Under the pieces are notes generated by a model. That model did not search any database. It was not told the origin of the DNA and saw only the letters and a program-made list of their open reading frames with translations. Of a DNA stretch of 64,000 nt, positions 1-64,000 are shown piece by piece (position 1 is the stretch's first letter; the number at the start of each line of letters is the position of its first letter). The stretch spans positions 1 through 64,000 of the forward strand of contig NZ_SRLD01000008.1 in NCBI RefSeq assembly GCF_004745955.1, written 5' to 3'. The position numbers and the translations under genes are program-made. The DNA comes from Hymenobacter elongatus (GTDB taxonomy: Bacteria > Bacteroidota > Bacteroidia > Cytophagales > Hymenobacteraceae).

Positions 1-197
1 CGGCGCAGCTGACTGACGGCCTGCCGGCTCAGGCCCACAGCCTTACCGGCCGCCTGCTGGCCGATACCCGTGGCTAGCGCCAGCAGGGCCTGAGCGCGGC
101 GTACGGCCCGCACCGGGCGGCGGCCCGTGCGGGTGAAGGCTTCCAGGGCGGCCTGGGCGGCGGCCGGTAAGGCAAAAGGGATGATTGGTCGGGCCAT
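1..197 (-). CDS. Helix-turn-helix N-terminus of a probable IS630-type transposase (partial)
   Basis: The reading frame starts at ATG 197 on the minus strand and runs off the left edge of the window, so only about 65 residues are visible. They are rich in Ala and Arg and form a helix-turn-helix: an RRAQALLALATG helix, then QQAAGKAVGLSRQAVSQLR, the usual DNA-binding half of IS630/Tc1-type transposases or related HTH proteins. The catalytic DDE part would lie outside the window, so whether the gene is intact is unknown. It stands next to another transposase remnant. The HTH assignment is firmer than the family. Confidence 0.55.
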   Translation of the reverse strand, partial: MARPIIPFALPAAAQAALEAFTRTGRRPVRAVRRAQALLALATGIGQQAAGKAVGLSRQAVSQLR

Positions 198-231
198 AGC
201 ACCCTAACCGCAAGAACCTGTATTCTGTTAA

Positions 232-860
232 TCAACTTGCCTGACTAAGCACTAGTTCGATGTGCATCTGCTCGGCTAGGTGCCAGCCCACGACCTGGCG
301 CGAGCAGGTGTCGCGCCAGGTGGCCAGGTAACACCAGCGCCCGCCCACCAGCGGCAGATACATGATGTCGTCCACCCATACTTGGTCCGGGGCGGTGGGG
401 GCCGGCTGGCCGAGCAGCCGGTTTTCGGCGACTACGTCGGTCGGATCGGCTACCGTAGTAGGGGGCGTTGCGGGCGGGTGTTCAGCGCCCGCAAGCCGTT
501 GCGGTGCAGCCAGGTGCGCAGTGCATAACGCCCCACGGCGTGCCCTTCGGCATGCAATTCGGTTCGTAACCAGCGGGTGCCGTGACGGCGGGCATGGCGC
601 ACAAAGGCTGCCTGCGCCGCCGGTTGCTACGCCGCAGATGGAGGGGCCGGGCGCTGACACCACTGATAATAGCCAACTGAACTGACGGCTAACAGGCGGC
701 ACAGCACGCGCACGGGCCACGGTTCCGCGCAGGCGTGGATAAATGCATAGCGGCTCATGACTGAGGCGGTTGGGAGAGCCCGCGCTTAAAGCGGGCACTG
801 GTCACAACTTTTTTTAAATATCGCGCTCCATTGGATTTCGTCGCGCTCCGCGCTGCAGTA
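232..860 (-). pseudogene. Degenerate IS3-family transposase (orfA tail plus orfB N-terminal half)
   Basis: Reading leftward from ATG 758 gives an IS3 OrfB N-terminus (MSRYAFIHACAEPWPVRVLC, then SSVGYYQW), which stops in frame soon afterwards. The homology resumes (AFVRHARRHGTRWLRTELHA) and then shifts frame into the start of the integrase core (PDQVWVDDIMYLPLVGGRW ... SRQVVGWHL), ending at 232. The second catalytic Asp and the Glu are absent. Just upstream, 790-860 looks like the 3' end of orfA (MERDI followed by a K-rich stretch near an A-tract). The element therefore has at least one stop, one frameshift and a 3' truncation. No terminal repeats were found. Confidence 0.75.
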
Positions 861-1134
861 CAACATGTCTGAACAAACGAGTCCATTTCATTGGCTTGCC
901 CGTTGCAGAACTGTCAAATCAAAAAAGCATTTGACGTGTTTTTATTTTATTTAAATATTTACTATATTTAATTGTATTAAATTGATAAAAAGGCCCGAAG
1001 CCTTGACTTGTGCTACCCCTGTTTTGGCTGTGATTGCCACAACACATCAGCATAGAGTAGTCAATGGAATCCTGGGCGCGTTTTCTTCTCCCACGCAAGC
1101 AGCTCCGGCTGTGCCCGTACTATTCATGCTGCAT
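841..1134. other. AT-rich intergenic region, no gene seen
   Basis: About 290 bases between the IS3 remnant and the T9SS-cargo gene. 915-985 is strongly AT-rich compared with the GC-rich surroundings and contains a TTG at 931-933 followed by TA-rich sequence. It probably holds the promoter of the 1135 gene, but no clean TAnnTTTG box can be assigned. Confidence 0.4.
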
Positions 1135-1767
1135 ATGAAGTGCTACTACTTGCTGCCGTTCTTATTGCTTCCCGGAACGTTGCGCTGCGCTGCCCAGTCC
1201 ACTCTACGTTTTACGCTGCGCCAATCCCCGCTCTTGGTTGTAGATGCCGGAGCGGATCAGACTATTCCGCAAGGGGGACGCGTGGTGCTGGGGGGAGCCT
1301 TGCCTGCCTCAGGCGGCTCAGGTACGTTCGCCTACGCATGGACCCCGGCCACGGGCTTGGACCGGTCAGACGTACCTCATCCAACGGCTTCCCCTAACCA
1401 GACAACCACTTACACGCTGACCGTGACCGACCCCGGCAGCTGCCAAAAAGAAGCCCGGGTCACGGTAACGGTGTCCACCCCCACCCCCACAGCCATGGCC
1501 GCTGCTTGGGACCCTTGGGGACTGCACCTGTTCCCCAACCCTACCCACGGCGTATTCACGCTCGCATCCGAGCACCCCATGGGCACGAAGATTTTGCTGC
1601 TGGCAGTGTACTCTGTCTTGGGCCAGCGGGTGTACGCCGAAAGCATTTTAGCTGGCTCCCACAAGCTGGAGCAATTAATTCAATTGCCGCCGCAAGCCGC
1701 TGGTCTCTACTTCGTTCAAATCACAGGTCAGGACGTGAACCGTGTCTTCCGCCTGCAGGTGCAATAG
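1135..1767 (+). CDS. Secreted PKD-like domain protein with T9SS C-terminal sorting domain
   Basis: This is a 210-residue protein if translated from ATG 1135; ATG 1126 is equally possible, and the longer frame back to 982 adds an unlikely leader. A signal peptide (MKCYYLLPFLLLPGTLRCAAQS) is followed by one PKD/SprB-like beta-sandwich (DAGADQTIPQGGRVVLGG ... TTTYTLTVTDPGSC). The C-terminal ~80 residues (LHLFPNPTHGVFTL ... YSVLGQRVY ... GLYFVQI) are a type A T9SS sorting domain, so the product should be exported to the cell surface and processed by the PorU sortase. It lies 25 bp upstream of a second secreted protein, so the two may be co-transcribed. The ligand or function is unknown. Confidence 0.8.
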   Translation: MKCYYLLPFLLLPGTLRCAAQSTLRFTLRQSPLLVVDAGADQTIPQGGRVVLGGALPASGGSGTFAYAWTPATGLDRSDVPHPTASPNQTTTYTLTVTDPGSCQKEARVTVTVSTPTPTAMAAAWDPWGLHLFPNPTHGVFTLASEHPMGTKILLLAVYSVLGQRVYAESILAGSHKLEQLIQLPPQAAGLYFVQITGQDVNRVFRLQVQ

Positions 1768-1792
1768 GCTCCCATTCTTTTCCTTTTACGCC

Positions 1793-4300
1793 ATGTCCTA
1801 TTTATACATGCGTCCGCTACTGCGCTGGTTGCTCCTCGCATTGTGGTGTCTTTGTTCAACAACTGTCTATGCGCAAGCATCCAAGCCGTTCAAACTGCAC
1901 CTTGACGGCTTCCGAGGCAACATACAATGGGAGCAATCTGCCGATGCCAAGAACTGGTCAGATGTGCCCAATGGGAACGTAGCCTCTTTGTCCGTCACCC
2001 CTACGCAAACTACTTATTACCGGGCGAAGGTGAGCGAGGCCGGATGCGTACCCACCTACTCCGACCTCAAGGCGGCGTATGCCCAGCCCGATGTTAAATA
2101 TGTCCCCGTGACGTTCGGAGCGGATGTAAGCGCGGCTGGCAGGCAGGAAGTAGAAGGGTTCTACTCTGCATTAGAATCAACGGCCCCCACGGATGATGCC
2201 ATGTTGCCGGTGGCAATTGGCCGGAAGGAGGACCTCTTTTTTGCTTTAGGGGGAAAAGAACAAGTACTACTGATGGGGTTCACGGAAGGAGAACCAGCAG
2301 AGCTGAGCATTGAAAACACAGGCGTGGCCTTGGTACGATTCGCCATTAATCCATTGGGTACGGGCAGCTTAACGCCCGCGCAACTGAAGGAGGCCATCCG
2401 GAAAGCACCTGCGTTTTCCTTGCTACGGCAAGCCATTAACCAAGCCTTAAGCAAAGGCGAGTCGTCTTTAGATTCCGACGATGCCATTGCAAAAGCGGGA
2501 GCCGTAGCTGCAGAAGTGGTCAAAGCATATGGAGGCTTTGTGCCAAATCGAGGAGTGGCGGGGGCGAGTGTGAATCAGGCCACAGCATTGCCTTATTTTC
2601 TTATTAAAACGGCCTTTAAAGGAAATAATATTTGGCTGGAGGACGAGAAGGCATCGGCCAACGTTAAAATGTTTAACGACACCCGGCTCTACTGGGAGGT
2701 TGTTACTTCGAACGAACAAGGACAGCAGATTCAAAAGCAGGAGGTCAAGTGGGAACCCTTTAAATTTTTTGAATTTTTGCCGTTTGTAAACCCGCCTGAA
2801 ACCGCCATTTTGCAGGGCCACCCCGAGAAATTCACGGTTACCATTGGCCAAAATACTCAGCTTCGTGGTCGACACGCAGCTTTTTTAATACAATCCGCGA
2901 TTTTAACGTTGTTAGAGTGGGCTGGTGACCCTAAGCGGGATCCAGAAAAGGTAGCTGCCTGTGTAAATGCGTTGGCGCCCGTAATCGTCAATAAAGAACT
3001 GTCTGGCTTGATTACCCAGGCCGACGGTCAATCTGCCAGACAATACCTACTCGAGATAATGGATAAATTGATGGGGGTGACAGATAGTGGCAAGTTTTGG
3101 ATATACGAGTACATGAACCAATGCCAAGGGAAAAATTTGCCTGGGATTGAGGATTTACCTGCCAAACGGAAGTTCGCCAAATTATTATCACGTGCGTGGA
3201 CGAAAATGCAAGTTACGATATCGTTTAGCGCTACGGCAGGATTTGCTTACCAGTTTTTCTACTATTATAATCACACGGCTTCGGTTACTTTATGTAAAAA
3301 CAACGGCACTGTCAGCGAATGTGTGGACCGAGTAAATATCAGTGACCCTACTGCATCCAATGCGTTGCCCGTGGGCACAACTCTCAGCCTTTCGGGCACT
3401 GTAATTGGCGAGGATGGCACAGACTTAACCTCTTCCCACACCATCACGTGGCAATCCAGTAACCCCGCACTGGCTACAGTTAACGCGCAAGGGGTCGTAA
3501 CGGGCATCAAAGTAGGCAAGGTGGATATTACGGGCACTTGCGGCGGGAAGAAGGGTACTCTAAATCTGACAGTTACTCCTTTTTCTCAATTAGTACTCAT
3601 GAGTACCATGAAGCTGATGGAAATTAAGTACGCTGGCCCGTACGCTACTACCTCGGACACCATCACCGCCGTTGGCCTGGGTCAAACGCTTGGTTTGTTC
3701 CCGCGTTTGGTGGATGAAAACGGTAACGAGCAGCAAATGCAAGGACCGCTGGAGTGGGTGGTGTCGCGCCCAACCGTGGCGTCCGTTACTACCCGACAAG
3801 GGCAGTACAATATCCCATTTAGTACCCAACTTTATAACGGCACTTATGGCGAAATAAAGGGGTTGACAGAAGGCGAAATGCGGGTTCGGGCCCGTTACCA
3901 AGGCGTGTTCAGCAAGCCAATGTTGGTAAAAGTAGTGGACCTGCGTAATACCTACGACCTTACTGCCGTCGGTGGTGAACCAGTGCCCGGCATCACAAGT
4001 AACGGTGTTGAGTGGATAAGTGGAACAGCCACCCTTAAAAGCGCTTCGTTTACTTTGAGTTTAAAATCTAAAAGCACACCGTATTATCCACCAACCGAAG
4101 ATAAACAAGCAGGAGATCTACACGTAATGGGTTATTCAGAAACTGACCAAGTGTACCCCTCCCATTTCACCGTACCTTTCCCCAAAGGCTTTATTTTACT
4201 GCACTGGAGAGGTGGGAATGCCTATAACTGGGGCTCGTTATCACCAGACAAAGGGACATATTACCAGACCTATAACGGAGGGATTTTATTTAGGAAATGA
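1793..4300 (+). CDS. Large secreted protein with PKD-like and BIG2 Ig-like domains
   Basis: The product is 835 residues from ATG 1793 (ATG 1808 is an alternative); the GTG at 1742 would overlap the upstream gene and spoil the signal peptide. After the signal (LLRWLLLALWCLCSTTVYAQ) comes a short beta-rich module ending TTYYRAKVSEAGC. A ~450-residue region I do not recognise follows. Around residues 505-600 there is a bacterial Ig-like BIG2 domain (TITWQSSNPALATVNAQGVV), then a second related module (LEWVVSRPTVASV). No T9SS sorting domain is visible, although its neighbour has one. GC is lower than in the core genes, suggesting acquisition by transfer. The stop lies 8 bp before the IS3 left end, so an originally longer C-terminus cannot be excluded. 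Confidence 0.7.
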   Translation: MSYLYMRPLLRWLLLALWCLCSTTVYAQASKPFKLHLDGFRGNIQWEQSADAKNWSDVPNGNVASLSVTPTQTTYYRAKVSEAGCVPTYSDLKAAYAQPDVKYVPVTFGADVSAAGRQEVEGFYSALESTAPTDDAMLPVAIGRKEDLFFALGGKEQVLLMGFTEGEPAELSIENTGVALVRFAINPLGTGSLTPAQLKEAIRKAPAFSLLRQAINQALSKGESSLDSDDAIAKAGAVAAEVVKAYGGFVPNRGVAGASVNQATALPYFLIKTAFKGNNIWLEDEKASANVKMFNDTRLYWEVVTSNEQGQQIQKQEVKWEPFKFFEFLPFVNPPETAILQGHPEKFTVTIGQNTQLRGRHAAFLIQSAILTLLEWAGDPKRDPEKVAACVNALAPVIVNKELSGLITQADGQSARQYLLEIMDKLMGVTDSGKFWIYEYMNQCQGKNLPGIEDLPAKRKFAKLLSRAWTKMQVTISFSATAGFAYQFFYYYNHTASVTLCKNNGTVSECVDRVNISDPTASNALPVGTTLSLSGTVIGEDGTDLTSSHTITWQSSNPALATVNAQGVVTGIKVGKVDITGTCGGKKGTLNLTVTPFSQLVLMSTMKLMEIKYAGPYATTSDTITAVGLGQTLGLFPRLVDENGNEQQMQGPLEWVVSRPTVASVTTRQGQYNIPFSTQLYNGTYGEIKGLTEGEMRVRARYQGVFSKPMLVKVVDLRNTYDLTAVGGEPVPGITSNGVEWISGTATLKSASFTLSLKSKSTPYYPPTEDKQAGDLHVMGYSETDQVYPSHFTVPFPKGFILLHWRGGNAYNWGSLSPDKGTYYQTYNGGILFRK

Positions 4301-4321
4301 GGACTCTTTGAGGTGGTCTAG

Positions 4322-5203
4322 CTAAGCCGGACACAACTGGGACGTGGTTAGAAGTTGTGTTTCGAAGTGGTTGGGCGAGTGGTAGCCCAGGGCTGAGTGG
4401 CGGCGTTCGGCGTTGTAATAGGCGATATGGTGGCTGATTTCGAGCTTGGCTTCCGCAAGGCCGGGGAAACTTCCGCCGTCGAGCAGTTCGGCCTTGAAGC
4501 GGCTCCAAAACGATTCGGCGTGGGCATTGTCGTAGCAGTTGCCGCGCCGGCTCATGCTTTGCAGGGCACCATGTTGCGCGAGTAAGTTCTTGAATCGGGT
4601 GGCCGTGTACTGGCTGCCCTGGTCGGAATGCACGATGAGCCCGGCCGCGGGCCGGCGTACGGCCAGCGCGCGGCGTAGCGCCTCACTGACCAAGTCTTGG
4701 GGCATCGTGTCGCGCACGTCCCAGCCGACGACTTTGCGCGAGCAGCGGTCCAGCCAAACCGCCAGGTAGAGCCAGCCGCCGCCCTGCCGGGGCAGGTACG
4801 TGATGTCGCCGACCCAGACCCGGTTGGGGGCTATAGGGGCCGCCTGGCCCAGCAAGCGGTTGGGGGCCGCGCGTACGGCCGGGTCGGAAGCGGTGGTGCG
4901 GGGCACAAACGAGCGCAGCTGCTGCGCGCGCAGGCCGTGGGCATGGAGCACCCGGCGGATGCGCCAGCGGCCCACCGGATGGCCTTGGGCCTGCACTTCT
5001 ACCCGCAGTCGGCGGGTACCATAACGCTGGCTGTGATACGCAAACGCTTCGCGCACCGCGACTTGCCAGGCCGGCTCGCCCACCAGCATCTGCCGGCGGC
5101 GGTGCCAGGCGTAATAGGCCGCTGGGGCCACCCGCAGTGCCTGGCAGAGCTGACGCACCGGCACTTGGCCGGCCCGTTGGGTGATGTGCTGGTAGGTACT
5201 CAC
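4322..5203 (-). CDS. IS3-family transposase OrfB (DDE integrase core)
   Basis: OrfB is 293 residues and starts at GTG 5203, which overlaps the orfA stop (GTGA). The N-terminal HTH_21-like segment (RQLCQALRVAPAAYYAWHRR) precedes an rve core. All three catalytic acids are visible: the Asp of WVGDITYLP, the Asp of IVHSDQGSQY and the Glu of NAHAESFWSRFKAELL. It is expected to be made mainly as an OrfAB fusion through a -1 frameshift at the A7 tract read from 5233-5239. The gene looks intact, so the element may be active. Confidence 0.92.
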   Translation of the reverse strand: MSTYQHITQRAGQVPVRQLCQALRVAPAAYYAWHRRRQMLVGEPAWQVAVREAFAYHSQRYGTRRLRVEVQAQGHPVGRWRIRRVLHAHGLRAQQLRSFVPRTTASDPAVRAAPNRLLGQAAPIAPNRVWVGDITYLPRQGGGWLYLAVWLDRCSRKVVGWDVRDTMPQDLVSEALRRALAVRRPAAGLIVHSDQGSQYTATRFKNLLAQHGALQSMSRRGNCYDNAHAESFWSRFKAELLDGGSFPGLAEAKLEISHHIAYYNAERRHSALGYHSPNHFETQLLTTSQLCPA

Positions 5204-5502
5204 GGGGTCAGCTGGCCGAAGATGACCAAGGCTTTTTTTAAAATGTCGAGCTCCTGCGCCAGCCGCTTGTTGGCCGCGCGCAGGGCGCGCACTTCCGGGT
5301 CGCGGGCCACTTCCACGCTGCCCACTTCGGCCACGAGCTGCGCTTGCTGCCAGCGGTAGAGCAGCTTGGGACTGATGCCCAGTTGCCGTGCCGCGGCTTG
5401 CGTGCTGCGGCTCTCCGAAGCCAGGCGCAAGGCTTCCGCCTTAAACGCCTCGTCGTATTTGCGCCGTTTGTCGGGCGACGCCCCGCTGGTTTTGGTTGCC
5501 AT
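5200..5502 (-). CDS. IS3-family transposase OrfA (HTH_Tnp_1)
   Basis: OrfA is 100 residues: a basic helix-turn-helix (RRKYDEAFKAEALRLASES, then TQAAARQLGISPKLLYRWQQ) followed by a leucine-zipper-like coiled coil (VRALRAANKRLAQELDILKK). It binds the terminal repeats and supplies the dimerisation module of the OrfAB transposase. The ILKKAL codons contain an A7 run (5233-5239 on the plus strand as T7), the usual IS3 slippery site for moving into orfB. Confidence 0.92.
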   Translation of the reverse strand: MATKTSGASPDKRRKYDEAFKAEALRLASESRSTQAAARQLGISPKLLYRWQQAQLVAEVGSVEVARDPEVRALRAANKRLAQELDILKKALVIFGQLTP

Positions 5503-5558
5503 AATAGAAGAAATATACGTCCTTCTTCTGTCCGTCTTTCCTAGACCACCTCATCAAG

Positions 5559-5596
5559 CAGGAAGCCCCCGCTGCGCGTGCAACGGGGGCTTCCTG
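5559..5596. terminator. Perfect 13-bp hairpin terminator downstream of PAP2 gene
   Basis: CAGGAAGCCCCCG (5559-5571) pairs with its exact complement at 5584-5596 around a 12-nt loop, 7 bp beyond the PAP2 stop codon. On the minus strand it is followed within 6 bp by the IS3 right end, so any T-tract it once had appears to have been displaced. Confidence 0.7.
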
Positions 5597-5602
5597 CGTT
5601 CT

Positions 5603-6193
5603 TCAGGCAGGGCTTGCGGCGTTATCATTGGGCCACCAGCGGGCCACGCCGAGCTGATAGAGCCGCACGCAGCCCCAGGCCAGCAAGCTGCCGAGCGTGG
5701 CGCCAGCCAGCACGTCGGAAGGGTAGTGAGCCCCCAGATACATGCGGCTATACGACACCAGAATGGCCCAGATGACCACCAGCACCTTCACCAGCCAGTA
5801 GCGCCGGGGCAGCACCAGGCACAGAAAAACGACGAGCGCGAAGGCATTGGCCGCGTGCGACGACATGAAGCCAAAGCGCCCGCCGCAGCCATTCACCAGG
5901 TTGAGCGTGGCCGAGAGCTGGGCGTCGTGGCAGGGGCGCAGCCGGGCAAAATAGGGCTTGAAAAACCGGCTGGAAATACCATCGGCCAGCGCCACGCTCA
6001 GCCCCAGCAACGGCAGCAGCAGCGTGGCCCGCCGGCCAAACAGGTAACTCAGCGCGAGCAGGATAACCAGGTAGGCCGGAAACCAGACGAAGCGCTCCGA
6101 GAAGAAAATCATCCACGCGTCCAGCGTGTCCGAATGGTTGTTGTTGGCGGCCAGCAGCAGCCAGCGGTCCAGGGCTTGCAGCTGCTCAATCAC
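5603..6193 (-). CDS. PAP2-family membrane phosphatase
   Basis: The product is 196 residues from GTG 6193, which overlaps the hemF stop (GTGA); the longer frame to 6292 lies inside hemF. PAP2 (type 2 phosphatidic acid phosphatase) active-site motifs are present in order: K79-x6-RP86-87 (KPYFARLRP), a SSH motif at 111-113 where most family members have SGH, and SR150-x5-H156 (SRMYLGAHYPSD). Several hydrophobic segments (about 36-52, 57-72, 115-130, 133-148 and 160-178) make it an inner-membrane enzyme. It probably dephosphorylates lipid phosphates such as undecaprenyl pyrophosphate or phosphatidylglycerol phosphate. Overlap with hemF implies co-translation, though no functional link is evident. 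Confidence 0.88.
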   Translation of the reverse strand: MIEQLQALDRWLLLAANNNHSDTLDAWMIFFSERFVWFPAYLVILLALSYLFGRRATLLLPLLGLSVALADGISSRFFKPYFARLRPCHDAQLSATLNLVNGCGGRFGFMSSHAANAFALVVFLCLVLPRRYWLVKVLVVIWAILVSYSRMYLGAHYPSDVLAGATLGSLLAWGCVRLYQLGVARWWPNDNAASPA

Positions 6194-7140
6194 AGTGCGT
6201 CGGGGGTTGCGAGCCACTGCACGCCTTTGCGCAGCCAGGCCTGGGTGGCGGCTTCCGCCGAGTTGGGCTCGGGGCGCTGGTCGTAGTGCCATTCGCAGCG
6301 CGGGGGCAGGCTCATCAGAATGCTTTCGGTGCGGCCCCCGGTTTCGAGGCCGAAGCGGGTGCCCCGGTCGAAGGCCAGGTTAAACTCGGCGTAGCGGGCC
6401 CGGCGCAGCATGTGCCACTGCACTTCCCGCTCACCGTAGGGCAGGTCGCGGTTCTGGTGCATCAGGGCGGTGTAGGTGGGCCCAAATACATTTCCCACGG
6501 CCTGCATGAAGGCGAATAGCTCCTCGCGGCTACCATCTTTGCCCACCGTGAGGCGGTCGAAGAAAATGCCGCCCACGCCCCGGGTTTCCTGGCGGTGGGG
6601 CAAGTAGAAGTAGTCGTCGGCCCACTGCCGAAAGCGCGCGTAGTACGCCGGGTTGTGCGCATCACACACGTCCTTGAGCTGCTGGTGAAACCAGCGGGCT
6701 TGGCTCTCATCCACGTAAATCGGGGTCAGGTCGATGCCGCCGCCGAACCAGGCCTCGCCGTTGCCGGCCTCGAAGTAGCGCACGTTCATGTGGGCAATGG
6801 GTACCCGGGGGCTGCGCGGGTGCTGCACCACGCTCACGCCGGTAGCGAAGTAGTTGGCGTTGGGCATCAGCAGCACGCGGGCGGCCTGCTCGCTCATTTC
6901 GCCCCACACGGCTGAGAAGTTCACGCCGCCTTTCTCCAGCACCCGCCCGCCCTGAATCACGCGCGACAATCCGCCGCCGCCGCTGCCGTGCGTCCAGGCA
7001 TCCTGCTGGAAAGTAGCGTGGCCTTCGGCAGCTTCCAGCTGCTCGCACAGGCGCCGTTGGAAGTCGCGAAGCCAGTCGGCCACGGTGTCGCGGAAGGTAG
7101 AGGCCGCCGGTGGCGCGGGAGAAGGAGAAGCAGTCAGCAT
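6190..7140 (-). CDS. hemF: Oxygen-dependent coproporphyrinogen-III oxidase
   Basis: HemF oxidatively decarboxylates coproporphyrinogen III to protoporphyrinogen IX with O2 in aerobic haem synthesis. The 316-residue length fits the family. Conserved stretches are visible: GGGGLSRVIQ, GVNFSAVWGEM, HPRSPRVPIAHMNVRYFE, WFGGGIDLTPIYVDE, RGVGGIFFDRL and RYAEFNLAFDRGTRFGLETG. Start ATG 7140 was chosen because the earlier ATG at 7173 adds an unconserved leader. A TACCTTTG promoter element lies about 95 bp upstream (7235-7242). PAP2 follows with a 4-bp overlap. The protein acts as a soluble cytoplasmic dimer. Confidence 0.96.
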   Translation of the reverse strand: MLTASPSPAPPAASTFRDTVADWLRDFQRRLCEQLEAAEGHATFQQDAWTHGSGGGGLSRVIQGGRVLEKGGVNFSAVWGEMSEQAARVLLMPNANYFATGVSVVQHPRSPRVPIAHMNVRYFEAGNGEAWFGGGIDLTPIYVDESQARWFHQQLKDVCDAHNPAYYARFRQWADDYFYLPHRQETRGVGGIFFDRLTVGKDGSREELFAFMQAVGNVFGPTYTALMHQNRDLPYGEREVQWHMLRRARYAEFNLAFDRGTRFGLETGGRTESILMSLPPRCEWHYDQRPEPNSAEAATQAWLRKGVQWLATPDAL

Positions 7141-7234
7141 AGAGGGGAAAGCGGCCAGGTCTGAACCAGGCAACTACGCAGCTGACTCGTGCAGAAACAG
7201 AAAACCGCCTGGCGGCGGAGGAAGTTGTAAGCCG

Positions 7235-7242
7235 CAAAGGTA
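7235..7242 (-). promoter_or_regulatory. Probable -7 element of hemF promoter
   Basis: On the minus strand this reads TACCTTTG, matching the Bacteroidota TAnnTTTG box, with a possible TTG 24 bp upstream. It lies about 95 bp before the hemF start. The spacing is longer than the usual 17-23 bp. Confidence 0.5.
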
Positions 7243-7300
7243 GGCGTTTCGGCGTTTTGGTGCCGGCAAAGGTTAGCCGGCCGGCTGAGGTAGAGCACAA

Positions 7301-7332
7301 CAACGCCCGCCTCCGGCAGGAAGCGGGCGTTG
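7301..7332 (-). terminator. Hairpin downstream of curlin-repeat gene
   Basis: CAACGCCCGC (7301-7310) pairs with GCGGGCGTTG (7323-7332) over a 12-nt loop, about 22 bp past the stop of the curlin-repeat gene on the minus strand. The U-tract is weak (TTGTTG), so termination efficiency is uncertain. Confidence 0.5.
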
Positions 7333-7354
7333 GGGCCTTGCAGGGGAGAAAACG

Positions 7355-8698
7355 CTAGTGGTTTTGCTGCACCAGCGCGGTGTTGGCGTTGCCGTGCTGC
7401 AGCACGTCGCTCTGGTTGCCGGCCGCGCCCTGGAAGGTTTGGGCGTCGTTTTCGTTGCCGGTCTGCCGCTGCCGGGCGTAGTGGCCATTGCCCTGCTGCT
7501 CGATAAGGGCGTCATTGCCTTTATAGCGTGGTCCGGTGGCTATAACGTCGCCCAGGCTCTGTGCCTGAATAGCGGTGCTTCCGTTGCCGGTCTGCGAAAT
7601 CTGGGCGCTTTGGTACCTGTCAGCCTGCGTTTGGGTAGTCTGGTTGCTGTTGCCCGTCTGGGTGGCAGTAACCGCTTGAAATCTGCCCTGTTGGTTCTGG
7701 GTGGCCTGGTTGCTGTTGCCGGTTTGCGTGGCCCGGGCGTTCAGGTAGTCCCCCTCGTTCCGGATCTGGAGTTGGGTCTGGGTGGCTTGGTTGCTGTTGC
7801 CGGTTTGGGTAGTTGTTTGGTTACTTATAGTATTCAGGGTTTGCTGCTGCGTGCTGCGGTTGTCGTTGCCGGTCTGGGTCAGTGTAGCATTCAACATACC
7901 GTCGAACGAGGTACTCTGGCCCTGGGAGCCGGTATTGCGCTGCCCCAGCTGGGTAATGGTAGCCCGCGTCTCCACGCCGTTTTGGAGCTGACTGGCCGTA
8001 TTGAAGTCGCCCTGCTGGCTGATGCTGGCCTGTCCTCTCAGGCCGCTCTGGTCCTGAGCGGCACTGTTGTTGTTGCCGAGCTGATATACTGTAACACGCT
8101 GTCCTGTCGTCACGCTGCCACCGCCTTGCTCCTGAGACGAGGTGTTGGCGCTGCCCAGCTGCATGGCTGTGGCCGTCAGCGTGACCCCACCCTGCTCTTG
8201 CGTGGCCACGTTGCGGTTGCCCAGGCTTTGCACGATGTCGGCGCTGAGGTTACGGCCCGATTGGCTCTGGGCAGCATAGTTGAGGCCGCTGAGCTGCTGA
8301 ATAGAAGCTCCCAAGCTAAAGCCGCTCTGGTTCTGGGTGGCATAGTTGCCCTGGCTGCCCGCCTGGGTAGAGCCCTGCGTAATGCTGGCTCCGTTGCTGC
8401 CCCGGGTTTCATCGGAGCGCTGGTTCTGAATGGCCGTCTGGTCGTTGCCCATCTGGTTCACCGTAGCCCTTTGGGTGATGCCCTGCTGGATTTGGGTGCT
8501 ATGGTTGTTGTTGCCGCTGGCCGAGCCGCCATTCACGGCCGCATCGTTCTGGCGCGTGGTGGCGGTGTTGGCCCGGCCGCTCTGCGTTACCGTCACTTGG
8601 TTGTTATTCCCATAACTGGTAGAAAGTTGCGTATTCTGCTGCGCTGCCGCCGCGCCGCTCACGGCCATAGCCGCAAAAAGGATTCCGGTTGATTTCAT
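7355..8698 (-). CDS. Curlin-repeat (CsgA/CsgB-like) secreted amyloid-type protein
   Basis: The protein has 447 residues: a signal peptide (MKSTGILFAAMAVSGAAAAQ), then almost entirely Gln/Asn/Thr/Ser-rich repeats of about 20-30 residues with the pattern Q-x-G-x-x-N-x-A-x-Q-x-Q. Examples are TQTGNSNQATQ, repeated with variants near the C-terminus, and QLGNNNSAAQDQSG. This is the curlin strand-loop-strand signature of beta-helical amyloid subunits, but E. coli CsgA is only about 150 residues. No csgG, csgE or csgF gene is visible nearby, so its export route is unknown. It is divergent from the E1 dehydrogenase gene. A role in matrix or adhesion is inferred from the family. Confidence 0.8.
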   Translation of the reverse strand: MKSTGILFAAMAVSGAAAAQQNTQLSTSYGNNNQVTVTQSGRANTATTRQNDAAVNGGSASGNNNHSTQIQQGITQRATVNQMGNDQTAIQNQRSDETRGSNGASITQGSTQAGSQGNYATQNQSGFSLGASIQQLSGLNYAAQSQSGRNLSADIVQSLGNRNVATQEQGGVTLTATAMQLGSANTSSQEQGGGSVTTGQRVTVYQLGNNNSAAQDQSGLRGQASISQQGDFNTASQLQNGVETRATITQLGQRNTGSQGQSTSFDGMLNATLTQTGNDNRSTQQQTLNTISNQTTTQTGNSNQATQTQLQIRNEGDYLNARATQTGNSNQATQNQQGRFQAVTATQTGNSNQTTQTQADRYQSAQISQTGNGSTAIQAQSLGDVIATGPRYKGNDALIEQQGNGHYARQRQTGNENDAQTFQGAAGNQSDVLQHGNANTALVQQNH

Positions 8699-9111
8699 AA
8701 AAAGGAAATAGAAAAAGTGGATGATGCTGGCCCTGCAAGTGACCTTGTTAGGTAAGTGGAATCAATATTGTATATAAAAAGTTATAATGAAAGTATATTT
8801 AATTATATCATAATAAGATTAATTCCCTACTGTCTGCTTCTATAATGAGCTGATTATCAATATTAAAAATACTGAATATGCCGCTCGCGGGACGGTTGCC
8901 TCCCACAACGTCACCAGAGCCGCCCGGGCGGGTTTGCCTGGCGGGAAAACAGGGGACAGGTGAGTCCCGAAACCTTACTGGGAACCAGTAACGACTGAGC
9001 CCGATAACGCCGTTGCCCGGAATCGGGCGCCGCCCGCGCTGCCCACGGCCGGGCAACGATGTTGCTGTCGTTGCGAAGTCGTAATTTCGCCTTTCCACCT
9101 GCTACTCCTTC
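8699..9111. other. Divergent promoter region, AT-rich in part
   Basis: About 410 bp between the curlin-repeat gene (minus) and the E1 gene (plus). 8755-8885 is AT-rich and probably drives the curlin gene; no clear TAnnTTTG is seen on that strand. The right part contains the putative E1 promoter. No small gene with credible coding character was found. Confidence 0.4.
9062..9089 (+). promoter_or_regulatory. Putative promoter of the E1 dehydrogenase gene
   Basis: TTG at 9062-9064 is separated by 17 bp from TAATTTCG at 9082-9089, close to the Bacteroidota consensus TTG-N17-23-TAnnTTTG (one mismatch). It ends 23 bp before the ATG. Confidence 0.5.
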
Positions 9112-11226
9112 ATGCCCTCGCAAACCACCCCCGTCATCGAACCGGAGTTTTCCACTCATCTTACCGCTACCCAGCCCAGCCAGGCCACGCTGCTGCGGGC
9201 GTATTCCTTTATGCGCACGGCCGACGCGCTGGCTCGCCTCTACGAGGAGAATAAGGCCGTAACGGCCAAATACGTGCACGCTACGGCTCGGGGCCACGAA
9301 GCCATTCAGCTGGCCGCCGCGTTTCACCTCAAAGCCACCGACTACGTCACGCCCTACTACCGCGACGACGCCATGCTGCTGGGCCTGGGCCTGGAGCCCT
9401 ACGAGCTGATGCTGCAGCTGCTGGCCAAGCGCGACGACCCATTCAGCGGCGGCCGTACGTATTATAGCCATCCGTCACTGCGCCGGGCCGGGTTTCCGGT
9501 CATTCCTCACCAAAGTTCGGCCACCGGCATGCAGGCTATTCCGGCCACTGGCCTGGCCCACGGCCTGCACTACCTGGAAAGCCAGGGCCTGCTCGCCTCT
9601 GCCGATGCGCAGCCGGTGGTGGTGTGCTCTATCGGCGATGGCGCCATGACGGAGGGCGAAGTAGCGGAAGCGCTGCAAATGGCCGTGCTGCACCAGCTGC
9701 CCATCATTTATCTGGTGCAGGACAACGACTGGGGTATTTCGGCCACCGGCCGCGAGATGCGCGCCATGGATGCCTACGAGTTTGCCGCCGGCTTCAAAGG
9801 CTTGCAGCGCCTGCGCGTGAACGGAGCCGACTTCCCGGATTCCTACGCCGGCATGGCCACTGCCTTCGACTACGTGCGCCGCACCCGCGGGCCCATTCTG
9901 GTGCATGCCAAATGCCCGCTGCTGGGCCACCACACCAGCGGGGTGCGCCGCGAGTGGTACCGCGGCGACAACCTGGCCGAGCACAACACCCAGGACCCCT
10001 TGCCGCGTCTGCACCAGCAGCTGCTGGACCTGGGCAGCACGGAAGCCGAGCTGGCCGAGCTGGGCGAGCAGGCCCAAACTCTGGTGCAGGCCGACTACCA
10101 GCGCGCCCTGGCTGCCCCCAATCCGGACCCGGCCACCTTTGCCGACCACGAATTCGCGCCGCCGGCCGTAACCGAGGAAAGCGGCGAGCGGGCTCCCGCC
10201 GGGGCCGACAAGGCGCTGATGGTAGATGCCGCTCTGCACGCCGTGGATGATATTCTGCGCGAATTTCCGGAGGCTTTGTTCTACGGTCAGGATGTGGGCG
10301 GGGAGCTGGGGGGCGTGTTTCGCGAAGCAGCCCTGCTGGCCAAAAAGTACGGCGATACCCGTGTCTTCAATACCCCGATTCAGGAAGCCTACATCGTGGG
10401 ATCCACGGCCGGCATGTCGGCGGTAGGAGCCAAGCCTATCGTCGAAATTCAGTTTGCCGACTACATCTGGCCCAGTCTGAACCAGCTGGTGGAAGAGCTC
10501 AGCAAATCGTGCTATTTGTCCAACGGCAAGTTTCCGGTGCAAAGCCTGATTCGGGTGCCCATTGGGGCCTATGGTGGCGGTGGGCCCTATCATTCGGGGT
10601 CCATCGAGAGTACGCTGCTCACCATTCGGGGCATAAAAGTGGTGTACCCGAGCAATGCCGCCGACATGAAAGGCCTGCTGCGCGCCGCCTTCCTGGACCC
10701 CAACCCCGTGGTGCTGCTGGAGCACAAAGGCTTGTACTGGAGCAAAGTGCCCGGCACCGAAGAGGCCAAAACCGTGGAGCCTGCTGCCGGCTACGTGATT
10801 CCGCTGGGCAAAGCAGCCATTGCGCAGCAAGCCGATGCCGAACAGCTGCGCCTGGGTGCTACCTGCGTGGTTATTACCTACGGCATGGGGGTGCATTGGG
10901 CCAAAACGGCTAGTCGGCAATTCGCCGGGCAGGTAGAAATCCTGGATTTGCGCACGCTCAATCCGCTCGATTTTGAGGCCGTGGAAGCCGCCGTACGCCG
11001 CCACGGCAAAGCTCTGGTACTCACCGAGGAGCCGCTGATGAACTCTTTCGCCGAGTCGTTGGCTGGCCGTATTCAGCGCAGCTGCTTCGCGCAGCTCGAC
11101 GCACCAATATTCACGCTGGGAGCCGCCGATCTGCCCGCCATTGCCCTGAACGTGGAGCTGGAAAAGCAAATGCTGCCCAGCGCCGAGAAAGTAGCCGCCG
11201 CTTTGGCCGAGCTGCTGGAGTGGTAA
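9112..11226 (+). CDS. Fused alpha/beta E1 component of a 2-oxoacid dehydrogenase
   Basis: E1 of branched-chain 2-oxoacid (or pyruvate) dehydrogenase uses thiamine diphosphate to decarboxylate the 2-oxoacid and transfer the acyl group to lipoyl-E2. The 704-residue protein joins both subunits in one chain. Residues ~25-350 are the alpha half, with the ThDP motif GDGAMTEGE near 176 ending in DNDWGIS. Residues ~365-704 are the beta half (FYGQDVGGELGGVFR, then EIQFADYIWPSLNQL, then PIGAYGGGGPYHSGSIES). Such fusions are common in Cytophagales. Substrate choice cannot be read with certainty, but the alpha half resembles 2-oxoisovalerate enzymes. E2 and E3 genes are not in the window. The gene stands alone and is followed by a hairpin repeat. 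Confidence 0.9.
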   Translation: MPSQTTPVIEPEFSTHLTATQPSQATLLRAYSFMRTADALARLYEENKAVTAKYVHATARGHEAIQLAAAFHLKATDYVTPYYRDDAMLLGLGLEPYELMLQLLAKRDDPFSGGRTYYSHPSLRRAGFPVIPHQSSATGMQAIPATGLAHGLHYLESQGLLASADAQPVVVCSIGDGAMTEGEVAEALQMAVLHQLPIIYLVQDNDWGISATGREMRAMDAYEFAAGFKGLQRLRVNGADFPDSYAGMATAFDYVRRTRGPILVHAKCPLLGHHTSGVRREWYRGDNLAEHNTQDPLPRLHQQLLDLGSTEAELAELGEQAQTLVQADYQRALAAPNPDPATFADHEFAPPAVTEESGERAPAGADKALMVDAALHAVDDILREFPEALFYGQDVGGELGGVFREAALLAKKYGDTRVFNTPIQEAYIVGSTAGMSAVGAKPIVEIQFADYIWPSLNQLVEELSKSCYLSNGKFPVQSLIRVPIGAYGGGGPYHSGSIESTLLTIRGIKVVYPSNAADMKGLLRAAFLDPNPVVLLEHKGLYWSKVPGTEEAKTVEPAAGYVIPLGKAAIAQQADAEQLRLGATCVVITYGMGVHWAKTASRQFAGQVEILDLRTLNPLDFEAVEAAVRRHGKALVLTEEPLMNSFAESLAGRIQRSCFAQLDAPIFTLGAADLPAIALNVELEKQMLPSAEKVAAALAELLEW

Positions 11227-11258
11227 AGAACGGGTTCGGAACTTCAATTTTCGTGTGT

Positions 11259-11349
11259 GTCAATATCGAGCCTTAGCGAGACATCTCGCGTGCCATGGTA
11301 ATCTGATTGCCATGGCACGCGAGATGTCTCGCTAAGGCTCGATATTGAC
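11259..11349. repeat. Perfect 40-bp inverted repeat (REP-like hairpin)
   Basis: 11259-11298 and 11310-11349 are exact reverse complements of 40 nt around an 11-nt loop. The stem contains GAGACATCTCGCGTGCCATGG. It lies 33 bp after the E1 stop, between convergent genes. It resembles the other long hairpins of the window in architecture but has a different end sequence (GTCAATATCGAG). It could serve as a bidirectional transcription or mRNA-decay barrier, or be a non-autonomous element. Confidence 0.85.
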
Positions 11350-11468
11350 GTTCAAAGAAGATAAATATTCCCTGAGGCGCTACTGGCCACACAGCCTGGG
11401 TGAGGCAAGTCCTGCGCGTTGCTTAGAATGACAGGCAGAACAACGGTAATTCATTCATAAGCTCATTG

Positions 11469-13934
11469 CTAGAATGGATAGCCGATACCCAGGTTGAAAG
11501 CCGTTTGGTTGGGCGATTGACTAAAGCGGAAATTGGGCAGCACGAATTTATTGCCCGGCGCGGTAGGGTCATATACCTTGGTGGCTACGTCGAGACGTAG
11601 GATCAGGAAGGTGAAGTCGAAGCGGATGCCGATGCCGGAACCCACGGCCAGCTGCCGGTAAAACCGGTTCAGCCGAAACACGGCTTCCTCGCGGTTGCTC
11701 TCGTTTTGGAGCGTCCACACGTTGCCAAAATCTGTGAACAAGGCCCCGTTGATAAAGCTATAGAGCGGAAACCGGTATTCCAGGTTGCCTTCCAGCAGCA
11801 CTTCGCCCGGCTGCTCCAGGTCGTAGTCGCGCACGGCCAGGCCGTTTTCTATGCGCGGCGAACCGTCGGCATTGAGCTTGTAGGTGGTGTAGGAGCCGCT
11901 GCCCAGGCGGCGCGGCCGCCAGGCCCGAATGCTGGAGCTACCGCCGGCGAAAAAATACTTGTCGTAGGGAATGCTGAACTGGCCGTCGGTTTTGGTCAGC
12001 GCGTGCGCTACGCCGCCATTGAGACGATACACGAAGAACGACTTTGGGCTCAGCTTGTGGTAGCGCCGAAAATCGCCGCTTATTTTGGCGAAGTCGTAGA
12101 CGTTCAGGTTGATGCTGTTCTGGTAGAGCGAGCGGGTGAGGCCCCCAACCTCCACAAACAGGCGCAGGTAGCGGGCGTCGCGGGTTTGGGTGAAGTCGTT
12201 GGAGTTGAAGAGCGACGTGGCGTTGATGCTGGGCACGAACAGGTTGCCAAAGCTGCGAAACAGCGGTGAGCCCTGCGTGGTGAGCAGCTTCTGGAGCTCC
12301 GCCTCAAAGGTGGGGTCTTTGATGGGCGTATAAATCACGCTCAGATCGAAGGGCGTGAAAACGTACTGGTGGAAGGCAGAGCGCTGCCAGATATAATCGT
12401 AGGTAGCCTCCAGGTTGGTGCGCGTGTACTCGGGCCGCTGCACGTAGGTGTAGCTACCGCTGATGCGGGTTTTGGGGTTGTAGCGCGTCAGGAAGCGGTT
12501 GGTGCGCCACGGCACCAGAAACTGTGGCAATACTAAGTTGACGTTGGCTCCCAGCTGGGTCGTGAGCACGCTGCGGTCTTCAATGCGACTCAGCTGGCCT
12601 TCGAAGCCGCCCCGCAGGCCCAGCTCCAGCACTTCGGCCCCCCCGAAGATATTGCGCACCTTCAGCCGGAAATTCAGGAAGGGGCCCGGCAGCGCCGCCA
12701 CGTAGGTGCCACCAAATTCGATGGTTTCCTGGTACTTCTTGGTGGGCGAGGCGTTGACGGTAGCTACCAGCTCGCCCCGAACACTGTCGCCGCTGGTAGG
12801 TCGCACTTTGTTGTAGCTCACCGTGTTGAAGCGGAACATATCCAGGTCGCTGAGCTGGCGCTGGGTGAGCAGCGTATTTTGCAGGCTATACCGCTCGCCG
12901 GGGCGCACCGTGAGCTTGCGGTCCAGTACTTTGGGGCTGATGCGGTGTTTGAAGGACAGGTAGTACACCGAGTCGCGCACGATGGTGTCGCGCTTCACGC
13001 CAAAGCGGGTCGTGCCCGCATCGGTAATAAAGCGCACGCGCCGCACGGTATACACCTGGTGCTGCTCGCCGGCGGCCGGGTTCGTAATAATGGTGCGCAG
13101 CCGCACGGTGGCGGGCGCAAAGCTTGTGTCGGCTTCCAGCGACACGTACTGCTGCCGAAAATCGTAGTAGCCCGCGTTCTTCAGCAGTGTTTCCAGGCGC
13201 GAGCGTTCCTGCCCGATAACCGACTCGTTGTAGCGGTCATTCACGCGCAGCAACGAGGCCGGCTGGCCCGCCAGCACCACCCGGGCCACTGCCGAGTCGG
13301 CAATGTCATAATCGAGCTGGGAGTAGTGGTACGGCTGGTTTTCGGTTACGCGGTAAGTTACCGTCACCCGGCGGTTGTGTACTGTGTCGGGGCCTTCAAA
13401 AATATGAACCAGGGAAAAGCGCCGGTCCACCACAGTGTCGGTGGCCGTGACGCCGCTGCGGAAAAAGCCCTCCGACTTCAGGAACGTCGCAATCTGCTCC
13501 ACGGTCTTGGTCGTGAGGGTGGAGTCGTAGATAACCGGCGGCTCGCCCAGGCGCATAATGGCGTTGCCTTTGTCGAGGGCCAGCAGCAGGCGGCGGGTGC
13601 GCTTCTCGCGTCGTACCAGCAGCTTGCCTACTTTCACCGAGTCGGGGCGGGCGGCCTGGGTGCGCTCATCAAACTCGGTGCGGATGCGCTGCAGCTTGAG
13701 CTGCAGGCGCTGCTTATCATAAAAGCGGTTTCCGAGCTGGTAGATTGCTAGCTTTGGCAGCGGAAAGCGGCTGTTGGGCTGTTGCTGGTAGAGCGCCTCG
13801 ATGCGGGCCGCATCGGCTTCTTGCACGCCTTCCAGGCGGATGCGGCTGAGCAACTTCTGGCGGGGCTCCAGCAGCCGCAGCGGCGAGCAGCCAGCCAGGA
13901 GCAGCAAGGCTCCGGCCAGCGCCGCGCGGGTCAT
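11469..13934 (-). CDS. Omp85-family outer membrane protein, lipoprotein type (TamL/BamA-like)
   Basis: The product is 821 residues from ATG 13934. The upstream extension to 14279 is antisense to the methyltransferase gene and is rejected. The N-terminus is a lipoprotein signal (MTRAALAGALLLLAGCSPL, lipobox LAGC). Several POTRA-like modules follow, up to about residue 400, and then a C-terminal surface-antigen beta-barrel (AGGSSSIRAWRPRRLGSGSY is the conserved lid-lock region; the chain ends NLGIGYPF with a terminal Phe). In Bacteroidota a lipidated TamA homologue, TamL, is established, and this protein fits it: insertion or assembly of outer-membrane proteins. The gene is divergent from the SpoU methyltransferase, with only 44 bp between. 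Confidence 0.85.
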   Translation of the reverse strand: MTRAALAGALLLLAGCSPLRLLEPRQKLLSRIRLEGVQEADAARIEALYQQQPNSRFPLPKLAIYQLGNRFYDKQRLQLKLQRIRTEFDERTQAARPDSVKVGKLLVRREKRTRRLLLALDKGNAIMRLGEPPVIYDSTLTTKTVEQIATFLKSEGFFRSGVTATDTVVDRRFSLVHIFEGPDTVHNRRVTVTYRVTENQPYHYSQLDYDIADSAVARVVLAGQPASLLRVNDRYNESVIGQERSRLETLLKNAGYYDFRQQYVSLEADTSFAPATVRLRTIITNPAAGEQHQVYTVRRVRFITDAGTTRFGVKRDTIVRDSVYYLSFKHRISPKVLDRKLTVRPGERYSLQNTLLTQRQLSDLDMFRFNTVSYNKVRPTSGDSVRGELVATVNASPTKKYQETIEFGGTYVAALPGPFLNFRLKVRNIFGGAEVLELGLRGGFEGQLSRIEDRSVLTTQLGANVNLVLPQFLVPWRTNRFLTRYNPKTRISGSYTYVQRPEYTRTNLEATYDYIWQRSAFHQYVFTPFDLSVIYTPIKDPTFEAELQKLLTTQGSPLFRSFGNLFVPSINATSLFNSNDFTQTRDARYLRLFVEVGGLTRSLYQNSINLNVYDFAKISGDFRRYHKLSPKSFFVYRLNGGVAHALTKTDGQFSIPYDKYFFAGGSSSIRAWRPRRLGSGSYTTYKLNADGSPRIENGLAVRDYDLEQPGEVLLEGNLEYRFPLYSFINGALFTDFGNVWTLQNESNREEAVFRLNRFYRQLAVGSGIGIRFDFTFLILRLDVATKVYDPTAPGNKFVLPNFRFSQSPNQTAFNLGIGYPF

Positions 13935-13978
13935 CCATTCTACCGTAAGCCGCCCGTGGCGGTTGATAAACAAAGAAT

Positions 13979-14722
13979 ATGGTTTCAAAAGCAGTAGCGA
14001 AATACGTGCACGCGCTGCACCTGAAGAAATACCGGCTCCGCCACCAGGCCTTTCTGGTGGAAGGCGGTAAGAGTGTACAGGAGCTGCTAAGCTCCGGGCT
14101 TCAAACGGAACGGGTGTTCCTGACGGCTGAGTTTGCCGCAAAAATCCCGCCGCTGCCCGCGAAGGTACCGGTTGAAATCGTGACGGAAGAAGAATTAACC
14201 AAACTTGGCACGCTGGCCAACAACACCACGGCCCTGGCCATTGCCCGCCTGCCCGAGCCAACGGCCTTAGCGCCAGCACCCAACCGGCTGCTGCTGGCCC
14301 TCGATGAAGTGCGCGACCCCGGCAACCTGGGCACGCTCATTCGGCTGGCCGACTGGTATGGCCTGCACGGGGTGGTGTGCTCCGAAACCTGCGCCGACCC
14401 GTGGGCGCCCAAAACCATTGCCGCCACCATGGGGTCCTTCACCCGCGTGGCCATCTGGCAGCGCGAGCTGCCCGAGTGGCTCGATACGCTGCCCGCCGCG
14501 CTGCCGCGCTACGGCGCCCACCTCGAGGGCGACAATGTGCACCGTCTCGCGCTGCGGCCCGGCGGCGTGCTCATCATGGGTAGTGAGTCGCACGGGCCAC
14601 GCCCCGAGGTGCTGGCCCGCCTCACCCAGCGGCTCTACATTCCCGGTGCCGGCGGGGCCGAAAGCCTGAACGTGGCGGTATCGGCCGCTATTCTGCTCGA
14701 TAATTTTCATCGGGAGCTGTAG
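13979..14722 (+). CDS. TrmH/SpoU-family RNA 2'-O-methyltransferase
   Basis: The 247-residue protein has the SPOUT knot motifs: motif 1 LDEVRDPGNLGTLIRLADW (about residues 104-122), motif 2 VLIMGSESHGPRPEVL and motif 3 IPGAGGAESLNVAVSAAILL. The first ~90 residues form an L30e-like RNA-binding domain (YRLRHQAFLVEGGKSVQELL). It transfers a methyl group from S-adenosylmethionine to a ribose 2'-OH in rRNA or tRNA; the target base cannot be told from sequence alone. It is followed by a 14752-14923 repeat that may act as a terminator. Confidence 0.93.
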   Translation: MVSKAVAKYVHALHLKKYRLRHQAFLVEGGKSVQELLSSGLQTERVFLTAEFAAKIPPLPAKVPVEIVTEEELTKLGTLANNTTALAIARLPEPTALAPAPNRLLLALDEVRDPGNLGTLIRLADWYGLHGVVCSETCADPWAPKTIAATMGSFTRVAIWQRELPEWLDTLPAALPRYGAHLEGDNVHRLALRPGGVLIMGSESHGPRPEVLARLTQRLYIPGAGGAESLNVAVSAAILLDNFHREL

Positions 14723-14751
14723 GAGCGGGGCCGGCGTTGCTTTTCCTCATC

Positions 14752-14923
14752 TGTCATCCTGAGCTTGCGAAGGACCTTCCTCTAATAAGTGCTACGTGTT
14801 CTTAAATGCGAAAAGCCCTTCACCACGCCATGGTAAAGGGCTTTTCTACGCTAGGACAAGCTTTCTCAGTTAGGAAAGGAAGGTCACGCCTCTTGATGCG
14901 CGGAATGCGCTGCTCAAGATGAC
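14752..14923. repeat. Imperfect palindromic repeat with internal hairpin
   Basis: The outer ends read GTCATCCTGAGC on the left and the complement of GTCATCTTGAGCAGCGC on the right. Inside is a strong hairpin: GAAAAGCCCTT at 14810-14820 with AAGGGCTTTTC at 14836-14846. It separates two convergent genes and probably doubles as a terminator. The GTCATCCTGAG and GAAGGACCTTCCTC segments recur in the 20065-20230 repeat. Confidence 0.7.
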
Positions 14924-14948
14924 CGGCGGGAAGGAGCTAACCCTGCCT

Positions 14949-16124
14949 TTAATCCAGAATAGAGATGCCGAAGCTGACGGACTGGGCCTGGGGGCCGCGG
15001 TTGTTCTTGAATAGCTCATTCATGTTGTATTTCACGAACAAGTCGATGCCGCGCACCCCGATGATGCCTTGCACGCCGTACTGGAATTCTTCCAGGTTGA
15101 AGCTGTTGCGGTCCTTGTCTTTGCGGGTGTTACCCTCGTTTTCGTACTTTATTTTGGAATGGCTGGCCAGGCGGTAGCCGGCGAAGCCGCCCGCGCCGAT
15201 GCGAAACGCGTCGTGCCCGGTTTTGTCCTGGAAGTTGAGTTTGGCCATCAGGGGCAGGTTCAGCACGGTGGTAGCCAGCTTGCTTTTCTCCAGGCTTAGC
15301 TCGGGCTCATGCTGGATAAAGGTACGGGTATCGGCGGCCAGGATGCGGCGGTTGTTGTCAAACATGTAGTTGTTGAAGGCCAGCTCCGGCCCCAGCACCA
15401 GAAAGAAGGGGCTGCGCCGGCCGCCCACCCGGATATCATAGTGCCAGTTCAGGCTCAGGTAGCGCGAGCCGGTGGGTTTCAAGTCAAACTGCTCCTCGGC
15501 GAGGCTCGAGCGGTTGGCCAGCGCATTCAGGCCCAGGTCGAGGGAAAAGTTGCTGTGCACGGCGCGGCGGTCATGTTCTTCCCGCTTGCGGGCCCGGGCC
15601 GCGTTGCGAAGAGAGTCGCTGTTTTGCCGGGTGTCGCGGCCGATGTTAATCGATATTTCATCGTTAGTATCCTTATTCTCACCGTCTTTGCCGGGTTCCT
15701 TGGCGCTTTCTTTCACCGTCACGCTGAATACCTGCCCGAACTTGTAGCCCTTCACCGCCACTTTTTTCGCGCTAGGCTCCTCGTTGCGCACCGTCACCCT
15801 GATTTGCTCGGGAGCCTGGGTGCCGGGGCGCTCCTTGGCCGGATAAAACTCCATCGTGACGGAGCTGTTATTCGCGTTTTTGCTGGCTACTTCGGCCTGT
15901 CGAATGTATTTATCGAGCAGCGCCATCAGCGTGTCGAGGCGGTAGGTGCGGAGCTCACGCAGCTGCTCCTTATTTTTGGTGTGCAGCGTCATGGTGGCCT
16001 GGTTTGGCAGTTTCACCACGATGGTATCGTCGTTGGAAGCCGGTGTGGTGGCTGCCTGGGTGCGGCAAGGCGCGGCCAGTACTGTCAGCAGCAGTACCGC
16101 CAGCAGTGAGGAAAGACGTTTCAT
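14949..16124 (-). CDS. Outer-membrane beta-barrel protein of the sigma/anti-sigma operon
   Basis: The 391-residue protein has a signal peptide (MKRLSSLLAVLLLTVLAAPCRTQA), a charged Lys/Glu-rich middle (about 30-190), then alternating beta-strands (SRYLSLNWHYDIRVGGRRSPFFLVLGPELAF ... FRIGAGGFAGYRLASHSKIKY ... SVSFGISILD). The pattern is that of an 8-stranded PorT/OmpW-type barrel. It is the last gene of an apparent three-gene unit with an ECF sigma factor and a membrane protein, so it is probably a target or stress output of that sigma factor. The exact role is unknown. Confidence 0.7.
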   Translation of the reverse strand: MKRLSSLLAVLLLTVLAAPCRTQAATTPASNDDTIVVKLPNQATMTLHTKNKEQLRELRTYRLDTLMALLDKYIRQAEVASKNANNSSVTMEFYPAKERPGTQAPEQIRVTVRNEEPSAKKVAVKGYKFGQVFSVTVKESAKEPGKDGENKDTNDEISINIGRDTRQNSDSLRNAARARKREEHDRRAVHSNFSLDLGLNALANRSSLAEEQFDLKPTGSRYLSLNWHYDIRVGGRRSPFFLVLGPELAFNNYMFDNNRRILAADTRTFIQHEPELSLEKSKLATTVLNLPLMAKLNFQDKTGHDAFRIGAGGFAGYRLASHSKIKYENEGNTRKDKDRNSFNLEEFQYGVQGIIGVRGIDLFVKYNMNELFKNNRGPQAQSVSFGISILD

Positions 16125-16144
16125 GATAGTAGGAAGTTGAAATC

Positions 16145-17005
16145 TTAGAGTTGAATGACTTTGGTGGCCGAGTGATTGAACACATTGACCTGAACCGTTA
16201 CCGTTTCCGGTAAATCGACTTTGGGAATACCCACGCGGCCCTCTTTCACCGCCGACTTCGCTTTGTGAAACAGGTTCTTGAGGTGCGAGTGCGACTCATA
16301 CAGCTGCGGCGCGTCCACGGCAGCTACGGCAGGTGCCGCCTCCGGGCCCCGGTGTACTTCCACTTCAATAGCGCCTGCCTGGGCCGCTGATGGCAGCGGC
16401 GGTACCACGGCGGCTACGGCCGGTGCTGCGGGGCGCTCCGGACGCGCCGTAGCAGCAGAGGAAGCAGCAGCCATAGCCAGGGTAGCTACCGAAGCCGGGG
16501 TAGTGGCTTTCGTCGGGTGGCTATTGAGGTGAGCCGTTCGTGCCGGTTTCGGCTCCGGCGAGATGATGCCGGCAACGAGCGGCTCTTGTTTGCTGGCAGC
16601 AACTGCAGGTGCTGGAGCAGGCATGGCCGAAGGCGCTTTTTTCGGGCTGGCAACCTGGGCTACTGAAGGGCTAGATGAAAACCCGTTGTCGGCGGTTGCC
16701 TGGGTCCCAGCGGGATTTTTTGGGGTGCCGACCGCCGTTGGCTGCTGGTTGCGCGAAGGCTTCAGCGGACTGCTGGTAGCCAGCGTGCCGGTGGTAGGCG
16801 CGAAAGCCGGAGTGTGCAACAGCCAGGCGCCGCCCGCCACAATCAGCAGCGCTACCATGGCCGCTGCGGCATAGAGCCACATGGCCGGGCGCTTGCGGGC
16901 GGGCTGAATTTCGGCTTCCAGCTGCTCCCAGAGGTAGGCCGGGGGCGTAGGAGCGTGGTGCTGCAGCTGGTTGCGAAACAGCTTGTCAATATCTTCCGGT
17001 TGCAT
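16145..17005 (-). CDS. Single-pass membrane protein, probable anti-sigma factor
   Basis: The product is 286 residues. It has a short acidic cytoplasmic N-terminus (MQPEDIDKLFRNQLQHH ... YLWEQLEAEI), one transmembrane helix (AMWLYAAAAMVALLIVAGGAWLL, about 41-63), a long low-complexity Pro/Ala-rich linker (about 70-210), and a short C-terminal domain ending VNVFNHSATKVIQL. The gene overlaps the sigma gene by 20 bp. Membrane topology and position suggest an anti-sigma factor that holds the upstream ECF sigma factor. No classic zinc-binding HxxxCxxC motif is present, so the assignment rests mainly on context. Confidence 0.65.
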   Translation of the reverse strand: MQPEDIDKLFRNQLQHHAPTPPAYLWEQLEAEIQPARKRPAMWLYAAAAMVALLIVAGGAWLLHTPAFAPTTGTLATSSPLKPSRNQQPTAVGTPKNPAGTQATADNGFSSSPSVAQVASPKKAPSAMPAPAPAVAASKQEPLVAGIISPEPKPARTAHLNSHPTKATTPASVATLAMAAASSAATARPERPAAPAVAAVVPPLPSAAQAGAIEVEVHRGPEAAPAVAAVDAPQLYESHSHLKNLFHKAKSAVKEGRVGIPKVDLPETVTVQVNVFNHSATKVIQL

Positions 17006-17561
17006 AATATTCTTTCGGTGAGGAAGTGGAAGCGCTCATGCTGGCGGCTGCCAGGCGGCGCTGCAGCATGGCGCGGGCCTTGCTGAGCTGCGATTTGGAA
17101 GTGCCCTCCGAGATGCCCAGCAGCTCGGCAATTTCGGGGTGGGAAAAGCCTTCCAGGGCGTAGAGGTTAAAGACAGTACGGTAGCCGGCGGGCAGGTCGG
17201 CCAGCAGCGCCAGCAAATCGGCCGTATTCAGCTGGCTCTCGGCGTCGGCGGGGGTTACAGCTAAATCGGTGTGCGAGTCGTCGATGGCCAGGTGCAGGGG
17301 CTCTTTGCGCCGCAGCTGGCCCAGGGCTTCGTTCACCATGATACGGCGAATCCAACCCTCAAAGCTGCCCTCGTGCCGGTACTGGTCCAGGGCCCGGAAC
17401 ACTTTGGCAAACCCGCCCAGCATCGCCTCCTCCGCATCTTCGCGGCGGCGCAGATACCGGATGCATACACCCAGCATCATGCCCGCAAACCGCTCGTAGA
17501 GCAGTTTCTGGGCGCGGCCATTGCCTTGGCGGCACGCGGCGATGAGGTCGGCGTCAGTCAC
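16986..17561 (-). CDS. ECF-type RNA polymerase sigma factor
   Basis: The protein is 191 residues from GTG 17561; ATG 17615 would add 18 unconserved residues. Region 2 is clear (LIAACRQGNGRAQKLLYERF, GVCIRYLRRREDAEEAM, GFAKVFRALDQYRHEGSFEGWIRRI) and so is region 4 (LPAGYRTVFNLYALEGFSHPEIAELLGISEGTSKSQLSKAR). It directs RNA polymerase to a small regulon, presumably including the barrel protein downstream. It is co-transcribed and overlapping with the putative anti-sigma gene. Confidence 0.92.
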   Translation of the reverse strand: MTDADLIAACRQGNGRAQKLLYERFAGMMLGVCIRYLRRREDAEEAMLGGFAKVFRALDQYRHEGSFEGWIRRIMVNEALGQLRRKEPLHLAIDDSHTDLAVTPADAESQLNTADLLALLADLPAGYRTVFNLYALEGFSHPEIAELLGISEGTSKSQLSKARAMLQRRLAAASMSASTSSPKEYYATGRY

Positions 17562-17615
17562 GGGTAGAAGGTAAGGTTTTCGGCAGATGTAAGGCGTTTG
17601 GGGAGGTAGATGCAA

Positions 17616-17931
17616 CCTATTGGGCGGCGGTTGCCTCTGGGATACTTATTCTGTATGATTTTTTGCGGAAGAGAAGTGTATTTTGAAATATATATTTGTA
17701 TATCAGTAAGTTATTGATTCGTAGAAGCGTGTTTCACGACCAATTACAGGACATCTATGTAGCCTGCCAGCCAGGCTGTGTAGACAGTGACCGAAAACAG
17801 CTGTTTGGGTCTGTGCAGCATGACGTTTCTTCTGTTTACTGTCCACACTAGCTGGTAGATATAAAAACTGCTTTCAGAAAAAAAGCGACTCTGCCGGAGT
17901 CGCTTTTTTTCTGAAAGTATAGGCAGCAGCC
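17616..17931. other. Intergenic region with degenerate repeat and terminator
   Basis: About 315 bp without a gene. 17768-17851 holds imperfect inverted ends, GGCTGTGTAGACAGT on the left and ACTGTCCACAC on the right, with GCATGACGTTTCTTCTG inside. This right half reappears complemented at 45448-45478 beside another hairpin. A strong bidirectional terminator occupies the right end. Confidence 0.55.
17871..17917. terminator. Bidirectional terminator, 21-bp perfect stem
   Basis: CTTTCAGAAAAAAAGCGACTC (17871-17891) pairs exactly with 17897-17917 around a TGCCG loop. T and A tracts flank the GC stem on both strands. It serves the CoA-binding protein gene on the minus strand. Confidence 0.85.
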
Positions 17932-18291
17932 TTAATAATTGCCCACCGACAGCATCACCAACGTGCAGGCTTCCTCGGTGCGGATGCCGCGCTCCTGGGC
18001 CAAGCGCTCCAGCTCCTCGTTTTCGGTGCCGGGGTTGAAGATGATCCGCTTGGGCTGCAGGTCCAGAATATAGTCGTACCAGGCGGGCTGGTTTTGCGGG
18101 CCCACGTAGAGCGTCACAGTATCAATGTCGCCTTCCTCGGGCCGGTCGGTGTGAATATCGAGGCCGGCTACCTGGCCCTTGCGGATGCCCACGGGCACCA
18201 CGTGGTGGCCGTGCTGCTTGAGCTGGTGCACGGCGCGGTAGGAGTAGCGGGCCGGATTATCGCTGGCCCCGAGAACGAGAGTCTTTTTCAT
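17932..18291 (-). CDS. CoA-binding domain protein (YccU-like Rossmann fold)
   Basis: The 119-residue protein starts at ATG 18291; the longer frame adds 11 unlikely residues. A single Rossmann CoA-binding domain is visible: MKKTLVLGASDNPARYSYRA, VVPVGIRKGQVAGLDI, DTVTLYVGPQNQPAWYDYIL, PKRIIFNPGTENEELE, with a C-terminal EEACTLVMLSVG. This stand-alone family is thought to bind CoA or acyl-CoA, but its cellular role is not established. Confidence 0.85.
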   Translation of the reverse strand: MKKTLVLGASDNPARYSYRAVHQLKQHGHHVVPVGIRKGQVAGLDIHTDRPEEGDIDTVTLYVGPQNQPAWYDYILDLQPKRIIFNPGTENEELERLAQERGIRTEEACTLVMLSVGNY

Positions 18292-18391
18292 AAGATGATG
18301 CGGTAGAACTGTTTGCCTGCGCAAAACAGAAAATATGGGTACGGACCAGAAGCGAAGTCAATCCTTCGGACCATCCACAACCAACAAACGA

Positions 18392-19978
18392 TTATTTCCC
18401 GGAAAAGGTGGCTACTACGGCTGCTACTGCCTCCGCGCACCGTTCGCCATCCATGGCCGCCGACACGATGCCGCCGGCAAAACCGGCGCCTTCGCCACAG
18501 GGAAACAGCCCGGTGGTTTCGGGGTGCTGCAGCGTGGCCGGGTCGCGCGGAATGCGCACCGGGGCCGAGGTGCGGCTTTCTACGCCCACAATCTGGGCCG
18601 CGTTGGTGGCGTAGCCGGGGATTTTGCGCCCAAAGTTCTCGAAGCCCTGGCGCAGCCGCTCGGCCAGACCCGCGCCCAGCACCTGGTCCATATTCACCGA
18701 CACCAGGCCGGGTTGGTAAGACGTTTCGAGCAAGTCGGACGATACTTTTCCTTTCAGGAAGTCGCCGAGGCGCTGGGCCGGGGCCAGCTGGGTGTTGCCG
18801 GCCAGGGCGCAGGCGCGCTGCTCCACTTCCTGCTGCAACTGCAGGCCAGCCAGCGGGCCGTAACGCTTCAGGTCCATGTCCTCCAGCTCAATAGCCGTTA
18901 CAATGCCCGAGTTGGCGTAGCGCGAGTCGCGGCGGCTGGGGCTCATCCCGTTCACCACCACCTCGCCGGGCGCCGTGGCAGCCGGCACAATGAAGCCGCC
19001 CGGGCACATGCAGAACGAAAACACGCCCCGCTGCTTGCCCTGCCACTGTGTTTGGTGCACCAGCGAGTAGGAGGCTGCCGGCAGCGGGCCCCGGTCGGCG
19101 CGGCGGTACTGGGCCTGGTCGATGAGCTCCTGCTGGTGCTCGACGCGCACGCCCAGGGCAAAGGGCTTGGCCTCGATGCGCACCCCGCGCCGGTGCAGCA
19201 GCTCGTAGATGTCGCGGGCTGAGTGGCCGGTGGCCAGAATAACGGCGTCGGCCTCCAGGGCCTCGCCCGTAGCTGTAACCACGCCGCGCAGGTGATTGTG
19301 GTCCAGCATCAATTCCGTCACCCGCGTCTCGAAGCGTACTTCGCCGCCGGCCTGCCGAATCGATTCGCGCAGGGCCGCCACCACGCCGGGCAGCTTATTG
19401 GTGCCGATGTGGGGATGGGCGTCCACCAGAATATCGGGGGTAGCGCCGTGCTGCACCAGCAGCTTAAGGATGCGCTGAATGTCGCCGCGCTTGGTGGAGC
19501 GGGTGTAGAGCTTGCCGTCGGAATACGTGCCCGCGCCGCCTTCGCCGAAGCAGTAGTTGGAGTCGGGATTCACGATGTGCTCCTTGTTGAGGGCGGCCAG
19601 GTCGCGGCGGCGGGTACGCACGTCCTTGCCGCGCTCCAGCACAATGGGCCTGATACCCAGCTCGATGGCTCGTAGCGCCGCGAACAGGCCCGCCGGACCC
19701 GCGCCCACGATGAGCACCGTGCGCCGCGCCCGGCACACATCGGGATACTGAAACCAGGGGCCAAATAAGTCGGCCGGGGGCGGGGTGCGCCAGATATCGG
19801 CCCGCAGGCGCACGAGCGGCTGTCGGCCCCGGGCATCGATGGAGCGCTTACGCAGGTGGACAAAGTCGGCGTCGCCGGGCTGCAGCCCGGCGGCGGCCAG
19901 CAGGGCGCGGTAGCGCGCATATTCGTCGTAGGCTACTTCGGGGGGAAGCAGGGCCTCAATTTCCTGTTTTTCGGACAT
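18392..19978 (-). CDS. FAD-dependent NAD(P)-type oxidoreductase (COG2509-like)
   Basis: The product is 528 residues from ATG 19978. The FAD dinucleotide-binding motif VLIVGAGPAGLFAALRAIELG begins near residue 80, followed by a long insertion and a second glycine-rich motif (ADAVILATGHSARDIYELL). The C-terminus carries the closing FAD motif (LFPCGEGAGFAGGIVSAAMDG). This family of uncharacterised FAD-utilising dehydrogenases is widespread. The N-terminal ~75 residues form a separate ferredoxin-like domain (RKRSIDARGRQPLVRLRADIW). The substrate is unknown. A TATCTTTG promoter element lies about 56 bp upstream of the start. Confidence 0.87.
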   Translation of the reverse strand: MSEKQEIEALLPPEVAYDEYARYRALLAAAGLQPGDADFVHLRKRSIDARGRQPLVRLRADIWRTPPPADLFGPWFQYPDVCRARRTVLIVGAGPAGLFAALRAIELGIRPIVLERGKDVRTRRRDLAALNKEHIVNPDSNYCFGEGGAGTYSDGKLYTRSTKRGDIQRILKLLVQHGATPDILVDAHPHIGTNKLPGVVAALRESIRQAGGEVRFETRVTELMLDHNHLRGVVTATGEALEADAVILATGHSARDIYELLHRRGVRIEAKPFALGVRVEHQQELIDQAQYRRADRGPLPAASYSLVHQTQWQGKQRGVFSFCMCPGGFIVPAATAPGEVVVNGMSPSRRDSRYANSGIVTAIELEDMDLKRYGPLAGLQLQQEVEQRACALAGNTQLAPAQRLGDFLKGKVSSDLLETSYQPGLVSVNMDQVLGAGLAERLRQGFENFGRKIPGYATNAAQIVGVESRTSAPVRIPRDPATLQHPETTGLFPCGEGAGFAGGIVSAAMDGERCAEAVAAVVATFSGK

Positions 19979-20033
19979 AATGGGTGAAAGGTGTTTAGCC
20001 TTTAGACCTTGGTAAAAGGAGCTTTTTGTGGCG

Positions 20034-20041
20034 CAAAGATA
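20034..20041 (-). promoter_or_regulatory. Probable -7 element of the FAD oxidoreductase gene
   Basis: The minus strand reads TATCTTTG, an exact TAnnTTTG, 56 bp before the start codon. No matching TTG is found at the usual distance. Confidence 0.45.
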
Positions 20042-20064
20042 CGGAAGTTCGTTGCTCCCCATCG

Positions 20065-20230
20065 GTCATCCTGAGCCGGCGAAGGATCTTCCTCTGTTAG
20101 TGGCAAACGTACAGCAACGCCCAAAATCCCTGTACTGCCGGCGCAGTACAGGGATTTTGGGCGTTGGCAAGAGCTGAAGTGGGGCAGGTGAGGAAGGTCC
20201 TTCGCTGTGCTTCGCGCCATTCAGGATGAC
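20065..20230. repeat. Palindromic repeat with 24-bp perfect inner hairpin
   Basis: The outer ends are GTCATCCTGAGCC...GAAGGATCTTCCTC on the left and GAGGAAGGTCCTTCGC...TTCAGGATGAC on the right. The inner arms, 20115-20138 and 20143-20166, are perfect complements around CGGC. It belongs to the same family as 14752-14923. It lies between the thioesterase stop (20256) and the FAD gene's promoter. Confidence 0.8.
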
Positions 20231-20255
20231 AGACGGAAAGGGTAGAAGACCGCCC

Positions 20256-20648
20256 TTACTCGGTCATAATCCGCACGGGACGCTTCTGGGCATCGATGGC
20301 GACGAACGTAAACAGGCCCGTGACGGCCTTGGTGCGCTCCTCAGAATACATCTGTTCCACGAACAAATCGACGCGCACCTGCAGGCTGGTGTTGCCCACG
20401 CGCACCACGTTGCCGATCAGCTCGACGAGCGTGCCACCGGGAATGGGGTGGGTGAAATCGACTTTGTCGGACGATACGGTTACCATCTTGAGGCGGCTGA
20501 AGCGGGTGGCCGTGATGAAGGCTACCTCGTCCATCATGTGCAGCGTAGTGCCGCCAAAGAGCGTGTCGTAGTGGTTGGTGGTGTTGGGGAATACCGCTTT
20601 GAAAATACGGGTTTCGGCGCGGGCAATCTTCTCGTCGAGAGCAAGCAT
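20256..20648 (-). CDS. Acyl-CoA thioesterase, hotdog fold (YciA/BACH type)
   Basis: The 130-residue protein starts at ATG 20648; the GTG at 20780 adds a basic leader with no similarity. Single hotdog domain: ETRIFKAVFPNTTNHYDTLFGG, the helix TTLHMMDEVAFITATRF, then VDFTHPIPGGTLVELIGNVVRVG and VRVDLFVEQM. It hydrolyses acyl-CoA to free acid and CoA; chain-length preference is not visible. It is the first gene downstream of a cobalamin riboswitch 180 nt away on the same strand, an unusual arrangement discussed in the findings. Confidence 0.88.
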   Translation of the reverse strand: MLALDEKIARAETRIFKAVFPNTTNHYDTLFGGTTLHMMDEVAFITATRFSRLKMVTVSSDKVDFTHPIPGGTLVELIGNVVRVGNTSLQVRVDLFVEQMYSEERTKAVTGLFTFVAIDAQKRPVRIMTE

Positions 20649-20827
20649 GGAAGGGAGGAAAAGGAGGAAAGAAACATCCGTTGCTGATTTCCGGCTCCCA
20701 CGCACTACCCCAACCGTCGGGAGGAAACGCGGCTGCCCAGCGCCGACGCCCAAACGCGCCCGCGCCAACAAACACCCCACTCGTACCCGACAAGAGCCTC
20801 ATAGCGCGAAGGCAACCTTATCCAATC

Positions 20828-21004
20828 GGCGCAAGGCAGGTCTCCTGACTTATACCAGTTTCACCGCCCTTCTCCCTCCGGTTTCGGGCCGGAAGAATGG
20901 GCTGTAGCGTGGTGAAAACCAACTCGGTACTTACAGTAGCGCGTCTGTCCGGGATTCGCACCCGGTTCCCTATTAATCCCGGTATTACCCGGAAACCTTG
21001 TGCC
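20828..21004 (-). promoter_or_regulatory. Cobalamin (adenosylcobalamin) riboswitch
   Basis: Read on the minus strand, this 177-nt region has the landmarks of the cobalamin riboswitch. P1 is GGCACAAGG (21004-20996) with CCTTGCGCC (20836-20828). The core follows, GGGAACCGGGTGCGAATCCC then GGACAGACGCGCTACTGTAA, and last the B12 box AGTCAGGAGACCTGCC (about 20850-20835). It carries a TACCTTTG promoter element just upstream. The expected action is ligand-induced repression of the downstream transcript. The only gene downstream is an acyl-CoA thioesterase. Confidence 0.95.
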
Positions 21005-21037
21005 GTCTGACCGAAATCAAACCAAGAACAACTGCGC

Positions 21038-21045
21038 CAAAGGTA
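21038..21045 (-). promoter_or_regulatory. Probable -7 element for the riboswitch transcript
   Basis: The minus strand reads TACCTTTG, an exact match to TAnnTTTG, 34 bp before the riboswitch P1 stem. This indicates that the riboswitch is still transcribed from its own promoter. Confidence 0.6.
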
Positions 21046-21141
21046 GGAGTTTCGGCGTGGGCCGCTACCTTGGCGGCTAGTAGCAGGGCGCACTGTATCG
21101 GTGGCGCAGCTACTAGCCGCTCGTTCATCCTGGTGCTGTCT

Positions 21142-22467
21142 ATGTCCTCCCAACTTTCTGCCGCGCCGCCCGCCCGCAGCATGGCTTCCCGCATCCGGTC
21201 CATCGTCAGCGGCTCCATCGGCAACCTGGTGGAGTGGTACGACTGGTACGTGTACTCGGCCTTCTCTCTGTATTTCGCCCCGGCTTTCTTTCCTAAAGGC
21301 GACCTGACGGCCCAGCTCCTCAACTCGGCGGCCGTGTTTGCCGTGGGCTTTCTGATGCGGCCCCTGGGTGGGTGGCTGATGGGTATCTACGCCGACCGCC
21401 AGGGCCGCAAGGCGGCCCTGGTCGCCTCGGTGCTACTGATGTGCGGCGGCTCGCTGCTGATTGCCCTCACGCCCGGCTACGACCAGATTGGGGTGGCCGC
21501 CCCGGTGCTGCTGGTGCTGGCCCGCCTGCTGCAGGGCCTGAGCGTGGGCGGCGAGTATGGCACCTCGGCCACCTACCTCAGCGAAATGGCCGACCAGAAA
21601 AACCGGGGCTTCTTTTCCAGCTTTCAGTACGTGACGCTGCTGGCCGGGCAGCTGCTGGCCCTGTCGGTGCAGCTGGGGCTGCAGCGGGTACTGAGCGAGC
21701 CGGAAATGTACGCCTGGGGCTGGCGCGTGCCGTTCGGGCTGGGCGCGGGGGCCGCGCTGGTAGCCTTGTATCTGCGCCGCCACATGGAGGAAACGGACTC
21801 GTTTGTGCGGCAGGAACAGCAGGCCGCTACCGACCTTACTACTGCTTCTGCTGCCCCCGGCAAGCTGCGCCTGCTGTTGCGCTACCCGCGCGAAATCCTG
21901 ACCGTGGTGGGCCTCACGCTGGGTGGCACCATCGTTTTCTACACCTTCACGACCTACGCCCAGAAGTTTCTGGTCAACACGGCCGGCTTCAGCAAAGCTC
22001 AGGCCTCGCTGGTTTCCTTCCTGATGCTGGCCTTTGCGCTGGTGCTGCAGCCGCTGTTCGGGGCGGTGTCAGATAGGGTAGGGCGGCGGCCGGTGCTACT
22101 GTTTTTCGGCATCGGAGCCACGCTGAGCACCGTGCCGCTGCTCACGCTGCTGGGCCGCGCCGACAATGAGTGGACGGCGCTGGGCTTGCTGGCCGTGGCT
22201 ATGCTTATCATGAGCGGCTACACCTCGATTAATGCCGTGGTGAAGGCCGAGCTGTTTCCTACGGCCATCCGGGCCCTGGGCGTGGGGCTGCCCTATGCCC
22301 TCACGGTAGCTCTATTCGGCGGCACGGCCGAATACATTGCTTTGCAAGCCAAGCAGTTGGATGTCGAGTCGTGGTACTATTGGTATGTCACGCTGTGCGC
22401 GGCTATTTCTCTGCTGGTCTACTGGCGTATGCCCGACACCCAGAAGATTAGCCGGATGGACGGGTGA
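21142..22467 (+). CDS. MFS transporter of the metabolite:H+ symporter (MHS, KgtP-like) type
   Basis: The 441-residue protein starts at ATG 21142; the longer frame from 20998 would overlap the riboswitch promoter. It has twelve predicted transmembrane helices. Diagnostic MHS motifs are the N-terminal GSIGNLVEWYDWYVYSAF, the loop 2-3 motif GIYADRQGRKAAL, RLLQGLSVGGEYGTSATYL, and the equivalent loop 8-9 motif FGAVSDRVGRRPVLL. The relatives import dicarboxylates, 2-oxoglutarate, proline/betaine or shikimate with protons. KgtP-like tricarboxylic-cycle acid uptake is the best guess. Confidence 0.88.
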   Translation: MSSQLSAAPPARSMASRIRSIVSGSIGNLVEWYDWYVYSAFSLYFAPAFFPKGDLTAQLLNSAAVFAVGFLMRPLGGWLMGIYADRQGRKAALVASVLLMCGGSLLIALTPGYDQIGVAAPVLLVLARLLQGLSVGGEYGTSATYLSEMADQKNRGFFSSFQYVTLLAGQLLALSVQLGLQRVLSEPEMYAWGWRVPFGLGAGAALVALYLRRHMEETDSFVRQEQQAATDLTTASAAPGKLRLLLRYPREILTVVGLTLGGTIVFYTFTTYAQKFLVNTAGFSKAQASLVSFLMLAFALVLQPLFGAVSDRVGRRPVLLFFGIGATLSTVPLLTLLGRADNEWTALGLLAVAMLIMSGYTSINAVVKAELFPTAIRALGVGLPYALTVALFGGTAEYIALQAKQLDVESWYYWYVTLCAAISLLVYWRMPDTQKISRMDG

Positions 22468-22473
22468 GCCAGT

Positions 22474-23289
22474 CTATTTCGCCGGTAGTATCTGCCCGGT
22501 TGTGAGGTAGCCGGTTTGCAGAGAGTCGGTTTGAGACAGCACGGAATGCTCCAGGGCCTTTGGCTCACTGGGGTAAGCCACGCAGAAGCCACGCAGCGGT
22601 TCCCATGACTTGCTCGTGCGCCCGGAATAGCCCAGCCGCTGGCCCGCCCCAACATACTGACCTATCTGCACAGCCGCTCCATTTTGGCGCAGGTGGTTGT
22701 ACCAGGCATACGTGCCATCCTCGTGGAAAATTACTATCCAGTTAGAATCCTTGTAGTTGACTCGCCGGCTGCCTTTATTCGAGTCCTGCTTGATGTTGGC
22801 TACCATACCCGCCCGTGCGGCCCGTGCGGGCGGGCTTCCGGGCAGGGCAAACCTGATTGGCATCTGCCCGCTTTTCGGCCTCTTGTGCGTAGCGGGGTAG
22901 AGTATGGTGCTGGGCTGGGAAGGCGCAAAAGGCAGGCGGTACACAAACGTGGTGTCGGGTAGCCGGCCATTGCAGATACCCATCTGGTCATCGAAGGTAT
23001 ACTGAAAGGAAAAGCCGGGGCCGGTAGGCGTGAGGTGGGCCAACACGCGGGGCTTTTTGGTCGGAAAAACCACGATTTTGGCCGGTAAGCTAACGTCGCT
23101 CACCATCTTTACCAGCGTGGCGTTGAGAAAGGCGGTAGCGGGGACAAATCCTGTGTTGTGCGCTGTACTAGCTACGCGGCCGTCGCGGTAGCTTACCCTA
23201 TCAACCACCATCAGCTGCTGCTGCTAGGCTTTGCCGGAAAAAGGGTTCAGCAACAGCAGCAGGCCGGTAATCCAGTAGAATCATCTCAT
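22474..23289 (-). pseudogene. M23/LytM-like secreted protein with two nonsense codons
   Basis: An open frame begins at ATG 23211, but the same frame extends upstream to ATG 23289. It reads a signal-peptide-like MR*FYWITGLLLLLNPFSGKA*, interrupted by TGA (23281-23283) and TAG (23224-23226). Both stops can arise by single C-to-T changes (CGA, CAG). The rest encodes a domain ending in a LytM-like fold (VIFHEDGTYAWYNHLRQNG ... VGAGQRLGYSG). The zinc-binding HxH motif expected next is replaced by EPLRGFCVAYP. The product thus lacks export and a catalytic ligand. A shortened cytoplasmic protein from 23211 cannot be excluded. Confidence 0.65.
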
Positions 23290-23470
23290 CGGGTAGCTAT
23301 AGTAGTTGGCCCGAAGAAACAGCATTGCCGGGCACCAACCTAGCCATTTTCACAAGTCGCCGGGTCCGCGGCAACCGCGCCCGAACCGCGGTGCAGCAGG
23401 CCATTCGCTTCGGGCGGAAACCTCAGACCGCCGCAGGGCACGAGTATACCTTGTCCTGACTTCGACTACC

Positions 23471-24430
23471 TCAGCGGCAGTGCTCCTTGATGATGCGCTT
23501 CAGTTCTTTCTCGCCCACGGCCGCGTCGCCCCAGCGCAGGGCCTGCTTCAACGACTCGCAGGCGCCGGGGTCTTCCAGCTTGATCTGGGCAATGCCGATC
23601 ATGCGGTGAAACTGGCCTTTGTCGAGAAAATCGGCCATTTCCAGGCATTTGCTGTAGTCGGCCACGGCTTCTTTCAGGCTGCCCTGCTGCTCGTAGGCCA
23701 GGCCGCGCGCGGCATAGGCGTCCAGGTAGCGCGCATTGACGCGCAGGGCCTGGCTGTAGGCGGCCACGGCCCGGCCATAGTCCTGGCGGGCGTAGGCCAA
23801 CTGCCCCAGACCCAGATACACCACCGAATCCGTGGCATTCAGCGTCAGGGCCTTTTTCAGGTGTTGCCGGGCTTTGGCACTATCCTGCAGGGCCAGGTAG
23901 GTCGAGCCCAGTGTCCGGTAGGCCGCTGCATTATTGGGGTCGAGCTTGAGCACCTGCTGGTAGGAGGCCAGTACGCCGGCGTGTTCGCCCAGTTTTTCCT
24001 GCAAGTCGGCCAGGCGGGTATAGTACGTCAGCGCACCCCGGTTTTTGGGGTCATGCTGCTGACCCAGCTCAAAATACCGCTCGGCCTCGGCCGGCGTGCC
24101 GCGCCGGCTCAGGTAGGCGCTAAAGCCGTAATACACGTTGGCACTGGCCGAGTCGAGCAGCCACGCCTGGTTGTAAGCCTGCAGCGCCTGCCCGAATTTC
24201 TCCTGGTAAAAGGCCCCCCAGCCCGCATCGACGTACGTTTCGGAAGCGGCGGCGCGGGTTTTATATTTCTTCAGAGCCTGGGCCACGAACTCCTGGTCGG
24301 CTTGGCGCTGCGCCGCCGTATGGGGCCGACCGGCGTAGCGCGGCTTTTCGACCGCGTCTCTGTTCTGGGCGTGGGTGAGCCGGGGAGTGGCAAGGCAAAA
24401 AAGCATCAGAACGAGTAGTGCCTTTCTCAT
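23471..24430 (-). CDS. Secreted tetratricopeptide-repeat protein
   Basis: The 319-residue product has a signal peptide (MRKALLVLMLFCLATPRLTHAQ) and about six TPR units: AYNQAWLLDSASANVYYGFSAYL, LASYQQVLKLDPNNAAAYRTLG, LKKALTLNATDSVVYLGLGQLAY, AYSQALRVNARYLDAYAARGL and others. It ends DPGACESLKQALRWGDAAVG then EKELKRIIKEHCR. It is paralogous to the next upstream gene and presumably a periplasmic scaffold for protein interaction. No partner is evident in the neighbourhood. Confidence 0.8.
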   Translation of the reverse strand: MRKALLVLMLFCLATPRLTHAQNRDAVEKPRYAGRPHTAAQRQADQEFVAQALKKYKTRAAASETYVDAGWGAFYQEKFGQALQAYNQAWLLDSASANVYYGFSAYLSRRGTPAEAERYFELGQQHDPKNRGALTYYTRLADLQEKLGEHAGVLASYQQVLKLDPNNAAAYRTLGSTYLALQDSAKARQHLKKALTLNATDSVVYLGLGQLAYARQDYGRAVAAYSQALRVNARYLDAYAARGLAYEQQGSLKEAVADYSKCLEMADFLDKGQFHRMIGIAQIKLEDPGACESLKQALRWGDAAVGEKELKRIIKEHCR

Positions 24431-24576
24431 AGGAAGCGCGACTGGAAGGGGAGAAGTACCCGCCTACTACGTTCGTGCCCGTAGCAGGATACTAGTTGCG
24501 CCGGTTTTCCCGTCTGGGATTATTCCGTCGGGCTGATTGAAGCCCAGCGGCTGGTTCTACCGGCAGTTACTTTTCA

Positions 24577-25566
24577 TCAGACGGCGAATTTCCTTTTCTG
24601 CGGCGGGCGTTGCGACCAACGACCCGGTCGGCGCCACGCTTCACAGGCGCCGACCGGGTCGTTGGTCTTTAGCCGAGCCTGTGCTATAAGGTCGTAGAAC
24701 TGGGGCTTGTCGTGGGACGGTACCAGTCCCAGGCACGTTTGCCAGTCGGCTATGGCTGCCCCGTGATTTCCGGTATCAGAGTAGACCAGCGCCCGATTGG
24801 CGTAGGCGCTGATGTAGTGCGCGTTGATGCTGATGGCCTGCGTGAAGTCGGCCACGGCCTGCGAGTAGCATTTCTGCCCGTAGCGCACCCAGCCCCGGTT
24901 CAGGTAGGACACTGAATCCTGCGGGTTCAGGGCCACGGCCCGGCTGAGGTAATGGCTGGCGCGGGCTGTGTCCTGCTGCTGCATATACCAAAAGCCCATT
25001 CGGCCGTTGGCAAACGTGTTATTGGCATCCAGGGCCAGTATCTGCTCGTTGGTAGCAATGGCCCCGGCGTAGTCGCGGCGCAACGACTGCCCGTAGGCCA
25101 GGCTGGCGTAGTACTCCAGCAGCGCCACGTGGCCGGTATCGTGCCGCCGGGCCATCTGTTCGTACTGGGTGGCTTCGGCCGGCCGGCTCGCCTGGCGCAG
25201 GTAGGCGCTGAAGCCGTAGTAGACGCCAGCCGCCGTCGAATCCAGCAGCCATGCCTGGTTGAAGCACTTGATGGCCGTAGGAGGGTGGCCGGTAGCCAGA
25301 TAGTGCCAGCCAAAAGTAACGTGGGCGCGGGCGGCGGCCTGAGGATTGCCATAGCGTTGCACCGCTTCCGCCACGAACTGCTTGTCGGCCTCCAACTGCT
25401 GCGGAGACTTGAGAAGCCCGCCGTAGCGGGGCCGCTCATTAATGTAATTCGGCGCACGCAGCGCATCACTTTGCGCGTAGCGGGGTGCCGTGCCACTCCG
25501 GGTCTGCGCCCCGGCCGTTGAGCAGCTAAACAGTCCCAAGACCAGAATACTATATATTTTTAGCAT
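24577..25566 (-). CDS. Secreted TPR protein, paralogue with frameshifted C-terminus
   Basis: The 329-residue product has a signal (MLKIYSILVLGLFSCSTAGA) followed by TPR units matching the neighbour over almost the whole length (CFNQAWLLDSTAAGVYYGFSAYL, SRAVALNPQDSVSYLNRGWV). The last ~20 residues (RRPGRWSQRPPQKRKFAV) do not match. The expected ending, ATPAAEKEIRRLMKSNCR, equivalent to the paralogue's EKELKRIIKEHCR, lies in another frame just downstream and stops near 24560. The change coincides with a perfect 22-bp inverted repeat. The protein may remain functional apart from its altered tail. Confidence 0.75.
   Translation of the reverse strand: MLKIYSILVLGLFSCSTAGAQTRSGTAPRYAQSDALRAPNYINERPRYGGLLKSPQQLEADKQFVAEAVQRYGNPQAAARAHVTFGWHYLATGHPPTAIKCFNQAWLLDSTAAGVYYGFSAYLRQASRPAEATQYEQMARRHDTGHVALLEYYASLAYGQSLRRDYAGAIATNEQILALDANNTFANGRMGFWYMQQQDTARASHYLSRAVALNPQDSVSYLNRGWVRYGQKCYSQAVADFTQAISINAHYISAYANRALVYSDTGNHGAAIADWQTCLGLVPSHDKPQFYDLIAQARLKTNDPVGACEAWRRPGRWSQRPPQKRKFAV
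24614..24667. repeat. 22-bp perfect inverted repeat inside the TPR gene 3' end
   Basis: 24614-24635 and 24646-24667 are exact reverse complements separated by 10 nt. The arm nearer the start codon encodes the conserved NDPVGA segment; the other arm is an inverted copy that replaces expected coding sequence and puts the C-terminus out of frame. Confidence 0.85.
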
Positions 25567-25595
25567 AGTGTATAGTATTGATTCAGCGAGAAATA

Positions 25596-25660
25596 GAAGC
25601 TGTTTGGAAAGTCAAAAGAACGTCATGCTGATTACGGTTGGCGACTTTCTAAACAGCTTC
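25596..25660. terminator. Long hairpin after tryptophan 2,3-dioxygenase gene
   Basis: GAAGCTGTTTGGAAAGTC (25596-25613) pairs with 25643-25660, with one mismatch. The 29-nt loop contains ACGTCATGCTGA, the terminal sequence of the dispersed hairpin family. It sits 1 bp past the dioxygenase stop and 30 bp before the TPR gene start. Confidence 0.6.
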
Positions 25661-25661
25661 G

Positions 25662-26639
25662 CTAGCTGCGGGCTTCTTCTAAGATGCTTTCCACCCAATT
25701 TTTACCCCAGTCCTCTAACTCCTGCGCGGTCCAGAGCTGGGGGTAGAAAATGCGTTTCTGGAACTTGGGAGGCAGGTACTGCTTCCAGTTGGTGCCGCCC
25801 GTAGCGGCCAGGGCCGTAGGGTCGCGCTCCAGATACCGCACCGCCGACTTAAAGTGCATCAGGGGCCAGTTGATGTTCACGTTGGAATCGAGCAGCTTGA
25901 GCTGGCGCAACAGGCGCGGGTGCTGGCGGTCAGCTTCGGGCAGGCGCTGCACCACGGTCCACACGTTGCGGTCCTGGTAGTGGGTGGCGTGCTGGCTGAG
26001 CTGCTGGGTGTATTTCTTCTCGAACTGAATCAGGGTGAGGGCTTTGGCGCCGGTTTCTTGGATGGTGGCCCCGGCTTTCCAGTAGATGCAGCCCATCAGC
26101 TCGTCGTGGGCGGCGGCTTCGCCCAGCAGGCGCCGCTTCTCCTTATTGAGCAGGTTGTCGAGTGAGGTCGAGGCAATTTCAATCATGCGGTACTGCACGC
26201 TCTGGAAGCCCGAGGCGGGCATCAGGGCCATGCGAAACTGCAGAAACTGGTTCTTGTCCATGCCGTCGACCATCACGTCGAACGAGTCAATCAGATTCTC
26301 GAAGTAGCGGTTGATGCGGCCCAGGCGCAGCACCAGCTCGCCCACCGTGGGCTCGCGCAGCTGCCCGATCTGCTCGTATTCGCAGAGGCAGAGCTTGAAG
26401 TAGAGCTCCGTAATCTGGTGGTACATGATGAAAATCCGCTCGTCGGGAATCTGGGTGAGCGGGCGCTGAAGCGAGAGCAGCGTATCGAGCTCGATGTAGT
26501 CCCAGTAATTGACGTAGTCGGCGTAATACAGGCCTTCGAGGTAGGCGGCCAAATCCTGGCCGTCTGGCGCGTATTTCTGCTGCAACAGGCGCAGCTGTGC
26601 CAGTACGGCCGGCGAAAATTCGTCTTGGGTGGAAGACAT
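25662..26639 (-). CDS. Tryptophan 2,3-dioxygenase family protein
   Basis: This haem enzyme opens the indole ring of L-tryptophan with O2 to N-formylkynurenine. The product is 325 residues from ATG 26639; the extension to 26984 is rejected as it enters the divergent gene's upstream region. Family features: YWDYIELDTLLSLQRPL, DERIFIMYHQITELYFKLCL (distal-pocket helix), FQSVQYRMIEIA, and a C-terminal ATGGTNWKQYLPPKFQKRIFYP that matches the conserved substrate-binding TGGT-type loop. Other kynurenine-pathway genes are not present nearby. It is divergent from the serine dehydratase gene. Confidence 0.9.
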   Translation of the reverse strand: MSSTQDEFSPAVLAQLRLLQQKYAPDGQDLAAYLEGLYYADYVNYWDYIELDTLLSLQRPLTQIPDERIFIMYHQITELYFKLCLCEYEQIGQLREPTVGELVLRLGRINRYFENLIDSFDVMVDGMDKNQFLQFRMALMPASGFQSVQYRMIEIASTSLDNLLNKEKRRLLGEAAAHDELMGCIYWKAGATIQETGAKALTLIQFEKKYTQQLSQHATHYQDRNVWTVVQRLPEADRQHPRLLRQLKLLDSNVNINWPLMHFKSAVRYLERDPTALAATGGTNWKQYLPPKFQKRIFYPQLWTAQELEDWGKNWVESILEEARS

Positions 26640-26844
26640 GGAAAGGGTGGTTTGGGGCGGGTGAGGGAGGCCGTGTGGGTGGCAACGGCCGCACAAGGAA
26701 CAAAAAAGCCACCGAATACGCCAAGTGCAGGCAACCCCCGGCGGTCGGCCGGCATCTACCGGGCTACGAGTTGACCGGCCGGTACGCCAGCTGCAAATCC
26801 GGCTGGTTGGTATCCGGCCGGAAACCCCTACTTTTAGCCCACTT

Positions 26845-27525
26845 ATGGCCGAAAAGAGCAGTATTTTTGATATGATAGGTCCCGTGATGATTGGGCCCAG
26901 CAGCTCCCACACGGCGGGCGTGGTGCGTATTGCCAGCGCCGCCATCCGCATTCTGGGCTCCTTGCCCACGCATGCTACCATCACGTTCTACAACTCCTTT
27001 GCCCGCACCTACGAGGGGCACGGCTCCGACCGCGCCATCGTGGCCGGGCTGCTGGGCATGGCCACCGACGACAAGCGCATCCGCGAAGCCTTCGACCACG
27101 CCGCCGCGGCGGGCCTGGAATACACGTTTCAAAGCGTCGGCAACGCCTCAACGATGCACCCCAACACCATCCGGTTGCAGCTACGCGACGAGCGCACGGG
27201 CCACGGCGTGGAGGTAATCGGGCAGAGCCGGGGCGGCGGCGTTATCCGCATCGTGGAAGTCGACGGGTTTCCGTCCGACTTCTCGGCTTCCCTGCACACG
27301 CTCATCGTGGACGCCGACGACCGCACGGGCTCCATTGCCTTCATTGCTTCCGTCATTGCCCACGACGACTGCAACATTGCCACCATGTTCGTTTCGCGCA
27401 AAGGCAAGAACGACGCGGCCCGGCAGTTTATCGAAATCGACTCGGGCATCAAGGATATTACGCTGGCCTACCTGCGCCAGCTCAGCTGGGTGCACCGGGT
27501 GATCTATATTCCCAATATTGAATAA
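26845..27525 (+). CDS. sdaAB: L-serine dehydratase, iron-sulfur-dependent, beta subunit
   Basis: Together with an alpha subunit (not in this window), this protein deaminates L-serine to pyruvate with a [4Fe-4S] cluster. It is 226 residues from ATG 26845. The N-terminal domain begins IFDMIGPVMIGPSSSHTAG (residues 7-25), the hallmark of the family, followed by FYNSFARTYEGHGSDRA. The C-terminal ~75 residues form an ACT domain (LIVDADDRTGSIAFIASVIAHDDCNIATMF), an amino-acid-sensing module. Bacteroidota commonly encode alpha and beta separately, which explains the absence of the alpha gene. Confidence 0.9.
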   Translation: MAEKSSIFDMIGPVMIGPSSSHTAGVVRIASAAIRILGSLPTHATITFYNSFARTYEGHGSDRAIVAGLLGMATDDKRIREAFDHAAAAGLEYTFQSVGNASTMHPNTIRLQLRDERTGHGVEVIGQSRGGGVIRIVEVDGFPSDFSASLHTLIVDADDRTGSIAFIASVIAHDDCNIATMFVSRKGKNDAARQFIEIDSGIKDITLAYLRQLSWVHRVIYIPNIE

Positions 27526-27526
27526 T

Positions 27527-27534
27527 TACATTTG
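27527..27534 (+). promoter_or_regulatory. Probable -7 element of the TolC-family gene
   Basis: TACATTTG matches TAnnTTTG, begins immediately after the serine dehydratase stop (27525), and lies 32 bp before the TolC start. No TTG at standard spacing was found, so the upstream element is weak or absent. Confidence 0.4.
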
Positions 27535-27565
27535 CTCCCGAAATTCCAAGCTACCCGCTGAAGCC

Positions 27566-29107
27566 ATGAAAACACTTCGTACCCAGTTTTTGCACCAGTT
27601 GGCCACGTCGGGCATCGGGGCCGTGCTGCTGAGCGCCGCCGCGCTGCCGGCTGTGGCCCAGACCGCGCCGCCCGCCCAGCCCCCGGCCGGCACGCTGCCA
27701 GCGGCCGCCCCCAGCGGCCCCTACACGCTGCAGCGGGCCATTGATGTGGCGCTGCAGAATAACCTGACCATCCGGCAGCAGCAGCTCACCACCGAAAACA
27801 CCAATCTGGTGCTGCGTCAGAGCCGGGCGGCGCTGCTGCCCTCGGCCAACGCCAGCGCCACCCAAAACTGGAACTACGGTACCAGCGTCGATCCGCTCAC
27901 GTTCCAGTTTCAGGACCAGACCATCCGGACCAACAACTTCTCGCTTAATTCCCAGGTCACGCTGTTTTCGGGCTTCCAGCTGCGCAACACCATCAAGCGC
28001 AACCAGCTCGATTACCAGGCTGGCCTGAGCGACATTGAGAAGTCGCGCAACGACATTGCCCTGAACGTAGCCTCGTCGTACCTGCAGCTGGTGCTGGCCC
28101 AGGAAATCGTGCGGGCCAACGATACGCGCGTGAATACCAGCCAGCAGCAGGTGGGCCGAGCCCAGAAGCTGCTGAAAGCCGGCAGCGTGGCCGAAAGCAA
28201 CGTGCTCGACAGTCAGGCCCAGCTGGCCTCCGACGAGCTGAACGTTATTACGGCCCAGAATCAGGTGGCTTTCTACAAGCTGCAGCTGGCCCAGCTGCTG
28301 AACCTGAGCTCGGCCACCGGCTTCGAAATTGAGGTGCCCGCCCTGCCCGACCCGGATGATGTGGTGCTGCTCACGGCCGACCCCGACGGCACTTACCAGA
28401 CGGCTCAGGGTATTATGCCGGAGGTGAAAGCCGCCGAGCTGCGGGTGCAAAGCTCGCTGCGCACCGTAGAAATAGCGCGGGGTGCCTACTATCCGCGCTT
28501 CACGTTTGGGGGCGGCCTGTTCTCGGGCTATTCCTCGTCGCGCACCACGCCAGTGTTTACCGGCGAGCTGGAGGAAGCCGGGCAGTTTCCCCTGTTCCTG
28601 ATTGATCCGGTGACCAAGCAGCGCACGCTGGTGCCGAATACCTTCGCCGTTGCGCTGCAGCCCGGCTTCAAAAGCCTGCCCGAAGGATTCTTCAACCAGG
28701 TGAAAAACAACTACGGCAAGCAGCTGCAGTTCACGCTGAACGTTCCGATTCTCAACGGCTTTCAGGTGCGCACCAACGTGCAGCGCTCCGAAATCGGGGT
28801 GAAGCAGAACGAATTGCGCGCCGAACAGACGCGCTTGCAGCTGCGCCAGAGCATTCAGCAGGCCTACGCCGATGCCATTGCCGCCCAGCGCCGCTACTCG
28901 GCCGCCAAGCGCCAGACCGAAGCCCTGACCACAGCCTACCGCAACGCGGAAATCCGCTTCAACAACGGCCTGCTGAATGGCACGGATTTCAACATCGCCA
29001 AAAACAACCTCTACGGGGCCGAATCGAGCATGATTCAGGCCAAATACGAGTTTATCTTCCGGCGCAAAGTGCTGGACTTTTATGAAGGTCGTGGCCTCAG
29101 TTTGTAA
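27566..29107 (+). CDS. TolC-family outer-membrane efflux protein
   Basis: The 513-residue protein has a signal peptide (MKTLRTQFLHQLATSGIGAVLLSAAALPAVAQ) and two OEP (outer membrane efflux protein) repeats. The first starts PYTLQRAIDVALQNNLTIRQQQL and includes the long helix NVASSYLQLVLAQEIVRANDTRVN; the second includes ARGAYYPRFTFGGGL and QLRQSIQQAYADAIAAQRRYSAAKRQ. It forms the outer-membrane channel of a tripartite exporter, and the next gene encodes the adaptor. No inner-membrane pump gene follows, so the pump must be elsewhere. Confidence 0.92.
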   Translation: MKTLRTQFLHQLATSGIGAVLLSAAALPAVAQTAPPAQPPAGTLPAAAPSGPYTLQRAIDVALQNNLTIRQQQLTTENTNLVLRQSRAALLPSANASATQNWNYGTSVDPLTFQFQDQTIRTNNFSLNSQVTLFSGFQLRNTIKRNQLDYQAGLSDIEKSRNDIALNVASSYLQLVLAQEIVRANDTRVNTSQQQVGRAQKLLKAGSVAESNVLDSQAQLASDELNVITAQNQVAFYKLQLAQLLNLSSATGFEIEVPALPDPDDVVLLTADPDGTYQTAQGIMPEVKAAELRVQSSLRTVEIARGAYYPRFTFGGGLFSGYSSSRTTPVFTGELEEAGQFPLFLIDPVTKQRTLVPNTFAVALQPGFKSLPEGFFNQVKNNYGKQLQFTLNVPILNGFQVRTNVQRSEIGVKQNELRAEQTRLQLRQSIQQAYADAIAAQRRYSAAKRQTEALTTAYRNAEIRFNNGLLNGTDFNIAKNNLYGAESSMIQAKYEFIFRRKVLDFYEGRGLSL

Positions 29108-29235
29108 CGCCTGACCTGTGGAGCGAAAGCCAGTAGCGCGAATATTTGCTTCGCGCTACTGGCTTCCTGCTTTTTTTGCCCCAACTTTCCACCGTTTCGC
29201 CCCAACCCTACCGTCGATCCGCCTTTCTATCGAAC

Positions 29236-30642
29236 ATGAAAAACAACCGCTTACTGTACATTTTATTGGCAGTCGTCATCCTGATGGTGGCCGGCTTTGT
29301 GGTAGCCAAAAAACAAGGCTGGGTGGGCCAGCCCGCCGGCACGGAGGTAATGACGGCTAAGGCCGCGCCCACGACCATTGTGGAGAAAGTGAGTGCCTCG
29401 GGAAAGATTCAGCCCGAAACCGAAGTGAAAATCTCGCCCGACGTATCCGGCGAAATAACGGAGCTGTATGTCGCCGAGGGCGACTCCGTGAAAAAAGGCC
29501 AGCTGCTGCTCCGCATCCGGCCCGATAACTACCAGGCGATGGTGAACATGCAGTCGGCGACGGTGGGCACCCAGCGGGCCAACGTGGGCCAGACCCAGGC
29601 CCGCCTGCAGCAGCTGATGGCCAATGCCCGCCAAACCGAGCTGACCTACCGCCGGACGGCCTCGCTCTACAAGCAAAAGGTGATTTCGCAGGCCGATTTT
29701 GAAGCCAGCAAAGCCGCCTATGAAGCGTCGCAGGAGGAAATCAACAGCGCCCGCCAGAGCATCAAGGCCGCGCAGAGCAACGTGGCCAGCGCCCAGGCCA
29801 GCCTGGAAGAAGCGCGCAAAAACCTGAACAAAACCACGATTTACGCGCCCGTAAGCGGCACGGTGAGCAAGCTCAACGTGAAGAAGGGCGAGCGGGTAGT
29901 GGGTACCACCCAAATGGCCGGCACCGAAATCATGCGTATCGCCAACCTCAACTCGATGGAGGTACGGGTGAGCGTGAATGAAAACGACATCATCAACGTG
30001 GACCTCGGCGACTCGGTGGAAGTGGAAGTGGACAGCTACGCCAGCAAGGATGAGAAGTTCCGGGGCCTGGTGACCAGCATTGCCAACACGGCCAAAGACG
30101 CTCTCACGGCCGAGGCCGTAACGGAGTTCGAGGTGCGCATTCGTCTGCTGCCCGAATCGTACCGTCATTTGGTGCGCACCGTGAAAGGCCGCTCCATCGT
30201 GCCTTTCCGTCCCGGCATGACGGCCTCCGTGGACGTCATCACCGACCGGAAAAGCAACGTGATGAGCGTGCCGCTGGCCTCTGTAACCACCCGCTCCGAC
30301 AGCGCCACCACGGAAGCCAGCACGGGCGGAAAGGGCATGGTGGAGCGGCGTGGCAGCTCGGCCCCGGCCGAAGCCACCGATAAGGCCGGACCTAAAACCG
30401 AGATTCAGGAGGTCGTGTTCGTGGTGCGCAACGGCAAGGCGGTGCTGACGCCCGTGAAAACCGGTATCAGCGACTTCTCCAATATCGAAATCAAGAGCGG
30501 GCTGCAGGCCGGGGATGAGGTCGTGAATGGCCCGTTCCGGGCCGTGGCCAAAACGCTGAAGGATGGGGGACTGGTAGTCGTGAAAGATGCCAAAACCATC
30601 AACAAGGCCGCCCTGGAGGAAGAGCCGGAAGCAGACAAGTAA
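29236..30642 (+). CDS. Efflux periplasmic adaptor (HlyD/MacA-type membrane-fusion protein)
   Basis: The 468-residue product has one N-terminal transmembrane anchor (LLYILLAVVILMVAGFVVA) and a lipoyl-like barrel-sandwich split by a coiled-coil hairpin. Visible parts include VKISPDVSGEITELYVAEGD, the hairpin around QEEINSARQSIKAAQSNVAS, and the return strand TTIYAPVSGTVSKLNVKKG. Then come a beta-barrel (SMEVRVSVNENDIINVDLGD) and a C-terminal membrane-proximal domain. The insertion TRSDSATTEASTGGKG is low complexity. It links a pump to the TolC protein encoded 128 bp upstream. MacA-like systems use MacB ABC permeases, but none follows here. Confidence 0.9.
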   Translation: MKNNRLLYILLAVVILMVAGFVVAKKQGWVGQPAGTEVMTAKAAPTTIVEKVSASGKIQPETEVKISPDVSGEITELYVAEGDSVKKGQLLLRIRPDNYQAMVNMQSATVGTQRANVGQTQARLQQLMANARQTELTYRRTASLYKQKVISQADFEASKAAYEASQEEINSARQSIKAAQSNVASAQASLEEARKNLNKTTIYAPVSGTVSKLNVKKGERVVGTTQMAGTEIMRIANLNSMEVRVSVNENDIINVDLGDSVEVEVDSYASKDEKFRGLVTSIANTAKDALTAEAVTEFEVRIRLLPESYRHLVRTVKGRSIVPFRPGMTASVDVITDRKSNVMSVPLASVTTRSDSATTEASTGGKGMVERRGSSAPAEATDKAGPKTEIQEVVFVVRNGKAVLTPVKTGISDFSNIEIKSGLQAGDEVVNGPFRAVAKTLKDGGLVVVKDAKTINKAALEEEPEADK

Positions 30643-30688
30643 GCCCATAACGCTGCCTGAGCTAACAGGCGCATTTTCGGCTAGTTGG

Positions 30689-30730
30689 GAGGCCAGGGGC
30701 GGTAAGCGCTTCTGGCCTCTCGTTTTTTTT
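30689..30730 (+). terminator. Rho-independent terminator after adaptor gene
   Basis: GAGGCCAG (30689-30696) pairs with CTGGCCTC (30712-30719), followed by TCG and an 8-T tract. It separates the efflux genes from gpsA. Confidence 0.85.
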
Positions 30731-30771
30731 GCCTAAACTCGGCTCCCTGACCTCACTATTTCCTTTCCCTG

Positions 30772-31761
30772 GTGGATAAAATAGCCATGCTTGGCGGCGG
30801 CTCCTGGGCTACCGCGCTAACCAAAATACTATCAGAAAACGGTGCCCGCGTCGACTGGTGGATGCGCAACAAAGACGACGTGCAGCACCTGCTCCGTACC
30901 CGCCACAACCGGCGCTACCTCTCGTCGGTGGCCTTCGACCTGAACCGCGTGTTTCCCGCCACCGACCTCGACGATGTGGTGCGGGAGGCCGACTGGCTGG
31001 TGCTGGCTGTGCCGGCGGCTTTCGTGCAAAGCACGCTGGAAAAGCTGGACCGCGACGCGCTGAAACACAAGCGCGTTATTTCGGCCATCAAAGGCATGGT
31101 GCCGGGCAAAAACGTGCTGGTGACCGACTACGTAGCCGAGCGGTTTCGGCTGCCGCGCGAGCAGATAGGCGTGGTGGCCGGACCGTGCCACGCCGAGGAA
31201 GTGGCCCTGGAAAAGCAGAGCTACCTCACCATCGGCTCGCCCAGCCTGACGCTGGCCGACGACTTCAGCCTGCTGCTACGCAACCGCTTCGTGAAGGCCC
31301 ATGCCATGGAGGACCTCGACGGCATTGAGTACTTCGCCGTCATGAAAAATATCATTGCCCTGACCTGCGGCATTGCCCACGGCCTGGGCTACGGCGACAA
31401 TTTTCAGGCGGTGCTGGTGAGTAATGCGGTGCAGGAGATGCGGCGCTTCGTGCACGCCATGAACCCGCAGCCCCGCGACCTGTCGGCCTCGGCCTACCTG
31501 GGCGACTTGCTGGTAACGGCCTACTCGCAGTTTTCGCGCAACCGCACTTTCGGCAGCATGATCGGGCGCGGCTACTCGGTGAAGTCGGCGCAGATGGAGA
31601 TGAACATGGTGGCCGAAGGCTACTACGCCGTCAAGAGCATTCACGAACTCAACAAGAAGCTGAATGTGCACATGCCCATCACTTCGGCCGCGTATCATAT
31701 TCTTTACGAGAAGATTTCGCCGGCCGTAGAGCTGGAGATTCTGAAGGAGAAGTTCAGGTAG
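30772..31761 (+). CDS. gpsA: NAD(P)-dependent glycerol-3-phosphate dehydrogenase
   Basis: GpsA reduces dihydroxyacetone phosphate to sn-glycerol 3-phosphate for phospholipid synthesis. The product is 329 residues from GTG 30772 (ATG 30787 would begin at the edge of the first strand). The N-terminal Rossmann motif is MLGGGSWATALTKIL. Conserved segments include SAIKGM (phosphate contact), GVVAGPCHAEEVAL, the catalytic Lys region VMKNIIALTCGIAHGLGYGDN, and GDLLVTAYSQFSRNRTFG. It is followed with zero spacing by a small membrane-protein gene. Confidence 0.95.
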   Translation: MDKIAMLGGGSWATALTKILSENGARVDWWMRNKDDVQHLLRTRHNRRYLSSVAFDLNRVFPATDLDDVVREADWLVLAVPAAFVQSTLEKLDRDALKHKRVISAIKGMVPGKNVLVTDYVAERFRLPREQIGVVAGPCHAEEVALEKQSYLTIGSPSLTLADDFSLLLRNRFVKAHAMEDLDGIEYFAVMKNIIALTCGIAHGLGYGDNFQAVLVSNAVQEMRRFVHAMNPQPRDLSASAYLGDLLVTAYSQFSRNRTFGSMIGRGYSVKSAQMEMNMVAEGYYAVKSIHELNKKLNVHMPITSAAYHILYEKISPAVELEILKEKFR

Positions 31762-32283
31762 ATGCAGTGGGGGAAGAATTTGCTGCTGCTGGCAAACGGT
31801 TCAGCAATAGTATCGGTGGCTGTCATACTAGGGTGCCATTATGTAGTGCCTAAGCCGCCGTGGACGTATGACCAGGCTATTGGCTGGACCATTTATCCAC
31901 CGCTTTCTGCACTGCCGCAGGCAATTCCTGCATCGGTAGGGCCTACCACACAGGAACATTATACCTATACGGGCCTGTTGTGGGGAGCTGGTATTGCATC
32001 GGTAGTTGCCCTGGTATGCTGGCTGTCCGGGCTTCTTTCACTGGTTTTTAGGCCCAACCAGGAAAAGGCGGCAAGTAGGCTCAAGATTGTAGTGCCGCTG
32101 CTGTTGGTGCCGTGCGCTATCCATCTGACGGGCATGGCAACCCAGTGGAAGGAGCCGCAGCAACAGAGCGAAGTCCTGGAGGAATATCTGTTGGAAAAGG
32201 AAACAGGTGGGCCTGACGAGATCTTAGAATCTGGCTCGTCAGCACAAATGCGGGAGGATTCCCTGACTAATCCCATGGAGTAG
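31762..32283 (+). CDS. Hypothetical membrane protein
   Basis: The start ATG follows the gpsA stop directly, so the two genes are probably co-transcribed. Of 173 residues, three segments are hydrophobic enough to span the membrane (about 8-26, 73-95 and 108-125), and the C-terminal 45 residues are acidic and polar (EVLEEYLLEKETGGPDEIL). I recognise no domain. GC is slightly below that of gpsA. Confidence 0.55.
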   Translation: MQWGKNLLLLANGSAIVSVAVILGCHYVVPKPPWTYDQAIGWTIYPPLSALPQAIPASVGPTTQEHYTYTGLLWGAGIASVVALVCWLSGLLSLVFRPNQEKAASRLKIVVPLLLVPCAIHLTGMATQWKEPQQQSEVLEEYLLEKETGGPDEILESGSSAQMREDSLTNPME

Positions 32284-32414
32284 TTGGGGCCCCCGGATAA
32301 GAATGAACGCAGAGGCTCTGGTAACTTCCCCTCTTGGTGGAGCTACCGACAATACGAGTACAGCCAACCATTTTGTAGCTCATTTACGTTAGCTACTTCT
32401 AAAAACTGACACCT

Positions 32415-32810
32415 ATGGGCACCTGGGGCTATTACAACTTCGATAACGACGCGGCGGCCGACTTCGCCGGAGATTTTCGCGACGACCACAGCGAGGCCAT
32501 GCTCTACGAAGCCTTGGCTACCGCCGCCGAGGAAGAAGGCGCTTTGGAAGCTGCTGAAGCCAGTGAGGCCCTGGCCGCCGCCGAAATCGTGGCCGCCATT
32601 CTGGGCAAGCCCGCCAAAGACTTTCCCGCTGACCTGATTCCGGTAATTGTGAAGCTCGACGCGGCCGAGAGCGAAGACCTGCGCGAGCTGGCCACCGCCG
32701 CCGTAGAAGCCGTGGTCAGAAAGTCGGAGCTGCAGGAGCTGTGGGCCGGCAAGGACGACTACGCCAACTGGCAGCAGCTGCAGCACGACTTGCTCGAACG
32801 GTTGAAATAG
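32415..32810 (+). CDS. DUF4259-type small acidic protein
   Basis: The 131-residue protein begins MGTWGYYNFDNDAAADFAGD, the diagnostic opening of the DUF4259 family. The rest is helical and rich in Ala and Glu (EEEGALEAAEASEALAAAEIVAAILG). It has no signal peptide and is likely cytoplasmic. No function is established for the family. The EamA-like gene starts 1 bp after its stop. Confidence 0.8.
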   Translation: MGTWGYYNFDNDAAADFAGDFRDDHSEAMLYEALATAAEEEGALEAAEASEALAAAEIVAAILGKPAKDFPADLIPVIVKLDAAESEDLRELATAAVEAVVRKSELQELWAGKDDYANWQQLQHDLLERLK

Positions 32811-32811
32811 C

Positions 32812-33240
32812 GTGCCTTGGCTTCTGCTTGCTCTGCTCACGGCGCTGTGCCTGGCTTTCTACAACTTTTTCATTAAGCTCGCCGCCGACCATATTCCGGC
32901 GGCGGTAGGCGCAGTAGTGTTACAGCTGGTAGCGGCGGCCCTGGGCGCGGTGTGGCTGCTGAAACTGAAGCTCCAGGGCCAGCCGCTGCCCATTACTACC
33001 AAAGGCCTGCTGCTGGCCACACTGGCCGGGCTGGGCGTGGGCGCCGCCGAAATTCTGACGTTTGTGGTATTCAGCCGGGGGGTGCCCTCATCGGTGGGGA
33101 CGCCCGTCATTGTAGGCGGCTCGGTGCTGCTGACAGCTGTGCTGGGGCTGGTGGTGCTGCGCGAGGCACTGTCGTGGCCCCAGGCGCTGGGGCTGGTCAG
33201 CATCGTGGTGGGCATCGCACTGCTGGCGCGCGGCCACTAA
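32812..33240 (+). CDS. Half-size EamA/DMT-type transporter
   Basis: The 142-residue protein, from GTG 32812, has about five hydrophobic helices and a single EamA repeat (FYNFFIKLAADHIPAAVGAVVLQ, GAAEILTFVVFSRGVPSSVGTPVIVGG, LREALSWPQALGLVSIVVGIALL). Full EamA transporters have two such repeats. A half-size protein must dimerise to form a carrier, as in small multidrug or UAA-type members. The substrate is unknown. Confidence 0.8.
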   Translation: MPWLLLALLTALCLAFYNFFIKLAADHIPAAVGAVVLQLVAAALGAVWLLKLKLQGQPLPITTKGLLLATLAGLGVGAAEILTFVVFSRGVPSSVGTPVIVGGSVLLTAVLGLVVLREALSWPQALGLVSIVVGIALLARGH

Positions 33241-33248
33241 CTGGTGGC

Positions 33249-33683
33249 TTACGCCAATACTACCGCGTGCTGCGGCTGCCGCAATGCTTGCAGGCTGCGG
33301 CGCAAAGCGGCCCCCAGCTGGATATGATGACAGGCTACGTAGGTTCTAAGCAGGTCGCCCTTGTACACGAAAATCTTGGTATCGGGATACCAAGGCACGG
33401 TATCGTTGGGCGGGCAGAAGATGGTGAGCACCAACTCGTAGCCACTGCCGAACGTGAGGCTAAGGGCGGCCCCGTGGTGCTCGTTGTCTTGCCAGCCTCG
33501 TACGCTACGGGGCGCATAGTTCAGCAGCAGCGGCAAGCATTCCTGTAGTTGCGCCTGGGTTATTTGCTGGCAGGAAGTGGACAGCGTGCCAACCAGCAAA
33601 AGCTGCTTTTCAAGCTCGGTTTGAATCTTTTGGTTAAGCCGGTCTAGCTTTCGGACTTTTTTAAACTGTAACAATTTTTTCAT
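33249..33683 (-). CDS. Hypothetical cytoplasmic protein
   Basis: 144 residues from ATG 33683 (a second ATG, two codons earlier at 33689, is possible). It has a basic N-terminal helix (MKKLLQFKKVRKLDRLNQKI) and a compact alpha/beta body (LVLTIFCPPNDTVPWYPDTKIFVYKGDLL). No signal peptide or known domain is recognised. It is convergent with the EamA-like gene. Codon pattern and length support a real gene, but the function is unknown. Confidence 0.5.
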   Translation of the reverse strand: MKKLLQFKKVRKLDRLNQKIQTELEKQLLLVGTLSTSCQQITQAQLQECLPLLLNYAPRSVRGWQDNEHHGAALSLTFGSGYELVLTIFCPPNDTVPWYPDTKIFVYKGDLLRTYVACHHIQLGAALRRSLQALRQPQHAVVLA

Positions 33684-34189
33684 ATTCACCGCAGATGCTG
33701 GTCCAACCCCCTCGCTGAAAACTTCGGCTAGGTAGGTGCCCGTACAAAGGTCGAGCTTTCCTGATTCGTTCCAATGGCCGGATAATTATTAGCGCGATTG
33801 TTGTGGCACACGTCGGTACGCAGCAAACGGTGAGTGTCAGCGGGTGTTTAAAGCCGCGCTTATCCGAAAGCAAGTTTTTGTTTGTGAGTGACTTAAAAAT
33901 ATTTTTTGCGAGTCGGCGCAAGGAAAAAGCTATGTGGCCGGCCCATACGGGCACAACGAATCAGTGTGCGCGCAAGTGCTTTCAAGCCGCTTGGAATAGG
34001 AGTAGCTTCTGAAAATTTTGTTGTGCCCAGTAGTAGTGCTGTTCACTTGCCAAGGGTCTTCTTCGGCACCCTGCCTTGGGTTGGCGAAACAGGTGCAGTT
34101 CAGCGCAGGTAGAAGATCTTGTGGCAGAGCGCGCCACTCAACCCTCTTGTATCGCGAGTTACACTACTTCTAGTATCACTATAGGTGAT
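33684..34189. other. Intergenic, no gene seen
   Basis: About 500 bp of lower GC between divergent genes. Only short, low-quality open frames are present. I see no clear hairpin element, RNA gene or promoter consensus. The stretch may be the remains of lost genes upstream of the frameshifted MFS gene. Confidence 0.4.
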
Positions 34190-35373
34190 ATGCACAATGA
34201 TGGAGAAAGTCAGCGAGTTATGCTTGTGATTTCCTTGTCTTCAGGTCCTGCTAAAGCCACTCATCGGCTGGCTGTGAGTGCCTTGTTTTTTCTGCAGGGC
34301 TTGTGTTTTGCCAGCTGGGCCGCCCGTATTCCAAGCATCCAGCAGAAAATGGGCTTGTCGGATGCGGAGCTGGGGGCGGTGCTATTTGCGCTGCCAGTAG
34401 GGCTGATGCTGTCTTTGCCGTTGTCGGGCTGGCTCGTGGCCACGCAGGGTAGCCGCCGAATTGCGCTTATTGGCGCTCTGTGCTACATTGGTACGCTGAT
34501 CTGCATTGGTTGGGCCCAGAACCTGCCGCAATCGGTGGGCTTTCTATTTCTGTACGGAGTGGCCGGCAACCTGATGAATATTGCAGTAAACACCCAGGCC
34601 GTAGGAGTGGGGGCGCTTACCAACGCTCTATCATGGCCGCGTTTCACGGTGTTTGGAGTTTGGCGGGCTTTACCGGCGCGGCCATCGGCACTGTTATGCT
34701 GGGGCAGGGTTTCGATCCAGTGGCCCATTTCCTGTTGATCGGGGGCGTTGTTTTGCTCGGGCTGCTAGTGTGCTGGCCCTTTACGCTGCGCGAAGACCGA
34801 ACCGCCGAAACCCGCGCCCCCATCTTTGCCCGCCCCGACAAAGCACTGCTCACCCTGGGCATTATTGCCTTCTGCTGCATGGTTTGTGAAGGAGCGATGT
34901 TCGATTGGAGCGGCATTTACTTTAAGAAAGTAGTGCTGGCCCAGGACGCCTGGGTGGGCGCGGGCTACACCGCTTTTATGGGCACCATGGCCGGTAGTCG
35001 CTTCGTGGCCGACCAGATAGTCCACCGGTTTGGAATGAAAAATGTGCTGCGACTCAGTGGAGTACTCACCGCTTCGGGGCTGCTGCTGGCTGTGCTGCTG
35101 CCCGCGCTGCCGATGGCTATTCTGGGATTCCTGCTCGTCGGCTTTGGCGTGTCGTCGGTGGTGCCGTTGGTATACAGCGCGGCGGGGCGGGCGTCTACCA
35201 TGTCGCCGGGCGTGGCGCTGGCGGCCGTCTCTACGGTTGGCTTTCTGGGGTTCCTGATTGGCCCGCAGCTGATTGGGCTGGTAGCGGGCGTGGTGAGTCT
35301 GCGGCTGTCCTTTGCCATTATTGCCATTATGGGCCTGTGCATCACTATTGTAGCCAGCCGCGCTAAGGTGTAG
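34190..35373 (+). pseudogene. Frameshifted MFS transporter (FucP/YbjJ-like)
   Basis: Two overlapping frames together encode one 12-helix MFS protein. The first covers helices 1-4 (LAVSALFFLQGLCFASWAARI, QGSRRIALIGALCYIG, GVAGNLMNIAVNTQAVGVG) and the second continues from RSIMAAFHGVWSLAGFTGAA to the end at 35373. The switch is at a G5 run (34609-34613), where one base lost or gained would join them. The family includes sugar and small-molecule carriers. A sequencing error at the homopolymer is possible; otherwise the gene is inactive. Confidence 0.75.
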
Positions 35374-35404
35374 TACTAGTTGCCGGGCCGGTAGAGTAAG
35401 CCAG

Positions 35405-36168
35405 TAGCTGTACAATCCTAGCGTAAGGTTGGTCGGGTCTTGGTTGAAATTAACGGGGTTTTTCTGCTACTGAGCGCAGACAAATTCGTGTGGAGTGAGG
35501 CCGCAGGCCGCTTGGCGCGGTTATAGGCTAGCAAAAAGGCTTATAAATGTTCGCTTAGCTCCTGCGTCGTTTGGCAATGAAAGAGCTGGGTGGTGGCTTC
35601 TTTGATGGTGCTGTTGATGCGTTCCACTTGGCCGTTGGTCCACGGGTGGGCTAGCTTGGTGAGGCGATGCTCCACACCCGTACTCACAACAGATGCGGTC
35701 AAAGCGGTGCCCGCCCGGCAGGAACTGATGCGCTTGCGGGGTGAACTGCACCCCGTTGTCAGTCAGAACGGTAGATACTAGACTTGTTCCTGAATTAGGA
35801 ACCGATGCTAACATTCGGCTGTCATGCTCATCTGACGTCCGCTTGTCGAAGCATCTCTACCGCCATGTTAAGTAGTATTGCGGTAGAGATGCTTCGACAA
35901 GCTCAGCATGACGTTCTTTTTTCGTTTCGCTTTATTCAGGAACAACTCTACTTTATAAGGCAGCCTGTTGAGTACACGGCGCAGGAATTCGGCGGCGACC
36001 ACGCGCTTGGCACAGGAATACAGCTCGGCGAAGGCCACCTTGCTCGTGCGGTCGATGGCCACAAAAATGCGTTTCAAGCATTTGGGCGGTACTGGCGGCC
36101 CTCTTCCGTCTGGACCTCAGCAATATCGACGGGCAGGTAGCCAATGGGGGAGTCCTTCTAAAATTCAA
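35405..36168 (-). pseudogene. IS481-family transposase remnant, interrupted by a MITE
   Basis: Reading leftward, the integrase core is recognisable: DSPIGYLPVDIAEVQTEEG, IFVAIDRTSKVAFAEL, AAEFLRRVLNRLPYKV, then the MITE (35779-35950). After it come STVLTDNGVQFT, HRFDRICCEYG and, with frameshifts and stops, HPWTNGQVERINSTIKEATT, GLTPHEFVCAQ and NLTLGLYS. The N-terminal HTH is missing. Removing the MITE and one TA rejoins PYKV and VSTVLTDNG in frame. Confidence 0.85.
35779..35950 (+). mobile_element. MITE, family 1, copy A (TA-flanked, hairpin core)
   Basis: A 168-bp element between TA dinucleotides (35779-35780, 35949-35950). The terminal repeats read GACTTGTTCCTGAAT on the left and GAGTTGTTCCTGAATAAAGC complemented on the right. 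The interior is a hairpin, GTCATGCTCATCTG...CGAAGCATCTCTACCGC with its near-complement ending GCTCAGCATGAC. It lies inside an IS481 transposase gene and is an inverted relative of the copy at 61264-61433. TA target duplication points to mobilisation by an IS630/Tc1-type transposase. Confidence 0.88.
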
Positions 36169-36180
36169 TAAACCAGTGGT

Positions 36181-36771
36181 TTACTTAGTACGCGCCAGGG
36201 TGGTCAAATCCAGCTTCTCCAACTCCTCCCATACGCGATGCACGGGCAGGCCCATCACGTTAAAGTAAGAGCCTTCCAACTTGGTTACGGCCACCATGCC
36301 AATCCAATCCTGTGCGCCGTATGCTCCCGCCTTGTCCATGGGTAGATAGGTACGCACGTAAAACTTAATTTCTGCGGCGGAGAGGGCCCGGAAATACACG
36401 CGGGTCTGGTCGGAGAAAACCGTGCGCCGTCCGTCGCCGCCCAGCAGGCACACGCCGGTATACACGTCGTGGGCGCGGCCCTGCAAGCGGGTGAGCATGG
36501 CTACGGCTTCGGCCGCGTCGGCAGGTTTGTTGAGCACGTCATCGTCGAGGCACACGATGGTATCGGCCGTCAGCACCACTTCGTCGGGGGCCAGGTCGGC
36601 CCGGTAGGCGTCGGCCTTGTGCGCGGCCAGGTATTCGGCCACTTCGGCCCGGTGCAGGTGGGGCGGGTAGCTTTCGTCTACTTCCCGCAGGCGCACTTCG
36701 TAGGGTAGTCCCAGGTCGGTGAGCAGCTGCCGGCGGCGCGGCGAGTTAGAGGCCAGAATTAAACGGGGCAT
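36181..36771 (-). CDS. maf: Maf-family nucleotide pyrophosphatase
   Basis: Maf proteins hydrolyse (d)TTP, UTP and modified nucleotides to monophosphates, cleansing the nucleotide pool. The 196-residue protein from ATG 36771 shows LILASNSPRRRQLLTDLG (residues 4-21), EVRLREVDESYP, VVLTADTIVCLDDDVLNKP with the catalytic Asp, HDVYTGVCLLG, and DKAGAYGAQDWIG. The 5' end overlaps the DUF1015 gene by 26 bp, so the two are probably co-transcribed. Confidence 0.94.
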   Translation of the reverse strand: MPRLILASNSPRRRQLLTDLGLPYEVRLREVDESYPPHLHRAEVAEYLAAHKADAYRADLAPDEVVLTADTIVCLDDDVLNKPADAAEAVAMLTRLQGRAHDVYTGVCLLGGDGRRTVFSDQTRVYFRALSAAEIKFYVRTYLPMDKAGAYGAQDWIGMVAVTKLEGSYFNVMGLPVHRVWEELEKLDLTTLARTK

Positions 36772-38068
36772 AGAAAGAATTGTCGTGTTCAGCGTCGCCG
36801 ATGGAGGTGAAAAGGAATCCACCGATAGTTTTGGGGTAGAAAAACGTGGATTTGGGCGGCATTACGGCCCCCGAGTGGCATACGCGCTCCACTTCTTCCA
36901 TCGTTACTTCATTCACGATAAGGGCGGCGCGGGCCTCCTGGCGGTCTACGCGGGTGAGGCACTCGGAGAAAGTACGCACGTACGCAACCCCCGGCCACGT
37001 CCGCTGCGCATCGGGGCCAATGATGCCCAACGCCTTTTCCAGCACGAAGAAATGGAGCACCGTGAGGTCCAGGGCCTTTACTTCGGATGTCGTATCCCAG
37101 TCGAGCTGCTCGTGGGCGGCGGGCCGCAGGCGCAGCTTGTAGGCCTGCCCCCCGATATACAGACCAAACGCCCATTGCTTACCCGCAATCAACTCGGGCA
37201 AACCGTAGGCATCCTCCTGCGGCAGCACGGTGAAATACGGCTCCAGCCGGGCCAGAAACTCCGCATCCGTGAGGGCGCCGGGCAGCTCCAGCAACAGCCG
37301 GTGGGTGGGCAGAATGCGCAAATCGTCGGCGGCCGCGTTTGTGAGGTACATCAGGTGGAAGTTCCACGGCTCGCGGCCCGTATGCTGCGGGTCGGCGGCC
37401 ATTCGGGCCTGGCGGTAGGCCAGCGAGCCTTCGTAGCGGTGGTGCCCATCGGCCAGAATAACCTGCCGCTCAGCCAGTACCGCCCGAAACCGCTCGATGA
37501 CGGCCGCGTCCTGAATAACGGCCAGCACGTCGCGCGCGCCCTGGTAGTCTTCCTCCGTCTGGTACAGCGGATCCGCAATGGCCTCGTCCAGGTAGCGTTC
37601 CAGCTCGAAGTCTTCGTCGCGGTAGAGGCCGTGGGTGGCGCTGCTCTGAAACTGGGTGCGGGCCAGCAGCTCGGCGCGGTCATTGACGGCGGCGGGCAGG
37701 GTGTTCTCGTGGCGCAGCACCACGTTATCGGCCCAGGCGGCGGCCCTGATGTGGCACATGAAGCCCTTGCGGCAATACTCGTGGTGGCTGCCCGGGAGTC
37801 GGAAATACTGATAGTACACGTAAATGCCCGGCATTTCATCCTGGCGCAGCACGCCAGTCTGTTGCCACTCTGCCAGGCGCTGCCCGGCCTCGCCGGCCGG
37901 GTCGGTGCCCCGGGGTACCGAGAGGTGAATGCTGTTCAGGGGGTTGCGGTACAATGCCTCACGCTGCTTGGCCGACACCACGTCGAAGAGCGGAGAAACA
38001 TAATCGTCGATGTTGGCACTCAGCATGGCGTTGTAGCGCCAGCCGCGGACGGGTTGAATTTCGGCCAA
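36746..38068 (-). CDS. DUF1015 family protein
   Basis: The 440-residue protein starts at TTG 38068 (MAEIQPVRGWRYN). It carries the DUF1015 signature segments: DDYVSPLFDVVSAKQREALY, NPLNSIHLSVPRG, QVILADGHHRYEGSLAYRQA, the glycine-poor NAAADDLRILPTHRLL, and near the C-terminus AVMPPKSTFFYPKTIGGFLF. The DGHHRY motif is the most conserved of the family, whose biochemical role is unsettled (a kinase-like or amidotransferase-linked function has been suggested). No signal peptide. It is upstream of and overlapping maf. Confidence 0.88.
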   Translation of the reverse strand: MAEIQPVRGWRYNAMLSANIDDYVSPLFDVVSAKQREALYRNPLNSIHLSVPRGTDPAGEAGQRLAEWQQTGVLRQDEMPGIYVYYQYFRLPGSHHEYCRKGFMCHIRAAAWADNVVLRHENTLPAAVNDRAELLARTQFQSSATHGLYRDEDFELERYLDEAIADPLYQTEEDYQGARDVLAVIQDAAVIERFRAVLAERQVILADGHHRYEGSLAYRQARMAADPQHTGREPWNFHLMYLTNAAADDLRILPTHRLLLELPGALTDAEFLARLEPYFTVLPQEDAYGLPELIAGKQWAFGLYIGGQAYKLRLRPAAHEQLDWDTTSEVKALDLTVLHFFVLEKALGIIGPDAQRTWPGVAYVRTFSECLTRVDRQEARAALIVNEVTMEEVERVCHSGAVMPPKSTFFYPKTIGGFLFTSIGDAEHDNSFYAPFNSGL

Positions 38069-38229
38069 GGAAGAAAGAAATTAGGAAGTAAGAGCAGGTA
38101 GTAAGAAGTAAGAAGTAGGGGGTAAGCTGCCATACCATAGCCGGGCAAGCAGAGTCTCTGCCCGGACAAGTCTTATGTCTATAGGCCCATTTCTACTTCC
38201 TACTTCTTAAGTCTCAGTCGCGCGAAGCG
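38069..38229. repeat. Short direct/inverted repeats of AAGTAAGAAGTAGG type
   Basis: The segment contains tandem copies of AGAAGTA (38098-38118) and an inverted form CTACTTCCTACTTCTTAAG (38191-38213), giving an imperfect hairpin between the pdxH stop and the DUF1015 start. Function unknown; it could terminate transcription. Confidence 0.5.
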
Positions 38230-38880
38230 CTACGGGGCCAGCCGGGCTAGCGTCCAGCTTTCCCCCTGGCGCTCGTACACGATTCGGTCGTGGAGGCGGG
38301 ACGGGCGGCCCTGCCAGAACTCCACGCGGTGGGGCCGCACAATGAAGCCACCCCAGTGCTCGGGGCGCGGCAGCGGGTCTTGGCCGGCAAAGCGTTGCTC
38401 TACTTGCCGTTCCTGCGCTTCCAGCTCTTCCCGGCTGCCGATAGCCTGACTTTGGGGCGAGGCCCAGGCCCCTACCTGGCTGCTGCGCGGCCGGCTCTGA
38501 AAATAAGCATCCGACAAGGCTGCCGGGGCTTTTTCTACCCGGCCTTCTACGCGCACCTGCCGCTCGAGGCCGGGCCAGAAAAAGGTGAGGGCGGCCACAG
38601 GTCGCGCGGCCAGATCCTGCCCTTTGCGGCTGTCGTAGTTCGTGTAAAACAGAAAGCCCGCGTCGTCGGGTAAGCCTTTGAGCAGCACCACCCGCGCCGA
38701 GGGGTGACCGGCCGCATCGACCGTCGAAATCGTCATGGCCGTGGGCTCGTCGAGGTGGGCGCTGAGGGCTTCGTCGAGCCACTGCCGAAACTGGAGCACG
38801 GCGTCGGCCTGCACATCGGCTTCCGACAGGGTGCGTTGCGCGTAGGTCTGGCGCAGGTCGGCTAGTTGTTGATCCGTCAT
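38230..38880 (-). CDS. pdxH: Pyridoxamine 5'-phosphate oxidase
   Basis: This FMN enzyme oxidises pyridoxine or pyridoxamine 5'-phosphate to pyridoxal 5'-phosphate. The length of 216 residues is typical. Motifs: FMN contacts in SARVVLLKGLPDDAGFLFYTNYDSRKG and ALTFFWPGLERQVRVEGRVEK, FQSRPRSSQVGAWASPQSQ, and the C-terminal substrate/dimer motif RPEHWGGFIVRP followed by VEFWQGRPSRLHDRIVYER. Monocistronic in appearance; the protein is cytoplasmic and dimeric by family. Confidence 0.96.
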   Translation of the reverse strand: MTDQQLADLRQTYAQRTLSEADVQADAVLQFRQWLDEALSAHLDEPTAMTISTVDAAGHPSARVVLLKGLPDDAGFLFYTNYDSRKGQDLAARPVAALTFFWPGLERQVRVEGRVEKAPAALSDAYFQSRPRSSQVGAWASPQSQAIGSREELEAQERQVEQRFAGQDPLPRPEHWGGFIVRPHRVEFWQGRPSRLHDRIVYERQGESWTLARLAP

Positions 38881-39119
38881 GTGTGTAAAAACCTCAAACC
38901 AGATACTTGTGGTGGCTTTGGTGCCGCAAGGTAGTACATTGACCGTCCCCTTGGGAACCTAGCAGTGCCTGGTTCGCGTAAGAATAAAAGTGAAAACCTG
39001 CCGCTAGCTTGTACAACTTGCCCGACTGTTTGTTCAACTTGGGCCGAGCCGCTAGTACGTGGTCCAACAGGCTTCGCCAGTGGCTTTCCGTGTAGTGCTC
39101 ACCCATCAATGTCATTCCC

Positions 39120-39686
39120 ATGCCCCGGCTACGCGACAGCAGCTTATTGATTTCCCAGCCCTTTCTGGGCGACCCGAATTTCGAGCGTGCGGTAGTGCTG
39201 ATCTGTCGTCATTCGGAGGAGGAAGGCTCCTTCGGGCTGGTGCTCAACCGCCCCTCCACTCTGCATTTCGGCGACGTGCTGGAACTGCCCGGCGGGGATG
39301 CCTCGCCCGCCGCCCGCTTGCCGCTCGGCCTTGGCGGCCCCGTGCACCCCGATACCTTACACTACCTGCATCACCGCGCCGATATTCCCAAAGCCGTCAG
39401 TCTGGGGCAGGGTATCTATTGGGGCGGCGACTTCAAAATCTTTTTGGGCCTGCTGACGAGTGGTGAGCTGCAAGCTGCCGACGTGCGCTTGTACGTCGGC
39501 TATTCTGGCTGGACGGCCGGCCAACTGGAGGAGGAAGTGAAGGAAAATGTTTGGATAGTGCACCCCAATGCTGCCGGGAAAGTATTTACTTTGGATACTG
39601 ATGCCTTCTGGCAAGCCATTTTGCGGGAAAAAGGCGGCCGCTTCCGGGTTCTGTCCAACTATCCACTCGACCCCCGCCTCAACTAG
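39120..39686 (+). CDS. yqgE: YqgE/AlgH family protein
   Basis: 188 residues. The family motifs are complete: LLISQPFLGDPNFERAVVLICRH at the N-terminus, GSFGLVLNRPS, LPLGLGGPVHPDTLHYLH, then RLYVGYSGWTAGQLEEEV and WIVHPN. Members are widespread cytoplasmic proteins of unresolved biochemical role, once named as regulators of alginate synthesis. The DUF349 gene follows 66 bp later on the same strand. Confidence 0.93.
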   Translation: MPRLRDSSLLISQPFLGDPNFERAVVLICRHSEEEGSFGLVLNRPSTLHFGDVLELPGGDASPAARLPLGLGGPVHPDTLHYLHHRADIPKAVSLGQGIYWGGDFKIFLGLLTSGELQAADVRLYVGYSGWTAGQLEEEVKENVWIVHPNAAGKVFTLDTDAFWQAILREKGGRFRVLSNYPLDPRLN

Positions 39687-39752
39687 CTTTTGCTTTCTTC
39701 GCTGCCGGACCACCCTTTCTTAGCCCCGTGTCCGGCCTTTTCCTTTGACCTT

Positions 39753-42191
39753 ATGTTACCTGAAAACGAGAATCCCGCCCCCAACAGCTCCGACGCTGCT
39801 TCGGAGTCGCCGATGAGCATTCTGGAGCGCCGGCTGGCCGAAATCCAGTCCAAGCAAACCTCGGACGCCGACACTACTGCCACGTCAGAGGCAGCTTCTA
39901 CCACTGCTGAAGAACTAACCGAGCGGCCCGCACAAGGCACTCCACCCGTAGCTGATGCTTCGGCGGGGGCCGGCACCGCCGAGCCTACTGCCGCTACTAC
40001 TGAGGGAGCCGCTGAAGCCGCCGCGCCACTTTCCGCCGCCGAAGCCCCGGCTATTTCCGATTCGCTGGCTCGCGCTGAGGACCACTACGGCCACGCCAAC
40101 CCCGGCGTCCAATCGGCGGAAGCCGCCCAGTCCGAAGCCGCCGTTGGCTCAGCGGCAGAACCCGCGCCCGCGCCTGCCGTCGGCTCCTTGCCCGCAAGTA
40201 TCGAAGCTACTGCTGGCTCAACGCCGGAAGATGCCGCCGTTGGGCCTACGCCCTCACAGCCGGAAACAGCCGATTCGGCGCCGGTAACGGCCGTGAATGA
40301 GCCGGTAGTAGTGCTGGCTACCGCCGCCGATATTGAGGATGCTCCGGCGGCAGTGGCGGCATTGCCAACTTCGGCCAACGACACGGCCGCCGAAGCAGCA
40401 GAGGCCGCCGCGCACAGCCACGCGGCCCCCGAAGAGGAAGAAGAGTACGTGCCGGAAGTTGCAGGACCCGATTTCTCAACACTGGACCTGCCCGCTCAGG
40501 CTTCTCACCTGCTGGCCTTGCTGCGTCGCCCCGATGCGCGCCAGAATCGCAAACAGATTTTTGACCTTCATCGGCACTACGAAACCAGCATTGCCGCCGA
40601 CCGCACCGCAGCCCGGCAGCGCTTTACTGAAGGCGGCAGCGAAGCCGATGACTTTGCTTACAGCGGCCCGGAAGGACACGCAGACTTAAGCAAGGCGCTG
40701 CAGGACTTCCGTGACAGCCGAGCCCGTGATGCCCGCGCCGAAGATGAGCAGCGCGCCAAAAATCTGGCCCACAAGCAATACCTGCTCTCGCAATTGCGGC
40801 AGCTGGTCGAATCGGCTGAAACCAAGGACAGCTCGGTGCGCATCAAAGCCCTGCAAAACGACTGGAAAGCTACCGGGGCCGTGCCGCAGAAGGAGGCCCA
40901 GGAAATCTGGAACAGCTACCACGCCCTGCTCGATATTTACTATAACAACCGCGGCCTGTTCTTCGAGATGAAAGAGCTGGACCGGCGGCGCAACCTGGAA
41001 GCCAAGGAAGCGCTGATCGTGCGCGCTGAGGCGCTGGTGCAGCAGCCCAGCATCAACAAGGCCCTGCAGGAGCTGCGCCAGCTGCACGAGGAGTGGAAGC
41101 ATATCGGGCCGGTTTCCAATGAGCAGCGCGATGCTATCTGGAACCGGTTTCTGCAGGCTTCCGAGAAAGTACACGACCGGAAAAAGGAATTCCTAAACGT
41201 GCGCTCCACCCAGGAAAACGCGAATCTGACGCGCAAAACGGCGCTGATGGAACAGATCAAGAGCTTTGCTGAATTCCAGACGGAGCGGGTGAACGAGTGG
41301 CGCGCCAAAACCGATGAGCTGCAAAAGCTGAAAGAGGAATGGGATGGTGCCGGCCTGGTGCCCCGCGACAAAGCCGAACAGCTCAATAAGCAGTTCTGGG
41401 GTGCTTACAAGGGATTTTTCCAGCGCAAGAATCAGTTCTTCAAGTCGCTGGACGAGGAGAAAAATACCAACCTGCAACGCAAGCTGGAGCTTTGCGACCA
41501 GGCGGAAGCAGCGTTGCAAAACCCAAACTGGGAGGAAGGCCGCGAAATAGTAATCCGGCTGCAGAAGGAGTGGAAGCTTGTGGGCCGCGTGCCCGAGAAG
41601 CAGTCCGACAAAGTTTGGAACCGCTTCCGTACGGCCTGCGACTCTTTCTTCGAGCGCAAGAACGAGGAAGCCAAGCAGCGGGTGCAGCAGGCCCAGCAGG
41701 TGTCGCAGGAGCAGGCCACCCGCCTCGACCATATCGCCGAAGCCGTAACGGCCCTTTCGGCCGATGCCCCCGGCACGCTGGAGGGATTCCGCCAGCACGT
41801 GGAGGAGTGGCGGGCCTTCGATGGCTCGACCACCGGGCCGCGCGGGTCTGCTGAGCGGGCCGAGGAGAAATTTCAGGCCTTGATGAGCAAGTATCTGGAT
41901 GCGGTACCGGGCATTTCGTATGCCGAGCGCACCGATATGCTATTCCAACTCCAGGTGGAACGCCTCAAATCGAATCCCGATTCGCAGCAGGTACTATACC
42001 GCAAGGAGCAGGGCTTGCGCCGGGATATTAACGAGCTGGAAAACGACATCGCGACCTTACAGACTAACCTTGAGTTCTTTGCGCGCTCCAAGAATGCCAA
42101 CCAACTGCGCGAGGAGTACCAGGGGCGCATCGAGGAAGCGAAGGCTCGCATCGAGGGACTAAAAAAACAGTTGAAAATTATTCGCTCATAG
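39753..42191 (+). CDS. Large coiled-coil protein with repeated DUF349 domains
   Basis: The 812-residue protein starts at ATG 39753. Residues 1-250 are low-complexity, rich in Ala, Glu, Pro and Ser and probably disordered. From about 340 onward, DUF349 units of ~70 residues repeat: LQNDWKATGAVPQKEAQEIW, LHEEWKHIGPVSNEQRDAIW, LKEEWDGAGLVPRDKAEQL, LQKEWKLVGRVPEKQSDKVW. Each carries the W-x(5)-G-x-V/L-P core. A C-terminal coiled coil ends EARIEGLKKQLKIIRS. Function is not established; the repeated helical hairpins suggest a scaffold. The tRNA-Thr gene follows 42 bp later. Confidence 0.88.
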   Translation: MLPENENPAPNSSDAASESPMSILERRLAEIQSKQTSDADTTATSEAASTTAEELTERPAQGTPPVADASAGAGTAEPTAATTEGAAEAAAPLSAAEAPAISDSLARAEDHYGHANPGVQSAEAAQSEAAVGSAAEPAPAPAVGSLPASIEATAGSTPEDAAVGPTPSQPETADSAPVTAVNEPVVVLATAADIEDAPAAVAALPTSANDTAAEAAEAAAHSHAAPEEEEEYVPEVAGPDFSTLDLPAQASHLLALLRRPDARQNRKQIFDLHRHYETSIAADRTAARQRFTEGGSEADDFAYSGPEGHADLSKALQDFRDSRARDARAEDEQRAKNLAHKQYLLSQLRQLVESAETKDSSVRIKALQNDWKATGAVPQKEAQEIWNSYHALLDIYYNNRGLFFEMKELDRRRNLEAKEALIVRAEALVQQPSINKALQELRQLHEEWKHIGPVSNEQRDAIWNRFLQASEKVHDRKKEFLNVRSTQENANLTRKTALMEQIKSFAEFQTERVNEWRAKTDELQKLKEEWDGAGLVPRDKAEQLNKQFWGAYKGFFQRKNQFFKSLDEEKNTNLQRKLELCDQAEAALQNPNWEEGREIVIRLQKEWKLVGRVPEKQSDKVWNRFRTACDSFFERKNEEAKQRVQQAQQVSQEQATRLDHIAEAVTALSADAPGTLEGFRQHVEEWRAFDGSTTGPRGSAERAEEKFQALMSKYLDAVPGISYAERTDMLFQLQVERLKSNPDSQQVLYRKEQGLRRDINELENDIATLQTNLEFFARSKNANQLREEYQGRIEEAKARIEGLKKQLKIIRS

Positions 42192-42192
42192 T

Positions 42193-42222
42193 TTGGGAAT
42201 TGTGGTGGAAGCACTAGTTTTG
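42193..42222 (+). promoter_or_regulatory. tRNA-Thr promoter
   Basis: TTG (42193-42195), a 19-bp spacer and TAGTTTTG (42215-42222) match the Bacteroidota consensus exactly. The tRNA 5' end is 12 bp after the -7 box. Confidence 0.75.
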
Positions 42223-42233
42223 CACCACAATTC

Positions 42234-42306
<73 letters not shown>

Positions 42307-42317
42307 CTGATAGCCAA

Positions 42318-42352
42318 CAATAGCCACCCACATCGGGTGGCTATTGCTGTTT
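42318..42352 (+). terminator. Terminator after tRNA-Thr
   Basis: CAATAGCCACCC (42318-42329) pairs with GGGTGGCTATTG (42335-42346), then CTGTTTT. Starts 12 bp downstream of the tRNA. Confidence 0.8.
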
Positions 42353-42489
42353 TAAGCCATTCCAGGCGCATTCCTGTTTCGCTGGCTAGTACTCATCTCA
42401 GATCAACTCTGCCTATTGCACTGCCCAGACATGACTGAGCACCTCGCGGTCCATGTTCAGGCTAGCTCCACCGCTACTATCGACACTAC

Positions 42490-43534
42490 TATAGCGGTTT
42501 CGTGAACCGTTTATCCTTTTTTCAGGCTATCTGGACATGGTAGCCACAGTGGTTAAACCAGTGCTGGGCATCGGCACTGGTAATCCAGTCCACGGCGGCC
42601 TGCACCGCTTCTTGTAGGGCCTGCCGGCTCGGTGCCTGGGCTGTGCGTAAGGCCGTTTTGAGCTTGCTCCAGGCCTGCTCAATCGGGGCAAAATCGGGCG
42701 AGTAGGGCGGCAAAAACAGCACCTGCACGCCCCGCTCGGCCAACCACTCCCGTAGGCCCCCTATTTTGTGCACGGGCAGGTTGTCGAGCACCAGCACATC
42801 GCCCCGCCGCAGAACAGGGGCCAGACAATAGCCCACATACAGGGCAAAGCGCTGGTAGTTGAGCGCCCCCTCAAAGAGTTGCACGGCTTCCAGTGTCTGG
42901 CACGAGAGCAGCCCAATGAGCGTGAGCGAGCCCCCGCGCTTGAGCGGGACGGCTTGCCCCACCCACTGCCCCCCTACGGCGTGGGCGTAGCGGCGGCTCG
43001 CATCCAGACGCAAGCCGGTTTCGTCCAGAAAGTGAAACCGGCGCGTATCGTAGTGCTGGGCGACTGTTTCAACAAAATCGTGGCGCAGGGCCACGACGCG
43101 GGGCGTATCACGTTCGCTGGCGTGATAACTTTTTTTCGCCGTAGGTGGTGCTCGTCCAGCACCCGCCAGAGGCAGGGCTGGCCGATGGGCCGCCCGCCCT
43201 GGGCCTGCCAGGCCTGGTTCAACTCGGCCAGGGTGACATCGGCATGCTGGCCCACATAGGCTACCAGCCACGCCTGGGCCGCCGTATCCAGATAGCGCGC
43301 CCGCCCCCCCACTGGCCGGTTTTGGCGCCAGCGAGCCGGTTTCGCGCTCGTGGCGCAGCAGTTTTTTGATAAAGGCCACGCTCACGCCGAAACGCTCGGC
43401 GACGGCGGCCTGGCGGGAGCCAGGCTGGCCCAAGGCCGCCGCCACACGGGTGCGTAAATCAAGAGAATAGGGTTGCATAGGGGTCCTTACGTAGTTCCCA
43501 CCATATGGCCTATATAGTTCACGAAACCGCTATA
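42490..43534 (-). mobile_element. IS630-family insertion sequence
   Basis: A 1045-bp element whose ends are perfect 18-bp inverted repeats TATAGCGGTTTCGTGAAC, with the outermost TA at each end (42490-42491, 43533-43534) being the expected IS630 target duplication. It contains one transposase gene. The same terminal repeat is shared by the MITE at 45949-46097. The right end lies 5 bp from a 52-bp perfect hairpin. Confidence 0.92.
42522..43478 (-). CDS. IS630 transposase with two compensating frame changes
   Basis: The open frame gives 318 residues. The N-terminus (DLRTRVAAALGQPGSRQAAVAERFGVSVAFIKKLLRHERETG) is an HTH. The C-terminus holds the DDE core (RFHFLDETGLRLDASRRY, VLVLDNLPVHK, FLPPYSPDFAPIEQAWSKLK). 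Between them, about 60 residues (GGAGALSGYGGPGV...) are unlike the family. The expected sequence, RARYLDTAAQAWLVAYVGQH to CLWRVLDEHHLRRKK, lies in another frame between a G7 run (43304-43310) and an A7 run (43130-43136, as T7 on the plus strand). A full-length enzyme needs a +1 and then a -1 shift, or slippage at both runs; otherwise the protein is damaged. Confidence 0.85.
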   Translation of the reverse strand: MQPYSLDLRTRVAAALGQPGSRQAAVAERFGVSVAFIKKLLRHERETGSLAPKPASGGAGALSGYGGPGVAGSLCGPACRCHPGRVEPGLAGPGRAAHRPALPLAGAGRAPPTAKKSYHASERDTPRVVALRHDFVETVAQHYDTRRFHFLDETGLRLDASRRYAHAVGGQWVGQAVPLKRGGSLTLIGLLSCQTLEAVQLFEGALNYQRFALYVGYCLAPVLRRGDVLVLDNLPVHKIGGLREWLAERGVQVLFLPPYSPDFAPIEQAWSKLKTALRTAQAPSRQALQEAVQAAVDWITSADAQHWFNHCGYHVQIA

Positions 43535-43539
43535 GGTGC

Positions 43540-43658
43540 CTATCCGAATAGGTAGTCATGCTGAGCTTGTCGAAGCATCTCTACCGCTTCGCCTGACGAT
43601 TGGCAACGAAGCGGTAGAGATGCTTCGACAAGCTCAGCATGACTACCTATTCGGATAG
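43540..43658. repeat. Perfect 52-bp inverted repeat (dispersed hairpin family)
   Basis: 43540-43591 and 43607-43658 are exact reverse complements of 52 nt around a 15-nt loop. The arm reads inward as CTATCCGAATAGGTAGTCATGCTGAGCTTG... and ends CATCTCTACCGCTTCG. The GTCATGCTGAGC...CGAAGCATCTCTACCGC core is the common unit of the family found also at 35822, 60795 and 61302. The perfection implies recent origin or active maintenance. Confidence 0.93.
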
Positions 43659-44131
43659 CCTCTTAGTGCCAGGACGTGTAGGAGCTAGTGTGTAGCAATG
43701 ACGTAAAGTATGCCAACGACTGTTATGCCCGCAAAGCAGGGGCGTGACTTATACCTGCGGTGCATGCGACGGTGATCTTTAGAATGTCCCGGATAAGAAA
43801 AACGCCCTGAAGCTCTATGGGGGCTTTTTTGTTGGTTCCAAGCTCATAAACACAGCCTAAACAACGCCTCGGCGCTCATCGTCTACTGGTTATACGAATA
43901 TAAAATACCGGGACGATCCACTCAGCAAAGCTGGTAAGCTGATTTTATACCAGGCATGACGGTCTTTTTCAACAACGTCAGCAGGCGAGATGCTTCGGTT
44001 ACGCCACTACATGACGAAAGAAATAGGAAGCATCATCTGGAGCCAACTGGTATAGGCATGGGAAGCGGCCGGGTATTCTATCGGGCTGTGCTTTGTACAC
44101 TACCACTGTCACTTGGCCACACCTCAGCTCA
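43659..44131. other. Intergenic, no gene seen
   Basis: About 470 bp of low coding potential. A weak stem at about 43802-43830 (GCCC...GGGC followed by TTTTTT) may be a terminator. No RNA gene or conserved coding frame was recognised; the short frame at 43956-44360 overlaps the YqaE-like gene on the other strand and is not convincing. Confidence 0.4.
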
Positions 44132-44338
44132 TTATGCCGTGCGGCGGCCTGCTTGCATAGTCGCTAGCATTTCATCGTGGCGTTTGCGTGCTAAATCTTG
44201 GCTACGAGAGGCGACGCCCCAAATGGCGGCTGGTATCCAGCCAAGGATGGTGAACTGCAGGATAAAGCACACTATTCCTTTAAGAAAGTGCCCGTTAAGC
44301 ATCATGGAGAGGCCAGGGATGAGTATGGCTAGCAGCAT
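44132..44338 (-). CDS. Small YqaE/Pmp3-like membrane protein
   Basis: 68 residues from ATG 44338. Two hydrophobic helices (LLAILIPGLSMMLNG and GIVCFILQFTILGWIPAAIWGV) are separated by a short loop, with a polar basic tail (SRSQDLARKRHDEML). The pattern ILIPGLSxxLxG...LQxTxLGWxPAxIW resembles the YqaE/Pmp3 proteolipid family, linked to membrane potential or stress. Too short for certainty. Confidence 0.6.
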   Translation of the reverse strand: MLLAILIPGLSMMLNGHFLKGIVCFILQFTILGWIPAAIWGVASRSQDLARKRHDEMLATMQAGRRTA

Positions 44339-44836
44339 CTGTGAAATAAGATTGAGGTGATGGTAATTCTAACCTACGCAAAAATCACAATCTGGCCCAC
44401 GCAGGTACGGCCGCCAGGCTACTGACAATGCCTGGCAACATGGATGACCGTAGTAATCCTTGAGGAAGAGGCGTTGGGTAAAGATGATTTTTTACCGCAG
44501 TGTTCAACAAGAAAAATCAATATTTCGGCCACTTGCGAAACAAGCTGAACGGGCAAAACTGTATTTGGTAATGCTTATGAGAGCTTAGGTCGTAGGTGCT
44601 CTGGCATCCACGCTGGCTCGACCATGGGTTTACCTCCCTAAGTAGGTAAACCCAATAAAATATCATAAACGAGCTTGCATCTTACGCCTTTCGGTAGCAA
44701 GGCACAACAGTAGTGAAAAGGCAAAGTTGACATATTGCTTTCAAGTTTATCGTAATGCTTGATTGAAAACCAACTCGGATAGAATCAGAATTATTAACTG
44801 TTGTTAAATTTTGTTTAAAAGCATCATCGAAAGTAA
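44339..44836. other. AT-richer intergenic region, no gene seen
   Basis: About 500 bp upstream of the AT-hook gene. No convincing coding frame; 44700-44840 is AT-rich, as expected of a promoter region. A short GTTTACCTCCCTAAGTAGGTAAAC imperfect palindrome lies near 44628-44651. Confidence 0.4.
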
Positions 44837-44866
44837 TTGTAAACGAAAATGAATATGCTACGTTTG
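44837..44866 (+). promoter_or_regulatory. Promoter of the AT-hook protein gene
   Basis: TTG (44837-44839), a 19-bp spacer and TACGTTTG (44859-44866) match the Bacteroidota consensus exactly. The start codon lies 59 bp downstream, leaving a 5' untranslated region of about 50 nt. Confidence 0.75.
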
Positions 44867-44924
44867 TAACAGCGTTAAGCAAGGATTAATGCTTGTTCTT
44901 CATCCACACTAAAAAAAATTCAGC

Positions 44925-45176
44925 ATGGCATTAGATTTCAGCCAATTCGAAGAGGTACTCAAGGCTGCTAAAAGTAGCGATGTTGTTAAGAAAGATCTGC
45001 GTAAGGCGCTGCGGGGCGTGTCTTCGGCTATTACTGCTCTCAACCAAGCCGTAGCCGACATGGAAGCTGTATTGGCAGATGACTACCAGCCAGTAGCTAA
45101 AGTGCGGAAGCCCCGCGTAGCAAACCCAAATGGCGCTAAGCGGGGGCGCAAGCCCAAGGTGGCTGCTGCGGAGTAA
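44925..45176 (+). CDS. Small basic protein with C-terminal AT-hook (nucleoid-associated candidate)
   Basis: The 83-residue protein has an N-terminal helical part (DFSQFEEVLKAAKSSDVVKKDLRKALRGVSS, then ALNQAVADMEAVLADDY). A basic, Pro-rich tail (KVRKPRVANPNGAKRGRKPKVA) contains one AT-hook core, RGRKP at residues 73-77. It has a consensus promoter and a strong terminator, so it is a monocistronic and probably well-expressed gene. DNA binding in the minor groove is inferred from the AT-hook; the helical part could be an oligomerisation module. Confidence 0.7.
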   Translation: MALDFSQFEEVLKAAKSSDVVKKDLRKALRGVSSAITALNQAVADMEAVLADDYQPVAKVRKPRVANPNGAKRGRKPKVAAAE

Positions 45177-45196
45177 TGCTCAGCTTTGCTTTCTGT

Positions 45197-45229
45197 GGAA
45201 AAGGCTCCTAGTAGTAGGAGCCTTTTTTT
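45197..45229 (+). terminator. Rho-independent terminator of AT-hook gene
   Basis: AAAAGGCTCCTA (45199-45210), loop GTAG, TAGGAGCCTTTT (45215-45226), extended T-tract to 45229. Confidence 0.9.
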
Positions 45230-45447
45230 GTGTGTTTTTCGATGCTGCTGCGCAGGCCCTCACTATCTATGCTGCTGCAAATCGTAGCGTAAGTGTTCAA
45301 GCCAACGTGCCTGGGAAAGCTAAAAGCTGCCCGGCCAAAAGGTGCCGCTTATTGTGCATACTCGCTGGTGATGCGCCCAAAAATAGCTTGTATTGGGCGG
45401 GTACATCCAGTTCCTGGATTCTGAAGAAATAGTAAGCGAGTTAGGCT

Positions 45448-45566
45448 GTGTGGACAGTAAGAAAAAATAACGTCATGCGGAGCGCCGCGAAGCATCTCGC
45501 GTGCAGTCGTTGGATTACGACTCCTATGTCAGCACACGAGATGCTTCGCGGCGCTCCGCATGACGT
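45448..45566. repeat. 35-bp near-perfect hairpin (dispersed family) with flanking tag
   Basis: Arms 45470-45504 and 45532-45566 match with one mismatch; the end reads ACGTCATGCGGAGCGCCGCG and the inner part GAAGCATCTCGCGTGC. The preceding GTGTGGACAGTAAGAAAAAATA (45448-45469) is closely similar to the complement of 17834-17855. This suggests that hairpin and flank belonged to one larger element. Confidence 0.8.
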
Positions 45567-45948
45567 TCAAAAAGTATTCAGGAGTGATTTTTCGATTTGC
45601 CCATACGCCCTAGGAGAATGTCTGCCATAAGGTAAAAGGAACTCGTCCTACAGAGCAAATCCATGCTCTTGCGTAAGCATCATCATCGTATTGCTGAGCA
45701 GTTCACTTCACTAAGGCCGTTGCGTCATCGCTATACAATTCGAGCAGAGCGGTAGCAATGCGTCTGTAGATGCAGCAGTATACTAATTAAGTGCGTACTT
45801 AAAAGACTAGGGTAGTGATGGTTGACAAAAAAACAATTTAGGCCAGGTACAGGAGTTGAAATACAACGCTAGCTACAAGAGCGTATACATACCCGGCGCA
45901 GTAAAACGATAGAGGAAGGATTAAAATGAAATGCGTACTATTCTACCT

Positions 45949-46097
45949 TATAGCGGTTTTGCAAACCGTAGACACCCGATGTAGAGACGCGTATTCGCGT
46001 CTCGTCGTTGAACGAAACCGGGCAGGCGGCACGAACGATGAGACGCGAATACGCGTCTCTACATCAGCCGGGTTCCACCGTTCACGAAACCGCTATA
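45949..46097 (+). mobile_element. MITE, family 2, related to the IS630 at 42490
   Basis: A 149-bp element with ends TATAGCGGTTTTGCAAACCG (left) and the complement of TATAGCGGTTTCGTGAAC (right). The right end is identical over 18 bp to the IS630 terminal repeats. The interior is a 30-bp inverted repeat (45978-46007 with 46036-46065, one mismatch) built on GAGACGCGTATTCGCGTCTC. It has no coding capacity, so it could be moved in trans by the IS630 transposase. Confidence 0.88.
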
Positions 46098-46530
46098 AGT
46101 TGTTGATAGGGTGCATAGGACGCTCAGACAAATAATCACTCTTTGTCAGCGCGCCCGTCATTAACCCCAAGTTTATTAAACGTGCTGACGCACCCTGATG
46201 GAGGTATTTTAAAGGCTACTCGATATGGCCAGGCTGCCGATTTAGCACGGAGCGCAGCTTGATCTGTAACCTGGTACCGGCGGCACCGCCCTGCTGTTTG
46301 CTGCCTTGTTTGGCCGCGGTGCGCTGGTGAAAAGGTACTCATCATCGGAGCTGATGCCAGCTAGAGCAACGTGTGCGCCCTGATGATATTGGACGTTGCC
46401 TTGCAGCAAGGCAATGAAGAAGCTTGCCAGCTTTTGCAAGCACAGAAGGCCACGTAGGGGGCAAGAGAAAAGATAGTTAAAGAAAATCTGCTGCCCCCTG
46501 CCGCCAGAACAGCCGCAGGAATTGATCGGC

Positions 46531-46566
46531 CACAAAAAAACCGACTCAGGAGTCGGTTTTTTTGTG
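46531..46566. terminator. Bidirectional terminator, perfect 16-bp stem
   Basis: CACAAAAAAACCGACT (46531-46546), loop CAGG, AGTCGGTTTTTTTGTG (46551-46566). Located 2 bp past the stop of the minus-strand small gene. Confidence 0.9.
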
Positions 46567-46568
46567 CT

Positions 46569-46844
46569 TTAGGCCGCGTCGCTTAGTCGCTCACGGGTCA
46601 GAATCGCCTGGATGGCAGGCGAGCCTTGGTCATTGGGGAGGTGGGGAAGCTGGGCAATCTGTTGAATGGTCAGTTCGCCATCTACGTAGCGTTGCAACTC
46701 AAGCAGTAATTCCGGCTTGGGGCCGGCACCACCCATGGAGGCCACCGCAATACCCCACTCGGCGTGCCGCTGCCGCTTGAGGCGGGCAGCCACTTCCTGT
46801 TCGGGTAAGTCAGCGGAAATAGGTTTAAAATAGGTAGGATCCAT
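46569..46844 (-). CDS. Small helical protein resembling VbhA-type antitoxins
   Basis: The 91-residue protein from ATG 46844 contains ARLKRQRHAEWGIAVASMGG, then LLLELQRYVDGELTIQQIAQ. The second half resembles the antitoxin VbhA-like pattern (L-x-Y-V-x-G-E-(L/I)-T), which inhibits Fic toxins. No fic gene is nearby, so either the resemblance is superficial or it is an orphan. The longer frame to 47111 is rejected because it reads through low-complexity promoter DNA. Confidence 0.55.
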   Translation of the reverse strand: MDPTYFKPISADLPEQEVAARLKRQRHAEWGIAVASMGGAGPKPELLLELQRYVDGELTIQQIAQLPHLPNDQGSPAIQAILTRERLSDAA

Positions 46845-47058
46845 CAGCTTGCGCAATTGGTGTTGCGAGTGTATACGACGCAACCTGAGAAGAGGTAACA
46901 GAAAGAAAATGGGCGGCCCTATCGCCCAACCAACCGCGCCCCTGCCACAATGAGCCGTGGTAAGAGCATGCCAGATAAGTGGTTTTGACTGAAGAGGGCT
47001 GCGGAAGACAAGCAAAAAAAGAAATAGCTGGGGCGGTTTCGGGGTTTTATTATTCTCA

Positions 47059-47066
47059 TATCTTTG
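47059..47066 (+). promoter_or_regulatory. Probable -7 element of response regulator gene
   Basis: TATCTTTG matches TAnnTTTG, 108 bp before the start. No clear TTG partner. Confidence 0.4.
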
Positions 47067-47173
47067 TAATGCTGCCTGATGTATGAAGGGTTGAATTCGT
47101 TGGCTCACCACGCGCTTCTGGTCCTGAGTGCCACACGTAGCCGCAGTGCCGCCGCCTCTGTTTACGCTCCGCT

Positions 47174-47578
47174 ATGATTCCAAATTTTCCCGCCGGATCG
47201 GCTCCGTTAACTTGTGCTATTCTGGATGACGACGAAATAAACCGGCTGACGCTGGCGCATTATATTGCCCTTAGCGGCTCCCTGCAACTAGTGGTGTCGC
47301 TTTCAGGCAGCGTTGAGGGCCTGGATTTCTTCAGCATGGGCCGCCGGGTCGACATCCTGTTTCTGGACGTGGAAATGCCGGATCTGAACGGGTTGGATAT
47401 GCTGCGCCTGTTGCCCGAGCCGCCCCAGGTGGTGCTGACTACGGTCCACGAGAGCTTCGCCTGGGAAGCCTTCGAGCTGCGGGTAGCCGATTACCTGGTG
47501 AAGCCCTTCGAGTATGAGCGGTTTATGCAGGCCGTGGCGCGGGTAAGCGAGCTGGTCGTAGCGGGCCGCGCCGGCTAG
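47174..47578 (+). CDS. Single-domain response regulator (REC only)
   Basis: 134 residues, just a receiver domain. Acidic pocket AILDDDEINRL (residues 15-25), phospho-acceptor D65 in ILFLDVEMPDLNGLDML, switch Thr in QVVLTTVHESF, and the invariant Lys in ADYLVKPFEYERF. The sequence is closest to LytTR-type receivers, but the DNA-binding domain is absent, so it should act by protein contact, for example as a CheY/Spo0F-like relay. It is convergent with a large hybrid kinase whose Hpt domain could phosphorylate it. Confidence 0.88.
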   Translation: MIPNFPAGSAPLTCAILDDDEINRLTLAHYIALSGSLQLVVSLSGSVEGLDFFSMGRRVDILFLDVEMPDLNGLDMLRLLPEPPQVVLTTVHESFAWEAFELRVADYLVKPFEYERFMQAVARVSELVVAGRAG

Positions 47579-47733
47579 TTGGCCACCGCACCCAGGCCCC
47601 AGGCCCCAAGCCGCTCGACAGCCACGGCCGGTCCTAAAGTGCCTGCCTGAACTGCTACCATCTCGCCCGCTGACTACCTGAGGGAGTTGCTACGCCAGCC
47701 CAGGCGGCGAGCCAGCCTTTGTGTGCGGCTGAT

Positions 47734-50700
47734 CTAAGTTCGGTCGGAGGGAATATTGGAAGCGTGCTGTTGCACTTGCCACACGAGCTGCGACAGAAGT
47801 TGGGTAAGCTGCTGCGCGGCGGCGGTTCGTGCTTCTACCGGGGCCTTGGCATCTTCCAGCGTTTCCACGAAGGGCAGCAGCGTATAAGTCATCAGCAGCT
47901 TCAGCGAGGGCTTGATGCGGTGGGCCAGAGCAGCTACCCGCGGCCAGTCGGCAGCAGCGGCGGCCTCCTGCAGATGCGTGATGCTCGCAGGGGTATGGGT
48001 CAGAAATGAGTCCAGAATGCGCCGGATAAACGCCGGGTTGTCGCGGGCCGTGCGCCGCAGATCGGCCAGGGCAAACAAGGGTGGGGCGGGCCGGATATCG
48101 GCGCGGTGCAGCACCAACATCTTGCGTATCAGTTCCGTGGCTTCGAACGGTTTGGCGAGGCAGTCGTTCATGCCAGCGGCCAGGTACTTCTCATTATCAG
48201 CCAGAAAGGCGTTGGCCGTCAGGGCAATAATGGGCGTTTGGGCGCGGGCCGTATCGGGGTGCTGCCGGATGCGGGTGGTGGCTTCCAGGCCGTTCATGCC
48301 CGGCATCTGAATGTCCATCAGAATAACATCGTAGACGGCGTGCTCAAACAAAGCGAGGGCCGAAGCTCCGTCGGTGGCGGTTTCGACCTGCACCGCGTAG
48401 CTTTCGAGCACCAGCTGCGCCAGCTGCCGGTTCACGTCGTGGTCTTCTACCAGCAGCACACGCAGCCCCCGTAGCGTTTCGGCCGCCTGCACCAGGTCGT
48501 CCTCATTTTCGACCGGGGCGGTGGCGCTGATGGCATCGGCCGGAGCCTTGGCAAACGTGAGCGTGAAGCCGAAGGAAGTGCCCTGGCCGGGCTCACTGCA
48601 CATGAGCAAGTGGCCGCCCAGCTGCTCTACCAGGCTGCCGCTGATGGAGAGGCCCAGGCCCGAGCCGCCAAAGCGCCGGCTGGTATCGGCGTAGGCCTGG
48701 GTGAAGGTCGAGAAGATGGCTTCCTGCTTGTCAAGGGCCACGCCCAGGCCCGTGTCGCTGACCAGGAAGTTGATGGTGAGTGTAGTATCGGTTTCGCTGA
48801 GCAGCTTGCCCGTGAGCGTAATGCTGCCTGACTCGGTAAACTTGAGGCTGTTGCTGAGCAGATTGAGCAGCACTTGGCTCAGGCGCTGCGAATCGCTCAG
48901 CACCACGGGGTGTGGCTGGACCACGGGTTCAGTAGTGAAGCGCAGTCCTTTGCTATCGGCCTGGTAGCCTATAGTTTGGCCCACGGCCTGTAGCGTCTGA
49001 TTCAGATCGAACGGAATCCGCTCCAGCTCCAGCTTACCCGACGTGATTTTGGCCACGTCCAGAATATCGTTCAGCAAGCCGAGCAAGTGGTTGCCCGAGT
49101 TGCGGATAATAGCCACGTACTCCTGCTGCTGCGCGCTCAGCGCGGTGCGTGTTAGCAGGCCGGCCATGCCCAGCACCCCGTTCATAGGCGTGCGAATCTC
49201 GTGGCTCATGTTGGCCAGGAAGTTCTCCCGGGCCATGGCGGCGGCTTCGGCCTCGCGCTTGGCGCGCTTAAGCTCCGTGATGTCGGTGCACACGGTCAGC
49301 ACCTCCATCATGCCGTGGGGGCGCAGCAACGGACGCTTGACTACCTGCAGCTGCCGCACTTCGCCGGTGGCCAGCGTGAAGGGCATCTCGCCCGATACTT
49401 CCTCGCGCGTGGCCATTACCACGTCGTGCCAGGCCGCCAGCTGCCGCATTTCGGCCGACTCGGGCGAGTCGCCATCGAGCGGGGCCTGGTGGTGGTGGCT
49501 GAGGCCCAGCAGCTCGTTGAAGCTGGCATTGCTGAAAATCGGCTCGCCAAATCGCTCCGTGACGTAGAGGAAATTGGGGGAAGTATCGACCACCTGCCGG
49601 ATAAATTCCTGCTGCTCAGTGAGGCGTAATTCGGCCAGGTAGCGGTCGGTGATGTCGAGACCGTAGGCTACGATCATCCGCACGGAGCCATCGGGGTTGA
49701 ACACGGGCTGCATCAGGCGCAGCAGGTGGCGCGGCCCGTCCGGGGTCTGCACGGTTTCTTCTGTCGTCACTTGCTGCCGCTTCTGAATTACCTCATCGAA
49801 CAGCTGCTTGCGCTGCTCGGCCAGCGCAATGGGCCGCTGGCGGTGGGCGCAGTACTCGAAGTGGTCTTTGCCAATAATCCAGGCCCGCACCTCGGGGTTT
49901 TTGATGCCGACCGGGTTCACGAACAAATACCGGTGCTGGGCGTCAAACACGCCGATATCGGCGGGCAGCTCGTTGAGAATGGTTTCGTAGAATTCGCGCT
50001 GCTCGGCCAGCTTTTGCTCGGCCCGGTAGCTTTCAGTCGTATCCAGGCCATAGGCTACCATCATGCTCAGGCTGCCGTCGGCGCCGAACACGGGCCGGAA
50101 GCTGCGCAGCATGTGCACCGAGCTGGTGGGGCTCTCGATGGTTTCTTCCCACTGCACGTCGCGCCGTTCCCGCAGGGCCAGCTCAAACAGCTCCTGCCGC
50201 CGCTCGGCCAGCGCCCGGGGCCGCTGGCGGTACGCGGTAGCTTCGAAGTTGTCTTTGCCGATCATCCACTGCCGGGTCGCCGCATCGGTGACGGTGCTGG
50301 GGTTGGCGAACAAATAGCGGTGCTGGGCATCGAAGACGGCCACGCCCACGGGCAGCTCTTCCAGAATGGATTCGTAGAATGCCTGCTGCTCGACGAGCTG
50401 CTGCTCGGCCTGGCGGCGACCCGTGATGTCGACCAGGTAGAGGGTAGCATACTGCTCCTGGGGCACGGGCGTCACCTGGAGCAGAAAATGCTGGTCGCCC
50501 ACGCTGATTTCCTGCTGCTGATTATCGGCGGTGGCCAGGGCCGCCGCCACCAGGGCCAGCAGCTGGGCCCGCAGCGCGGGCGCGGCGGCCTGGGCTTGTA
50601 CTAGCTGTTCGGCGGTCGGATTGGCATAGATAAGCTCGCCGCCCACAGTAAGGCGCAGTACGGGGTTGGGGTTCTGCTCCACAATCAGTGACACGGTGTG

Positions 50701-51207
50701 CAGCTGGGCTTCCCGCTGGTGGCGCTCTGTCACGTCGCGGTAGCACACCAGGCGGCCGGCCATTACGTTGTCGAGCACGAGGTAGTCGCGCTCCAGCACG
50801 CGCCCGTTGGCCAGCACCATTTCCTCATTTATGACCGACTGGCCCGCCCGGCGAATTGCGCCCGCCCGGGCCAGGTAGGCCTCCGGGTCCAGGAAGTTGT
50901 GCCGGATGCGGGCCGCCACGGTCATGCCCGTTATTGGGGTTGTGTCGGCGGAAATATCCTCGATGCCAAACAGCTCGCAGTAGCGTTGATTGACCAGCTC
51001 CACCATGCCGTTGTCGTCGACCAGCATAAACCCCATGCGCAGGTTTTGCACCAGCGATGCCAGCCGCGTATGGTAGCGTTGGGCGTCGGCCTGGGTATCG
51101 GCCAGCTGCTGCTCCAGGGCCGTTACCCGGGCCTCGGCCTGCTGGCGACGAACCTGTTCCTGCTGAAGCTGAGCGGCAAGAGAATCGGGAGGGGCAGAGG
51201 TGGACAT
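47734..51207 (-). CDS. Hybrid histidine kinase: 5 PAS, HisKA, HATPase, REC, Hpt
   Basis: The 1157-residue protein has no transmembrane segment. Order: coiled coil (~5-50), PAS1 (~50-165), PAS2 (~170-285), PAS3 (~290-410), PAS4 (~415-535), PAS5 (~540-650). The HisKA box MSHEIRTPMNG follows with its His near residue 667, then HATPase (LNLLSNSLKFTESG; VSDTGLGV; GGSGLGLSI), REC with phospho-Asp near 963 (VILMDIQMPGMNG), and a C-terminal Hpt with AHRIKPSLKLL near 1095. PAS3 and PAS4 are near duplicates (FDAQHRYLFANP / FDAQHRYLFVNP). It senses unknown cytoplasmic signals and relays phosphate His-Asp-His to a separate regulator, plausibly the convergent REC protein. Confidence 0.93.
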   Translation of the reverse strand: MSTSAPPDSLAAQLQQEQVRRQQAEARVTALEQQLADTQADAQRYHTRLASLVQNLRMGFMLVDDNGMVELVNQRYCELFGIEDISADTTPITGMTVAARIRHNFLDPEAYLARAGAIRRAGQSVINEEMVLANGRVLERDYLVLDNVMAGRLVCYRDVTERHQREAQLHTVSLIVEQNPNPVLRLTVGGELIYANPTAEQLVQAQAAAPALRAQLLALVAAALATADNQQQEISVGDQHFLLQVTPVPQEQYATLYLVDITGRRQAEQQLVEQQAFYESILEELPVGVAVFDAQHRYLFANPSTVTDAATRQWMIGKDNFEATAYRQRPRALAERRQELFELALRERRDVQWEETIESPTSSVHMLRSFRPVFGADGSLSMMVAYGLDTTESYRAEQKLAEQREFYETILNELPADIGVFDAQHRYLFVNPVGIKNPEVRAWIIGKDHFEYCAHRQRPIALAEQRKQLFDEVIQKRQQVTTEETVQTPDGPRHLLRLMQPVFNPDGSVRMIVAYGLDITDRYLAELRLTEQQEFIRQVVDTSPNFLYVTERFGEPIFSNASFNELLGLSHHHQAPLDGDSPESAEMRQLAAWHDVVMATREEVSGEMPFTLATGEVRQLQVVKRPLLRPHGMMEVLTVCTDITELKRAKREAEAAAMARENFLANMSHEIRTPMNGVLGMAGLLTRTALSAQQQEYVAIIRNSGNHLLGLLNDILDVAKITSGKLELERIPFDLNQTLQAVGQTIGYQADSKGLRFTTEPVVQPHPVVLSDSQRLSQVLLNLLSNSLKFTESGSITLTGKLLSETDTTLTINFLVSDTGLGVALDKQEAIFSTFTQAYADTSRRFGGSGLGLSISGSLVEQLGGHLLMCSEPGQGTSFGFTLTFAKAPADAISATAPVENEDDLVQAAETLRGLRVLLVEDHDVNRQLAQLVLESYAVQVETATDGASALALFEHAVYDVILMDIQMPGMNGLEATTRIRQHPDTARAQTPIIALTANAFLADNEKYLAAGMNDCLAKPFEATELIRKMLVLHRADIRPAPPLFALADLRRTARDNPAFIRRILDSFLTHTPASITHLQEAAAAADWPRVAALAHRIKPSLKLLMTYTLLPFVETLEDAKAPVEARTAAAQQLTQLLSQLVWQVQQHASNIPSDRT

Positions 51208-51395
51208 AGAGCGGCGGAGACGATGCGCGACGAAGATACAAGGCCGGGTGCGCTACCACCAAGCGTTGGGGTGCAAAGCAGGCCGGAAAAGCCCCGGCCG
51301 GGCTACTGACACCAGAGTAGCGAAAGAATATGCCTGAAAAGAAATATTTCGGGTCAGAAAACCGTTGTTCTTCCTCCACCAACCCTCCTAAGGTG

Positions 51396-51623
51396 ATGAA
51401 GAAAGTGCTGTTGTTGTGGGGCGTGCTACTTTTTTTCCTGGGCGGCGAGGCTGCCGCCGCCCGGCCCAGCGCCTACGCCCGGGCCAAATCTAAGGGCCGC
51501 GTGTACGTGCACCGGCCCAACTACAAACTCTACCGGGGAGCCCGGCACTACCGCCCGGTGCGCTGGCTCCAGGCCCCCAGGTTTCTGGCCCGAAAAGCCG
51601 GCGGCTCCCGCAGCCGGCTGTAA
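51396..51623 (+). CDS. Small secreted basic protein
   Basis: 75 residues from ATG 51396. Signal peptide MKKVLLLWGVLLFFLGGEAAA, then a mature part of about 54 residues rich in Arg, Tyr and Lys (RVYVHRPNYKLYRGARHYRP). The spacing of Tyr/Arg pairs suggests a surface or matrix peptide, but no family is recognised. It is divergent from the hybrid kinase. Confidence 0.55.
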   Translation: MKKVLLLWGVLLFFLGGEAAAARPSAYARAKSKGRVYVHRPNYKLYRGARHYRPVRWLQAPRFLARKAGGSRSRL

Positions 51624-51763
51624 ATAGTGGTCAGCGGGGCGGTGCGGCGGTGCGCCCGTGTATCTGGCCAAGCCGGTTTATACCAGTGGCTGCTGCCAGC
51701 AGACCACCGCCGCGTATATTTAGGCAGTCTATCCTGTTGTGCCCCACCTAATCCGCTAGTCAC

Positions 51764-52576
51764 TTGCCCGCTATTTCGACCCGCTATCTGCTTCTGGGGA
51801 GCTTGCTATGGGCTTCCTGCTCGCCCGATACGCCCGCCCGGCAACCGGCCCAAGCGGCAGCCGTGCCCCAGAGCCCGCTACCGGTTTCTGCTGCGCCCGT
51901 CGCCGATACGCTCCCGACCTACACCTGGGAGTCGGACGCGTGCCGGTATGCGGGGCGCTATAACCCACGCCGCTACACCCGGGCGCAGCTCGATGGCACC
52001 TGGCAGGTGCTGAGTCAAACGCCGCTGCTGCATTACCGCACACTGCCGGCCCAACCGGCTGATATTGAGCGGCTGAACCTGGATAGCCTGGAAGCTGACT
52101 ATGCCCGACTGCGGACCCAGTATCTGCGGTTGGCGGTGGTGCCGCAGCCGGCCTGGCAGAAGCTCAAACGCGCCCGGCTGCGGGAGTTGGAAGCGGAATA
52201 TCAGGCCTCTAAAATCATTCTCAACGCCTTTATTTCTTCGGGCGCATCGTTTACGACGGCGTATGCGGCGGGTTGCGAGCGGTATACGCAGGGCCTGGCG
52301 GCGCAAAACGATAGTCTCATCCGGCGCGACTGGCAACGCCTGGCCGAGGAGCACAAAAAGCAGAGCGGCATCCCGGAAAGCTATATGGCACGGTTCGACG
52401 AGCAGTACGCCTCGGCCGACTGGCTGCTCTACGCCAAAATCGACCTGCTGACCTACGGGTGGTGGAACTGCGTGAATACCAACATGGCCCGCCCGCAGCC
52501 CGGCGAGCAGCTCCACCAGCAGTTTGAGCAGCTATTCGTTGGCGCGGTGCGCACCGATTGTGATGAGGCCGACTAA
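51764..52576 (+). CDS. Putative lipoprotein, helical
   Basis: 270 residues from TTG 51764; no ATG is available before residue ~200. The N-terminus is a lipoprotein signal with lipobox LWASC (about residues 15-19). A Pro/Ala linker and a mainly helical domain follow (LEADYARLRTQYLRLAVVPQ, RARLRELEAEYQASKIILNAF). Two Cys-containing segments (DACRYAGRYN and AAGCERYTQG) may form a disulfide. Function unknown. Confidence 0.55.
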   Translation: MPAISTRYLLLGSLLWASCSPDTPARQPAQAAAVPQSPLPVSAAPVADTLPTYTWESDACRYAGRYNPRRYTRAQLDGTWQVLSQTPLLHYRTLPAQPADIERLNLDSLEADYARLRTQYLRLAVVPQPAWQKLKRARLRELEAEYQASKIILNAFISSGASFTTAYAAGCERYTQGLAAQNDSLIRRDWQRLAEEHKKQSGIPESYMARFDEQYASADWLLYAKIDLLTYGWWNCVNTNMARPQPGEQLHQQFEQLFVGAVRTDCDEAD

Positions 52577-52662
52577 GCGGGCCGATTCGCCGGCGCAGGT
52601 CGGTGTTCCGGCGCTGCAAGTATTCGTTACACCCGATGGTGTCCACTTTCACTTCCCTAGCG

Positions 52663-53194
52663 ATGACCAGCTTTCCCGCCGCTACCCAGCCCTTTTGGGA
52701 TGATTCAGACCATTTTACCAGTCCGGAGCTCCTCACGCCGGCCATCATTAGCCGGGCCGAAACGGCCTTGGGCTACAAGCTGCCCGCCGCTTACACCGAG
52801 CTGCTGCGGGGCAAAAACGGCGGCACGCCCATCAACACGTGTTTCCCCACCGCTACTGCTACTTCCTGGGCCAACGACCTATATTGCCGTCAGTGGTATC
52901 TGCGGCATTGGCGGAGAGTGGGGAATCGACTCGCCGGAGCTGGGGAGCCGGTTTATGCTGGAAGAACGGGGCTACCCGGCCATCGGCATTGTGGTGGGGC
53001 AGTGCCCGTCGGCGGGCCACGACGCCGTGATGCTCGATTACCGGCAGTGCTCCCCACAGGGCGAGCCACAGGTGGTGCATGTGGATGTGGAAACGGGAGA
53101 CGAGCCCGAAATTACGCCGCTGGCCGCCACGTTTCAGTTGTTTCTGGCGGGGCTGGCCCATGAGGAGCGATTTGCCCCAGCGAAGCCGGAGTAG
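52663..53194 (+). pseudogene. Frameshifted SMI1/KNR4-type protein
   Basis: From ATG 52663 the first frame gives the N-terminal SMI1 half (ETALGYKLPAAYTELLRGKNGGTPINTCFPT then ATSWAND). After about 52880 the +1 frame continues with TYIAVSGICGIGGEWGIDSP, FMLEERGYPAIGIVVGQCPSAGHDAVMLDYR and VVHVDVETGDEPEITPLA. A single missing or extra base around 52876-52886 joins them. SMI1 proteins include immunity proteins to polymorphic toxins; no toxin gene is present here. Sequencing error is possible. Confidence 0.78.
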
Positions 53195-53315
53195 TGGAAT
53201 CAGAAACTATCGGGCACTAGGTGGCGGGTAGGCGGTCAGGGGAGGGAAAGAGTCCGGGCCACCAGTCGATTTTATCACCATACGAGGTGCAGTAGGGCTT
53301 CTTTCATCATTCTGT

Positions 53316-54773
53316 ATGCAAATTCCATCAAAGTTGGTCTGCTTGTGTGTGCTGTTGTGGTTGCCCATTTGGGTGTGTGCCGCCCCCACCAACTACTTGC
53401 AACAATGCTGGCGTAAGCAGGGGCAGGCCCTGCAGGGCGGCTACGTTAGCTTCTCTTTTCAGGAGAAAGCCAACGAGCTGGAACACAGCCTGTATCCGTG
53501 GCAGCAAACCAGCTATGCCAAGCAAGGCAGCGTGGCGATGAATGCGGAAAACTTCCTCAAGCACGACTCCCTGACTCAGGGCAGCCGCACGCTATCCTCC
53601 AAAACGCAGCTCAGCCCCAGTGAGCTGCTGTTTCTGGACTACGGCGACAAGGATCTGTTTGCCGTGACGCCCGACCTCTTTGCTGGGCAGCTGGTGCACT
53701 CGGCACGCTACTCGCCCCTGTTGCTGCTGCACTATTTTGTGCGGCAGCAGGTAGCCGCCACCGCGCCCGCCGCCACGGAATTTGCCGTCTATCAGACCCA
53801 AGTGCAAGGCTCCCGGGTCACGCTCTTTATCCGCAAGGCCAGCCAGCTGCTCGACCGGGCCGAAATCCTGAGCCACGACGACCTGTTCGGCGACGTGCTG
53901 ACTACCTGTACGTATGGCAACTACGAGAGCATCGGGAAGGTCAGCGTGCCGACCACGGTTGCCATCAGCAAGCTGAACGGCAAGCTGCAGGATGCAGTCC
54001 TGATTTCGGGGCTGCGCGTGGTGGCGCAGTCCGCGCCGCTGCTCCAGCGGCCGGCCGGCTACCAGATGCCGGCCCCGCCAGCGGCCCCGGCCCCGGTGGT
54101 GCAGCACTACCGCCCCAATATTCATCTGCTGGAGCTCAAGCACACCGATGACCGGGTGATGGTGGTGGAGTTCCAGGATTTTCTGCTGGTGGCAGAAGCA
54201 CCTTTGAACAGCCAGAACGGCGAATCCATTCTGGCCGCCGCCCGTCAAATTGCCCCCGGCAAGCCCGTCAGATACTTTGTTTTCGGCCACTATCATCCGC
54301 ATTACCTGGGCGGCCTGCGTCCCTTTGTGCAGCAAGGGGCCACGGTGCTGTGCGGCCCCGGCGACGAAGCCTACGTGCGCTACCTGGCTGCCGCCCCGCA
54401 CACCCTGCGGCCCGACAGCCAGCAGCGCGCCCCGCGCCCGTTGCAGCTCGAAGAAATTGCGACCAGCAAAACCATTACCGATGGGCAGTTCACGATGCAG
54501 ATTTACTTCATTGGCAATGCCTCAGCGCACACCAACGACTATTTGATCTATTATTTTCCGAGCGAAAAGCTGTTGTTTGAAGATGACCTGGTCTGGATTA
54601 AGCGGGAGGGAGGGAGCAAAAAAGCCAGCGCCCGCCAGGCGGGCCTGTATAAGGCCGTAAAGGCGCTGAACCTGGACGTCGAAACCGTCATCCAGTCGTG
54701 GCCCGTAGCCGACTACGGGGTGAAAACCATCATTCCCTTCGCCGACATTGAGCAGTCGATGCAGGTGAAGTGA
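53316..54773 (+). CDS. Secreted MBL-fold protein with altered metal motif
   Basis: The 485-residue product has a signal peptide (MQIPSKLVCLCVLLWLPIWVCA). The N-terminal ~270 residues are unassigned (SoxH/quinoprotein-relay-like accessory domain). From about 275 there is a metallo-beta-lactamase fold: MVVEFQDFLLVAEAPLN, FVFGHYHPHYLGGLRPFV (~322-338), IGNASAHTNDYLIYYFPSEKLLFEDDLV (~400-425). The usual HxHxDH reads H-Y-H-P-H-Y: the Asp is lost and the third His is shifted. The first two His, H of SAH, and Asp of EDD remain, so metal binding may be partial or altered. Substrate unknown. Confidence 0.75.
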   Translation: MQIPSKLVCLCVLLWLPIWVCAAPTNYLQQCWRKQGQALQGGYVSFSFQEKANELEHSLYPWQQTSYAKQGSVAMNAENFLKHDSLTQGSRTLSSKTQLSPSELLFLDYGDKDLFAVTPDLFAGQLVHSARYSPLLLLHYFVRQQVAATAPAATEFAVYQTQVQGSRVTLFIRKASQLLDRAEILSHDDLFGDVLTTCTYGNYESIGKVSVPTTVAISKLNGKLQDAVLISGLRVVAQSAPLLQRPAGYQMPAPPAAPAPVVQHYRPNIHLLELKHTDDRVMVVEFQDFLLVAEAPLNSQNGESILAAARQIAPGKPVRYFVFGHYHPHYLGGLRPFVQQGATVLCGPGDEAYVRYLAAAPHTLRPDSQQRAPRPLQLEEIATSKTITDGQFTMQIYFIGNASAHTNDYLIYYFPSEKLLFEDDLVWIKREGGSKKASARQAGLYKAVKALNLDVETVIQSWPVADYGVKTIIPFADIEQSMQVK

Positions 54774-54985
54774 CGCCGGCCGGCGGTGGCACGCGTTGCC
54801 TGGAGCGTGTCGAAAGTAGCGCTTGTTAGAGGTAGTTGTCCCGTTGACCGTCCTGCTTCGGCTGCACGGACGCCCGAGCAAGCAGGCCCGCTACCAACGC
54901 ACGCGGGATGCTTCGATATGCGCCGCAGCACGGTTCCTGGGCTTACTGCCCGCACCGCTGCCCTTCTTTGCCCGGAGCTTGGGGC

Positions 54986-56962
54986 CTACTGCACGCCCGT
55001 CACCCGAAATTCTACCCGACGGTTGAGCTTGCGGGTATTTTCCTGCAGGTTGCTGGCGCGGGGCTCCGCGCCGCCCAGCCCGATGCTGGTGATGCGCGGG
55101 GCCGCAATACCATGGCCGACGAGGTAGGCTTTTACGGCGGCTACCCGCTGCTCGCTGAGCACGATGTTTTTCTCCCAGACCCCAATATTGTCCGTGTGGC
55201 CGCGTAGCTCGATGGTTAGGGCCGGGTTTTTCGTTAGTAGGGCTGCCAGCTCATCGAGGGCCGCGAAGGAGGAAGCCAGCAACACGGCCTGGCCCTGGGA
55301 AAACTGCACTTTATCCAGCCGCAGCGTGGTACCGATGGCCAGCGGCTTCACCAGAATATCCTGCACGTAAGGCCCGGCTTGGGTCGTGTGGGTGCTGTCG
55401 GAGGACAGGTAGCCGGCCAGCAGGGTGCGCACCGTGTAGGATCGGCCCGGCGCGGCCGAAAAGGTGAAAGCGCCGTCGGGGGTGAGGGGCACCGGGGTTT
55501 CCTGGCCGCTGGCCACCAGCCGAAGCTGGGCCTGGGGCAGTGGCTGAAAGGTAACGGCATCGAGCACCCGGCCCCGCCAGGTGGCCGTGGTGGGCGGCGG
55601 CGGCGGCGCGGGTGCGGCCTGGGCCGCCACACGAAACAGGTTGCAGCCGGCCAGGTCGGTGTAGGTGCCCCGGCGCACCAGGCTGGCTTCGTTACGAGCC
55701 ATATCTACCCGATACAAGGCGGTGGGGCCGGCCAAGTAGAGGCGGCGGCGGCCGGCTTCATCGTTCTGAAACAGCAGGTCGCTGTAGCCGCCGCGCTTGG
55801 GCAACCCCGCCAGTGGCGTTAGCTCGGGCAAGGGCTGGCGGGTCGTGAGGTCCACTTTCAGCAACGAGCCGTTGGTGCTGTAGACTTGGTACAGCGTGCC
55901 GGCATCGTCGAGGCAGAAGTTGCTGTGGGAGCCTGCTCCGGCAAAGCCGATGCTCGGATAATAGGGGGCCTGCCGCACCGGGTCGGTGGTCCAAACGACT
56001 GTCACCTTGCCGTCGTGGGGGCTGACTTTCACCAACTGCCCGGCGTCGGAAGTCATGAAGTACAGGTCGCCCCGGTCGTCGGTGGCGGCCGAAATCCAGA
56101 CGTTTTCGGGGCCCTGGGCCGGCAACTGCCAGGCGGTGTAGCGGCCCTGGCGGGTGGCCGGGTCGTAGCGGTACACGTACTCGAGCGTATCGGTGGGCGC
56201 TTTGGTCACCGAATACAGACAGTTGTCGAAGCCTTTGGCCAGCGCGTAGGACTGAAAGGGCAGCACCCGCCGGTGGATTTTGGGCGGCGCGGTAGGGTCG
56301 GAAACGGAAAACTCATGAATCGTGCGGCAGTCATCTTCCCAGTGCTCGTCGAGGTAGCGCAGGGCCGCGATGCCGTACATTTTATCGTCGCAGCGCTGGT
56401 CGGCGTAGCGGCGGCTGGGGGCCGCGCCGGTGAAGGCAAAGGAGGCCACCACCTGCTGGCCCTGGCCCAGGTAGCGGCTGTCCTGGCTGGTGGCGGCCCG
56501 GTATTCCAGCCGATACTCGTAGCCGCCGCGCCACACCCGCCGCCCCACCACGCGGGTGCGGCCGGCCGCGCCCGGCGCGGAAGCGAAGGTGTAGTGGTAG
56601 CGCACTTCCTGGTAGCTGCCGGCATCGAGCTGGTCGAGCCCCAGCACCTGAACCCGGGGCAGGCCCCGGAAGCTGCGCCACAGCGAATCGGGCTGGCCGT
56701 GGGCAAGCAGATCGGGCAAGTCTTGCTGGGCGGTCGGCAACGGGCTGATGATTAGCATGACGCTGGCCGGGGCGGGCCGCTTCGCCGTGGCGTAGAAGGT
56801 CACCTGCGTCCGGCTTTCGGTGCGCTGGCGCTGCCACGACTCCGGGTACGTGAGTCGGATGTGGGCCCGGACATCGGTATACACCTCTTTGGGGGCCGAG
56901 GCCTTCTGTGCCGATAGCCTGAACCAGCATACCGCCAGTACCAGCGTCAGCAAAACCTTCAT
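54986..56962 (-). CDS. OmpA-domain outer-membrane protein with beta-propeller-like region
   Basis: The 658-residue protein starts at ATG 56962 with signal MKVLLTLVLAVCWFRLSA. The middle (about 210-440) has repeated strand patterns (LYFMTSDAGQLVKVSPHDGKV, GTLYQVYSTNGSLLKVDL), as in a propeller. About 465-535 is a carboxypeptidase-regulatory/CNA-B-like domain (WRGRVLDAVTFQPLPQAQLRLV). The C-terminal OmpA domain (VQFSQGQAVLLASSFAALDEL, IELRGHTDNIGVWEKN, LSEQRVAAVKAYL, NRRVEFRV) binds peptidoglycan. Such mosaics are common in T9SS-carrying Bacteroidota. Confidence 0.88.
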   Translation of the reverse strand: MKVLLTLVLAVCWFRLSAQKASAPKEVYTDVRAHIRLTYPESWQRQRTESRTQVTFYATAKRPAPASVMLIISPLPTAQQDLPDLLAHGQPDSLWRSFRGLPRVQVLGLDQLDAGSYQEVRYHYTFASAPGAAGRTRVVGRRVWRGGYEYRLEYRAATSQDSRYLGQGQQVVASFAFTGAAPSRRYADQRCDDKMYGIAALRYLDEHWEDDCRTIHEFSVSDPTAPPKIHRRVLPFQSYALAKGFDNCLYSVTKAPTDTLEYVYRYDPATRQGRYTAWQLPAQGPENVWISAATDDRGDLYFMTSDAGQLVKVSPHDGKVTVVWTTDPVRQAPYYPSIGFAGAGSHSNFCLDDAGTLYQVYSTNGSLLKVDLTTRQPLPELTPLAGLPKRGGYSDLLFQNDEAGRRRLYLAGPTALYRVDMARNEASLVRRGTYTDLAGCNLFRVAAQAAPAPPPPPTTATWRGRVLDAVTFQPLPQAQLRLVASGQETPVPLTPDGAFTFSAAPGRSYTVRTLLAGYLSSDSTHTTQAGPYVQDILVKPLAIGTTLRLDKVQFSQGQAVLLASSFAALDELAALLTKNPALTIELRGHTDNIGVWEKNIVLSEQRVAAVKAYLVGHGIAAPRITSIGLGGAEPRASNLQENTRKLNRRVEFRVTGVQ

Positions 56963-57162
56963 AAACGGGGAAAGCGGGAATACGAAAGAACGAAAGTACG
57001 CAAGCGCGCCGCACTTTGCCCGGCTGTTTACCGCCAATCCTCCGGTTTAGCAGCGGAGGCTCGGCGGTTGGGTACCGCAGGACATGCGTTGCCTACTCTG
57101 GCCCACCTGGCTCTTTGTGCCCTCAATGCCCCTGAGGCTGCGTTAAAAAGAGCTGCGGCTTC

Positions 57163-58239
57163 TCACTGGATACAACGAATGAGCCCGTTTTGGGTATCCG
57201 TCACATACACCACTCTGCCGCCAGCACCCACGGCTACCCCGAACGGCAAATTGAAGCGAGCCTCTTTCCCGACGCCATCCTGGCTTCCCCAGCCGCGTAC
57301 GCTACCGGCAATAGTTGTCACTTCGCCAGCCGGCGTGATGCGGCGAATGGTTGAACTCACATAATCTGCCACATACATAGTGCCCCTGGCATCTGCCGCA
57401 ATGCCATTTGGGGTATCAAAACGAGCGGCTGCGCCCGTGCCATCGGCAGCACCATTCTGCCCAGCCATGCCGGCCAGCGTAGCTACGTGGCCGGCGGGCG
57501 TAATTTTCCGGATGGTATGCGTACCGTTTTCAGCCACATAGACTATTCCTGCGGAATCTACGGCGATGCCCGAAGGGTGAGAAAACCGCGCCATGGCGTT
57601 TTCTCCATCGATAGCGCCTTTCTGGCCCGCCGCGCCGGCGAGGGTCGTCACCACGCCCGCCGCCGTAATGCACCGAATCGTATGGCTCTCGGTGTCGGCT
57701 ACGTACACGATGCCTTTTGTGTCCACCGCAAGAGCGTGCGGATAGTTGAAGCGGGCTTCGTCTCCCTGCCCGTTTGTGCTGCCTTTCCGACCGGCTTTGC
57801 CCGCCAGGGTTGTCACGCTACCGGCGAGCGTGATTTTTCGGATTATGTGATTCTCGCCATCTGCCACATATAGAGTGCCAGATGCATCGATAGCCAGGCC
57901 CACGGGACGGTTGAAGCGGGCCGCTGTACCCTGGCCATCGAGGTGGCCTTTGCTACCCGCTGTGCCGGCCAGGGTTGTTACCGCGCCCAGCGGCGTGATT
58001 CGGCGAATGGTATGATTGTCTGTATCGGCTATATACACCGCGCCGTCTGTTGCGACGGCAATGCCCGTCGGCCGGTTGAAGCGCGCGGCGCGGCCGGTTC
58101 CGTCGCTACTGCCCGGCTGTCGGGCGGCCCCCGCCACGGTCGTAACCCTGTGGCTCAACGCACTGGCGGGCTGCTGCGCATACGTGGGTACCGGCAAGAG
58201 GAGTAGCATGGCCAGGCAGCTGGGAGAAAGAATGTTCAT
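57163..58239 (-). CDS. Secreted NHL-repeat beta-propeller protein
   Basis: The 358-residue product has a signal MNILSPSCLAMLLLLPVPTYA and six NHL-type blades of about 54 residues. Each repeats a block like ARFNRPTGIAVATDGAVYIADTDNHTIRRITPLGAVTTLAG (split here by blade). The high identity between blades suggests recent internal duplication. No T9SS or enzyme domain is seen. The propeller probably binds a ligand or partner in the periplasm or on the surface. Confidence 0.88.
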   Translation of the reverse strand: MNILSPSCLAMLLLLPVPTYAQQPASALSHRVTTVAGAARQPGSSDGTGRAARFNRPTGIAVATDGAVYIADTDNHTIRRITPLGAVTTLAGTAGSKGHLDGQGTAARFNRPVGLAIDASGTLYVADGENHIIRKITLAGSVTTLAGKAGRKGSTNGQGDEARFNYPHALAVDTKGIVYVADTESHTIRCITAAGVVTTLAGAAGQKGAIDGENAMARFSHPSGIAVDSAGIVYVAENGTHTIRKITPAGHVATLAGMAGQNGAADGTGAAARFDTPNGIAADARGTMYVADYVSSTIRRITPAGEVTTIAGSVRGWGSQDGVGKEARFNLPFGVAVGAGGRVVYVTDTQNGLIRCIQ

Positions 58240-58305
58240 GCGAAACGGGCGAGGTGGCGCAGTATACTACGGAAGTGCGTGCTGCAAAATTGGATCTGTT
58301 CCTGC

Positions 58306-58492
58306 TCGTCTCCAGGAAGCCTGGCACCAGGTTGTGGGCTTCCTGGAGCATGCGGTGGGTTTTGCTGGCTGCCAGCCCGATGCAGACCTTGTAGACCTTG
58401 CAGACCTTGAGCCGGCCGCGGCGGCGGTCCTGCACTAGGCGCAGAAACCGCTCGGCGAGTTGGTCGCACGGCTGGTCGGCGGCGGGCGTCAT
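58306..58492 (-). pseudogene. kdpD: kdpD N-terminal stub (potassium-sensor kinase remnant)
   Basis: From ATG 58492 about 62 residues resemble the cytoplasmic start of KdpD: AERFLRLVQDRRRGRLKV, then a damaged P-loop and KTHRMLQEAHNLV. The expected GxxxGVGKT Walker A is reduced to GLAASKT. A 9-nt unit (AAGGTCTGC) is repeated three times just before it. Beyond the stub no kdpD homology remains. It lies 15 bp from the porin stop, in the normal order of Bacteroidota kdp loci. Confidence 0.65.
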
Positions 58493-58507
58493 GGGAAGGA
58501 GGAGGCG

Positions 58508-59638
58508 TTAAAACGAAATGGCAATGCTGGACGTCACGTTGCCGTAGCTGTCGGAGGTCCGGCCGTCTTTGTGCTCGAAGACCTTCTCCTCCGCGTTCAG
58601 CACGCGGCCTTCCACCCGGAGCAGCACGTTGCCGGTGGGGGCGTAGTCGAGGTTGAGCGACGCGCCTTTTACCTGGAAATCGGCATCCGTCACGTTGGGC
58701 ATACTGGAGTTGATGATAACCCCGTGGTCGGCGTTGTAGTACTCCCCGCGCAGGGCCGCGGTCCACTTATCGGCCAGCTGGTAGCGCACGAAGGCCGCGC
58801 CGGTGTGCCAGGTGTCGGACCTGTGGCCCCGGGCGGCCTGCTCCTGCTTGCCCACGTCGAAAACCAGCGCCAGCGAGAGGCGGTCGGTGGCAGTGTAGCT
58901 GGCGTAGAAGTTATGAAAATAGCGCCGGCGCTTCACCGAGTCCTGGGGCTGCTCGTTGCCAAAAAAGCCGCTGCTGTTGAGGAGCAGCTTGTCGGTGGGC
59001 TTCCACTGAAGCTGGGTGCCCAAGGCCTTGGCCTGGTTGGTTTCGCGGATATTCTGCCAGCCATTCAGTCCCAGCACCGTCAGCGTCAGCCGGGGGGGCA
59101 GCTCATAGGTAAAGCGCACTCCCGATTCGTAGTAGGGCGAGTTTTCGGCCATGAGCGAGCGGCTCAGCGTCCAGTTGTCCTTGCTGACGGCCGACTCGAA
59201 CCCGATGTGGGCCCCAAAAATGCCGGCATCGAGCCAGGCTTTCTGAAAGGGCCGGAAGCCGGCGTAAGCCTCATAAATGTGCTTAAACACCTGGTCTTCG
59301 GCCGCATAGTTGGCCGACACGTAGGAGCCGGCGTGCAGGCCAAGAGCGCCCCGCACCTTTTCATCTTGGTAACGCAGCCCGATCAGCGCGTTGTTGACCG
59401 TAAACTCGTTCTGGCGGTCGTGCGAGTACAGAAAGCCGGGCCGGTCCTGGGTGTCGTTGTGCTTGAAATCGTAGCCGTAATAGGCATCCACGAAGCCGTA
59501 GGGCGTAAGCGGGCCAGCGGTGGCCGGCGTGGCCGGGGCCTGGGCGGGCGTCACCACCGAATCGGCTGCGGGCGCAGTTTGGGCCCAGGTGGTAAAGGCC
59601 CCCAGCAGACTGAGGGCAAGTAGCGAAATAGCTTTCAT
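58508..59638 (-). CDS. Outer-membrane beta-barrel porin of the kdp locus
   Basis: The 376-residue protein from ATG 59638 has signal MKAISLLALSLLGAFTTWA, a short Pro/Ala linker, then regular amphipathic strands (YGFVDAYYGYDF, VNNALIGLRYQDEKVRGALGLHAG, RYQLADKWTAALRGEYYNAD), ending SIAISF with terminal Phe. It belongs to the BBP2-like putative porins. Similar porins accompany kdp genes in related bacteria. It is the only kdp-locus gene that still appears intact. Confidence 0.82.
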   Translation of the reverse strand: MKAISLLALSLLGAFTTWAQTAPAADSVVTPAQAPATPATAGPLTPYGFVDAYYGYDFKHNDTQDRPGFLYSHDRQNEFTVNNALIGLRYQDEKVRGALGLHAGSYVSANYAAEDQVFKHIYEAYAGFRPFQKAWLDAGIFGAHIGFESAVSKDNWTLSRSLMAENSPYYESGVRFTYELPPRLTLTVLGLNGWQNIRETNQAKALGTQLQWKPTDKLLLNSSGFFGNEQPQDSVKRRRYFHNFYASYTATDRLSLALVFDVGKQEQAARGHRSDTWHTGAAFVRYQLADKWTAALRGEYYNADHGVIINSSMPNVTDADFQVKGASLNLDYAPTGNVLLRVEGRVLNAEEKVFEHKDGRTSDSYGNVTSSIAISF

Positions 59639-59754
59639 AAGCAAGTGCGCGCCGGGAAAAAGCCGGGTGGGCGCTAAAAAAAGAGTCGGGAGAAGTGAAT
59701 TCTGGGGCTCAAATGCTACCCAAAGCAACGGAAACGCCGGAGAAAAAGCTTGGC

Positions 59755-60230
59755 CTACTGGCAGCTCGCCTCATCCAGCGCCAGGTCCGGGCGCAGCACG
59801 CTCACGCGGTCAGGGGCCCGGCAGGCCGTTGTTCGTGTGCTGTGCCACCAACGCCTGCATTTTCGCTACGGCAAGGCGGCAGACCTTTGCCCCATGCGCC
59901 ACCTGAACAGCGGCGGCCTTGGGCGACAGATACGGGTCGAGGCCGGAGCCGGAGGCGGGGAGCAGCTCAGCGGGCCCCCAGGCTTTGGTCACGCCCGGGT
60001 TCTGGAGCCAAGACGTGTCGAGGCGGGCCTGCATGGTGGCCAGGTTCGGGGTTGCTGCCCCCCTTGTCGGAGCCTGCCGAGCCGGCGGTGTTGTAGTCCA
60101 CGGCCGAAGGGCAGCCCTGGAAGTAGCCGGGCGCATCGAATTTCTGGCTCACGTTGGCGTAGCCTGCCACGCGACCCCTTTGGCTCAGGGTTTCGCCCTG
60201 TCCTTGCAGTGGTAATCCATTTACTTTGGC
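59755..60230 (-). pseudogene. kdpC: kdpC remnant
   Basis: Reading leftward: VNGLPLQGQGETLSQRG, FDAPGYFQGCPSAVDYNTAG, then a frameshift into NLATMQARLDTSWLQNPG, GSGLDPYLSPKAAAVQV and VAKMQALVAQHTNN. Another shift leads to DRVSVLRPDLALDEASCQ and stop 59755. These match KdpC, the assembly subunit of the K+-transporting ATPase. The N-terminal membrane helix is replaced by half of a hairpin repeat (60231-60275). At least two frameshifts. Confidence 0.85.
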
Positions 60231-60275
60231 AACGAAGCGGTAGAGATGCGTCGATTCTGCTGCGCTCAGCATGAC
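60231..60275 (+). repeat. Solo half of the dispersed hairpin unit
   Basis: CGAAGCGGTAGAGATGCGTCGA...TGCGCTCAGCATGACG is a single arm of the family found paired at 61302-61391. Its partner arm is missing. It occupies the place where the kdpC N-terminus should be. Confidence 0.75.
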
Positions 60276-60302
60276 GTGCTTGTTGTTATATTCGTCGATT
60301 CG

Positions 60303-60778
60303 CTACAAAAACAGCCCGACCAGCAGGTCGATGACCTGGATGCCGATGAAGGGGCCGCCGCCGCCGCCCAGGCCGTAGATGAGCAGGTTGCGGCGCAGCA
60401 GGGCCGAGGTGCCGATGGGCTTGTAGGCCACGCCGCGCAACGCCAGCGGCACCAGCGCCGGGATGATGAGGGCGTTGGAAATCACGGCCGAGAGAATGGC
60501 CGACTGCGGCGACTTCAGATCCATTACGTTCAAAGCGCCCAGGGCCGGGCCGGCCACCATGAACAGCGCCGGGATGATGGCGAAGTACTTGGCCATGTCG
60601 TTGGTGATGGAGAATATAGTCAAAGTCACCCGCGTGATGAGCAGCTGCCTGCCGATTTCCACGGTGAACATCACCGGGTTGCGGAACATGATGCGCGGGG
60701 CGAGCTTCTCGAAAGCCTGGTTCACGGCTTCGGAAACCAGCGCGGGCTGGACAAGGAATTGGGATTTAGCATACAGGA
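60303..60778 (-). pseudogene. kdpB: kdpB with in-frame deletion of the P-type ATPase core
   Basis: A single open frame joins the KdpB N-terminus ([35 protein letters not shown]) directly to its C-terminus ([30 protein letters not shown] ... [16 protein letters not shown] ... [13 protein letters not shown] ... IGIQVIDLL). The N-terminal and C-terminal parts are about 40 and 115 residues; roughly 500 residues, including the DKTGT phosphorylation site and nucleotide domain, are missing. The product cannot pump potassium. The junction lies at VEIG/IGKQLL, consistent with deletion between short similar sequences. Confidence 0.88.
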
Positions 60779-60794
60779 AGGTCAATAAGAACAG

Positions 60795-60888
60795 GCATGC
60801 TGAGTGCAGTCGAAGCATCTCTACCGCGCAACCAATTATTTGCTCTTGCAACGAAGCGGTGGAGATGCTTCGACTGTGCTCGGCGTGC
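60795..60888. repeat. Dispersed hairpin unit between kdpA and kdpB remnants
   Basis: Arms 60795-60827 and 60856-60888 (33 nt, four mismatches) read GCATGCTGAGTGCAGTCGAAGCATCTC... and the complement. Compared with the perfect copy at 43540 it has accumulated mismatches, implying an older insertion. Confidence 0.8.
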
Positions 60889-60902
60889 CAGACGACGAGG
60901 TG

Positions 60903-61940
60903 TAATACAGGCTGCAATGCTCGGCAATGAGGCTCAGGGTCAGGGCCGGGAAAAAGGCCAGGGCGGCAATGATGACGATGACGGCCAGAGTACCATCACC
61001 CCGAAACTGGCCGTGTCGGCGGGCAGCGTGCCGCCGCCTTCGGGCACGTACTTCTTGCGGGCCAGCACCCCGGCAATGGCTACCGGGCCGATGATGGGCA
61101 GGAAGCGCCAGAGTAGCATCATCACGCCGGTACTGCTGTTCCACCAAGGCGGGTTGTCGCCGAGGCCCTCGAAGGCCGAGCCGTTGCTGGCTGAGGCGGA
61201 GGTGAACTCGTAGAGTATTTCCGAGAAGCCGTGGTAGCCGGGGTTAGCCAGCCAGCTAGCCACTAGACTTGTTCCTGAATAAAGCGAAACGAAAAAAGAA
61301 CGTCATGCTGAGCGCAGTCGAAGCATCTCCACCGCTTCGTTGCACGACTTGGACGAAGCGGTAGAGATGCTTCGACTGCGCTCAGCATGACAGCCAAATT
61401 TTAGCATCGGTTCCTAATTTAGGAACAAGTCTACTGTATTCCTGAGGATTGCCCACGTAGAGGTGGGCCGTTAGGGCCGTGCCGGCCAGAATCAGCAGCG
61501 GGTGCGGCAGCGTCACGATGACGGTGATTTTCATTTCCCGGGCCTCGATTTTCTTCCCCAGTAGCTCGGGCGTGCAGCCCGGCAATAAACATGGCAATGA
61601 TGAGGTGGGTGAAAAAGTTGAGGAGTCCCACGCCGCCGCCCCGTAAAAGGCGTTGGTCATCATGCCCAGCAACTGCACGAGACCCGACAGCGGCATAAGT
61701 GAGTCGTGCATGGAGTTGACCGACCCTCAGCCGATGACGGTGTTGGTGATGCTCCGGTAAGCTGAAGCCGCCGCCCCGAACCGGATTCCCTTGCCTTCCA
61801 TGGCCCCCAGCGCCTGACTGACGCCCAACTGGCTGGGTTGCCGTGCCGGGGCCAGCAGAGCCCCGAAGCCCACGGTCATCACCCCGAAAATCATGCAGGT
61901 CAGCTGGCGGCACTTCAGGTAAAAGCTCAGCGCAAATACC
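60903..61940 (-). pseudogene. kdpA: kdpA remnant, frameshifted and MITE-interrupted
   Basis: The C-terminal two-thirds of KdpA can be read in several frames: MEGKGIRFGAAASAYRSIT, NSMHDSLMPLSGLVQLLGMM, ELLGKKIEAREMKITV, (MITE), SWLANPGYHGFSEILYEFTSA, NGSAFEGLGDNPPWWNSSTG, GPVAIAGVLARKKYVPEGGG, then [19 protein letters not shown]. The K+-channel-like N-terminal third is missing; nhaA begins about 150 bp beyond. At least three frameshifts occur besides the insertion. Confidence 0.9.
61264..61433 (-). mobile_element. MITE, family 1, copy B (in kdpA remnant)
   Basis: A 166-bp element between TA pairs (61264-61265, 61432-61433), with ends GACTTGTTCCTGAATAAAGC and the complement of GACTTGTTCCTAAATTAGG. 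The internal hairpin arms run ACGTCATGCTGAGCGCAGTC...GCATCTCCACCGCTTCG with near-complement to 61391. Flanks outside the hairpin (AAAGCGAAACGAAAAAAGAACG; AGCATCGGTTCCTAATTTAGG is the other side) match copy A in opposite orientation. Confidence 0.88.
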
Positions 61941-62066
61941 ATGGCCATGGAGTGAGGGCTAGGGCAATGTTCTGGCCGGCCGGCGGCCGATTCGTGGCAC
62001 CACCCTGAAGGAGGCTACCGCCGGAAATTCATAACCTTTGTTTCGAACCGGACCGGCACTGAGCCG

Positions 62067-62074
62067 TACTTTTG
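62067..62074 (+). promoter_or_regulatory. Probable -7 element of nhaA
   Basis: TACTTTTG matches TAnnTTTG, 18 bp before the nhaA ATG; a TTG lies at 62038-62040 with a longer than usual 26-bp spacer. Confidence 0.5.
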
Positions 62075-62091
62075 CTACTATATTCTGTCTG

Positions 62092-63408
62092 ATGGCTGTT
62101 ACCCAATTCGTCCGCCCACTGGTGCGGCCCTTTACCGAGTTCTTTCGTCGCGAGGCGGCGGGAAGCATCGTGCTGCTGCTGAGTGCCGTGCTGGCCCTGG
62201 TGCTGGCCAATACCAGCTGGGGTCCGGCCCGGTATTTCCCGGCGTTGTGGGATGAGCATCTGCGCATCGCCTTCAACGGCCTGGTGCTGGACAAAAGCCT
62301 GCTGCACTGGATCAACGACGGACTGATGACGGTGTTTTTCCTGATCGTGGGCCTGGAAATCAAGCGGGAGGTGCTGGATGGCGAGCTGGCTACCGTGCGG
62401 CAAGCGGCCTTGCCGCTGGCGGCTGCGCTGGGCGGAATGCTGATGCCGGCCCTGCTTTTCACGCTCTTCAACCGCGGCACGCCCACGGCCGGGGGCTGGG
62501 GCATCCCAATGGCCACCGACATTGCGTTTGCCCTGGCCGTGCTCCAGCTGCTGGGCCCGCGGGTGCCGCTGGGCCTCAAGGTGTTTCTCACCGCCCTGGC
62601 CATTGCCGATGACCTGGGGGCGGTGCTCGTCATTGCCGGGTTCTACACCCACGAGCTGCACCTGAACTTTCTCTACCTGGCCCTAGCCACCTGGGCCGGG
62701 TTGCTGGGCCTCAATGGGCTAGGGGTACGGAGCCTGTGGCTGTATCTTACATTAGGAGTACTGCTGTGGTACTTCACGCTGCAATCGGGCATCCATGCCA
62801 CCCTGGCCGGCGTGCTGCTGGCCGTGGCCATTCCGACTCGCATCGGCCACGAACGACCGGCCCTGCTGCGCCTGCTGGAAGCGCGGCTGCGCTTTCTCAA
62901 CGACGAGGTACACGGGGCCGACGCCGACCCGCGCACCATCAGCGAGGAGCTGGAAGAGCTGGCCGAAACCATCAGCTCGCCGGCGCAAAAGCTGGAGCAG
63001 CGGCTGCACTCGGTGGTCGCTTTCGGGATTGTCCCGCTGTTTGCCTTCGCCAATACCAGCCTCGTTATTGATGCCTCGGTGTTTGGCGAGCTATTCTCCC
63101 CGCTGGGCCTGGGCATTATGGTGGGGCTGCTGGTAGGCAAGCCCCTGGGCATCGGGCTGCTGGCCTGGCTTGCCGTGCGCCTGGGCTGGGCCACGCTCCC
63201 GCCCGGCGTGACGTGGCGGCACCTGTGGGGAGCCGGCGTGCTGGGCGGCATCGGCTTCACGATGTCGCTGTTCATCACCCTGCTGGCCCTGGGCGAGCAT
63301 TCCCCGGGCGAAGCCGTGGCCAAGCTGGCCATCCTGCTGGCCTCGCTGGTGTCGGGCATGGTGGGCTACCTGCTATTGAGGGCTACTCATGCTAGCCCCG
63401 GCCCGTAA
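62092..63408 (+). CDS. nhaA: Na+/H+ antiporter NhaA
   Basis: NhaA extrudes Na+ in exchange for protons at the inner membrane. 438 residues from ATG 62092. Key residues are in place: TDIAFALAVLQLLG with D143 (E. coli D133) and IADDLGAVLVI with D173-D174 (E. coli D163-D164). Other family segments: GLEIKREVLDGEL, LQSGIHATLAGVLLA, HSVVAFGIVPLFAFANTSL, GGIGFTMSLFI. Twelve hydrophobic helices fit. It adjoins the truncated kdpA end, so a rearrangement may have placed it there. Confidence 0.95.
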   Translation: MAVTQFVRPLVRPFTEFFRREAAGSIVLLLSAVLALVLANTSWGPARYFPALWDEHLRIAFNGLVLDKSLLHWINDGLMTVFFLIVGLEIKREVLDGELATVRQAALPLAAALGGMLMPALLFTLFNRGTPTAGGWGIPMATDIAFALAVLQLLGPRVPLGLKVFLTALAIADDLGAVLVIAGFYTHELHLNFLYLALATWAGLLGLNGLGVRSLWLYLTLGVLLWYFTLQSGIHATLAGVLLAVAIPTRIGHERPALLRLLEARLRFLNDEVHGADADPRTISEELEELAETISSPAQKLEQRLHSVVAFGIVPLFAFANTSLVIDASVFGELFSPLGLGIMVGLLVGKPLGIGLLAWLAVRLGWATLPPGVTWRHLWGAGVLGGIGFTMSLFITLLALGEHSPGEAVAKLAILLASLVSGMVGYLLLRATHASPGP

Positions 63409-63466
63409 GCGGCGGAATCAAACTCAGCTTTCCTGGTCGCCGGCAAGTGGCCGCCGGGTACTCATG

Positions 63467-64000
63467 CTAGCTCAGGCCGCGGTTCAGGAATTCGACCAAA
63501 GGCTGCAGCCCCCGGAAAGCGTCCGTTACGTGGGTACGGAAACCGGGGGCCAGCACGTTGGCATCAGTGAGCGGATGCGCGGCGGTAAAGCTTTTCAGCT
63601 TGAGGTAGGGCAAAGCGGGGTTATCGGCCTCGTAGCCTTTCGGGGGGCGCTTTAAGGTGTTCTCCTGGCTCAGGCCGCTGAAGTAGCGGCTGAATTCCGG
63701 CCCGGCCAGCCGCCGCTCGAAGGCGGGCAGGTCGTAGTCGATTTCCTGCCGGATGGCGGCCAGCGCGGGAGCGTCAGGCATATACAGGCCGCCGGCCACG
63801 AAGGAGCCGCCCGGCTCCAGGTTCAGGTAGTAGCCGGCCGTGGGCGCGCCCTTGCCCCCGGCGTTGAACCAGGCCCCGAAGTTGGATTTGTAGGGCGACT
63901 TGTCGGCCGAGAACCGCACGTCGCGGTTGATGCGGAACACGCACTTTTTGGGCTGGAGGTGAGACTCCGCAATGGCCGGGTCGGCAGCTTCAGCGTCGGC
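63467..64000 (-). CDS. DUF2461 family protein (5' end outside the window)
   Basis: The frame remains open to the window edge; the GTG-coded Val in KKCVFRINRDVRF is internal to the family, so the start lies to the right of 64000. About 177 residues are visible: FRINRDVRFSADKSPYKSNFGAWFNAGG, GYYLNLEPGGSFVAGGLYMPD, KRPPKGYEADNPALPYLKLKSF. These are strong DUF2461 (TIGR02453) signatures. Function unknown; cytoplasmic by lack of membrane segments. Confidence 0.9.
   Translation of the reverse strand, partial: ADAEAADPAIAESHLQPKKCVFRINRDVRFSADKSPYKSNFGAWFNAGGKGAPTAGYYLNLEPGGSFVAGGLYMPDAPALAAIRQEIDYDLPAFERRLAGPEFSRYFSGLSQENTLKRPPKGYEADNPALPYLKLKSFTAAHPLTDANVLAPGFRTHVTDAFRGLQPLVEFLNRGLS

Follow-up and report, generated by a model that had tools for sequence, protein, structure and literature searches.

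Why should a riboswitch for cobalamin stand ahead of a gene for an acyl-CoA thioesterase? The available text of one survey divides the targets of cobalamin riboswitches into four classes, namely synthesis, B12 transport, cobalt transport and isozymes (PMC3766115), and a thioesterase seems to fit none of the classes given there. Such a pair occurs on the minus strand of the 64,000-nucleotide stretch of Hymenobacter elongatus DNA analysed here (the window). A sequence-only reading of this locus had proposed either that a B12 gene was deleted from between the two elements, leaving an orphan switch, or that acyl-CoA hydrolysis is tied to B12 status, for example through methylmalonyl- or propionyl-CoA metabolism. 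Based on the comparisons presented below we favour, with somewhat better than even confidence, a working cobalamin riboswitch through which B12 represses the thioesterase gene, as a member of a B12-shortage regulon, the proposed purpose being to clear acyl-CoA at a methylmalonyl-CoA mutase deprived of its cofactor.

Rfam cmscan identified the aptamer (RF00174), running from P1 to the B12 box, at 20818..21015 (minus strand), scoring 97.4 bits where 31.5 is the gathering threshold (E 4.5e-23) and with model positions 1-189 all covered, in agreement with the initial description of the riboswitch as complete; its B12 box reads AGTCAGGAGACCTGCC. The Rfam boundaries revise two details of that description: the aptamer starts at 21015 rather than 21004, and its end lies 169 nt, not 180 nt, from the ATG of the thioesterase, which it does face on the same strand. 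A scan of the whole genome recovered the window copy (E 8.2e-25) and one further RF00174 copy at C60:186643, followed by a TonB receptor and then a DUF5074 protein, an arrangement of the usual B12-uptake type. The promoter box previously assigned to the window riboswitch was also recovered, as a promoter-like box of the Bacteroidota -7 type, TACCTTTG, read directly from the sequence at 21038..21045 (minus strand). Within 120 nt upstream of the riboswitch, an exact TAnnTTTG was found in 32 of 91 leaders, the window included, compared with 41 of 1820 shuffles (2.3%), and it lies 26-35 nt before the riboswitch in 28 of these 32. The exact box was absent from the same 120 nt in the other 59 leaders, and a TTG at the -33 place accompanied it in just 2 of the 32.

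Behind the aptamer lies a P13-like hairpin (20789..20822, minus strand), a putative expression platform, whose loop UUCGCG (20810-20805) is complementary, with one G-U pair, to the UGCGAA of aptamer loop L5. Predicted hairpins with CGCG or UCGC in the loop were found in 61 of 90 leaders (one of the 91 being left out, its B12 box not matching the pattern), compared with 2 of 90 when the frame was slid 72 nt downstream and 4 of 90 mononucleotide shuffles. L5-L13 covariation was not seen by eye in the leaders, where L13 is nearly invariant and L5 variable. The remainder of the leader (20649..20788, minus strand) is poorly conserved by leader comparison, and places the thioesterase ATG approximately 140 nt beyond the hairpin; long leaders behind the aptamer are usual here, with 218 and 225 nt separating aptamer and ATG in the metE leaders of loci L123 and L127, respectively. 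A terminator scan of the window leader found none, and folding of the whole leader indicated no excess stability (z -0.61).

The gene that follows (20256..20648, minus strand; ATG at 20648, stop at 20256) encodes a 130-residue protein predicted as an acyl-CoA thioesterase of the 4HBT/hotdog family, with a PF03061 match of 59.2 bits against a cut-off of 20.6. A profile of nine thioesterase relatives matches solved acyl-CoA hydrolases, which make up most of the matched chains whose function is named, and the Asn of TNHY and the Asp of MDE, which we take to be catalytic, are invariant across the nine. The protein sequence indicates a thioesterase rather than a mutase, reductase or methyltransferase, with one weak, sub-cut-off match to an ammonia-lyase, and we regard the product as a predicted acyl-CoA hydrolase. 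A second thioesterase, about 38% identical, is present in many of the same Hymenobacter genomes. The orthologue at L119, in the fragmented assembly G107, has one in-frame TGA and is possibly decaying.

Between the thioesterase and the next gene, the window also contains a pair of perfectly matching inverted arms of 24 bp around a loop of 4 nt (20115-20166), itself enclosed by an imperfect inverted repeat of 16 bp (20059-20074 / 20221-20236). Motifs similar to GTCATCCTGAGC occur as pairs in opposite orientation (e.g. 14753/14912, 20065/20219, 43555/43632, 45472/45553 and 61302/61380); 16 matches at two or fewer mismatches were found in the window against 4.5 expected, and the pairs have the look of a REP/MITE-type family of intergenic repeats.

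Across 120 Hymenobacter genomes, a close orthologue of the thioesterase was identified in 81. Of these 81 orthologues, 76 are preceded on their own strand by a cobalamin riboswitch, 73 of them directly, with a gap of 148-212 nt. The search reached about 6 kb upstream at Hymenobacter and family loci, less at contig ends, and within this range no riboswitch was found at five Hymenobacter thioesterase loci (L097, L110, L117, L122 and L132). Every one of the 120 genomes has at least one cobalamin riboswitch; two or more are present in 79 of the 81 genomes with the thioesterase, and exactly one in 35 of the 39 without it. The presence of a second riboswitch thus goes hand in hand with that of the thioesterase in this genus. 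We also observed PF07685, a corrin-synthesis marker, in four of the five genomes whose thioesterase lacks a riboswitch (G013, G019, G105, G086 and G113) compared with 12 of the 76 others; loss of the riboswitch in B12 makers is treated as suggestive, because three of the five genomes represent one clade.

Beyond the genus, 26 loci with the thioesterase orthologue came from two more genera in the same family (g5 and g6). A riboswitch precedes the gene at 18 of them, with Rfam agreeing at all 15 of the loci submitted to it; no riboswitch was found upstream at the remaining eight. These pairs stand among different flanking genes, for example recG (by inspection of the sequence). Two genomes of a further genus (g2) possess a riboswitch and metE followed by a broken or frameshifted thioesterase. 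Elsewhere in the order, 60 of 95 non-family loci were sampled, comprising 40 chosen for spread across genera, then 20 that take in all 11 genomes still left without a mutase match, plus nine others; a riboswitch was identified upstream of the thioesterase at 28 of the 60 and was not found upstream at 32. Among the 22 positives of the first 40 loci, metE lies between riboswitch and thioesterase in 13 and a btuB-like receptor in six, while one is a direct pair (L222) and two have short gaps, of which L220 retains 42 residues of metE and L229 contains another small frame. Three of the six positives among the last 20 loci also have metE in between, giving intact metE at 16 of the 60 (13 + 3).

Among named Bacteroidota, represented by the best 80 of at least 581 relatives, nhmmer detected a riboswitch upstream on the same strand at 60 loci, of which 25 are direct pairs, 18 have metE in between and 17 have other arrangements; 14 of the 25 direct pairs belong to Chryseobacterium, with gaps of 113-125 nt. 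At the other 20 of these best 80 nhmmer found no riboswitch, and two of them (L278 and L281) do have metE upstream. An Rfam recheck of 23 of the 60 nhmmer positives confirmed 20, one of them under RF01482, and left the riboswitches of L299, L300 and L316 unconfirmed; six nhmmer-negative named loci were again negative. The upstream stretch at order and named loci was 4.5-6 kb, less at contig ends. At none of 227 loci was a riboswitch found in the other orientation or downstream of the thioesterase, which is a fair control for the named loci because 75 of the best 80 hold at least 3 kb downstream. Some named loci come from the same genomes as loci of other levels, and counts of different levels are therefore not to be summed. 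The linkage of riboswitch to thioesterase is a maintained unit. Conserved and fixed in orientation, it supports the regulatory part of the suggestion that acyl-CoA hydrolysis is tied to B12 status; the methylmalonyl- or propionyl-CoA substrate stays a proposal.

Other neighbours of the thioesterase were also recorded; most of the PAS and Cys-rich proteins, like the btuB-like receptors, were named by inspection of the sequence, with Pfam used on single examples. A small PAS-domain protein, which may belong to the same regulon, recurs in the interval that separates the thioesterase from metE (or from the riboswitch), at L248:3923-4480 (Pfam) and at L240, L289 and the L109 gap (by inspection). 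A short Cys-rich CWC protein is encoded immediately ahead of the thioesterase at L244 (Pfam, with DUF5522) and at L234, L250, L299, L279 and L290. At L299:5083-8358 the thioesterase is flanked by a DUF6580 protein and a CobT-family phosphoribosyltransferase, and DUF6580-like frames were seen, by inspection, near the thioesterase of L260 and L279; these DUF6580 and CobT-family neighbours are possibly B12- or cobalt-related. The gene order and proteins of L308 (CP034120.1, Glaciecola amylolytica) resemble those of the Fluviicola locus L319, and it is probably a mislabelled Bacteroidota genome.

The gap between riboswitch and thioesterase does contain a B12 gene in relatives, as the deletion proposal would have it: metE is intact there in Hymenobacter G070 and G090 (L123 and L127) and at the 16 order loci, it is also present there at the 18 named loci, and a btuB-like receptor occupies the gap in some relatives. 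Because metE stands in the gap of these relatives, the deleted gene of the sequence-only reading is possible in the form of an old metE loss. Further traces include the start of metE in the gap of G033 (L109), and a piece of metE before the thioesterase of G086 (L122), where no riboswitch is left. metE matches were found in only 6 of 120 Hymenobacter genomes, one of them a fragment, and MetH in all 120, which makes metE redundant in the genus. Three genomes (G002, G017 and G055) have metE elsewhere with its own riboswitch, and their thioesterase retains another.

From the remnants in G033, G086 and L220, the redundancy of metE beside a universal MetH, and the 16 of 60 order loci with metE in between, it could be argued that the riboswitch is a functionless orphan, left before the thioesterase by chance once metE was deleted. 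We consider this very improbable, since a dead scar would be expected to decay, yet the pair and the hairpin behind the aptamer have been kept. The direct pair persists at 73 of 81 Hymenobacter loci and at 18 of 26 in g5 and g6, and the second riboswitch is missing where the thioesterase is missing. Among the 80 named loci there are 25 direct pairs, including the 14 of Chryseobacterium. Pair retention, co-loss and hairpin conservation led us to reject a functionless deletion scar, and with it the orphan-switch part of the deletion proposal.

Phylogenetic reconstruction bears on when metE might have been lost. In the thioesterase tree (128 columns, with many weak forks, and G107 left out for its in-frame stop), the four metE-linked loci L109, L122, L123 and L127 join the direct-pair loci L126 and L131 in a six-row cluster (SH-aLRT 93) that is open inside and nested among further direct-pair genomes. 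A MetH tree of 16 genomes places G070, G086 and G090 together and G033 elsewhere, and the conflict between its two placements suggests that the arrangement reached G033 by transfer. Given this nesting and the conflicting placement of G033, repeated loss of metE inside Hymenobacter is not claimed. Because the cluster with the metE-linked loci is nested among direct-pair genomes, with a suggested transfer to G033, the direct pair looks, on weak tree support, older than the metE arrangement within Hymenobacter; the order-level abundance of riboswitch-metE-thioesterase also makes an ancient metE loss before Hymenobacter plausible. Under either history the riboswitch is retained for the thioesterase.

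Because the pairing recurs across Bacteroidota, often beside metE or B12 uptake genes, the thioesterase is probably part of the response to B12 shortage in this phylum. Partners of this kind are metE, at 16 of 60 order loci and at riboswitch loci numbering 18 among the named best 80 of at least 581, and btuB-like receptors, at 6 of 40 order loci. In a Flavipsychrobacter assembly (L289, 1045-5070), nrdB-nrdA has a riboswitch of its own, and another lies ahead of the thioesterase and a small PAS-like frame. According to the available text of two previous studies, a riboswitch-controlled gene of B. thetaiotaomicron is repressed approximately 70-fold at 37 nM cyanocobalamin (PMC6143338), and AdoCbl riboswitches usually rely on a pseudoknot, formed in response to the ligand, in which a loop pairs with a sequence outside the aptamer core (PMC2258182). 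Since known Bacteroides switches repress and AdoCbl switches act in this manner, B12 most likely represses the thioesterase gene as well. Plentiful cobalamin would bind the aptamer, and L5 of the bound form would dock with the loop of the downstream hairpin, a step that we infer only, turning expression off; when cobalamin is short, the thioesterase would be made as a member of a B12-shortage regulon together with metE and B12 uptake genes. Genome G000 has MetH and no metE or PF07685 match, and so probably depends on imported B12 for methionine. Without metE, total B12 starvation in the absence of methionine would stop growth anyway, and a shortage response would therefore be useful only when some B12 is still available or methionine is provided.

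What might such a response achieve? Methionine synthase and ribonucleotide reductase can be replaced by enzymes that need no B12; for methylmalonyl-CoA mutase we know of no such replacement. The purpose that we favour, as yet unproven, is clearance of acyl-CoA stalled at the idle mutase: the thioesterase would hydrolyse methylmalonyl-, propionyl- or related CoA piling up at the cofactor-less enzyme, and CoA would be freed. The mutase (PF01642) was identified in 119 of 120 Hymenobacter genomes, the sole genome without a match being the fragmented G107, which does have the thioesterase, and in all 50 named genomes tested (30 with and 20 without an nhmmer riboswitch, drawn from the 80 named genomes). 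Elsewhere in the order, it is present in 82 of 94 genomes with the thioesterase compared with 155 of 217 without, and a riboswitch precedes the thioesterase at 26 of 48 loci with the mutase compared with 2 of 12 without. Both associations are of modest strength, with Fisher p of 0.002 and 0.025, respectively, in statistics that ignore phylogeny. No mutase match was found in 12 of the 94 order genomes with the thioesterase, two of which have riboswitch-metE-thioesterase. Because most thioesterases of mutase-less order genomes are more divergent in sequence, they may form a different subgroup. All 39 Hymenobacter genomes without the thioesterase have the mutase, which indicates that the thioesterase is dispensable. 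We put forward only tentatively, at a little less than an even chance, that the pair is a dedicated Bacteroidota valve for B12 shortage, in which a riboswitch-controlled thioesterase clears methylmalonyl- or propionyl-CoA stalled at the apo-mutase.

The neighbours of the thioesterase could point elsewhere. metE, btuB-like receptors, DUF5074, a periplasmic binding protein and the CobT-family protein of L299, a locus whose riboswitch Rfam left unconfirmed, would suit an enzyme serving B12 uptake, cobamide remodelling or methionine/one-carbon metabolism rather than mutase overflow. Such a role seems unlikely for a protein related to acyl-CoA hydrolases, and we know of no thioester step in cobamide uptake or in the MetE reaction. 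It is likewise doubtful that the enzyme is a general fatty acyl-CoA thioesterase tuning lipid and CoA pools in B12 shortage, with no special link to methylmalonyl-CoA. Its relatives ACOT7 and YciA have broad acyl-CoA specificity, as a general role would imply. Lipid genes are also possible riboswitch targets, because a fatty-acid desaturase is reported behind a cobalamin riboswitch in the available text of a metagenomic study (PMC2211319). However, many genomes hold the second, roughly 38% identical copy, so that a copy under B12 control calls for a B12-specific reason.

We found no description of a cobalamin riboswitch with a thioesterase target in the open-licence literature searched; where both terms occur in one paper, its available passages do not connect them, and 'thioester' is absent from the main text, as available, of PMC2211319, PMC6143338, PMC8941943, PMC2258182 and PMC3766115. 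Taken together, these findings point to an additional kind of target for one of the most widespread riboswitches, make a connection between vitamin status and acyl-CoA clearance testable across a large phylum, and suggest a role for a thioesterase family present in many Bacteroidota genomes. If the favoured purpose is true, B12 shortage would be met also by clearing the stalled pathway of the only common B12 enzyme with no substitute known to us, beyond enzyme swaps or more import. This would constitute a third arm of the shortage response besides MetE and B12-independent ribonucleotide reductase, and the targets of cobalamin riboswitches would gain another functional class, the clearing of a blocked pathway.

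Compared with known RF00174 systems controlling metE or btuB, the window shares the aptamer family, the strand, a similar leader length and the kind of downstream hairpin, and in many relatives those genes form one transcription unit with the thioesterase; the immediate target in the window, in contrast, is an acyl-CoA thioesterase. Its product belongs to PF03061 like the 4HBT acyl-CoA hydrolases (YciA, ACOT7, PDB 2gvh and 2eis), but falls far under the cut-off of the NCBIfam YciA equivalog NF007970 (52 vs 162 bits) and is encoded behind a B12 riboswitch. Mammals display methylmalonyl-CoA hydrolase activity in B12 deficiency, and hydrolysis of the mutase substrate when B12 is short is also the purpose proposed here. 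Another unusual target is the fatty-acid desaturase ole1, reported behind a cobalamin riboswitch in metagenome fragments (PMC2211319): it too is a lipid-related enzyme outside the usual target classes, but it is a different enzyme, which the authors of that study explained by proposing two isozymes, one dependent on B12 and one independent of it.
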